Shown here in pieces: positions 1-33,924 of a stretch of 33,924 bases of DNA. The position numbers and the translations under genes were made by a program. Each line of letters starts with the position of its first letter. The first letter of the stretch is position 1. Origin of the DNA: a virus; IMG/VR virus record IMGVR_UViG_3300044695_001244, positions 1 to 33,924 of that record, one strand, 5' to 3'. The notes under the pieces are model-generated. The model was given only the letters and a program-made list of their open reading frames with translations, was not told where the DNA came from and did no database searches.

Positions 1-130
1 GATAGATTTGTGTTTGATTACCTACTGATTGTAAGTATTGCGGTATTTGATTACTATATGCAATCAAATAGTTTTGTAATCTTAATGCGTAGTATTGTGC
101 GTTATCTGCTGCTTTTTGTAAAACATAATC
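1..130. repeat. Left copy of 130-bp terminal direct repeat (circular overlap)
   Basis: Bases 1-130 match 33795-33924 except position 109 (C here, A at 33903). It lies inside a head-completion-like gene whose reading frame runs across the junction. The simplest reading is a circular or circularly permuted genome whose assembly ends overlap. A true physical terminal repeat is less likely because it would split a structural gene. Confidence 0.9.
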
Positions 131-478
131 CATTTCATTTTTAGATGGTGATACACCTTGTTCAGATTGTTGTTTCACCGCACCATTTGATTTGAATTGA
201 ATGTTTGAGAATGGCATATACTCTACACATGCATACCATAATAAAGTAAACTTAATATGGTCGTTTAATAAATCTGTATAAAATACTGATAAGTTACCAA
301 CAGTCCCTGCAACGATTTGAGCTTGTAGATATTCAAATAGGACAGTTCCTAATAAATTCTTTAAGTATTTATCTTGTGCAGTTCTTACAAACGGCAATAA
401 TGCATCTGCATCAATTGCACCCTGTAATGGACTATTTTTAATTATATCATTTCTTGTGATAAAAAGTGCGTAGCTCAT
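1..478 (-). CDS. Head-completion / connector-like protein (N-terminal 159 codons; continues at right end)
   Basis: The gene starts at 478, four bases after the portal stop. It runs off the left end and is completed at 33754-33924 to give a 172-residue protein if the genome is closed. The product begins MSYALFITRNDIIKN and is helical, with Tyr and Gln near the C-terminus (...YALRLQNYLIAYSNQI...). It resembles the DUF6712-type small proteins that follow the portal in Bacteroidota phages and that I take to be head-tail connector or head-completion proteins. Position between portal and tail-completion genes supports this, but no catalytic motif is visible. Codon 124 (base 109) is Ala here and Ser in the right-end copy. 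Confidence 0.7.
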   Translation of the reverse strand, partial: MSYALFITRNDIIKNSPLQGAIDADALLPFVRTAQDKYLKNLLGTVLFEYLQAQIVAGTVGNLSVFYTDLLNDHIKFTLLWYACVEYMPFSNIQFKSNGAVKQQSEQGVSPSKNEMDYVLQKAADNAQYYALRLQNYLIAYSNQIPQYLQSVGNQTQIY

Positions 479-481
479 ATC

Positions 482-1810
482 TTAATCGTTTTTAATAATT
501 TCGTATTCTCTTTCAAAAAATGCTGATGAAGCATTTATTATTGTTGTTCCTTCACCAGGACCATTAGGGCCTCTTACACCCTGTGTTGGTCGGTTATCAT
601 CTATTGTTGTTTGGTCTGCACTATCTTCTTGTGTTGCAGGATTTTCCATTTCCTTATTAGTTTCCTCTGCAACTTCTCCAACTGATTTACCCTGGTCTTC
701 TGCCTGTTGTGAAAGAATTGCCAAAGGAGTTAATTGGTCAAAGTATAATTCAACATCTTCAAATCCACCATCTGCTAATGCACTATCCAAAGTATTTAAG
801 ATAAGGTTTTGGAATGGTGTAATTGTCATAGTTTGTAAGATACTGAATGCCGTCATCATTTCTTCTGATTGAGAACTAAATCCATTATTTGCTGTGCGAA
901 TGCCGAGTAATAGTGGAGATGTAATTCTATGTGCCACCAATATTCTATCTTGTGCATAATCCGCAACATACTGAAATTTCTCATGTAAGTTATCAATGTT
1001 TATTACATCGATTGTTGGTTTAGTAGCTACATCATCATTAAATGATAACATAAATCTACCTGCATTTTTAGTGCCTGTAAATTTAGCTTTAATTAAATCT
1101 TCAATAGTTTCTCTTTGTTCAGGTGCAGGTTGTCCGTTATTAAAGTTCAACATTACCATTGGTAAGAAACCATTTTCAATATTATTTAAGTGTAAGTTAC
1201 TTAACTCTGCTTCTACAAAACTGAATTGTAATGAAGAAACCCAATCAGGTAATGAATAATAATATAAATTAGGTGAATAGTTTTTCAAATAAAGCACTTC
1301 CATCTTTTCGTTAGATGTGCCGTAAGCAGGTATCTTTTTCTTATCTCTTATCTTTTTTTGGTCTAACCAATCTGTGCAATAATAATAATTTTCAATACGA
1401 GGGTTCTCATATATTTTCTCTGCTCTTAAATACTGAACAGGTATGTGATACATCTTTTTAATCTTTGTATGTGTATCATCCCAATATACTTGATATGCTG
1501 CATTACCATATAATTTCAAATCAAATGCTACTCTCTTCGTTTCCTCTTGTGGAATTAATCTTTGTAAAGTTTTATTAAACTCTTCGTTTTTAGAATATAA
1601 TCCTTTTCCGTATACCAAATCAGCGATACCCTCAATACATGCAGCAGTTGTTGTTGATGTTGAGTGTGCCAATGATATAGCTAAAAAGAAATCATCATGT
1701 CCAAACACCCCAAATGGAACGAATGGATAACGAGTTTTAGTATCTTCCTGTATTCTAGGTAAATCGTTTGCTCCGAAGTTTACAATATTAAATTTAGTTT
1801 CTTTATTCAT
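482..1810 (-). CDS. Portal protein
   Basis: This 442-residue protein resembles the PBSX/SPbeta-type phage portal family. The portal forms the dodecameric ring at one capsid vertex through which DNA is packaged and to which the tail joins. Visible features are a helix-rich centre (EQRETIEDLIKAKFTG), the segment RITSPLLLGIRTANNGFSSQSEEM typical of portal wing and clip regions, and an acidic Gln- and Thr-rich tail after about residue 370. The length is normal for the family. The start at 1810 lies one base after the stop of the upstream 137-aa gene. The gene sits downstream of the capsid genes and not between terminase and capsid, an unusual order. Confidence 0.85.
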   Translation of the reverse strand: MNKETKFNIVNFGANDLPRIQEDTKTRYPFVPFGVFGHDDFFLAISLAHSTSTTTAACIEGIADLVYGKGLYSKNEEFNKTLQRLIPQEETKRVAFDLKLYGNAAYQVYWDDTHTKIKKMYHIPVQYLRAEKIYENPRIENYYYCTDWLDQKKIRDKKKIPAYGTSNEKMEVLYLKNYSPNLYYYSLPDWVSSLQFSFVEAELSNLHLNNIENGFLPMVMLNFNNGQPAPEQRETIEDLIKAKFTGTKNAGRFMLSFNDDVATKPTIDVINIDNLHEKFQYVADYAQDRILVAHRITSPLLLGIRTANNGFSSQSEEMMTAFSILQTMTITPFQNLILNTLDSALADGGFEDVELYFDQLTPLAILSQQAEDQGKSVGEVAEETNKEMENPATQEDSADQTTIDDNRPTQGVRGPNGPGEGTTIINASSAFFEREYEIIKND

Positions 1811-1811
1811 A

Positions 1812-2225
1812 TTATGTCATTATTACATATTCGTTTGTAGATACGTGAGATTTCTCATTACCGTCTAATGGAATTTGGTTTTCGTAATTTGCTTTATCAA
1901 TACTTTGTGATACGAATGCCTGTAAACTACCATGATATACCGGGTCGGTGTATCCACTACCTGAAATGAATGGTGTTAATGATATTCTATATTCACTACC
2001 TGTTGTAAAACCAGTAGTATTAATTGATAAATCAAATGTAATTGTAGCAATACTTTCGCACGGGTCATAGTTCCAAGTGCTACCGCTCTTATCCATTACA
2101 AAGAATGAAGTGTTGTGTAAGGTTTGCATATCTTGCAAACTCATTAACAATAAAGATGCGCTTGGAGGTATTTGTGCTGTGCGAAGTTTGAATGTGTTGT
2201 ATCCACCTATGGTATAGCTAAGCAT
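1812..2225 (-). CDS. Small structural protein, 137 aa, first gene of the portal cluster
   Basis: I do not recognise a named family. The sequence opens MLSYTIGGYNTFKLRTAQIPP and is beta-rich with many Ser and Thr. It resembles short immunoglobulin- or fibre-like virion proteins seen in freshwater Bacteroidota phages. It is the first gene after a terminator (2281-2312) and a copy of the late motif (2247-2270), with a 21-base gap to its ATG, and is followed one base later by the portal gene. A decoration, neck or tail-associated role is plausible but inferred from context only. Confidence 0.7.
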   Translation of the reverse strand: MLSYTIGGYNTFKLRTAQIPPSASLLLMSLQDMQTLHNTSFFVMDKSGSTWNYDPCESIATITFDLSINTTGFTTGSEYRISLTPFISGSGYTDPVYHGSLQAFVSQSIDKANYENQIPLDGNEKSHVSTNEYVIMT

Positions 2226-2246
2226 TATCTCGTATTAAGTTGTTCA

Positions 2247-2270
2247 TATCTTTAACACTACTCAAAATTA
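2247..2270 (-). promoter_or_regulatory. Late promoter motif copy, upstream of portal cluster
   Basis: Minus strand reads TAATTTT-GAGTA-GTGTTAAAGATA. It lies directly after the terminator at 2281-2312 and before the gene starting at 2225. TAATTTTG also fits the Bacteroidota -7 consensus TAnnTTTG, but no TTTG sits at the -33 position. The motif recurs before six other late gene clusters. Confidence 0.6.
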
Positions 2271-2280
2271 AAATGATTAA

Positions 2281-2312
2281 ATAAAAAAACCCCTACATCT
2301 CTGTAAGGGTTT
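2281..2312 (-). terminator. Intrinsic terminator after the capsid/tail-tube cluster
   Basis: On the minus strand an 11-bp stem (AAACCCTTACA with TGTAGGGGTTT, one G-U pair) closes a GAGA tetraloop at 2287-2312 and is followed by a T-run ending at 2281. It sits 24 bases after the stop of the tail-tube-like gene and just before the promoter motif at 2247-2270. It cleanly separates two transcription units. Confidence 0.8.
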
Positions 2313-2336
2313 AGTATTTTTAAGTGTAATACTGAA

Positions 2337-2903
2337 TTAGCTATATACGACATTGAAGTTTGGAGTTAAACCAGCTAATGCGTTAGTTGAAGTGCTACCT
2401 GATAACCAAGTTGCCGGTAATTTTTCCATACCTGTTAAGGTTACAGAATATCCGTATAAATCTCCTAATGCTGCGCCTGTTCCAATCGTTCCCGCAGTTA
2501 CATCCATACCTAATTGTAAACCTGCCAAAAATGCATCTCCGTTATTTGTCCAAACGATAACTTGATTACGACCATAAGACATCAATTTTAATTGAGTGCT
2601 CATTTCGTTAGTTAGTTTTTTCAAATTAAGAACTAATTCTTGTGAGAAGAATGTAGTTCCGTTTTCACGAGATGTGTTGACAGTTTCAGTATATGCACTT
2701 GTTCCTTTTAATTGGTAGAAATATAAGTTTGAACCGCTTGGTATTGCTGTTAGCAATCCATCAGCTCCGGCAGAGCCACTAGTTGTAGTAAAACCACCTG
2801 AAACATACGGAAGAAAATATACTCCCTGTAAGCCACCGATGCTTTCTTTACAAACTTCTTGTCTACCTTGTGTTACATTACATACGCCTGAAGTGTAAGC
2901 CAT
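2337..2903 (-). CDS. Probable major tail (tube) protein
   Basis: This 188-residue beta-rich protein immediately follows the major capsid gene and precedes a strong terminator. It opens MAYTSGVCNVTQGRQEVCKE. Internal segments such as ENGTTFFSQELVLNLKKL and SYGRNQVIVWTNNGDAFLAG match my memory of the tail-tube family of Bacteroidota siphophages, where a protein of this size is one of the most abundant virion proteins. Two cysteines (near residues 8 and 18) lie close to the N-terminus. A tube protein would polymerise around the tape measure encoded at 25711-27750. The assignment rests on remembered family pattern and position. Confidence 0.6.
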   Translation of the reverse strand: MAYTSGVCNVTQGRQEVCKESIGGLQGVYFLPYVSGGFTTTSGSAGADGLLTAIPSGSNLYFYQLKGTSAYTETVNTSRENGTTFFSQELVLNLKKLTNEMSTQLKLMSYGRNQVIVWTNNGDAFLAGLQLGMDVTAGTIGTGAALGDLYGYSVTLTGMEKLPATWLSGSTSTNALAGLTPNFNVVYS

Positions 2904-2977
2904 ATCTGTTAATTTTTTTGTTGTTAGTTAAAATTAATTGGTGAGGATTTTAACCCTCACCGACCAATTAGTTATTT

Positions 2978-3985
2978 TTAGTATGCTCCGTAGTAAACGA
3001 TATCTTGTCCGATACCGAAAATTACTGCTCCTGTGTATCTCATAATGATACGATAGTTTTGTGAACCATCGATGTTCGCCATATCCAATACTCTTACTTC
3101 GTTGTAATCTGATAATAAACCAGTTCCGAAGTGCATATTAGATTTTTGAGCTGCAACGATTTTGCTATCACTCATACCAGGACACAATAAGATTTCAATA
3201 CCATTGAAGTTGAAAGGCTTATCACCCACGTTCATTTGGTTGTTCCAACCATTAGCACCTACTGCACCACCTGCTAAAGCTTGTTGATAAGCTTTACCAA
3301 CATTTGTTGATACATAGATTACTAAATCTTCTTTACCATAAACTGCGTTAGGAATAGAATTTACTACACTATCCAATTTAGATAATACATTCGCTGCTGT
3401 TACACTTCCAGAAATTGGTTGACCACCAATTAAAGAAGAACCGCTGAATGCAGGGATAACACCAGTTGAGACTGTAATGCTACCTGAAACAACAGTCGTA
3501 TTAGCTGCTACTGATGCTGATAATTGAGATTGGAAACCTAGGAATTGACCATTCACATTAGTTCCTTGCCAAATTGCTTGCTCAGTTGCTTGTGCTACGA
3601 TACCACCTACATAAGAGATTAAGTAGTCGTTGAAGTTTTTAGGGATAGTATCAAATGCACTATATCCTAATTGTAATGCTTCCCAAGATTGAACGAAGTT
3701 TTGCTTACATAATTGTAAGTTAACTTGTAATTCTTTTGGAGTTAAAACTGCTTCTGTTAAAGTTACAGAGCCGCTTGTTACGAAATCACATGATGCATCT
3801 TGAACGATACCATCTACTGCAATTCTTTGGATAACCTCTTTGTATTTCACATTCGGGTGAATGGTAACATACTTGTTGTCCAATGTTTTTGCTGATAACA
3901 ACGCTGCTGCGATGTATTGACCTGCGAACTCACCTGCGTAGGTAGAGCTAATTGTAGGTTCAGCGAATTTTTGAAGTTTGTTCAT
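2978..3985 (-). CDS. Major capsid protein (HK97-fold type)
   Basis: I place the start at 3985 (MNKLQKFAEPTIS), giving 335 residues. An upstream in-frame ATG at 4072 would overlap the scaffold gene by 56 bases and add a poorly structured lysine-rich leader. The body has features of HK97-fold capsids of Bacteroidota phages: an N-terminal helix, the segment ELQVNLQLCKQNFVQSWEALQLGYSA, a helix containing YVGGIVAQATEQAIWQG, and a beta-rich C-terminus ending DIVYYGAY. It follows the acidic scaffold-like gene by 31 bases and precedes the tail-tube gene. This would be the main shell protein of the icosahedral head. Confidence 0.85.
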   Translation of the reverse strand: MNKLQKFAEPTISSTYAGEFAGQYIAAALLSAKTLDNKYVTIHPNVKYKEVIQRIAVDGIVQDASCDFVTSGSVTLTEAVLTPKELQVNLQLCKQNFVQSWEALQLGYSAFDTIPKNFNDYLISYVGGIVAQATEQAIWQGTNVNGQFLGFQSQLSASVAANTTVVSGSITVSTGVIPAFSGSSLIGGQPISGSVTAANVLSKLDSVVNSIPNAVYGKEDLVIYVSTNVGKAYQQALAGGAVGANGWNNQMNVGDKPFNFNGIEILLCPGMSDSKIVAAQKSNMHFGTGLLSDYNEVRVLDMANIDGSQNYRIIMRYTGAVIFGIGQDIVYYGAY

Positions 3986-4016
3986 TTTAATTTTGTTAAA
4001 TGAGTTAATAATATTT

Positions 4017-4745
4017 TTATCTATAAAGTTTTGATAAGAAGTCACCTTGTGGGTTACCTGTTTTCTTACCATATGATTTACTAAAATCTTGTGGTTTTAA
4101 TGACTCGGTTGGAGCTCCGTCTAATTTCGGTAACTCTTCATCTTCATCTTCATCTTCATCAACCTTTGCCATTTCCATTGGAGATGGTTGTAAAGAACTA
4201 ACCTCTTGTCCTTCTTCTGGATATGCTGATGCGAATTTCTCTTTCATATCAGTTACCATTTTCTCTAATTCATCAATTCTGTATCCTAAACGAATTAATG
4301 GGTCTTTCTCATCATCGGTATCATCACCCATTGAGTTTCTGATATCTTCATCAGTTGTGTTTGGTAAAGATTTAGCTTCTTCGGTTGTAGCATCGGCCAT
4401 TTCAACCTCTTCTGCTGCTTTTTTGTCAACTACCTCTTCATCCATCTTTTTTTCCAAATCTTCGGCATCTTTTTCTTCAACATTTTCTCTTGAAGTAATC
4501 TTACCATCCATAGTTTCAATTCTGATAACTACTTTGTTACCTTCACTATCGGTTAATTCGATTTCATGTTCTCCGTCCGGAGCTTTGGTTTTTTCACCAT
4601 CTGCACCTACAACTTCAACATCTTCACCCAAATCAAATGTAGGTGATTGTAAAATATTTCCTTGTGCATCTTTTGCATCTGTGAATTTTACTTCTTCGCT
4701 AGATAACAAAGAAAGTATTCTATTCAATACGCTTTTTGAGTTCAT
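4017..4745 (-). CDS. Capsid assembly scaffold-like acidic protein
   Basis: This 242-residue protein is very acidic, with Glu- and Asp-rich stretches (EEKDAEDLEKKMDEE, DEDEDEDEELP) and a predicted coiled coil around residues 145-170 (RIDELEKMVTDMKEKF). It ends in a short basic helix (FLSKLYR) of the kind scaffolds use to bind the inner capsid surface. It directly precedes the major capsid gene, the usual place for a scaffold. The N-terminal 90 residues look beta-structured (GEHEIELTDSEGNKVVIRIE) and could be a separate domain. The XkdF-like protease encoded far away at 24585-25679 would be expected to process it. Confidence 0.7.
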   Translation of the reverse strand: MNSKSVLNRILSLLSSEEVKFTDAKDAQGNILQSPTFDLGEDVEVVGADGEKTKAPDGEHEIELTDSEGNKVVIRIETMDGKITSRENVEEKDAEDLEKKMDEEVVDKKAAEEVEMADATTEEAKSLPNTTDEDIRNSMGDDTDDEKDPLIRLGYRIDELEKMVTDMKEKFASAYPEEGQEVSSLQPSPMEMAKVDEDEDEDEELPKLDGAPTESLKPQDFSKSYGKKTGNPQGDFLSKLYR

Positions 4746-4761
4746 AATATTAAGTTTGTTT

Positions 4762-4784
4762 TATGTTTAACACCTACAAAATCA
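4762..4784 (-). promoter_or_regulatory. Late promoter motif copy, upstream of scaffold/capsid
   Basis: Minus strand reads TGATTTT-GTAG-GTGTTAAACATA, followed by AAAC and a short A/T-rich leader to the scaffold ATG at 4745. Its leader (ATAAAACAAACTTAATATT) is close to the leader at 14408-14424 (ATAAAACTAACTTTATT), so conservation extends past the core. Confidence 0.6.
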
Positions 4785-4791
4785 AATGTTA

Positions 4792-6021
4792 TCATTTTTT
4801 ATTAAAAATATATTCATTTGCAGGATTTATTTCGGAATTATCCACTAAAAGTTCAATTATTTTCGGATTTACTAACTCTGGATGCACCCACCAATCTTCA
4901 AAAGCAGATTTTTTATCAACTGAAATATTAGAAACTACTAATTTATATCCCATCATTTCTAAATATTTTCTACTTTTATCCCTATATGTTTTATCATCAC
5001 TATACCAATCATGCTCATAAGTTATTACAGCAAATCTATATTTGTCAAATGGAATAGATAAAAGTGCTTCAAATGTATTCTTTGCCGGCTCACAATCTAA
5101 TTGCAGATAATCTAAATCAGTTCCCCAATTTTTATTATCTAATATCTCTAAATAATTTGCTTTGGTTGCATCTCTTTGTATACATTGATTTTTTCTTTTA
5201 CCATTAAACCATGTAACCATTGTAGGATTGATTTCTAACGATATACCTTTCCAATTAAACTTATCCTCTAATAAAAAAGTATTGGAATGCTCAAATGGTT
5301 GATACGAACCTATCTCTAAATACTTACCTTCTTTCTTGCCATCCAATGCCATTAAGACAAACATATCTTGAAATGCCTGTGAGTGATTATGTTCTATCAT
5401 CTCAATACCATTAAACTCATATCGTATCTTATCACCTTTCTTATAGTATGTAGGTTTTGCCCAATTATCTGTTCCCCAAATAAGTTTAATATTATTTTTA
5501 ACTGATACTTTGTATTCATCACTTAATTCATAATTCTCATATAAGTCCAAAAGCAAATCAATACTCTCTTTTGTTCTACCCATCCACCAACTAACTACAC
5601 TTTTTTCAAACAAAAATCCTATTTTACCTGGATATTCTACACTCTGCAACTCATCAACATCAAAATTGACCATAAAAAGTCCAATTTCAGCAGTTGAATA
5701 ACTTTCTTGCCACTCTTTATTCCTTTCATATAACCTACTTAATAAGAAATATGCTTCTGGTTTCATTGGCAATACTGATATAGCATGTTGATACATACCC
5801 TTTGCATAAAATGTTCTATTACCTTGCTTTTCAAAACACAATCCACACTTTAATAAACTTTCGTAAATCAATAAATCGTTCTTTGATACTTCGGTTAATC
5901 TTAAATAAAAAGACATTGCCGCAGCATATTGTTCGTTATCGTAATACCAATTAGCTAAATGAAATGCTGCTAAGTCGTTGTATGGTGATTGTATAAAACT
6001 ATTTAATTCCTTCATAAACAA
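4792..6021 (-). CDS. TPR-repeat protein with C-terminal FkbM-type methyltransferase domain
   Basis: The protein has 409 residues, or 407 if the second ATG at 6015 is used. Residues 1-180 are helical with TPR-like repeats (AAFHLANWYYDNEQYAAAMSFY, EAYFLLSRLYERNKEWQESY). Residues 210-390 resemble the FkbM SAM-dependent methyltransferase family: QAFQDMFVL, then the SAM-binding YLEIGSYQP, then SLEINP and the DYLQLDCE segment. FkbM enzymes O-methylate sugars or polyketides. The gene overlaps the GH130-like gene by 23 bases, so the two are probably co-translated as a glycan-modifying pair. The target could be host surface sugar or virion glycan. Such auxiliary genes are rare in so small a phage. Confidence 0.75.
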   Translation of the reverse strand: MFMKELNSFIQSPYNDLAAFHLANWYYDNEQYAAAMSFYLRLTEVSKNDLLIYESLLKCGLCFEKQGNRTFYAKGMYQHAISVLPMKPEAYFLLSRLYERNKEWQESYSTAEIGLFMVNFDVDELQSVEYPGKIGFLFEKSVVSWWMGRTKESIDLLLDLYENYELSDEYKVSVKNNIKLIWGTDNWAKPTYYKKGDKIRYEFNGIEMIEHNHSQAFQDMFVLMALDGKKEGKYLEIGSYQPFEHSNTFLLEDKFNWKGISLEINPTMVTWFNGKRKNQCIQRDATKANYLEILDNKNWGTDLDYLQLDCEPAKNTFEALLSIPFDKYRFAVITYEHDWYSDDKTYRDKSRKYLEMMGYKLVVSNISVDKKSAFEDWWVHPELVNPKIIELLVDNSEINPANEYIFNKK

Positions 6022-6961
6022 ATTTTAAGAAATAATCTTTTGGGATTTCTAATAAGAATGCTGCATTATCTTCATAACCAAATGTGATTAGGATTTTATC
6101 TTTGTATTCTGCTATTCCACAACAAAACTCAATCATACCTGTCATAAAATCAAACGATGGTGTTCTATGTATTATATTCCAATTTTTATCAAACACAATT
6201 ACTCTGTGTCGATATGTAGCATCTTTATTGTTTTGCGTATTCCTCCAATAATCAGTTTCATGCACAATACACATCCTATGGTTGCCAATAGTTATTACCT
6301 GACTACCACCACGCATATCTTTTTCAATTGGTATAGTTGTATCAGCCAGAAATACTTGCTCCGTATCTCCGTTTATATTTGCTTTAACAATCTCTACCGG
6401 ATTACACCATTTTAAGTAATGGAATGGCATATCTAAAATAGGCATCCAATTCTTTTCACAATAACTTTCTTTATTATTTGGAGTTGGTATTCTAAACCTA
6501 CTCATCTCGGTATTATCTTTTATTTTAGATAATTCCATTCTACCTATGCCAGTTGTTTCAGTATCTCTACGAACACCTGTAAGATAAACATCATCCCACT
6601 TTACTAATCTAGCATCTTCTAATCCAATAAATTCCCACCAGGGTTTAGTATCGAAATTAGATGTGTCAACTTTTGTAGGATTATGTAAAGCATTATCTTT
6701 CCATTCACCTAAATAGTTTGTCGTTGTTAGTGTAATATCGTTATCAGGATTTAGATAACATAAAGGGCCCCATCTACTTTCAAATTTGCCAGAAGTATGA
6801 TATAGGGTATATTGACAGTGTCTAACATTGATTAGAACTCTATCATCATCAACTAAAATAGAAGGATTGAGTAAACCCGTCTTATTATCAGTTGGAAATG
6901 CTAATGGATATAAATTACCACCATTAGCTAAAATGTGTTTTGCTAGATTTTGTATTGCCAT
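5999..6961 (-). CDS. GH130-like five-bladed beta-propeller glycosidase/phosphorylase-like protein
   Basis: This 320-residue protein has a motif layout like glycoside hydrolase family 130 (beta-mannoside phosphorylases and beta-1,2-mannosidases): NPSILVDDDRVLINVR, then GLEDARLVKWDDVYLTGVRR (GH130 has a GIEDPR-like motif), then EKNWMP, then RGGSQVI, then IEFCCGIAEYKDKILITFGY near the end. Asp in the LEDAR motif corresponds to the family's general acid region. It could instead be a related non-catalytic propeller. It is the first gene after a late motif whose last base is one nucleotide from the ATG, and it overlaps the TPR-FkbM gene. Function on a specific glycan is not shown. Confidence 0.55.
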   Translation of the reverse strand: MAIQNLAKHILANGGNLYPLAFPTDNKTGLLNPSILVDDDRVLINVRHCQYTLYHTSGKFESRWGPLCYLNPDNDITLTTTNYLGEWKDNALHNPTKVDTSNFDTKPWWEFIGLEDARLVKWDDVYLTGVRRDTETTGIGRMELSKIKDNTEMSRFRIPTPNNKESYCEKNWMPILDMPFHYLKWCNPVEIVKANINGDTEQVFLADTTIPIEKDMRGGSQVITIGNHRMCIVHETDYWRNTQNNKDATYRHRVIVFDKNWNIIHRTPSFDFMTGMIEFCCGIAEYKDKILITFGYEDNAAFLLEIPKDYFLKFVYEGIK

Positions 6962-6962
6962 C

Positions 6963-6985
6963 TATATTTAACACCTATAAAATTA
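6963..6985 (-). promoter_or_regulatory. Late promoter motif copy abutting the GH130-like start codon
   Basis: Minus strand reads TAATTTT-ATAG-GTGTTAAATATA, then one base, then ATG. If transcription starts at the GTG of the motif, the leader would be only about 13 bases. If GTGTTAAATATA itself is a -10-like element, the message would be leaderless or lack the annotated start. Confidence 0.6.
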
Positions 6986-6995
6986 TTTTTCCAAT

Positions 6996-7361
6996 TTAGC
7001 AAACACCATCATATGCGTATATCTGGAATGTTCCTGCTCCAACTACTGCACCATAAACTGTTGCCGTATTTGTTCCAGTTCCGACTGTTCCAACACAAGT
7101 AAATGTTAAATCACTATCGTATACATCAAAGTGTTGACCTGTTACTCCATTGGAATATAAAATCTCTACATCGTATGTTCCTATTTGATTTGAATATCCG
7201 TTGACAGTATCACCTGTTGATAATGGGAAGCCTGTTCCGGTAACACCTGTAAGAGATACACCATTAACTTTTACATCGTTAATTACAATATCTAATGACG
7301 AGTTTTGAATATAAAATAATGTATCTACCGGTGCACTTGTTTCTACTCTACATTTAATCAT
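6996..7361 (-). CDS. Small beta-rich virion-associated protein, 121 aa
   Basis: I do not recognise a named family. The sequence is Gly-, Thr- and Val-rich and beta-predicted (GVTGTGFPLSTGDTVNGYSN), with Cys at residue 4 and at the last residue. It follows two fibre-like genes and ends about 33 bases before the late motif at 6963-6985. It closes the fibre transcription unit and is probably a fibre-tip or adhesin accessory protein, by position. Ser/Thr/Gly composition matches the neighbouring fibres. Confidence 0.65.
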   Translation of the reverse strand: MIKCRVETSAPVDTLFYIQNSSLDIVINDVKVNGVSLTGVTGTGFPLSTGDTVNGYSNQIGTYDVEILYSNGVTGQHFDVYDSDLTFTCVGTVGTGTNTATVYGAVVGAGTFQIYAYDGVC

Positions 7362-7373
7362 AATATTATTTTT

Positions 7374-7946
7374 TTAAGGACAAATTCCATAAATTACAAA
7401 ATAGATATTGGAACCCGAGTCAGCGTTATACACATATGAATAACTACTTGAATAATTCATACCTGATATAAGTGTGCTATCAGTCATTATAACACTTGCA
7501 TTTGTAGGTATCCCACTCCCATCATTTTTCCAAGGTTTTCCATAATAAATTACAGCAGTATCCACTAATGTAAAATCATCAGCACTGCCACTAAATTCTA
7601 ACTCCAAAGTCCTATTAGTTGTTCCTGCATTAAAAACAATCATAGCACTTGGAAAACATAAACCTGAAGGTTCAATATTAAAGAAAAGGTCTTGTCTTGT
7701 GGAGCCTGTTGGATATGTTAAACTCAAATCGTATCCATAAAAATCAGATATGGCTATATCACTACTTCCAGTTGAATAATTGCCGGCATTGCTTGAATGC
7801 ACATTTATTGGAGTATAATTACTAGTAGACCCAACATACCCTGACCCATTTGCAAATGAAGGCATATCATAACTAGCAAATGCTGATTGTGACATTTCAA
7901 TTCTTACATCATTAAAAGATATTTGTCCACTTGCAGGTAATGCCAT
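7374..7946 (-). CDS. Tail-fibre-associated / adhesin-like protein, 190 aa
   Basis: The N-terminus MALPASGQISFNDVRIEM followed by a Gly/Ser/Asn/Tyr-rich stretch and the phrase IAISDFYGYD is a module I recognise from many environmental phage tail-fibre or receptor-tip proteins (MALPSSGPISFND... ISEWYGYD). The C-terminal half (residues 75-190) is beta-rich and is the probable variable tip. The gene is one base downstream of the S74 fibre gene and 12 bases upstream of the 121-aa gene. The exact role in receptor binding is inferred. Confidence 0.7.
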   Translation of the reverse strand: MALPASGQISFNDVRIEMSQSAFASYDMPSFANGSGYVGSTSNYTPINVHSSNAGNYSTGSSDIAISDFYGYDLSLTYPTGSTRQDLFFNIEPSGLCFPSAMIVFNAGTTNRTLELEFSGSADDFTLVDTAVIYYGKPWKNDGSGIPTNASVIMTDSTLISGMNYSSSYSYVYNADSGSNIYFVIYGICP

Positions 7947-7947
7947 A

Positions 7948-9636
7948 CTATTTAATTTTTTGGTCTAATTCTTTAATTGCTTCAACTAATAATCCTATCA
8001 TTTTAGAATAATCCAAAGCTAGATATCCATCTTCTCTTTGTTTAACAACTTCGGGTAATACTTCTAACACTTCTTGTGCAATTAAACCTGTTGTTGGTAA
8101 AGATTGTGTTACCACATCTGTATTAGTTTCATTCCAATCCCATTTAACACCATTAAGTTTCTTAACTTTTTCTAATGCATCTAATATAGAATGAATATTA
8201 TCTTTTTGTCTTTTATCAGAAGTAAAGAATGCAGTTATGTTTCCAGTTGCAGTTATTGCTCCGGTTACTGCTAATGTGCTACCATCAAAAGTTAAATTAG
8301 CTTCACCATTTATTGTATTAGCATCTACGGAAGTAATTACTCTATTATTGCCAGAGTTTGTGTATGAGGTTATTCCTGCACTTGCTCCGGTTGTTCCTTG
8401 TGCACCTGTTGCACCTTGTGTTCCGGTTCCAGTTGCACCCTGTGCGCCGGTTGCTCCTTGTGTTCCCGTTCCCGTAGAACCCTGTGCACCTGTTGCACCT
8501 TGTGTTCCTGTTCCCGTTGTTCCTTGTGCTCCCGTTGCTCCTTGCGTTCCAGTTCCAGTTATACCTTGAATACCTTGCGAGCCATTGGTTCCTGAAATAC
8601 CCTGAATACCCTGCGAACCATTTGTGCCACTTATACCTTGTATTCCCTGACTGCCATTTGTGCCACTAATTCCCTGAATACCTTGACTACCATTAGTTCC
8701 GCTTATACCTTGAATACCTTGTGACCCGTTGGTTCCAGATATACCTTGTATACCTTGACTTCCGTTTGTGCCACTTATACCTTGAATACCTTGCGAACCA
8801 TTAGTTCCTGCGGTTCCTTGAATACCTTGTGGGCCAGTTCCGCCAGTTATACCTTGAATACCTTGTGCTCCATTGCTACCTGCGATACCTTGTATTCCTT
8901 GACTACCATTTGTTCCGGCAGTTCCCTGTGCTCCATCGGCTCCCTGTGCACCTGTATCACCCGTTGTTCCTTGTGTGCCGGTTGCTCCTTGCGTTCCAGT
9001 TCCTGTTATACCTTGTATACCTTGACTACCATTAGCACCTTGTGCGCCGGTTGCACCTTGTGTTCCGGTTCCAGTTGTTCCCTGCACACCTTGCGTTCCT
9101 TGCGTTCCTTGTGTTCCTTGTGGGCCAGCTGGTGCAGATGCTATAATGAAAAGCATTTGGTGATTGTTAGGAAAAGTATATGTAGAAGTAATTAGAGTAA
9201 CTCCATAAGTCCAATATGTTGTATTATCAGTTTTAGAAGTAATTTGCCACGTTTGGTAATTTGATTGTGATGATTGGTCTTGCAATACAATTGTAGTTCC
9301 AACCAAAATATTTGATAAGAATACATCTATGTTATTGCTATTTTGGTCAGTATCACTTACACTTATTGATGTTGCTGATGCCTGTGTTGCGTTATTCCAA
9401 ATGATATGTCCTGATAACGGGTCACCACTTGTTATAGTATCTTTTGCTTGGTAGTTAAAGAATGTATTTGTTTCACCTGCTGTTCCTTGCACACCTTGTA
9501 TACCTTGAACACCTTGTGCTCCACTACTACCCGTTGTAGGTAATTGAACTCCGTTTATACTTAGCGACCCGGTAATATCTACACTACCGCTGAATTGCTG
9601 AGAGCCTGTTATTGATGCATTTAATATTAAACTCAT
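7948..9636 (-). CDS. Collagen-like tail fibre with C-terminal Peptidase_S74 intramolecular chaperone
   Basis: This is a 562-residue fibre protein. Residues 1-45 are a beta module (ITGSQQFSGSVDITGSLSINGVQ) and residues 75-165 a globular beta domain. Residues about 168-410 are collagen-like Gly-X-Y triplets rich in Gln and Thr, including seven tandem 12-residue units. The last 90 residues are an S74 (endosialidase-type) chaperone: SDKRQKDNI carries Ser473 and Lys478, the Ser+5 Lys spacing of the autocleavage dyad, followed by GLIAQEVLEVLPEVV and LLVEAIKELDQKI. The chaperone should trimerise the fibre and then cut itself off just before Ser473. The fibre probably binds the host surface. It shares architecture with the 1505-aa fibre directly upstream. 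Confidence 0.88.
   Translation of the reverse strand: MSLILNASITGSQQFSGSVDITGSLSINGVQLPTTGSSGAQGVQGIQGVQGTAGETNTFFNYQAKDTITSGDPLSGHIIWNNATQASATSISVSDTDQNSNNIDVFLSNILVGTTIVLQDQSSQSNYQTWQITSKTDNTTYWTYGVTLITSTYTFPNNHQMLFIIASAPAGPQGTQGTQGTQGVQGTTGTGTQGATGAQGANGSQGIQGITGTGTQGATGTQGTTGDTGAQGADGAQGTAGTNGSQGIQGIAGSNGAQGIQGITGGTGPQGIQGTAGTNGSQGIQGISGTNGSQGIQGISGTNGSQGIQGISGTNGSQGIQGISGTNGSQGIQGISGTNGSQGIQGISGTNGSQGIQGITGTGTQGATGAQGTTGTGTQGATGAQGSTGTGTQGATGAQGATGTGTQGATGAQGTTGASAGITSYTNSGNNRVITSVDANTINGEANLTFDGSTLAVTGAITATGNITAFFTSDKRQKDNIHSILDALEKVKKLNGVKWDWNETNTDVVTQSLPTTGLIAQEVLEVLPEVVKQREDGYLALDYSKMIGLLVEAIKELDQKIK
8557..8808 (-). repeat. Seven tandem 12-residue collagen units (36-bp period) with scrambled codons
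   Basis: Seven consecutive units encode GTNGSQGIQGI(S/T) with identical amino acids in the first eleven positions. The DNA differs from unit to unit, almost entirely at synonymous positions: Ser is AGT, TCA or TCG-like, and Gly uses several codons. This is coding repeat within the S74 fibre, not a CRISPR array or minisatellite. Confidence 0.85.
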
Positions 9637-9643
9637 ATATTTT

Positions 9644-12600
9644 TTATGTTAATCTTATCATTACGAAATTACCGTTTCTATATAATCCACCCAATGGCAC
9701 TCCACCTGCTGCTGCTGCCGTATCATCTGCGAAGTTTAGAGATGAACTCACACTTGCTAATGTTGTAAACGAACTTACTAATAAACTACCTGTCATTTCA
9801 GTATTACCTATTACCTGTAATTCAATTGCTGCTGATGAACTTAATATCAAACTACCAGTCATTGTAGTGCTACCCGATACATTCAAACTACCCTCAAAGT
9901 ATGAGTTAGACCCACTATCAATTAAGAAGCCTGTCTTTCTATTTGATGCTGAGGTTCCCGTTCCAACAAAGAATATATTTTCAGCGGTTTGGTTTCTTAT
10001 ACCATCGTCAGCATTAAATCTACCAAAGTATCCACCACCACTTGCAGTAATAGCATTATTGTTTGACCCAGTTAGTATTAAGCTTTGTCCCCCGATTAGA
10101 TTACTACGGAAATCAACATACATGCCTCTACCCTCTACATTTGTAAAAAAGGTATTTAATGACCCAAATACTCCGTTTCCTAGCATTGTTGCCCCTGTAC
10201 CAGTTCCACCATAACTTCCAGATACGGTATAAGTATTAGTTGCACCTTGTACCTGATTATTATTAAATGTTAAACTACCTGACCCAAACGACCCACTATA
10301 CATACGATTTGTGACAGATATTGCAGCCGGTGATATATTATTTTGAGCAGAGATTGCTGATGCACTTGCTATTAAGGATAATGCACCATAGTTACCAGTT
10401 ATATTTGCAGTGGTTCTATGTAAACCCAATCCTGCTGCCCCTACATTATTATAACTTATTGAAGACTGCAAAAAGTTATTTGATGCATTTACTGCAACAG
10501 AGGACGAATGATTGGTTATAATTAAACTACCACCACCATTGATTATATTACCTGAATAAGTTGGATTTATATTACCAGGTTGATTACGATTTGTAGTTAT
10601 AGTTATACTTCCCTGATTATTATTATTGGATAAACTTATAGTATGACTACCACTAAAACCACCTGTTATTTCATTGAACGATGCAGATGCTGCATTGATT
10701 GTAATGCTACCATTATTTATATTATTTTGTAAAGTAAGTGACCCGGTAAATGCCATGGCATTTATTGTATTTGTGCTTGTTCCACCAAATATATTATTGG
10801 AATAAGTATGTGTTCCACCATTTACTGCTTGGTTAATATTTAAGACAGAGGTTCCGTTGAATATATTATTATTCATCGTAGGTGTTGTTCCACTTACACT
10901 TACTGCAGATGCAGTTATTTGTGAATTGACACCATTACTATTATTTAAGTAAAGGTTATTAGCGCCTCCGATATATCTTGTGTATCCAGTTGTTGGTGTA
11001 GAGGGGTTTGTGAATATATTTCCACTACCTGATATAATTGTTGTCCCGGTATTGTTATTTGCTTTGAATATAAAGTTAGCAAGTGTAGTATTGTTTGAGC
11101 TAGATAAATGTAATACCGATGCAGTTGAATTGGTAAAACTATTATTACTTAATATCAAACTACCAGAATGAGCTAATAATTTTATTGCTCCTGTTGCTAC
11201 TCCATTTCCACTACTATTTACCGGGCCTATTGCAACTCCACTATCTGCTCCTAATTCAATATCGCGACTGTTTACTACAACTCTAATACTTCCGCTACCA
11301 CCACTAGCACCATTATTGCCAATATTTAATTGACCATATGCTGTTAAATTGCTTGTCAAAGTTCCTTGCAAAAGTATATTGCTTTGGCCACCACTAGACG
11401 AGCTTATATACAAATTATTATTTCCTGAGAATGAAATAGTTTGGTCGCCTCTAAATGTATTGCTACCTGTTATTGCAAAACCTTGTAACTTAAATGTAGT
11501 TGCATCTCCTTTTGTGAATGTAATATCGTTTGATGCGAAAGATGCAGTCACTAATAAACTACCTGTGTCCGTGCTTCCACCTCCACTACCAGTTATAGTT
11601 GTAAATGTTAATACACCACTTCCGTTTGTAGTAATTACTTGACCATTAGTTCCGTCTGTGCCTGGATATGTTAATCCTTGTATAGTTGTCTGGCTACCTG
11701 ATATTGTAATACCTCCACCATAACCTGATAGGTCAATTTGTCCGTTAGTCTTTACTTGTATTCTACCTCTACTAGTTGCAGGATTAGATTGGTCTGCTAA
11801 AGCATCTAAATCAATTTTTGCATTTTGACCACCATATCTTGTTGCCAATGCAAAAGACCCCGATAATCCACCTACTAATTGTAAACCTTGATTATCTGGG
11901 TTACTATCACTATATGTTTGAATATATGGCCCATTTTGCCCAAAGAATATTTGTCCCGAACCTGTTGCACTATTAGGTGAAGTGAATTGTAAATAACTAT
12001 TAGCGGAGCTTGAAATGGTTAATTTTCCATTTACAATTTGGTCTCCGTTAAATGTATTGCTACCTGTTGTTGCGAAACTACCTGTATTAATAGCTACATT
12101 ACCAAAAGTAAGTGTTCCGCTACCATTTGTTATTAAAGCCTGGCCGTTTGTTCCATCAGTAGTAGGATATGTTAAACCTTGCATTTGTAAAGTGGAGCCT
12201 GTTATTTGAATACCTTGTCCTGCCTCAAATGAAATACCACCACTAACACTTGAAAATCTTATACTATTTGCACCGGTACCAGTAGTCGTTTGAAATGTCA
12301 TAGTAGCACTATTGCCACTATTATTTCTAAATTGCATTACTCTACTACCCGTTCCGTATAAGAAAAAGTCTAATCCTCTTGACTTTGGATTATCAGTATC
12401 ACCTGTAAATTGGAAATTATCATCCTCATTACCATTCAACCACATCTCATTTGGAAATTGTAATCTAGGGCCACCTGGACCTGTTAATTTTAGACCTGAA
12501 CCTCCTGTTAATTCTATACCATAGCCAAATCCACCACTACCAGAAATAGTAATAGCAGGACTTGCAGCTGTTATAAATGATTGTTGTCCTGTAAATGTAT

Positions 12601-14161
12601 TGCTGCCTGTTGTTGCGAAACTACCTGTGTCAATACTTCCACCACCACTACCAGTCGCTACTGTTAAATTAAATGTTGTCGCATCTCCCTTTGTAAAAGT
12701 TAAAACATTACCTGCAACACTACCGGTCACTAACAAACTACCAGTATTAGTAGAACCACCACCACCAAATGAGGATGTTGGAACTGTTGTAGATATTCCA
12801 CTAGCATTACCTACCCATGCGTATCCTTGTTGTAATGATGCAGTTAATGTAGATTGAATATTAACATTACCTGAAACAATTAAGTTTCTAAAAAACTCAA
12901 ATGGTGATGCGGAACCTGTGCTTACTGCAAAAATATTTTCAGATAAGTCACTATTTCTAAAAGTAATTCCTTTCCTAAAAAATCCATTGTCTAATAAAAA
13001 GTTATCAGTTCCAATCGCGTCGAATGATATTCCACTACCAACACCACTTGGGTTTGTTGCAGCTAATTGTATATATGTGTAAGGGCTTCCTGATATATTT
13101 TTACCATTGATATATCCATTAACTGTCAATGCTTCGGCCGGTAAAGCTGGATTTCCGTTAATAGTTTGATTGCCGTTGAATGTATTGCTACCTGTTGTTG
13201 CAAACCCTTGCAAATTAAATGTAGATGCATCTCCTTTTGTAAATGTAATATTGTTAGATGCAAAAGATGCAGTGACTAATAAACTACCTGAACTTATACC
13301 TGCTCCTTCTGTTCCTTGCACACCTTGTATACCTTGCACACCCTGTGTTCCAGTTCCAATTATACCCTGAATACCTTGTGCTCCGGTAAATCCTTGTATA
13401 CCTTGCGTTCCCTGTGTTGAATTATCTGCTCCTTGAATACCTTGTAAACCTTGTAGACCCTGAATACCCTGAATACCTTGTGCACCATCGCTACCACTAA
13501 TACCATTCGTTCCTTGTATACCCTGCAAGCCTTGGATACCTTGTGTTCCTTGTGCTCCATCACTGCCAGTTATACCATTAGTTCCTTGAATACCTTGCAA
13601 ACCTTGCAGACCTTGTAAACCTTGCAGACCTTGTAGGCCTTGCAAACCTTGAATACCCTGTGTTCCTTGCGTTGAGTTATCAGCACCTTGTATACCTTGC
13701 AATCCTTGTAAACCTTGCAGACCTTGTAGGCCTTGTAGGCCTTGCAAACCTTGTATACCCTGTGCACCATCACTACCAGTAAGTCCGTTTGTTCCTTGGA
13801 TACCTTGCAGACCTTGTAAACCTTGTATGCCAGTTATACCTTGCGTGCCTTGTGTTCCCTGTAAACCCTGTAATCCTTGTATACCTTGTGCACCTTGTAA
13901 AGATATTGATGAAGTTGCTACTGCTTGGTTATATCCATTAGCATCACCTAACCAAATATATCCTTGTGGTAATTGTGCAGTTAAACTTCCTGATATAATT
14001 TGATTACCTACGAATGTATTGCTACCCGATAATAATGCACTACTGCTTATCCAATTGCTATTCAAATCTCTAACTGCTGACGCAGAAATACCACCATTGA
14101 CATTAGTAAAATAAGTTGCTGCTGATGCTGATGTAAGTTCTTGTTGATTATATATTGCCAT
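9644..14161 (-). CDS. Giant collagen-like tail fibre / tail appendage protein (1505 aa)
   Basis: At 1505 residues this is the largest gene. Residues 1-90 form an attachment module ([20 protein letters not shown]). Residues about 90-290 are Gly-X-Y collagen repeats, mostly GLQ and GIQ triplets, with short breaks such as GADNSTQG. The rest is a series of beta-repeat modules that reuse the phrases [21 protein letters not shown] and [11 protein letters not shown], then Asn/Ser-rich beta-helix-like sequence. The C-terminus ([29 protein letters not shown]) is a tail I recognise from environmental phage fibres. It sits eight bases upstream of the S74 fibre and could form the shaft to which that fibre or tip is added. 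No enzymatic motif is visible. Confidence 0.85.
13300..13900 (-). repeat. Collagen-like Gly-X-Y repeat region of the giant fibre
   Basis: About 200 codons of Gly-X-Gln triplets form long GLQ and GIQ runs. Synonymous codons are mixed along the array: Leu as TTG, CTG and CTA-like codons, and Gly as GGT, GGC, GGA and GGG. Near-identical blocks of about 100 bp recur around the GADNSTQG breaks (13410-13440 and 13670-13690). Boundaries are approximate. Confidence 0.75.
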
Positions 14162-14173
14162 ATCTGTTTATGA

Positions 14174-14407
14174 TTATTGTTGAGGGCCGTTGTTTATCGG
14201 TGATTGAATAACTCCAATACCTTGTGATATTAAAGCACCATCACAGCAATCTCTACCATATCTATCTTCATTTACACAAAGACAACCTCTACGATTATTT
14301 TTTGGTGAGGATAGGCCGCGTGTAGGGCCGATGTATATACCGCTTGCGTTTTCTCTATTAACGGAGTATCTTAAATTTCCGTTTCGTGAGTTAGACCAAA
14401 TTGCCAT
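14174..14407 (-). CDS. Conserved small cysteine-containing protein, 77 aa, upstream of the giant fibre
   Basis: I choose the start at 14407 (MAIWSNSRNGNLRYSVNR). A longer frame from 14446 would run back through the late motif at 14422-14444. The protein is basic and Gly/Asn-rich, with IYIGPTRGLSSPKNNRRGC and a cysteine cluster C-x-C...CC (GCLCVNEDRYGRDCCDG) followed by ISQGIGVI. I recall similar short proteins next to fibre genes of Bacteroidota phages but know no function. The paired cysteines could bind metal or form disulfides. It is the first gene of the fibre transcription unit. Confidence 0.7.
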   Translation of the reverse strand: MAIWSNSRNGNLRYSVNRENASGIYIGPTRGLSSPKNNRRGCLCVNEDRYGRDCCDGALISQGIGVIQSPINNGPQQ

Positions 14408-14421
14408 AATAAAGTTAGTTT

Positions 14422-14444
14422 TATCTTTAACAATGGTAAAAAAC
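14422..14444 (-). promoter_or_regulatory. Late promoter motif copy (divergent), upstream of the fibre cluster
   Basis: Minus strand reads GTTTTTT-ACCA-TTGTTAAAGATA, with the same 4-base spacer as other copies. The upstream box is T-only and the first G of the core is T. Its leader (ATAAAACTAACTTTATT) closely matches the scaffold leader, which raises confidence. Confidence 0.45.
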
Positions 14445-14455
14445 AAAGTTGTAGG

Positions 14456-14767
14456 TTATCCCATTCTTTTTAATGCTTCTTTATGTAAAACTTCTTGCAA
14501 CCATTGTTTATCAGCTTTATATGCTAACAACATTAAACATTTCTCTAACGGCTCTCCGATAACTCCATCAATCTCTTTAATGTTTCCGTTGGCAAGTTCA
14601 GCGATTGTTGCATATGCTCTCCACTTTTTACTAAAACGGATTTGATGTTGGCCGGTATCTCCGTGGTCTGCGTCAAAGATTTCAGGGTATCTTTCAGTAA
14701 GTCCATTGACAAATTTACAAAAAAAAACAGAGCACCGAAGTGTATATCCATTGTTTGCTTTAACCAC
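14456..14767 (-). CDS. -1 frame partner of the chaperone-like gene, probably expressed as a frameshift fusion
   Basis: This 103-codon frame overlaps the end of the 225-aa gene by 223 bases in the -1 frame. Its first 16 codons, including the ATG at 14767, are probably not used. From the T9 slip site at 14719-14727 onward it encodes CKFVNGLTERYPEIF and then FSKKWRAYATIAELANGNIKEIDGVI, a sequence with convincing protein character that resembles a domain I recall from Bacteroidota phages (KKWGWYxxIYxLAxGD). A -1 slip would join the first 168 residues of the upstream frame to its last 87 residues, giving about 255 residues. Independent initiation at 14767 is the alternative. Confidence 0.65.
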   Translation of the reverse strand: MVKANNGYTLRCSVFFCKFVNGLTERYPEIFDADHGDTGQHQIRFSKKWRAYATIAELANGNIKEIDGVIGEPLEKCLMLLAYKADKQWLQEVLHKEALKRMG

Positions 14768-15222
14768 ATCTCTTCATCTATTTTACCCTGATAACTTTCT
14801 ATCTCATACATATCACCTATCTTCTTTATTACAGGTCTATATAAGATACTCATTACCTTTGCCCAATTCTTATCAATCGTTACTGCATCGTATTGTGTGA
14901 TATCTGCATAAGCACCATAAGTGATATTAGATAAGTTAGGTTCAAATCCATATTCAACACCATCAATAAAAATAAATCTTTGTAATTCCAATTCTTCTGG
15001 CTTACTGAAATTTAATAACTCATTACGAAGTGCATTATAACTTTCCGTTCCTAATCCTTTTAGATATTCAGGCGATAGATTACATAAGTGGTGAAGGAGT
15101 AAAGCAGTTTGTGCTTCCTCATTATCTTTGTAATTATCCATATCGGCATGTAGAGCTAAATACTTTTTAAGTGTTACATCATTCCATCCATTAGGAACTT
15201 CAATTATCATTTTCTTTTTCAT
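14545..15222 (-). CDS. Tail-assembly-chaperone-like protein, zero-frame product (225 aa)
   Basis: This 225-residue protein opens MKKKMIIEVPNGWNDVTLKKYLAL. It has the phrases YGFEPNLSNITYGAYADI, AKVMSILYRPVI and DIHFGALFFFVNLSMDLL, a pattern I recall from a conserved Bacteroidota phage family that sits near structural genes. Frame use and the slippery T9 inside the FFF codons suggest a G / G-T type tail assembly chaperone pair, in which a minority of ribosomes shift to the -1 frame. Its stop codon lies 174 bases after the slip site. Its ATG overlaps the previous gene's stop as TAATG. Most such chaperone genes precede the tape measure, but this one lies after the terminase genes. Confidence 0.7.
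   Translation of the reverse strand: MKKKMIIEVPNGWNDVTLKKYLALHADMDNYKDNEEAQTALLLHHLCNLSPEYLKGLGTESYNALRNELLNFSKPEELELQRFIFIDGVEYGFEPNLSNITYGAYADITQYDAVTIDKNWAKVMSILYRPVIKKIGDMYEIESYQGKIDEEMWLKQTMDIHFGALFFFVNLSMDLLKDTLKSLTQTTEIPANIKSVLVKSGEHMQQSLNLPTETLKRLMELSESR
14719..14727 (-). promoter_or_regulatory. Candidate programmed -1 frameshift site (T9)
   Basis: Minus strand reads CTG TTT TTT TTT GTA in the zero frame. It contains the heptamer T TTT TTT in the correct X XXY YYZ phase. A -1 slip makes the next codon TGT at 14719-14717 and enters an 87-codon open frame ending at 14456. Confidence 0.65.
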
Positions 15223-15455
15223 TACGCTTGGTTTTGTGTTGTTGTTAGGGCTAACTCTAATTGTGAAATATATCTTTGTTGAACTCTCACCTTTGCTTCT
15301 TCGTTTTGTAGTTTAGCATTGAAAGCAATCAGTTGTGCATTTTGTGTTTCGTTAATGTTTAATAATTCTCTAACAAGTTCTTTGAGCTGGCTAATTTCTT
15401 CCTCCGAAAGTTGTTCTGTGCTCTGAAGTTCTCCTGTGTTGCTATGTATTCCCAT
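15222..15455 (-). CDS. Small coiled-coil protein, 77 aa
   Basis: I do not recognise a family. The sequence is strongly helical with heptad character from residue 15 to 70 (LSEEEISQLKELVRELLNINE, then QLIAFNAKLQNEEAKVRVQQ). Its start at 15455 lies 97 bases inside the upstream zinc-ribbon-like gene in another frame. It ends in a TAATG junction with the chaperone-like gene at 15220-15224. The setting right after terminase suggests a packaging or tail-assembly accessory role, but nothing specific can be seen. Confidence 0.65.
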   Translation of the reverse strand: MGIHSNTGELQSTEQLSEEEISQLKELVRELLNINETQNAQLIAFNAKLQNEEAKVRVQQRYISQLELALTTTQNQA

Positions 15456-15757
15456 AATTTTTTATTTTGTAATATTTCATTGAATTTATTTGCTACCCAT
15501 TCTTTGTGGTTTTCTCTATCCATTCCTTTTGTTTCAGCCAGTAATGTAGAATAATATTTGTTTCGGTTTACTAACATAAACTCATTGTATTTGTTTGCAC
15601 GATATTCCTCCTTTGGTTTTAATTGTTTTGCAGAAGTTCTCTTTTGGTCTATTGCTCCGCATGGTTTACACAATGCTCTTAATCTAAACTTATTCGTTCC
15701 GTCAAACTCTACACCACATTCTTTACAATGAGTGCTTTCTTTTTTCATACTTGCCAT
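15359..15757 (-). CDS. Zinc-ribbon-containing small protein, 132 aa
   Basis: Residues 11-33 form a C-x2-C ... C-x2-C zinc ribbon (HCKECGVEFDGTNKFRLRALCKPCG), and the remainder is basic and helical. Translation may begin at Met4 (15748), since MASMKKES has two candidate starts. It follows the large terminase stop closely. The last 31 residues overlap the start of the 77-aa coiled-coil gene in a different frame. The ribbon plus basic body suggests nucleic-acid binding, perhaps in packaging or regulation. HNH catalytic residues are not evident. Confidence 0.65.
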   Translation of the reverse strand: MASMKKESTHCKECGVEFDGTNKFRLRALCKPCGAIDQKRTSAKQLKPKEEYRANKYNEFMLVNRNKYYSTLLAETKGMDRENHKEWVANKFNEILQNKKLWEYIATQENFRAQNNFRRKKLASSKNLLENY

Positions 15758-15759
15758 AA

Positions 15760-16932
15760 CTATCTTATTGAAATATCGTATTGTCCTGCTCTTATCTTTT
15801 TAGCGTTTAACCTTTCCATTACCACATAACGAATAGCATCTATACTATGGTTACTATAATCAACAGGTATGTTTTCAAAGTTACCATTCTTATCTACCAT
15901 CCACACATACTCACCAAACTCTTTGATTGTATTTATACTACGCTTGGTTACATGCAATCTATACTGCTGCATTAAATCTATTCCTAATCTCACACTATCC
16001 TTTCCTTTTTTAACAGGCTTAATATTAAAACCACTTCTGTATATCTCTTCTATTAATCTCGGTTCTGCACTATCACCCCATATTTCATTCCTACCTATAT
16101 CCAATCTTTTTAATTCAGCTATAATGTCCGATGTAACCATTCCTTTTTTATACAGCAACTCATCGATATATAAATCTCTGTCTAACTTTGCTACACAAAC
16201 TAATGTTGAAGGGTCTACACTAAATCCATAATCCATACCAAACGCAACGAACTCTGCTTCATCGGGTATCGCATCTACAATGTTAATAGAGAATATCGTT
16301 CCTACATTATTGCCTGGCAAACCTAATCCATAAATCTTATAGTATTCAGGGTTAATGAATTGCAATCTCTCAATCTCTTCAATTAACTGCTTCTCTAAAA
16401 ACGGATTATCTTTGTAGGTTGATATAAATAAATCTGCTTCAGGGTGTGTATGTATCTCTGTGAATATATAATTTGTAGTTCCGAATGAGGGGTTATATGC
16501 TATAATACTTTTTTTGCGTGTTCTTATAAATAACTGAAACCAATCCTCTCTACTTAATTCATTGGCCTCATCCACAAAAAGATAATCTCTTGCACTACCT
16601 TTTCTTTTTTCTGAACTATCAATTGACATAAACTCTACTATACTGCCATTATCAAATGTATAGATGTGTTCAGTTGCAGACCAGTTATCATCACTCCATA
16701 TATCTAATCCTTTAAGTATACCAACCCAATCTCTCATAATACTAACACGCATAGACGGAAACGACTTACGCACAATACTGAATACCATATTAGGTTCAGT
16801 CAATGCTTTAACTAATATCCATTGGAGTGCTGAGTAACTTTTAGAACTTCTTGTGCCACCTTGCAGTATACAAATCCTTTTGCTTCCCTCTATATCCCTA
16901 TATGTCTTTGATGTGTTGATGTTCAGTTCCAT
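15760..16932 (-). CDS. terL: Terminase large subunit
   Basis: This 390-residue packaging motor shows the ATPase Walker A-like GGTRSSKS at residues 25-32, a hydrophobic Walker B with DEA (YLFVDEANEL) near residue 122, and the nuclease-domain acidic motifs GMDYGFSVDPSTLV near residue 230, IWGDSAEPRLIEEI and SIDAIRYVV towards the C-terminus. It translocates DNA into the prohead through the portal and cuts concatemers. The length is normal for the shorter Terminase_3/6 families. The gene overlaps the small-subunit candidate by 35 bases, and its start at 16932 is the first Met before the ATPase domain. Confidence 0.92.
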   Translation of the reverse strand: MELNINTSKTYRDIEGSKRICILQGGTRSSKSYSALQWILVKALTEPNMVFSIVRKSFPSMRVSIMRDWVGILKGLDIWSDDNWSATEHIYTFDNGSIVEFMSIDSSEKRKGSARDYLFVDEANELSREDWFQLFIRTRKKSIIAYNPSFGTTNYIFTEIHTHPEADLFISTYKDNPFLEKQLIEEIERLQFINPEYYKIYGLGLPGNNVGTIFSINIVDAIPDEAEFVAFGMDYGFSVDPSTLVCVAKLDRDLYIDELLYKKGMVTSDIIAELKRLDIGRNEIWGDSAEPRLIEEIYRSGFNIKPVKKGKDSVRLGIDLMQQYRLHVTKRSINTIKEFGEYVWMVDKNGNFENIPVDYSNHSIDAIRYVVMERLNAKKIRAGQYDISIR

Positions 16933-17212
16933 CTAATATGTTTAGGTTTATTTGCTGTATCTTTTGTTCAATCTCTGCTTTCATTTCAATTCTACTCTGC
17001 TTAGGTAAATTAAATTCTAATAGTTTAATCGCTAAGTCAACTGCGGTGCGTGGGTCATGCTTCATCATATCCTCCATAATTTGTGGCAAGTTATCTAAAA
17101 CCTTATTAGTTGCACGAGCTACCGATAAGCGCATCATCTCTGTTGAACGATTAACTGCTCCAACAGGTCTTCCCTTTTTATTTATCCTTGTATCTCCTTT
17201 GCTGAATGGCAT
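16898..17212 (-). CDS. Terminase small subunit-like protein, 104 aa
   Basis: This short helical protein starts MPFSKGDTRINKKGRPVGAVNRSTEMM, a basic DNA-binding-like N-terminus of the type shared by small terminase and DUF5681-like phage proteins. A helical oligomerisation segment (AVDLAIKLLEFNLPKQSRIEMKAEI) follows. It directly precedes and overlaps the large terminase. It would recognise the packaging site, although no HTH can be confirmed by eye. It is the first gene after the late motif at 17235-17257. Confidence 0.7.
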   Translation of the reverse strand: MPFSKGDTRINKKGRPVGAVNRSTEMMRLSVARATNKVLDNLPQIMEDMMKHDPRTAVDLAIKLLEFNLPKQSRIEMKAEIEQKIQQINLNILDGTEHQHIKDI

Positions 17213-17234
17213 TGTTAATTATTGTTTTTATCTA

Positions 17235-17257
17235 TATGTTTAACACCGCTGAAATTA
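17235..17257 (-). promoter_or_regulatory. Late promoter motif copy, upstream of the terminase operon
   Basis: Minus strand reads TAATTTC-AGCG-GTGTTAAACATA, then an A-rich leader (TAGATAAAAACAATAATT) to the small-terminase ATG at 17212. It begins 13 bases after the end of the DNA methyltransferase gene. Confidence 0.6.
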
Positions 17258-17269
17258 ATTTGTAGTTGA

Positions 17270-18328
17270 TTACCAAAACTTTCTTTTATCCGCTTCATAC
17301 TCTATTCTTTGTTTTGCAATTTCATAATACTCTTTCTCTCTTTCTATTCCAACAAACCACATACCTTCTTGCATTGCTGCTTTGCCTGTGCTACCACTAC
17401 CCATAAACGGGTCTAATACTATACCATCTTTCGGTGTCACTAAACGAATTAAGTATTTCATTAAGTCAGTTGGTTTAACTGTTGGGTGATTATTCTTTCT
17501 TTTGAATACTTGGTTATCAGTTATAGGGTTATCACAACTACATATTGTTTCAGGACTACCAATAAACTTTTTACCACAACTTGCACATCTTGCATTGAAA
17601 TCTCTTGCTCCACCTTTTGTTGTCCTCAATGCTTTTGCATCAGTTTCTATTCCACTATCTCTATCCTTTGCATTTGCTTTAGGACAATAAAAATATTTTC
17701 TCCATTCTTCATTATCACTATCATCCATTATTACATTTGCTGGCCATCTACCTCCTTCATGTGGCTCTGCTACAACATATTCTTTTCCTTTTGCACTTTC
17801 ACCATCTTCATATGAATTAAATGTATCGTGATATGCATTGTATCTTCTTATGTCCATTTTATCACCATCTTGCATTTGTATTCTTGTCCCATCTATATTC
17901 AATCCACCTACTCCATATTCTTTATGATTATCATTACAACTACCCTTAAAAGGTTTTCTTGCCATTACTATTGGTTCATGTGCTGGCTTTAATGCAGTTC
18001 CCCAACCTTCTCCTAATTGATGTGATTTAGGAAAGCCACTACCATATATCCACATAATCTGGTCTCTAATGTCAAACCCTGCATCTTCAATCCTTACTGC
18101 CATTCTATGATATGTTCTACTACCTGCGAATGCTAATAAGTGTCCGCCTGGTTTTAATACTCTTAAACACTCTTGCCATATTTCTACACTTGGCACATCA
18201 TAGTCCCACTTCTTTCCCATAAAGGATAAACCATATGGAGGGTCCGTGACTATACTGTCTATACTATTGTTGTCTAATTCTTTGAGTTTGTCTATGCAAT
18301 CTCCATTTAATAATCTTAATTCTTTCAT
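17270..18328 (-). CDS. DNA adenine/cytosine-N4 methyltransferase, beta-type order, with zinc-ribbon insert
   Basis: This 352-residue DNA methyltransferase has the catalytic motif DPPY (VTDPPYGLSFMGKKWDY) near residue 30, a GGHLLAFAGSRTYHRM segment, and SAM-binding motif I DPFMGSGSTGKAAMQ near residue 310. Motif IV before motif I is the beta-class order. Between them lies a 150-residue region with a C-x2-C ... C-x-C pair (CASCGKKFIGSPETICSCD), probably a zinc-stabilised insert. The N6-adenine or N4-cytosine target cannot be read by eye. It lies 8 bases after the second methyltransferase. The likely role is protection of phage DNA from host restriction, since no restriction endonuclease is present. 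Confidence 0.88.
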   Translation of the reverse strand: MKELRLLNGDCIDKLKELDNNSIDSIVTDPPYGLSFMGKKWDYDVPSVEIWQECLRVLKPGGHLLAFAGSRTYHRMAVRIEDAGFDIRDQIMWIYGSGFPKSHQLGEGWGTALKPAHEPIVMARKPFKGSCNDNHKEYGVGGLNIDGTRIQMQDGDKMDIRRYNAYHDTFNSYEDGESAKGKEYVVAEPHEGGRWPANVIMDDSDNEEWRKYFYCPKANAKDRDSGIETDAKALRTTKGGARDFNARCASCGKKFIGSPETICSCDNPITDNQVFKRKNNHPTVKPTDLMKYLIRLVTPKDGIVLDPFMGSGSTGKAAMQEGMWFVGIEREKEYYEIAKQRIEYEADKRKFW

Positions 18329-18335
18329 AACTTGT

Positions 18336-19247
18336 TTATATAAAAAATTGATTTAACTTTTGAGTTTGTTGTGGAATATCTACACTACAATAATCTGGCA
18401 CCTCATACTCACCTGGCTTTCTAAACACTAAAATATATTCATGTATCTTTGAGGTAAACCTTTTACAATTCACTTTATAGATTTGTAGTGCAGCAAACGG
18501 AGATATGTTTTCCATAATGATTGTATCCCAATGTTTCATTCCGTTATTCTTAAATTGATTGATTAAATCTCCGTGAAAGTTTCTTAACTCACCATCTCTT
18601 CTAAAATCTGCTACTACAAATACTGCGAATGCACCTGGCTTTAATACTCTACCTACATTCTTTACACATTCATTCATACTCTCCATAAAGTTATCATATC
18701 CCTTTACATCACTCAATTGTCCATCACAACTCTCATACTTCTCTATATCATAATAAGGTGGACATGTCATAACTAAATCTGCAAAGTTATCTTCTGTATA
18801 TTCTAATTTACAACCATCTCCTTTATACAATGTAGGACTGATATTATGTTTGTCAAAATGTGCTAAGTTTCTTTTATATGTGTTAGGTGTAATCTCATAC
18901 CCATAATAATCTCTATCTAATAAAGTAGTGACAGTTGCTCTTGTTGCTCTACCTGCAAATGGGTCAACTACTCTTGCACCTTTTAACGACCAATATCTAA
19001 CTATTGTTTCACATACGCCAGCATGAAACTCCGACAATGTAGCTACACCATCTTTGTTTTTAATTCCTCTATCTGTTCTTACTGCTAATTCACCATCGTC
19101 AAAGTATGCAACATCTTTCCATTTTTGTTTACTTTCCGTTGTAGGTTTGGTTACACTAAACGGTTTCCAACCAAACTGGTCTATACTTTTTAATTCTTCG
19201 TCAAAGGGTAAAACCTTTGCGTAATCGTGTTCTCTTGTAACTGCCAT
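18336..19247 (-). CDS. Second DNA methyltransferase (motif I VDPFAGRATRATV, motif IV CPPYYD)
   Basis: This 303-residue protein has SAM-binding VVDPFAGRATRATV near residue 100, the catalytic-type TCPPYYDIEKYESCDGQ near residue 165, and RVLKPGAFAVFVVADFRRDG near residue 205, all typical of amino-methyltransferases. Motif I precedes motif IV, so its class differs from the neighbouring enzyme, and the CPPY variant suggests a different base target. The two genes form a pair in the early/middle block. Together they could modify phage DNA at two sites as an anti-restriction measure. Confidence 0.85.
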   Translation of the reverse strand: MAVTREHDYAKVLPFDEELKSIDQFGWKPFSVTKPTTESKQKWKDVAYFDDGELAVRTDRGIKNKDGVATLSEFHAGVCETIVRYWSLKGARVVDPFAGRATRATVTTLLDRDYYGYEITPNTYKRNLAHFDKHNISPTLYKGDGCKLEYTEDNFADLVMTCPPYYDIEKYESCDGQLSDVKGYDNFMESMNECVKNVGRVLKPGAFAVFVVADFRRDGELRNFHGDLINQFKNNGMKHWDTIIMENISPFAALQIYKVNCKRFTSKIHEYILVFRKPGEYEVPDYCSVDIPQQTQKLNQFFI

Positions 19248-19258
19248 CTATTTTATTT

Positions 19259-19429
19259 TTATCTTATTCGTTCTATTATCCAACCATGCAATACATTTCC
19301 ATCCTCATCTATAATATAAAATGCATGCCTATCGGAATAATCATTTGAAAGCAGTTTTAACTGTTTCGTTTTTATGAAATTCCAATCAAAGTATAATTCC
19401 AAATACCTTGCAAGTTTTGCGTTAGTCAT
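19259..19429 (-). CDS. Small unknown protein, 56 aa
   Basis: A short gene (MTNAKLARYLELYFDWNF...) whose ATG overlaps the stop of the sigma-like gene by 8 bases. It ends 12 bases before the methyltransferase start, and the spacing argues for a real gene. The C-terminal half (HAFYIIDEDGNVLHGWII) has a beta-hairpin-like pattern with a polar turn. No family is recognised. Confidence 0.65.
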   Translation of the reverse strand: MTNAKLARYLELYFDWNFIKTKQLKLLSNDYSDRHAFYIIDEDGNVLHGWIIERIR

Positions 19430-19994
19430 TAAATGGATTATCTAATATCTCTTTCATATGTGTGCGTATCTTTCTTATTGCAAGGAATGTAGTTGATTTA
19501 CTTATTCCGATTGCATCTGCTACCTCATTGAGATTTTTATCACTATACCAATACAATTCATAGAGTTTGGCAGAAGGCCATAACTTTGTTCCTTTTAATC
19601 TATTAAGTTCTTCTTTAACCTTATCATATGTTTCCATTATATCATTATCCTTCTGTATATCATATTCTTCAAAAGTGGTTTCTTCATCACAAATTACTTC
19701 ACCAATATATTTTACCCTATTCTTTTTCTTCGTTTGATTTAACCACCTATGTCGTAAAAACTTCATGCAATAGATTAAGTTGTAACTATCCTCTTTCCAA
19801 AATAGTTTAGTATTTTTTTTTACATGCAAATATTCATAAAGCATACTTACAAGTTCTTCACTATCGGTATAACTCTTACAAATGTTATATGATACTTGCA
19901 ATAACCATGTATGAGATTGGAGATAGAGATTAGTTAACCTTCTCTCACATTCCATCTCAATACTACCGGTTATTTCGTTAAGCATTCTCAACAT
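19422..19994 (-). CDS. Sigma-factor-like / HTH transcription protein, 190 aa
   Basis: The protein shows a sigma-70-like plan in miniature. A helical region around residues 25-60 (LLQVSYNICKSYTDSEELVSMLYEYL) resembles sigma region 2. A linker follows, and then a region-4-like helix-turn-helix near residues 140-185 (LYELYWYSDKNLNEVADAIGISKSTTFLAIRKIRTHM). The length is close to T4 gp55 (185 aa), the late sigma factor that recognises a single -10 element, though I see no direct identity. It sits in the early/middle block. It could redirect host RNA polymerase to the conserved late motif, an inference that needs testing. A plain regulator is the alternative. Confidence 0.6.
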   Translation of the reverse strand: MLRMLNEITGSIEMECERRLTNLYLQSHTWLLQVSYNICKSYTDSEELVSMLYEYLHVKKNTKLFWKEDSYNLIYCMKFLRHRWLNQTKKKNRVKYIGEVICDEETTFEEYDIQKDNDIMETYDKVKEELNRLKGTKLWPSAKLYELYWYSDKNLNEVADAIGISKSTTFLAIRKIRTHMKEILDNPFND

Positions 19995-20217
19995 TGTTTA
20001 CATAATTTCTTATAGTATCCACTGCATTTTTCCAATAACTTGCTGCACTTCCACATTGACAAGGTTGACTTCCTCCTTGCGGATTTAATCTTTTGTAAGT
20101 ATTCCATACCCATCCCGCTTTATCCGTAGGGATGTGAGTTGTAATAGTATCTAAAATCGATTTTAAGGTATCAAATTCCTCCTTTGTGAATGGATGATAC
20201 TTACTTACTTGTTCCAT
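19978..20217 (-). CDS. Small conserved protein with CQCGSAASYWKNAVDTI motif, 79 aa
   Basis: This 79-residue helical protein contains the phrase CQCGSAASYWKNAVDTIRNYV. I recall this phrase (C-x-C, S, W and a following helix) from short proteins of freshwater Bacteroidota phages, but know no function for it. It overlaps the sigma-like gene start by 17 bases and the upstream gene by 17 bases, so it lies in a tight early operon. The close Cys pair could bind metal. Confidence 0.65.
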   Translation of the reverse strand: MEQVSKYHPFTKEEFDTLKSILDTITTHIPTDKAGWVWNTYKRLNPQGGSQPCQCGSAASYWKNAVDTIRNYVNNVENA

Positions 20218-20485
20218 TTACTTTGTTCAATTTTGGTAACTTAATATCCGGTGCCGTTGATTGTTGACCTGGTAAGATTGGGTTCTCTAAATTAACAAAT
20301 TGTTGTAAGATTTCCCAATGCGGATGCGATGGACTGAAACTGAAACCAATTGATGCGAGGATAAGAATTAAATCTTCCATTCTATTCATCTTACTGAAAT
20401 CGATGAAGTATAATGCATCTTTGTTGATTTTTGGATTTGAACCATCTAGTGTTGCTTTGATTGGTTCTCTGAATTGTGTGCTCAT
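20201..20485 (-). CDS. Unknown small protein, 94 aa
   Basis: The sequence is MSTQFREPIKATLDGSNPK... with a helical core (MNRMEDLILILASIGFSF) and a Pro-rich tail. I cannot place it in a family. The gene lies in an overlapping early cluster between the 70-aa and 79-aa genes. It has an A-rich leader (AAAAACAAAAAAAA) before the ATG, as is usual in Bacteroidota. Confidence 0.6.
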   Translation of the reverse strand: MSTQFREPIKATLDGSNPKINKDALYFIDFSKMNRMEDLILILASIGFSFSPSHPHWEILQQFVNLENPILPGQQSTAPDIKLPKLNKVNGTSK

Positions 20486-20502
20486 TTTTTTTTTGTTTTT
20501 GA

Positions 20503-20715
20503 TTAAAATAAATTGATTTGATTACATTTGCCATCGTAGTCCGGATTAGTCCATTGGTTCATAATCTCTTTTCTGCGACAACATCCACAATCATTCTGGC
20601 CGAAGAAACGCTTTGCAATATAAAGTGCAATTCGTTCACTTTGACCGATTGTGATAATTTTAAGTAGAACTTCTAAATAAGTTCCTAACTGAATATGTTT
20701 AAGTAATGATTTCAT
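20503..20715 (-). CDS. Small cysteine-containing basic protein, 70 aa
   Basis: A 70-residue protein with DCGCCRRKEIMNQW near residue 42. The C-x-CC arrangement with basic residues could be a small metal-binding site, and similar CGC...RR short proteins occur in phages of this group. It is the first gene after the host-type promoter at 20746-20777, with a leader of about 25 bases. Function is unknown. Confidence 0.6.
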   Translation of the reverse strand: MKSLLKHIQLGTYLEVLLKIITIGQSERIALYIAKRFFGQNDCGCCRRKEIMNQWTNPDYDGKCNQINLF

Positions 20716-20745
20716 TATGTGCCTTTTATATAAGTATCATTTAAT

Positions 20746-20777
20746 TTAAGATACGAAATATTTTTTAATTTACCAAA
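20746..20777 (-). promoter_or_regulatory. Host-type (Bacteroidota) promoter, second early promoter
   Basis: Minus strand has TTTGGTA at -33 (20771-20777) and TATCTTAA at -7 (20746-20753), with a 20-base spacer ending ATTTCG. It aligns base for base in its conserved parts with the promoter at 22471-22502. The expected start is about 25 bases upstream of the ATG at 20715. The -33 element lies in the end of the GIY-YIG gene. Confidence 0.65.
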
Positions 20778-21214
20778 GCTTTGAACTGATATTTTCTATC
20801 CACTACTTTACTTCTACCTTTTATGTTTGCCGAAATTGAACGGAAACCTACATTAAGTTTTCTACTTGCTTCCATAATAGAACGATAGATACCTAATTCT
20901 TTTCCTGTGTTTGCACATAATACTTTAACTGATACCTTATCCATATTGGTTGCACTTTCTTCGGTTAATTCAAAACCATGTTGTAGTTTTAATTCAGCTT
21001 CATAATCCCAACCTTCTCTACGATTATCAAACTCTTTAACTACTTCCATTCTAACATCAGTTCTTCCGTAGAACTTACCTACGCCTGAACCCTGATACCA
21101 ATAGGTGTGGTTATACCATCTTCTTTTAGGATTGCTAGTGCAACCTATATACTCAATTTCATTTTGTGTATTTACTATGGTATACACAGACCATTTGCTT
21201 TTTAACTTTGCCAT
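20765..21214 (-). CDS. GIY-YIG homing endonuclease with C-terminal NUMOD1-like domain
   Basis: This 149-residue protein has a GIY-YIG nuclease core at residues 9-85: VYTIVN... and YIGCTSNPKRRWYNH hold the two signature tyrosine/glycine elements and Arg, and a Glu near residue 74 (YEAELKLQ) follows. Residues 105-149 contain an IENR/NUMOD1-like DNA-binding element (LGIYRSIMEASRKLNVGFRSI). It stands alone between phage genes, so it is probably a free-standing mobile endonuclease that cuts sites lacking it. It hosts part of the downstream early promoter in its end. With the HNH gene nearby, two mobile endonucleases flank the replication-like gene. Confidence 0.8.
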   Translation of the reverse strand: MAKLKSKWSVYTIVNTQNEIEYIGCTSNPKRRWYNHTYWYQGSGVGKFYGRTDVRMEVVKEFDNRREGWDYEAELKLQHGFELTEESATNMDKVSVKVLCANTGKELGIYRSIMEASRKLNVGFRSISANIKGRSKVVDRKYQFKALVN

Positions 21215-21225
21215 ACTTTTAATTT

Positions 21226-21891
21226 TTATCTTAATTTAATTGTGATTACTTCATCTAATAATTTCTTTTCCTTATCTGAAAGTTTTAATACTTCAAAAAA
21301 CTTATCCCATCCTATATCATTCTGAATATCAAAGTATATATCTTCATACTCTCTATATTCAGTTTCATAATTAGTTAACTTCTTATACAGCTTATAGTAT
21401 ATACCATAGTTGTTACTGCTATTACTATTCACTTCTTCTATACCTTTGTCTATATCTTTATCTATATCTATCTCTATCTCTTTCTCTATTGTATGATTTG
21501 GTATAGGTTGAGTATTCGGTTCGTATACGGATGGTATACTATTCCTATACTTCTCCCATCGTTTATTAACTGCTTCCGTTCCTTGTTTACTTTTAGCGGA
21601 TGCTTTATCTCTTCTGAATTGTAAATTTTCAATTACTCTCTTACAGGTAACATTACCTTCAAAGTATTCAAAACATAATTCAATTACATCTATTACAATT
21701 TTTTCATCACATTGTAATTCATATGCAATAGTTTCAGCATCCATTTCAATAAACCCACTACCTTCATGCAGCATTTCTACTAATGACCAGTAAACACCAA
21801 CACCACTCATACCATGTTGTTTCCTAATCTTTAATAATTTTTTATCCAACCTACTACGATAATCGTGTTGGAAATAGTTTATTGGCTCCAT
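21226..21891 (-). CDS. DUF4373 / DnaD-like replication protein
   Basis: In this 221-residue protein the N-terminal 115 residues fit the DUF4373 (Lin1244/Lin1753-like) domain: YFQHDYRSRLDKKLLKIRKQHGMSGVGVYWSLVEMLHEG, then a winged-helix-like segment. Such proteins occur in phage early regions and are thought to be DnaD/DnaB-like initiators that recruit host helicase. A low-complexity acidic linker (IEKEIEIDIDKDIDKGIEE) leads to a small C-terminal helical domain. As the only replication-type gene recognised here, it suggests that the phage borrows the host replisome. It lies one base after the HNH gene. Confidence 0.7.
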   Translation of the reverse strand: MEPINYFQHDYRSRLDKKLLKIRKQHGMSGVGVYWSLVEMLHEGSGFIEMDAETIAYELQCDEKIVIDVIELCFEYFEGNVTCKRVIENLQFRRDKASAKSKQGTEAVNKRWEKYRNSIPSVYEPNTQPIPNHTIEKEIEIDIDKDIDKGIEEVNSNSSNNYGIYYKLYKKLTNYETEYREYEDIYFDIQNDIGWDKFFEVLKLSDKEKKLLDEVITIKLR

Positions 21892-21892
21892 C

Positions 21893-22246
21893 TTATTTAG
21901 TTTGATTATGTTTTATGATATTATCAGATTGAGTAATACATTGTAAGTTCTCAATTCGATTATCACCTTTATCTCCATTGATATGGTCTATTACCCATCC
22001 TTCAGGTATCATACCTTTGAATGTAACCCATACTAAACGATGAACTCTTAAAGAACTTCTTTCAGCTTTTGTTTTGCCCCAATAAATGTTTGCGTATTTA
22101 TATCCAGTTTTCTTTGTGGATAATTTAATTTCTCTCAATTGTCCGTTGAGAGTTCCTAATCTTAATGAAGGTTTATTACAAAATACTTTTCCATCAGTAT
22201 CTACATAATAGTTAGGGTAACCCTTAATCTCTTCGATTTGTGCCAT
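21893..22246 (-). CDS. HNH homing endonuclease with NUMOD4 domain
   Basis: This 117-residue protein has an N-terminal NUMOD4 motif (IEEIKGYPNYYVDTDGKVF, residues 3-21) and a C-terminal HNH nuclease (VHRLVWVTFKGMIPEGWVIDHINGDKGDNRIENL, residues 68-102) with His, Asp/His and Asn in place. It is probably a mobile nuclease of the phage. It is preceded by the 26-base leader repeat also found before the 50-aa gene, so it probably carries its own translation leader. The gene ends one base before the DUF4373 gene. Confidence 0.85.
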   Translation of the reverse strand: MAQIEEIKGYPNYYVDTDGKVFCNKPSLRLGTLNGQLREIKLSTKKTGYKYANIYWGKTKAERSSLRVHRLVWVTFKGMIPEGWVIDHINGDKGDNRIENLQCITQSDNIIKHNQTK

Positions 22247-22266
22247 CGTTTTTGTTTTTAATTGTT
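22241..22266 (-). repeat. Copy 2 of 26-base start-codon leader repeat
   Basis: This matches 22436-22461 exactly. On the minus strand it is an A-rich leader (AACAATTAAAAACAAAAACG) followed by ATGGCA, before the HNH gene. A-rich leaders are usual for translation starts in Bacteroidota, but exact duplication is notable. Confidence 0.75.
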
Positions 22267-22288
22267 TATAATCTCTGTTTTAATTTAA

Positions 22289-22441
22289 TTAATCTTCAGG
22301 TACTAAAATGTTTACTAATTCAATCAACTTTGCCAAAGCTGTTGGATTTATATCTTCACCACATTTAATTAGATAATCTGATAAAAATGCAGTTAAGTAG
22401 TTTTTGTTTTCCGGTGTTAAAATCAAATTTGTGTTTGCCAT
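22289..22441 (-). CDS. Small acidic early protein, 50 aa
   Basis: The sequence is MANTNLILTPENKNYLTAFL... ending LIELVNILVPED, with a helical middle. It is the first gene after the strong host-type promoter at 22471-22502, with a leader of about 23 bases. Position as the first early product suggests a host-takeover or regulatory role, but no family is recognised. Confidence 0.65.
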   Translation of the reverse strand: MANTNLILTPENKNYLTAFLSDYLIKCGEDINPTALAKLIELVNILVPED

Positions 22442-22461
22442 CGTTTTTGTTTTTAATTGTT
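22436..22461 (-). repeat. Copy 1 of 26-base start-codon leader repeat
   Basis: Identical to 22241-22266. It carries the translation leader of the first early gene, and together with the promoter at 22471-22502 it makes an apparent leader of about 23 bases. Confidence 0.75.
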
Positions 22462-22470
22462 GTTAATACT

Positions 22471-22502
22471 CTAATATACGAAATCTTTTTGATACTACCA
22501 AA
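22471..22502 (-). promoter_or_regulatory. Host-type (Bacteroidota) promoter, first early promoter
   Basis: Minus strand has TTTGGTA at -33 and TATATTAG at -7 with a 20-base spacer ending ATTTCG. This matches the Bacteroidota primary-sigma pattern TTTG-N17-20-TAnnTTTG at five or six positions of the -7 element. The start would lie about 23 bases before the ATG of the 50-aa gene. Confidence 0.7.
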
Positions 22503-22574
22503 ACAATTTACATATTTAGTGTATATTAATAAGTATTGAAATATTTTATTTTCATACCACTTTTTAATAATAAT

Positions 22575-22597
22575 TTTTTTTTGATGTGTTAAAGAAT
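22575..22597 (+). promoter_or_regulatory. Late promoter motif copy on the plus strand
   Basis: Plus strand reads TTTTTTT-TGAT-GTGTTAAAGAAT, with the same 4-base spacer as the minus-strand copies and the core GTGTTAAAGA intact. It is the only plus-oriented copy I found. It points into the structured segment 22586-22755. Confidence 0.5.
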
Positions 22598-22755
22598 GTG
22601 ATTGATTAAAAATACCAGTTCGGATTTATTCCATTATTAACTCGGTTCAATCACTCCTTATATTAGCCCCTAGCGTTTGTGCCATCTCGTTAGGGGCATT
22701 TTGTTTAATAAAGTTTAAGCACGAAAAAACCCTCATTTAAGAGGGTTAATTATTT
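22586..22755 (+). ncRNA. Candidate structured small RNA
   Basis: A possible transcript of about 165-170 bases starts at the plus-strand late motif and ends after a terminator hairpin. Its folding elements are: stem GTGATTGA (22598-22605) with TCAATCAC (22647-22654); inside it ACCAGTT pairing with AACTCGGT with one bulged C; a 10-bp hairpin GCCCCTAGCG (22666-22675) with CGTTAGGGGC (22688-22697), one G-U pair, 12-base loop; and the terminator AACCCTC/GAGGGTT. No open reading frame of note lies in it. The reverse strand could fold too, so strand is inferred from the promoter-like motif. Alternatives are an origin or packaging site. Confidence 0.45.
22728..22747. terminator. Terminator hairpin, probably bidirectional
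   Basis: AACCCTC (22728-22734), loop ATTTAA, GAGGGTT (22741-22747). The minus side continues with a T-run (GAGGGTTTTTT), good for ending the minus-strand transcript from 22.8 kb and above. The plus side continues TTAATTATTTTT, weaker but T-rich. Confidence 0.75.
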
Positions 22756-22827
22756 TTCGTATATTCTACTTACTTTACAAAGAAGCTGTCTGTATTGGTC
22801 TGTAATTAGGTTAATAACCTATTTTTA

Positions 22828-22956
22828 CTATCTGCCTTGGGAACGATATGCTTTTGGACGTGGATTGTGTTTATTGTAAGATTTCTTACCACCTTCTTGT
22901 CCTTGCTTTCTTTTGCCAAAACTTAATTTGTTACTATTGCTAGATGCTTTTGCCAT
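22828..22956 (-). CDS. Small basic conserved protein, 42 aa
   Basis: The sequence MAKASSNSNKLSFGKRKQG... ending PRPKAYRSQGR is very basic and Lys/Gly/Ser-rich. It resembles a short protein I recall in many Bacteroidota phages (SFGKRK ... PKAYRGQGR), of unknown function. It starts 17 bases inside the end of the preceding coiled-coil gene and is the last gene before the terminator at 22728-22747. It could bind nucleic acid by charge. Confidence 0.7.
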   Translation of the reverse strand: MAKASSNSNKLSFGKRKQGQEGGKKSYNKHNPRPKAYRSQGR

Positions 22957-23125
22957 ACTTTTTCTCTGATAAATAATTTAGTTCTAATTGAATTGAGTTT
23001 ACATCTTTACTAATTTGTAGTATCATTTGTCTCAATTCGTTTATTTGTCCTTGTTGTGCTTCAATTTTCAATTCCAAATCATAAAGAGTTGAATTGAACT
23101 TTTTACGCTTGAATATATTAAACAT
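22940..23125 (-). CDS. Small coiled-coil protein, 61 aa
   Basis: I use the start at 23125 because its ATG overlaps the upstream stop as TAATG. A longer frame from 23149 would add eight residues. The product, MFNIFKRKKF... then LYDLELKIEAQQGQINELRQ..., is a basic N-terminus followed by heptads. It has no family match that I know. It belongs to the protease/HiPIP cluster. Confidence 0.65.
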   Translation of the reverse strand: MFNIFKRKKFNSTLYDLELKIEAQQGQINELRQMILQISKDVNSIQLELNYLSEKKYGKSI

Positions 23126-23445
23126 TATTCTTCTTTTATTGGTATACAATTTGGAACAGGTCTTCCATCATCACCATCTTTCATTCCGTATTGTTCGTAA
23201 CCTTCGGTGCACGGGTCGTTCTCATCTTTCAAAACAATACCTTTGTATTTATTTTTAATCTGCATTCCTACAATTTTCATATTAACTTTTTCAGCAGTAG
23301 TTAAATTTTGATTTGCTTCTTCATATGTTCTTACACATACTGCTGCCGCTTGCTGTTCGTCATATTCTGCTGGATATAATACAGGTATACATCTACTTAC
23401 AAAATCATTTTGATTTTCGTTTTTATTTGGTTTTGGTATTGGCAT
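23125..23445 (-). CDS. Conserved small protein with PIPKP...F.SRC...AV C motif, 106 aa
   Basis: The N-terminus MPIPKPNKNENQNDFVSRC, with AAAVCVRTYEEA farther on, matches a short N-terminal module seen alone or ahead of prohead-protease genes in many phages. The C-terminal half (residues 50-106) has CTEGYEQYGMKDGDDGRPVPNC with two cysteines. It lies in the protease cluster and could be a protease or maturation accessory by position. The start at 23445 follows the upstream stop by five bases. Confidence 0.65.
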   Translation of the reverse strand: MPIPKPNKNENQNDFVSRCIPVLYPAEYDEQQAAAVCVRTYEEANQNLTTAEKVNMKIVGMQIKNKYKGIVLKDENDPCTEGYEQYGMKDGDDGRPVPNCIPIKEE

Positions 23446-23449
23446 CTTA

Positions 23450-23800
23450 TTAATTTACGATATATAATGTATTTTCAAATCTAGCTTTTGATACGGTCTG
23501 TAAATCCAATGTTCTCCATACTTTTCTACCGCTTTCGTTAGTAAGTGTTGTTTGAATATTATACATTCCTTCTCTTGCTTTTGTTTTTGTCATCTCTTCT
23601 CCTTGCTCAGTTGTTCCTATTGGTCCTGGAACCCACCACATCCAATAGTAATCCGTATTACCTGCCATTGTTTCCCATTGAACTCTAATAGGATTACTTC
23701 TACTTGAACTCTCTAACAAATCCTGAAATTCAGAAAGTGAAATGGTTTTGGTTTTGATACCAAACTTTTCAATGTTTTTATATACGGAATTAGTATTCAT
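23450..23800 (-). CDS. Unknown protein of the protease cluster, 116 aa
   Basis: A 116-residue mixed alpha/beta protein with an unusual aromatic stretch (TDYYWMWWVPGPIGTTEQG). The N-terminal helix and an ISLSEFQDLLESSSR segment precede it. I recall relatives beside XkdF-type proteases in Bacteroidota phages but cannot name a function. It lies one base after the HiPIP-like gene. Confidence 0.6.
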   Translation of the reverse strand: MNTNSVYKNIEKFGIKTKTISLSEFQDLLESSSRSNPIRVQWETMAGNTDYYWMWWVPGPIGTTEQGEEMTKTKAREGMYNIQTTLTNESGRKVWRTLDLQTVSKARFENTLYIVN

Positions 23801-23801
23801 A

Positions 23802-24212
23802 TTAATCAGTTATAGGGCCACCTGTTACCCATGCATCACATGTTCTATTAGCAGCACATTTGAAATCAAATGCTTCACAATATCCTAAATCACCTGCATC
23901 AATTGTATCCCATTCATTTGTATCATTGATACCACTAGCGATACAATCTAATATTGCTTTGGTTTGAACGAAGAAAGAACAATTACCACATAGGGCTTTC
24001 TTTGCACTTTCAACATCCTCACCACCGAACATCTTTGCTTTTGCTATCCAATAATCTTCATTAGGCTCATTCGGATTGAGAGGGCCATAATTCGCCTCGT
24101 CAATGCACCTTTGCCTATTTTTAAGATTAGTTGGTATATCCTTTGTTGCCGTAGGGCAAGCTGCTAAACGATATTCTTTAAGTTTGTGTAATAATTTTTG
24201 ATTACCTAACAT
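23802..24212 (-). CDS. HiPIP-like cysteine protein (possible Fe-S), 136 aa
   Basis: The C-terminal half has a C-x2-C ... C ... C arrangement: CGNCSFF near residue 77, an intermediate Cys, then LGYCEAFDFKCAANRTCDAW. The run C-x2-C, C-x2-F and C-x2-W resembles high-potential iron-sulfur proteins (CANC..., GPCAIF, GWCSAW). An N-terminal region with CPTATKDIPTN and CIDEANYGP contributes two more cysteines. Phage versions of this module often sit near head proteases. Metal or Fe-S binding is inferred, and disulfide stabilisation is the alternative. It sits next to a possible Dps-like protein. Confidence 0.6.
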   Translation of the reverse strand: MLGNQKLLHKLKEYRLAACPTATKDIPTNLKNRQRCIDEANYGPLNPNEPNEDYWIAKAKMFGGEDVESAKKALCGNCSFFVQTKAILDCIASGINDTNEWDTIDAGDLGYCEAFDFKCAANRTCDAWVTGGPITD

Positions 24213-24213
24213 A

Positions 24214-24582
24214 TTATTTCTTTAAGGTAAGTAAGTAAATTGTTCTAGCTATTTGTGCTTCAATTTCATCTATTTGATTTTGAAACCAACTATCTGAATA
24301 TAATGATGTTCTTTCAGTTTTAACATATTGGTATAGGTTTTGCATATACTTCATTGTATCATCAGTTGATGTCCAATCTACAAAGTCGTGGGCTTCATAA
24401 CCTTTTGGTCTACCATATATACCTGCTGTGCTTTCAACTAAACCATCTAATAAATCTTGTATCTTATCATAAAAACCATTTAAGGTTTTGTGTTCACTAT
24501 ACACTTCGGTTTGATTGTGCCAAAATATACTTTGTTGTTTAGCACTATTTAATACCGATAAAAATTCTACGAATGTTGCCAT
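24214..24582 (-). CDS. DUF5856 / Dps-like helical protein, 122 aa
   Basis: A 122-residue helical protein. Residues 15-52 read SAKQQSIFWHNQTEVYSEHKTLNGFYDKIQDLLDGLVE, with the H...H...L...Y..D...D.L.E spacing found in Dps/ferritin-like proteins and in the DUF5856 family of phage proteins. Ferroxidase-type His, Asp and Glu residues could be present, but residues cannot be confirmed by eye. It lies between the protease gene (three bases upstream) and the HiPIP-like gene. A role in head assembly or iron/DNA protection is possible. Confidence 0.5.
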   Translation of the reverse strand: MATFVEFLSVLNSAKQQSIFWHNQTEVYSEHKTLNGFYDKIQDLLDGLVESTAGIYGRPKGYEAHDFVDWTSTDDTMKYMQNLYQYVKTERTSLYSDSWFQNQIDEIEAQIARTIYLLTLKK

Positions 24583-24584
24583 AA

Positions 24585-25679
24585 TTAATCTTTTGTTCCT
24601 ATCAATGCAGGATGTATATAATTCTTTTTCTTTTTGCCAGGTCCTTCACCAGGATAAGATGACGCGACTGATGGTTGTCCCTCTGCTTCAATCAATCCTA
24701 ATTCTCTCAATTTATTTCTACTCCATGCTAATCCTGCTTTTCCACCCCATGCGTTATACATAAGAAACCCGCAGCCATCGCCGAATGATTTAGATGTTTC
24801 CAAATCACCTTCATGTCTACTTAAAAAGCTATACATTCTACGAATTGTATCAATTGAGATTGCCTCACCTTTTGCCAATTGGTTGCTTCTCATTTTCCCG
24901 ACGGGAGTTCCACAACTACCCCATCCGTTTTTATTTGCATACTCTAATGCTCTTTTTGCATTATTCTTTACACCATCTGGATAATCAGAATAACTTTCCA
25001 TCTCAATTCTTTGACCTTTACCATACCTCTTATCTTTCTTAATAAGAGCTTTAAGGTGTGATAACAATACATCTGCTTCCGTTTCACTTAACTCCGTAAT
25101 TTGCTTATCTAAAATCGTTTCCAGAGGTATTTCTATCTTTGATGCTTTAAGTAATTCATGTGTGAATAAACCTTCTAGTGAAATTCCTTTTACCTTTCCC
25201 GTTTTTACAAAGTTATCCCATATATTTTGGTTATCAACTTTGAATACACCGAACCATGTTCCAACCTTTACAGGTAAACCATATGCTCTTGCTTTATCGA
25301 ATTGAACACTATCAGCTACCCAACTCTCAACTAATGAAATATCACTTACTGAATTGGCATGTTCCAATGTAATGTTGTTAGCGTTATTATCTTTGATATA
25401 CTTTTGTGCAATCTTCTTTACCATTTCAGGTGAGAACTGAACATAGTAAGGAGTTCCATCTTCTTTTAATCTTAATATCTTCAAATTCGGGATTAGAATT
25501 GGGCCAACTATTAAATGTTTGTCCTCATCAACTGATGCGAATTTAATCTCTACCTTACCATCTTTGCTTAACCAAACAAAATCTTGCATGATGGCCGGCT
25601 CGGATACGAGTGATAGAGCAAATGTGCCATCCTCTTCATCCTTTAAGATTAGTTCGTATGTTTCATAATTTTGTTCCAT
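24585..25679 (-). CDS. XkdF-like prohead protease with C-terminal extension
   Basis: This 364-residue protein combines an N-terminal XkdF-type serine protease domain (about residues 1-200) with a C-terminal domain. The protease part shows a His in NNITLEHANSVSDI near residue 106 and the Ser of VKGISLEGLF near residue 174, the H...S arrangement of prohead proteases. The C-terminal domain (residues 225-340) has YPDGVKNNAKRALEYANKNG, RRMYSFLSRHEGDLETSK and MYNAWGGKAGLAWSRNKL, a phage module that also occurs fused to portals and proteases. It should cleave scaffold and capsid proteins during maturation. It sits far from the capsid gene on the map, directly after the tape measure. Confidence 0.8.
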   Translation of the reverse strand: MEQNYETYELILKDEEDGTFALSLVSEPAIMQDFVWLSKDGKVEIKFASVDEDKHLIVGPILIPNLKILRLKEDGTPYYVQFSPEMVKKIAQKYIKDNNANNITLEHANSVSDISLVESWVADSVQFDKARAYGLPVKVGTWFGVFKVDNQNIWDNFVKTGKVKGISLEGLFTHELLKASKIEIPLETILDKQITELSETEADVLLSHLKALIKKDKRYGKGQRIEMESYSDYPDGVKNNAKRALEYANKNGWGSCGTPVGKMRSNQLAKGEAISIDTIRRMYSFLSRHEGDLETSKSFGDGCGFLMYNAWGGKAGLAWSRNKLRELGLIEAEGQPSVASSYPGEGPGKKKKNYIHPALIGTKD

Positions 25680-25680
25680 A

Positions 25681-25703
25681 TATACTTAACACATTGAAAA
25701 TTA
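25681..25703 (-). promoter_or_regulatory. Late promoter motif copy abutting the protease start codon
   Basis: Minus strand reads TAATTTT-CAAT-GTGTTAAGTATA, then one base, then ATG. This is the same geometry as the copy at 6963-6985. Confidence 0.6.
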
Positions 25704-25710
25704 AAAATCG

Positions 25711-27750
25711 TTATCCTCCACTAAAAGTTGCTGCTCTATTTGTTCTCCTATCCAATGCCTGTTGGCTAGAAATTTCAGTTGATACAACATATGCTTGAAT
25801 TGGTTTTTTAGTTGTTTGTGATAGAGTTTGTGCAATTTGTGATGTAGGATTTGCACCTGCTCCTGTATTAATTTGTGGTGTTGCAGTAGCCGTTGGTGCA
25901 CCTCCATATACTGGTGGTGGTGCCTGTGCTGCTGCCGGTGAACCTCCACCACCTTGCACACCTGCTGAACCTGCTGCTTGATTTATTTGTGAAATTGATT
26001 TAGCTGCTGCTGCGACTGTTGATGCAATACTTAATCCCGCCGATATAGTATTAATCGTAACCCAAGGTTGTCCAAAACCTAATGGATTTGCTGCTAATGC
26101 TTTTGCATTTGCTAAACCTGTGTTTGCAATAATTTGTCCGATTGCTGCTGCCTGTGATATAACGATACCTGCAATTGCTAGAGTTTTATTCTTTCCTGCT
26201 AATTGAGTTAATGTGTTACCGAATTGTGCAAACAAATCTAAATACGCCATATTGATTGCGTGTTTAGCTTCCATTGCTGCTTTTTCAGTTGCAACCTCTT
26301 TATTAGTTACATTCATTCTAGCATCTGCATATTTCTTTCTGATTTCAGTTCTTTGAAATTCAGTAAGTTCAGTATTTTCTAATTCCTTAGCTTCTTGTTC
26401 AGCAAGTAATGCTTTCATTGTAGCTAATCTCTCTAAATCTTGTTTGAAATCTCCTTCTACTAATTGGTTTTGTCTATCTAACTCCTCAATCTTACCTTGC
26501 AATTCTAATAAAGCAATACCTCTCTGTTCCTCTAATCCTTTCTTTCTTTGTTCTTTTTTATAGTTTTCAAAATCTAATTCAGCTTGAGCTAATTCTTTTG
26601 CATCAGCTGCAAACTTAACTCTTAAATCATAAAGTTGTTGTTGGTATGCACCTTCTTCCATACCTTGTGCCTTCTTTATATCCAATGCGTTTTTTTCTGC
26701 ATCAAAGATATCCTTATTTGCTTTGGCTGTTAACTCTTTTTGCTTATCCTTAAATCCTGATAATTGAGTTGTATAATCACTATCTAATTTTATTAATTCA
26801 GCTTGAATACCTTTATACTCAACACTATCTTTTTTATATAATGCTTGCTTATCCTGTAAATCTTTTAATCTTTGATTGTAAGATTTTTCAGCAAATGCTT
26901 TTTCAATATCCAACTTTTGTTGTTCAGTTGTAGCAAGTGCTAGAGTTTCAGCTTTCATTTTCTCTAAACGAGCTTCATCAATCTTATCCTCAGCTTCCAT
27001 TCTCTTCAACTTCTCTTGCAAAGCTTTATCACTATCATCCTTTTGTTCTTTGAGATTGGCTTTTTGAGTTTTAGTCATTTTAGCTGCACCCTTATCAAAT
27101 CTTTCAGTTGCTGCTTCGTAGTTATCACTAAATGATGTTACTGATGATTTAGCATCTTCCCATGCTCCTGCAAAATCTCCTTTGAATAATTTTACAACTG
27201 CCGAACCTAACTTACCTAATGATTGGAATACTGCCGTTACTGCCGAATAAACTACTTTGAATGCTTTTGTTACATACGGCATTACCTGTATTGCTAATTC
27301 AACAAATCCATCAATCAAAGGTTGTATTGCTTCTAATATACCTCCGAATATTTGTTCCATTGCAATCAACAAAGGTTCTAGCTTTTTCATCGAACCTTCG
27401 GTTTGAGTAAATGCTGCAACTAATCCACCAACCAAAGATACTATTAAACCAATACCTGTTGCTTTAAGTGCTGCTCCCCAACTCTTTGTTGCTAATTCAA
27501 CTTTCTTTAATCCTTGAAATAATTGACCTACGGGACCAGGTGCAGCTTCTAATGCTCCTGCAAAATCATCTGCTCCTAATTTAGCACCTGCAATTGCATC
27601 CTCCATATCTCTAATTTCAGAAGATAATCTTTTGAAATCAGCAGAACCTGCAGCTGCACTTTTCAATTGCTTCTTTAATTCTTTCAAATTAGCAATTGAA
27701 GCATCTAAATTGGATTGAACATCAATCTCTACTTCAACTTTCTTTGCCAT
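25711..27750 (-). CDS. Tape measure protein
   Basis: A 679-residue protein with the features of phage tape measures: an N-terminal helical part, hydrophobic transmembrane-like segments (GIGLIVSLVGGLVAAFTQ near 100 and a second near residues 525-600 such as AIAGIVISQAAAIGQIIA), a long charged coiled coil (residues about 230-500, full of KEEL/KALLAEQEAKEL), and a Gly/Ala/Pro-rich tail. At the usual 0.15 nm per residue it would set a tail of about 100 nm, consistent with a siphovirus. It lies among tail genes, after the 51-aa gene that overlaps its start by 22 bases. No peptidase or lysozyme domain is seen in it. Confidence 0.85.
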   Translation of the reverse strand: MAKKVEVEIDVQSNLDASIANLKELKKQLKSAAAGSADFKRLSSEIRDMEDAIAGAKLGADDFAGALEAAPGPVGQLFQGLKKVELATKSWGAALKATGIGLIVSLVGGLVAAFTQTEGSMKKLEPLLIAMEQIFGGILEAIQPLIDGFVELAIQVMPYVTKAFKVVYSAVTAVFQSLGKLGSAVVKLFKGDFAGAWEDAKSSVTSFSDNYEAATERFDKGAAKMTKTQKANLKEQKDDSDKALQEKLKRMEAEDKIDEARLEKMKAETLALATTEQQKLDIEKAFAEKSYNQRLKDLQDKQALYKKDSVEYKGIQAELIKLDSDYTTQLSGFKDKQKELTAKANKDIFDAEKNALDIKKAQGMEEGAYQQQLYDLRVKFAADAKELAQAELDFENYKKEQRKKGLEEQRGIALLELQGKIEELDRQNQLVEGDFKQDLERLATMKALLAEQEAKELENTELTEFQRTEIRKKYADARMNVTNKEVATEKAAMEAKHAINMAYLDLFAQFGNTLTQLAGKNKTLAIAGIVISQAAAIGQIIANTGLANAKALAANPLGFGQPWVTINTISAGLSIASTVAAAAKSISQINQAAGSAGVQGGGGSPAAAQAPPPVYGGAPTATATPQINTGAGANPTSQIAQTLSQTTKKPIQAYVVSTEISSQQALDRRTNRAATFSGG

Positions 27751-27884
27751 ATTCTTCGTTTAATATTTTTCATACCATCTTTCCAACTTATTGGCAATTG
27801 ATGTCTACCTTTGGCAATATCAATTTTTTTAGATACTCCATAGTAATCACTTAAATTCAATAAATCAATTATATTCTTTATCAT
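27729..27884 (-). CDS. Small basic protein upstream of the tape measure, 51 aa
   Basis: The sequence is MIKNIIDLLNLSDYYGVSKK followed by IDIAKGRHQLPISWKDGM and a basic end. It overlaps the tape-measure start by 22 bases and follows the 90-aa gene by 17 bases. Small basic proteins are often found here in siphophages, but I cannot name it. A weak version of the late core (TTGTTAAGTA) straddles its start, which I do not count as a promoter. Confidence 0.65.
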   Translation of the reverse strand: MIKNIIDLLNLSDYYGVSKKIDIAKGRHQLPISWKDGMKNIKRRIWQRKLK

Positions 27885-27901
27885 ATACTACTTAACAATG
27901 T

Positions 27902-28174
27902 TTAACTGAAATCTAATTGAGAGAAATCGAAACTAAAATCACCTTGTAATGCGCCAGGGACTGTATGTATAATTGAGTTATCACAAATACCCTGACTAGT
28001 CAATCTTATACATTGAGTTGTATCAGGTATTGAAATAATAACAGATGCACCTACACTGCCTAATGTAACATTTCCATATAATACATATGCATTACAATTT
28101 AGTGATGTAAATACCGAAAACACAGGTCCTGCGTTTATCCCTTTATCCGTTAATGTTATTCTTTTAGTTATCAT
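27902..28174 (-). CDS. Small tail-associated protein, 90 aa
   Basis: A short beta-rich protein (MITKRITLTDKGINAGPVFS..., ending SFDFSQLDFS) with three cysteines at residues 27, 55 and 64. It follows the 458-aa tail protein closely, by 11 bases, and precedes the 51-aa gene. The sequence looks like a fibronectin-type or beta-sandwich fragment of tail-tip proteins. Function is not known. Confidence 0.6.
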   Translation of the reverse strand: MITKRITLTDKGINAGPVFSVFTSLNCNAYVLYGNVTLGSVGASVIISIPDTTQCIRLTSQGICDNSIIHTVPGALQGDFSFDFSQLDFS

Positions 28175-28185
28175 ATCTTTCTATT

Positions 28186-29562
28186 TTATGGACAAGTTAC
28201 ATAGTTTGTAATTTCTCCATCAGTATCAATTTCTACTGCGTATATATCTAATGGGCCAGTTAACTTACGCCATCCGGCTGAACCAACAAATGGAGTTGTT
28301 AAAGCTGAACTATCGTATAAAATCATACCAACAAATGGGACAGTATATCCAGGTTGTGCGTATACAATACTTGTCGTTGTTGCTCCACTACATGCAGATG
28401 CCGAGTCACCACTAGCTGCATTATCAATTTGATATTCAACAGACCCGGTACTTGGTGCACCATTCCATTGAATACTACCTGTAATATAATATGTGCTGCC
28501 ACTATTGGCGGTAAACGATGCAGTTATCGTAGTATTAGTATATGCGGTAGTTGATATTGTTGTTCCTCCATTTACATTGATACTCATTGTTACACTACCT
28601 GATGATGGAAAACCGACTGTATCTAATTCTGTATTTACAATATGTGAATTAGCTACTAATAAATTACCTATACTTGTCGATGTTGCAGTTACTACATTAC
28701 TTCCGTTATCATAAATTCTAAATGAACCATTTTGATTTATTTCTGTAAAACTCCAACTAATTGATGCCGATACAGGTGGAGGTGGTGGAGGTGGCGGAGT
28801 TGCTGAACAACTTGCACATGTCGTATATGTTCCATATATTCCTACATCATAAAAATCCATTGATGATTGTGTAACACTACCAGAAATTGTCCAACATCCA
28901 CTTATTTCAGATGATGCTGATATAATCATACCCGGAACAATTGATGAGGTTGTATTAAATGTTACCTCATATGTTACAGGTGTTTCATCACAGGTTATTA
29001 TTCTCCAACCATAGTAAACATCTTCAATATCAAAATCAAATTGACATTGAACTCCTGGAAGTATATTTGCTAATACATCTCCTAATATTGGGCCTAACAA
29101 TTCCAAATCACACTCACCATTTGATAAGTTATAATTATTAATTGCTCTTAAATGGTAGTGATTGCCCCTGAATTGAACTATATCGTTCAAATCCATCTTA
29201 AAGTAATCAGCCAATGGTATTATCGCTGAACAATTCATTATCCTAGTTCTAGGATTGTAAAGTAGTTCAACATACTTTTCCCAATATTCCGTATACAAAC
29301 TTGCAGATGGTGCTTCACCATATACTGCTGCTTCATTATTAAACAATAAACTTAAACTACTTGTCGTAGTAACATTACCTGAATAATTATCAAAGTAAGG
29401 AAACTCTTCTTGCACAAATGAAGACCCACTTATATTTTGAATATAATAAGGTTCACACGCTTTCGTTCCGTTATAAAAGTAAATGTGTGGCAATACTCTA
29501 GCAGCATCGTAGTTTATTGAACTGATGAATGTAGGTAAAAATATTTTTTGTTTCTGCGCCAT
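28186..29562 (-). CDS. Tail-tip / baseplate-like protein with polyproline linker, 458 aa
   Basis: The N-terminal half (FLPTFISSINYDAARVLPHIYFYNG; AAVYGEAPSASLYTEYWEKY; YNPRTRIMNCSAIIPLADYF; YHLRAINNYNLSNGECDLELLGP) has the pattern of a C-terminal module of tail-tip proteins of Bacteroidota siphophages. A Pro-rich linker (PPPPPPPP) near residue 265 leads to Ig-like beta-domains. The gene starts nine bases after the stop of the 663-aa gene in the same frame, so an ancestral fusion may have split, although two stops lie between them. It probably contacts the cell or holds the fibre. Confidence 0.7.
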   Translation of the reverse strand: MAQKQKIFLPTFISSINYDAARVLPHIYFYNGTKACEPYYIQNISGSSFVQEEFPYFDNYSGNVTTTSSLSLLFNNEAAVYGEAPSASLYTEYWEKYVELLYNPRTRIMNCSAIIPLADYFKMDLNDIVQFRGNHYHLRAINNYNLSNGECDLELLGPILGDVLANILPGVQCQFDFDIEDVYYGWRIITCDETPVTYEVTFNTTSSIVPGMIISASSEISGCWTISGSVTQSSMDFYDVGIYGTYTTCASCSATPPPPPPPPVSASISWSFTEINQNGSFRIYDNGSNVVTATSTSIGNLLVANSHIVNTELDTVGFPSSGSVTMSINVNGGTTISTTAYTNTTITASFTANSGSTYYITGSIQWNGAPSTGSVEYQIDNAASGDSASACSGATTTSIVYAQPGYTVPFVGMILYDSSALTTPFVGSAGWRKLTGPLDIYAVEIDTDGEITNYVTCP

Positions 29563-29571
29563 AGTTTATTT

Positions 29572-31563
29572 TTATACACAAGGATTACATATACCTTCTT
29601 GTGTTATTACAATACCTGTAAATGTTTCAATTGAATAATAATCACAACTTGTCAATTCTCTAACAAATCTATATCCTGTTACTAAATTATTTCCGTATTC
29701 ATCATAGTATAATACTGCTGATGGTTCTAAAACACCTGTTGATGAATATAATGTTGCAGTTGTGCCACTATAACAAACCGCATCAGGTCTACCAGATGTT
29801 GATAATACACAATCTCCAATTGGAAATGCTATTGGGCCACCACTCGTTGCACTACCTGATATACCCGTTCCTGCTAAATAGATTAAAGGTGAAGATGCGA
29901 ATGTAGTTTTAACTTCAAACTTACCTTGTGAGAAAAAGTTATTTGTATCTACATAATATGTTTTACCAAATTCTCTATTTGCACCTTTTGCAAATTGTTG
30001 AGAAATATAATCCTGGTCCAAAGTATCACCAAAGTTTAATTCATTTACAGCGTAGTTATTTGCCGGAGAGACAGTAATCTTTTTATCCAAATTAATATAT
30101 CGGTTGAAATCTTTTACTTCACCTGATTTATACCATTCTATAAATGGTTCTACGATAAAATCGTTTAGTTTATTTTTGTTAGGATAAATTACTAAATTGA
30201 ATTTCTTTTGAATACCTGCAATAAAATCAATTAATTTAATTCCATTAGTTCCAAAAGGCATATTAGCAGCCATATCCAATACTAATCCTGCACCACCCTG
30301 ATTTACTTTGTTAATACTTAAAAAAGACCTGGTTTGATTATTTGGATTTAAGATTACTTGGAAATTACTTCCTCCATCGTTATCATAATCTAAATAAAAT
30401 CTATATTGACCGGCGGGTAATACGGAAGTATTAAATTCAGTTAGTAGTGTAAACTCTTGCGTTCTGGTTTGAGTTGCGTTATATGTTTGTATCTGCGTCA
30501 TATATCGGTTAAAATTAACTAACGCAGTTGTTGAAACAGTCGTTCCACTTAAATCTTTTATTTTGAAATACCAAGCGGGAACACCATTACCAACACCAGT
30601 TGATTGAATTGTAAAGTTAAGATTTAATTCACCTCTTAAATTACTAGGAAAATCCAATGTGTATACTAAATCTGATGATAAGTTTCCATTAGGATTTGAT
30701 TGAATATTAAAGAAAGGTATTTGTAAATCCGTTGCTGCACTCATTGTAACATTTGTCATACCACTACCTGATATAGGTGCAGTTCTAAACAATCCGTATA
30801 TTTCCAAATCATACTCATCGTATACCGGATATCTTAATTTATTATTTGCAATCATATAAACATTATCCAACCAACTTTGTTCCCAAAATTCTGATGTGTA
30901 TGTAAATCCATATTGTTCAAATATACCATCCCATACATCTTTAATTCTAATTGCAGGTTTGTAATCTTGTATTGCTAATGCACCTTCATTACTATCAATT
31001 CCAAAGAATGCTTCTTCAGGAGTGTATGAAATCTTTTGACCATATTCAGCCATAGGGTATACAACACTGCCAGAAAACAAATTACCACTCCAAGAATTGG
31101 TTATATTATCTAATGAGGATGTATGATTGTATTGTGCAAGAGAGCTTGTTAAATCGGTTAAAAATTGCGTTTTCAAATCTCTACCAAAACTAGATAAACC
31201 ACCAAAGACAGTTACTTCATAACTATCGATAAATTTATTTTGATAAACATTAACCGAATTTAATTGCAGATATCCTGATGATAAATAAATACCATCGAAA
31301 TCTAAATAACAAGGAACCTTTTGATTAGTTGAAAATGTATACGGGTCTTCAACAGATATATCGTAAACAAATTCAAAGAAGTGATTATTAATTTTAGTTC
31401 CAGGTAAAGTAATTGTGCGAGTAAAATCAGAAGGTAATGCACCTAAATCAAAAAGGCCGGTAACATTATTTGATACCAACATTTCTTCATCAGCAAATAA
31501 ATCTAATATAACATTATTTGCTACTAATTTGAACCGAAAGCCTTGAACTGATGTTACTCCCAT
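29572..31563 (-). CDS. Tail-tip structural protein, 663 aa
   Basis: Large beta-rich protein starting MGVTSVQGFRFKLVANNVIL. It contains ALPSDFTRTITLPGTKINN, a fold phrase common at the start of tail-tip or baseplate-hub proteins. The C-terminal region (EPFIEWYKSGEVKDFNRYIN; NELNFGDTLDQDYISQQF) is typical of the same family. Its start overlaps the 390-aa gene's stop as TAATG (31561-31565). The position after the distal-tail-like gene and before the tape measure fits a central tail-tip or hub protein. Confidence 0.65.
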   Translation of the reverse strand: MGVTSVQGFRFKLVANNVILDLFADEEMLVSNNVTGLFDLGALPSDFTRTITLPGTKINNHFFEFVYDISVEDPYTFSTNQKVPCYLDFDGIYLSSGYLQLNSVNVYQNKFIDSYEVTVFGGLSSFGRDLKTQFLTDLTSSLAQYNHTSSLDNITNSWSGNLFSGSVVYPMAEYGQKISYTPEEAFFGIDSNEGALAIQDYKPAIRIKDVWDGIFEQYGFTYTSEFWEQSWLDNVYMIANNKLRYPVYDEYDLEIYGLFRTAPISGSGMTNVTMSAATDLQIPFFNIQSNPNGNLSSDLVYTLDFPSNLRGELNLNFTIQSTGVGNGVPAWYFKIKDLSGTTVSTTALVNFNRYMTQIQTYNATQTRTQEFTLLTEFNTSVLPAGQYRFYLDYDNDGGSNFQVILNPNNQTRSFLSINKVNQGGAGLVLDMAANMPFGTNGIKLIDFIAGIQKKFNLVIYPNKNKLNDFIVEPFIEWYKSGEVKDFNRYINLDKKITVSPANNYAVNELNFGDTLDQDYISQQFAKGANREFGKTYYVDTNNFFSQGKFEVKTTFASSPLIYLAGTGISGSATSGGPIAFPIGDCVLSTSGRPDAVCYSGTTATLYSSTGVLEPSAVLYYDEYGNNLVTGYRFVRELTSCDYYSIETFTGIVITQEGICNPCV

Positions 31564-32735
31564 TAGATAATAAGTTTATAGCCTTGACCATATTGGAAAT
31601 CAAATGCGTATTGTATTAAACCATCAACTACGCCAGTTTTGAATTGGATAGAAGTTGATATGATAGTAATTGGTTTTACATGCAAAGTATCTTCTTGCAT
31701 CCAATAAATTTCATCAGATACTAATAGTTGTTTGAATATATCATTGTAATCTTCACTAACCCAAAATGTGTTAACTGAAATTTGTTGTTTACTATCTACA
31801 ATATAATTTAGATTTTGGCTATCCCACTCATTATATGAAAGTGTTCTACCTGCCCATGTGCCAAGTTGAGGTTGATAAGTATGTTTGTCCGAACTAATTG
31901 ATTGCCTACTAACCATATTAAAGTTAAAGTAATCAAATTGTCCAAATCTATTTTTCCATTTTATTCTTATATTAGGATACTTTTGTTGGCATCCTATTTC
32001 GTATGTAATCTTTTGTCCAATAAATGTTGAACCAACTTTTGCCTGTATTGTATACGAACTTAAACCAATTTCAGATATTGGAAAATTAGTATCACCACCT
32101 GCTATTGGAAAATGTTGAATGAATGTGTTACTATCATTTGTAACTGCACTCATTGAAACTTCTGCATTTGAACCATTGCTACCTGAATATGCTATCGATG
32201 TAACAACACCATTAGTAGCCGTTTCCTTACAATATACGGAGCCTGAACCAACATTACCAATGAATACACTTTGTGTTGCCGGCCCATCGGTTAATAATGG
32301 AAAGAATGGAGTTAGAGTTGGTAACTCTGCACCAATCATTTCAGGAAATATTTGATAACCATCTAATGATTGAAATACATTTGATACTACGTGAGAGCCT
32401 GTAATGTATGTTGTGCTACCTGAAAGATAACGAGAGTATGTATCAAACTTAAAATTTGAAACACCGGATGGTGTAGTTTGAACTAACCATGTTTGAGTTG
32501 AATTTAATATTCTACTTACATCAAAGATACCTGTAAACCCATAAATAGATGGATACTTTGCCAATGTCCAAACTTCAGCAGAAGAACTATCTGCAACACT
32601 ACCCGTCCAAATTGATAATTCACCAACATATGTGAAATCAGGTTGACCGACTAATACCGAAGATGAGACCGTAAATATTACGGGCGATTGTGCCAATGAA
32701 CAACTTGCTGGCGTTTGTATAATAGAATAAGACAT
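31563..32735 (-). CDS. Distal-tail-like protein, 390 aa
   Basis: A beta-rich protein (MSYSIIQTPASCSLAQSPV...) with RIKWKNRFGQFDYFNFNM and NTFWVSEDYNDIFKQLLVSDEIYWMQ in the C-terminal half, phrases I associate with a Bacteroidota phage tail protein that precedes the tail-tip gene. It is the first gene after the late motif at 32748-32771, with a short leader of 12 bases. It is probably a distal tail or adaptor protein. No catalytic motif is seen. Confidence 0.6.
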   Translation of the reverse strand: MSYSIIQTPASCSLAQSPVIFTVSSSVLVGQPDFTYVGELSIWTGSVADSSSAEVWTLAKYPSIYGFTGIFDVSRILNSTQTWLVQTTPSGVSNFKFDTYSRYLSGSTTYITGSHVVSNVFQSLDGYQIFPEMIGAELPTLTPFFPLLTDGPATQSVFIGNVGSGSVYCKETATNGVVTSIAYSGSNGSNAEVSMSAVTNDSNTFIQHFPIAGGDTNFPISEIGLSSYTIQAKVGSTFIGQKITYEIGCQQKYPNIRIKWKNRFGQFDYFNFNMVSRQSISSDKHTYQPQLGTWAGRTLSYNEWDSQNLNYIVDSKQQISVNTFWVSEDYNDIFKQLLVSDEIYWMQEDTLHVKPITIISTSIQFKTGVVDGLIQYAFDFQYGQGYKLII

Positions 32736-32747
32736 CTAATTCGTTTT

Positions 32748-32771
32748 TATATTTAACCACTTTGAAAATAA
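32748..32771 (-). promoter_or_regulatory. Late promoter motif copy, upstream of tail-tip genes
   Basis: Minus strand reads TTATTTT-CAAA-GTGGTTAAATATA, with one extra G in the GTG part or a 5-base spacer. It lies 12 bases before the ATG at 32735 and just after the weak hairpin at 32775-32787. Confidence 0.55.
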
Positions 32772-32774
32772 AAA

Positions 32775-32787
32775 GTAGTGATACTAC
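32775..32787 (-). terminator. Weak terminator-like hairpin after the gp10-like gene
   Basis: Minus strand GTAGT-ATC-ACTAC followed by TTTTT. It includes the stop codon of the upstream gene. The stem is only 5 bp, so termination may be partial. It sits immediately ahead of a promoter motif, as at 2.3 kb. Confidence 0.3.
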
Positions 32788-33188
32788 AAATCTAAATTTG
32801 CCTCAATATCTTCAACTACATAATCTCCTAATAGTTTTAGATATTCATCAAATCTTGCATTTAATGCATCATCATCAATTGCTTCCAAAGCGTAATTCCA
32901 ATTACCTCTTCGTATTGCAGTTTTTTTCAAACTCATTCTTCGTTTACTTGCTACTGATGGTGGGTCGTTAAACCATTGTCCATATTCAGCAGTAGGTGGT
33001 GCATAGGTTAATTCGATAACAACTGATAAATCTTTCAATTGCTTTATCATTTTATCTTTTACAGGAGTATTATAAGAATAAATCATTTCTTTCAAATGAC
33101 CTGTATCTTTGGGTGCTTTTTTAATAGCTAAATCCCTAATACCAACTGCGATACCTTGTAATGTTCTTATGTAAGGTATCTTTGCCAT
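32784..33188 (-). CDS. HK97-gp10-like head-tail joining protein, 134 aa
   Basis: I use the start at 33188 (MAKIPYIRTLQG), because it overlaps the upstream stop as TAATG. An earlier ATG at 33194 would give 136 residues. The central segment KKAPKDTGHLKEMIYSYNTPV resembles HK97 gp10-type tail-component proteins (P.DTG.L..S pattern), which join head and tail. APPTAEYGQWFNDPPSVASK follows with the Tyr/Glu typical of the family. Position after the 188-aa gene supports it. Confidence 0.7.
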   Translation of the reverse strand: MAKIPYIRTLQGIAVGIRDLAIKKAPKDTGHLKEMIYSYNTPVKDKMIKQLKDLSVVIELTYAPPTAEYGQWFNDPPSVASKRRMSLKKTAIRRGNWNYALEAIDDDALNARFDEYLKLLGDYVVEDIEANLDL

Positions 33189-33754
33189 TAGCAATTCAAA
33201 TTGTTAAAGTCAGCGGTTGTATATAAATCATATAAACATCTCGGTCTTGCATTGTGTGTTGTTAGAGTAAATGTAGAACTCCAACCTGCTAATCCGTTGT
33301 TAAATCTATCGTAGAAAGGCTCGTTGATAATTGTATCATTGATTTGAAAACTCTCAACTGAATATTGTGTGAAAGAAGTTAAATCGTTTATGATACCTAA
33401 TGTGTTTGCCCATATATCCACTCTATCATCAGGCCCATCAAATGGAACTCTCATAGCGTTTGTAGATGTTCCTGCAATATAATTTATACCTTCGTTACTT
33501 TCGTTATTCTTATTCTTAATTTTATCAGCTACAATAATTTGTATTTGATATTCAGTTGTAGAAGGTGCAAAGTTTGCTCCTAATATAGTAACATTAGCCA
33601 AAGGATAAAATGTAAATGCATTATCATCTATTGAAAACAAATCACCTTGTGAAACTGACTCGATTTGTGGATGATTAACCATAATAGTTTTGAAGTAATC
33701 CAAAACATTATAATATAAACTATAATTTACGCCTGTATTGTTTACTACACTCAT
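33188..33754 (-). CDS. Tail-completion / terminator-like protein, 188 aa
   Basis: A mixed alpha/beta protein (MSVVNNTGVNYSLYYNVLDYFKTIMVNHPQI; FYPLANVTILGANFAPSTTEYQIQIIVAD) resembling the short tail-terminator or completion proteins found between head-completion and gp10-like genes. It is bounded on both sides by TAATG junctions, so translation is probably coupled. The C-terminus has RPRCLYDLYTTADFNNLNC with two Cys. The exact role is inferred from order. Confidence 0.6.
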   Translation of the reverse strand: MSVVNNTGVNYSLYYNVLDYFKTIMVNHPQIESVSQGDLFSIDDNAFTFYPLANVTILGANFAPSTTEYQIQIIVADKIKNKNNESNEGINYIAGTSTNAMRVPFDGPDDRVDIWANTLGIINDLTSFTQYSVESFQINDTIINEPFYDRFNNGLAGWSSTFTLTTHNARPRCLYDLYTTADFNNLNC

Positions 33755-33924
33755 TATAATACTAAATTTATTTGATACTGATTAGTTTGGTCAGGATAGA
33801 TTTGTGTTTGATTACCTACTGATTGTAAGTATTGCGGTATTTGATTACTATATGCAATCAAATAGTTTTGTAATCTTAATGCGTAGTATTGTGCGTTATC
33901 TGATGCTTTTTGTAAAACATAATC
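33754..33924 (-). CDS. Head-completion / connector-like protein (C-terminal part; starts at left end)
   Basis: This is the C-terminal 56 codons plus stop of the gene that starts at 478. The last 13 codons, ending ...QINLVL, are present only here because the left end of the window cuts the gene. The stop codon TAA overlaps the next gene's ATG as TAATG at 33752-33756, which suggests translational coupling to the tail-completion-like gene. The function call rests on position next to the portal. Confidence 0.7.
   Translation of the reverse strand, partial: DYVLQKASDNAQYYALRLQNYLIAYSNQIPQYLQSVGNQTQIYPDQTNQYQINLVL
33795..33924. repeat. Right copy of 130-bp terminal direct repeat (circular overlap)
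   Basis: This matches bases 1-130 with a single difference (A at 33903 versus C at 109). In the minus-strand gene the difference changes an alanine codon (GCA) to a serine codon (TCA). It therefore looks like population variation or a sequencing error at the overlap, not a second locus. Confidence 0.9.

Follow-up and report, generated by a model that had tools for sequence, protein, structure and literature searches.

Within the window, that is, the whole 33,924-nucleotide stretch of viral DNA analysed here (IMG/VR record IMGVR_UViG_3300044695_001244), a minus-strand open reading frame (ORF; 15222-14545) encodes a protein of 225 aa and contains the in-frame codons CTG TTT TTT TTT GTA at 14730-14716. 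Beyond the nine T's (T9) the zero frame continues for 57 codons to a stop at 14545, and the -1 frame is open for 87 codons to a stop at 14456. A -1 shift at T9 would thus give a fusion of 255 aa (168 + 87 aa), as computed from the sequence. The slip site was proposed in an earlier reading of this DNA (the original prediction), and its coordinates and lengths hold, with T TTT TTT in phase at 14725-14719. The features considered are listed in Table 1.

Table 1 Features of the recoded gene and of the genes to which its position is compared
Feature	Position	Strand	Evidence
Zero-frame ORF, 225 aa, standard product (N domain and zero-frame tail)	14545..15222	-	ORF translation
N domain, 168 aa, common to both products	14719..15222	-	PHROG_32199; weak PHROG_166 (tail protein) and PF10109 Phage_TAC_7 matches
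T9 run (U9 in mRNA), recoding site	14719..14727	-	9 or 10 T's in each of 214 distinct relatives
In-phase slippery heptamer T TTT TTT inside T9	14719..14725	-	Sequence
-1 frame segment, 87 codons and stop, C domain of the fusion	14456..14719	-	PHROG_38404 match in relatives
Two-frame region, 57 zero-frame codons and stop over the -1 segment	14545..14718	-	Selection in both frames
Large terminase subunit, conserved upstream neighbour	15760..16932	-	Best matches are Bacteroides phage terminases
Probable tape measure protein, about 10 kb off	25711..27750	-	Weak PHROG_3336 and PHROG_1538 matches

Four runs of at least nine A or T residues are present in the window, with 3.4 expected under a first-order Markov model. 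Since such runs are common here, a T9 in one genome alone is weak evidence of recoding. The other runs of nine or ten bases are A9 at 19813-19821, A10 at 20485-20494 and A9 at 22574-22582 (in the sense of minus-strand genes); the first lies inside a 190-aa ORF (19994-19422), and slippage would be possible there too. Just upstream of the recoded gene, two ORFs in different frames (15757-15359 and 15455-15222) share about 97 nt.

The best matches of the terminase are those of Bacteroides phages, and the nearest isolate, Nonlabens phage P12024S, infects Persicivirga, a host of the Flavobacteriia; a Bacteroidota host is therefore likely, and the assignment to a Bacteroidota-type phage made in the original prediction is borne out. 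Other genes of the window include two large genes for collagen-like fibres of 1505 and 562 aa with long repeats of the G-x-Q type (9644-14161 and 7948-9636), two adjoining DNA methylase genes of the N6_N4_Mtase family (17270-19247) and a GIY-YIG endonuclease (20765-21214) whose weak NUMOD1 match hints at a homing endonuclease. An XkdF-like serine protease (PF14550; 24585-25679) lies beside the tape measure candidate, far from the portal and the putative capsid gene, and a gene located among the structural genes (4792-6021) encodes a protein of 409 aa whose N-terminal part has weak TPR matches.

Conservation of the junction and selection on both frames

Relatives of the recoded gene were gathered by protein-guided searches in which the T run was not a criterion, and the isolate P12024S was added. 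The resulting sample comprises 214 distinct complete junctions; three loci (L193, L348 and L361) were left out because their sequence stops at or shortly past the junction with the C part beyond its end, although L193 does carry a T10. In all 214 junctions, the C part lies in the -1 frame and a T run is located at the junction, and in none are the N and C parts fused in frame. Among the relatives with this arrangement, protein identity is as low as 22% and GC content as high as 55%; the arrangement is kept across 13 lineages with less than 50% identity and nine lineages with less than 40% identity, and T9 is retained in genomes of 47-55% GC. The +1 frame is shut within 15 codons in every relative. 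The searches found no relatives of the recoded gene in bacterial genomes. Two phages considered as relatives were rejected: Bacteroides phage BC669P2, which is close by its terminase, has neither a homologue of either half nor the T run, and in Flavobacterium phage 6H, to which a weak structural match had pointed, no sequence homologue is convincing.

In P12024S the site reads CTT TTT TTT TAT and the -1 frame runs on into the C domain. Its gp38 and gp39 (JQ823122.1 23136-23830; L106:14001-14695) together represent both frames of the recoded gene, and the record lists them as separate hypothetical proteins. PHROGs likewise splits the halves into PHROG_32199 and PHROG_38404, both without assigned function; these entries belong to the same family, and the recoding is marked neither in the record nor in PHROGs. 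On this comparative evidence, the locus is a deeply conserved and overlooked -1 recoding gene. The view that the shift is real and selected and leads into a genuine C-terminal domain thus stands, as all 214 junctions keep the -1 arrangement together with a run of 9 or 10 T's.

Two ways of doing without recoding have to be weighed against these data. According to the first, the -1 ORF would be a plain overlapping gene that starts at a codon of its own and is translated by coupling; in its favour, the -1 frame of the window has a GTG 48 nt before the slip, and the P12024S record annotates the 3' part separately. This reading is very improbable: 61 of 141 representatives lack any ATG, GTG or TTG in the -1 ORF as far as 30 nt beyond the slip, start positions vary among the others (ATG in only 34/141), the ATG annotated for gp39 falls inside the conserved C domain, and the conserved T run would be left unexplained. 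Because no start codon is conserved across the 141 representatives, an independent start of the C part was rejected. Relatives in which the T run is missing and the -1 domain is read from its own start, named in the original prediction as the counter-case, were sought in the family and none was found. According to the second, the run would be a contingency tract undergoing phase variation, or its length an error of assembly, with the two parts fused in frame in some genomes. A homopolymer of 9-10 bases is indeed a typical tract for DNA polymerase slippage, but not one of the 214 distinct junctions is in frame, the isolate P12024S has the same arrangement and the zero-frame tail is longer than expected (see below). 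Phase variation was rejected on the comparative evidence, there being no in-frame variant, and is scarcely credible, even less so than a separate start.

The codons around the slip site differ strongly in their freedom to vary. The Phe codons of the heptamer are TTT in 138/138 cases, compared to 72.5% TTT elsewhere in the gene. Within the class of relatives whose run is in phase 0, the three Phe codons have a synonymous codon identity of 1.00 and the six codons before them (-1 to -6) one of 0.37-0.50; farther upstream, single codons reach 0.92. Downstream, zero-frame Asn, Ser and Asp codons show values of 0.97-1.00, which is the expected pattern because the -1 frame is also read there. Upstream of the slip, relatives differ most often at position 3 of the zero frame; over the first 45 nt read in both frames, the maximum moves to zero-frame position 2, the third position of the -1 frame. 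The zero-frame tail has a mean length of 48.6 codons versus 15.6 codons expected under the -1 constraint alone, the expectation being obtained by synonymous resampling of the -1 codons. Taken together, the substitution pattern and the long zero-frame tail suggest that both products, and hence both frames of the overlap, are under selection. The proposal that about 170 bases are read in two frames is supported by the -1 third-position peak and by the excess length of the zero-frame tail.

Ribosome or RNA polymerase as the slipping machine

The original prediction had called the event a programmed -1 ribosomal frameshift. Its core, a conserved -1 recoding, is retained, and its ribosomal nature is in doubt, since runs of 9-10 T's occur in all codon phases and no stimulator was detected. 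The mark expected of each machine is present at the junction: an A/T homopolymer of about the length of the RNA:DNA hybrid, as for transcriptional slippage, is present as T9 or T10 in 214/214 junctions, and an in-phase X XXY YYZ heptamer, as for -1 ribosomal frameshifting, is present as T TTT TTT in 214/214. The latter count follows from the former, because any run of at least nine T's includes an in-phase T TTT TTT.

The length of the run is 9 or 10 in every junction and never 7, 8 or 11 and more, and among the 214 junctions the run occurs in all three codon phases. The numbers of T's beyond the heptamer on its 5' and 3' side are (2,0) in 121 junctions, (1,2) in 72, (1,1) in 11, (0,2) in eight and (0,3) in two, so that their sum is always 2 or 3. 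Among 123 representatives placed on a tree, the run changed its layout at least 11 times and kept its length. Slippage is efficient at nine A/T residues, and the RNA:DNA hybrid alternates between 9 and 10 bp (PMC5009743); in A/T runs one-nucleotide insertions predominate and rise exponentially with length (PMC5574713), and slippage of the Escherichia coli polymerase is increased on poly(T) (PMC6260861). The simple argument that 9-10 T's alone prove slippage is nevertheless weakened, because an aligned FF(F/L) peptide together with the in-phase heptamer already forces about eight T's; the run length is therefore supportive and not decisive.

A further constraint concerns the base before the run. 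It is G or C in 121/121 phase-0 members, and in the phase-0 representatives with a codon choice at this place G or C was found in 71/71, with 10.9 expected. The Leu codon at 14728-14730, directly 5' of T9, and its counterparts in phase-0 relatives are TTG, CTG or CTC and never TTA or CTA; elsewhere TTA and CTA make up 78% of the Leu codons. In one study, with a G or C before a T5 run, insertion slippage was unchanged or slightly higher, and with CC before it deletion slippage was threefold lower (PMC6260861). The G/C base before T9 fits a constraint at the level of nucleic acid, which is not to be taken as proof of one.

For a ribosomal shift, the tRNA-Phe in the P and A sites would move back by one base on T TTT TTT and pair anew, in the manner of P2 E/E+E', to give the 255-aa fusion. 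The heptamer in phase in 214/214 junctions and its invariable TTT Phe codons agree with this mechanism. P2-type phages use the same design at T TTT TTG, the P2 record annotating a -1 translational frameshift, and the FF(F/L) peptide could explain much of the extra T. Yet six or seven T's suffice for a ribosomal shift, and none of the 214 junctions has fewer than nine: in a control with P2-type gpE, 18 of 20 distinct sequences have T6, one has T7 and one has GGGAAAG. Moreover, neither T TTT TTA/C/G alone nor a heptamer other than T was ever found as a replacement (0/214), and the strictly conserved G/C base 5' of the run in phase 0 lies outside the P- and A-site codons. Stimulators were likewise not evident: RNA structure free of pseudoknots gave no signal in minimum free energy (MFE) before or after the run in 95 representatives (mean z about 0, and -0.06 for the 0-70 nt after the run), and Shine-Dalgarno (SD)-like 4-mers showed no enrichment near the site. 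Bacteroidia ribosomes are described as failing to recognise SD sequences (PMC9976891), and Flavobacterium johnsoniae was reported as a poor frameshifter at prfB (PMC12421855). We regard programmed -1 ribosomal frameshifting as a serious but less probable explanation.

The fixed length of 9-10 T's, their occurrence in all phases, the lack of a stimulator signal and the SD-blind hosts are fitted by transcriptional slippage at least as well as by a ribosomal shift, and slippage with insertion of one U is, from the sequence comparison, our first choice by a modest preference. Most transcripts would then be read in frame to yield the 225-aa protein. At 9-10 T's, the whole RNA:DNA hybrid of 9-10 bp would consist of rU:dA pairs, the RNA could slip back by one base and the polymerase would add one extra U, whereupon ordinary translation of the U10 message would lead to the fusion. 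In this minority of cases, the -1 frame change at T9 would give the 255-aa protein, which ends in a predicted helical domain of 87 residues instead of the last 57 residues of the 225-aa protein, and the length of the run would fix the ratio between the two.

Likeness to phage tail assembly chaperones

The arrangement of a short product and a -1 fusion sharing one N-terminus is found, at the level of sequence, in all 214 junctions, and by analogy the gene is likely to work like the tail assembly chaperones G/GT of lambda or E/E+E' of P2. With lambda gpG/gpGT it shares the two-product -1 design; the frameshift of G/GT is ribosomal, its rate giving a ratio of about 30:1 (PMC5009743), and no relation in sequence or fold to the recoded gene is evident here. 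P2 gpE/gpE+E' has in common with it the single start, the short product with its -1 fusion, the T-rich slip site in the late part of the zero frame and a weak, sub-threshold match of about 40 residues to Phage_TAC_7 (PF10109) in 13/33 relatives. The P2-type site is T6 (18/20) and here T9-T10, the P2 gene lies directly before the tape measure gene and the recoded gene after the terminase gene, and here the N part (168 aa) and the C part (87 aa) are longer and the dual-coded region is long.

Profile and fold comparisons gave the following picture. PHROG_166 (tail protein) matches the N part weakly in 12/33 relatives (best 7e-5). PF10109 gave E=0.012, which is below the cut-off, and matched 13/33 relatives with an E of 0.1 or lower, the best value being 9e-4; in searches of the whole record, each of the two profiles matched only the recoded gene. 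PHROG_3140 (tail assembly chaperone) weakly matches one relative, and the C domain is matched by PHROG_38404 in 21/32 relatives at E up to 0.1. Profile-profile comparison by hhalign with P2 gpE, using either one sequence or six, gave no match (probability 0.6% with the gpE alignment). AlphaFold2 models were moderate, with a mean pLDDT of 77 for the N product and 85 for the C part. Foldseek and VIA-align searches against the PDB returned generic helical matches only and no solved structure, and a profile search of PDB sequences no credible relative. Matches in the BFVD were mostly to uncharacterised phage proteins; a named tail assembly chaperone was matched with E=4.6e-3 and low TM-scores of 0.35/0.40.

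The gene does not occupy the place between the major tail protein and the tape measure: the terminase gene adjoins it, directly upstream in 126 of the 128 relatives with room, and the tape measure candidate is about 10 kb away, in accordance with the unusual position pointed out originally. Because of the weak profile and fold matches and this location after the terminase, we compare the gene in its manner of working to a G/GT chaperone and stop short of placing it in that family; of the earlier statement that it mirrors the G/GT design, the two-product -1 arrangement is upheld and the chaperone role is a likely analogy.

Its constant place after the terminase gene suggests that the two proteins of the recoded gene might serve another step, e.g. 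terminase- or head-related assembly. The lack of a confident profile or fold match to tail chaperones would agree with such a role, which we consider rather unlikely, given that the tail protein profile and PF10109 each match nothing else in the genome, that a tail assembly chaperone is the namesake of both the weak PHROG_3140 match and the low-scoring BFVD match, and that no other chaperone candidate is seen beside the tape measure. We infer that both proteins are made, that the polymerase rather than the ribosome slips and that the role is in tail assembly.

Precedents for slippage are known from cellular genes: Thermus thermophilus dnaX and Shigella mxiE and spa have an A/T homopolymer in the coding sequence (nine residues in dnaX), at which extra bases are inserted into the mRNA (PMC5009743). 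The recoded gene, which is a phage gene, would share this property only if the slippage reading is right. A phage tail chaperone using transcriptional slippage was not found in the literature searched. The two-product design as such is known already, and the large environmental family with a fixed T9-T10 run is a new variation on it.

Phage tail chaperones count among the classic examples of ribosomal frameshifting. The present family keeps the chaperone design but fixes a T run of the length of the polymerase hybrid, suggesting that the same control of the ratio can be exerted by a different machine. In our view there is an even chance that, in a whole family of tail assembly chaperones of phages, the proportion of short to long product is adjusted through slippage of RNA polymerase at a T9-T10 run of controlled length, and not through ribosomal frameshifting; the non-use of SD sequences by Bacteroidota ribosomes is perhaps the reason for a polymerase-based control. 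The isolate P12024S makes the question of the slipping machine directly testable. For Bacteroidota-type phages, the analysis brings together a gene pair now listed as two proteins of unassigned function and displaying a long region selected in two frames, and the signature of 9-10 T's could be used to find tail chaperone candidates in them.
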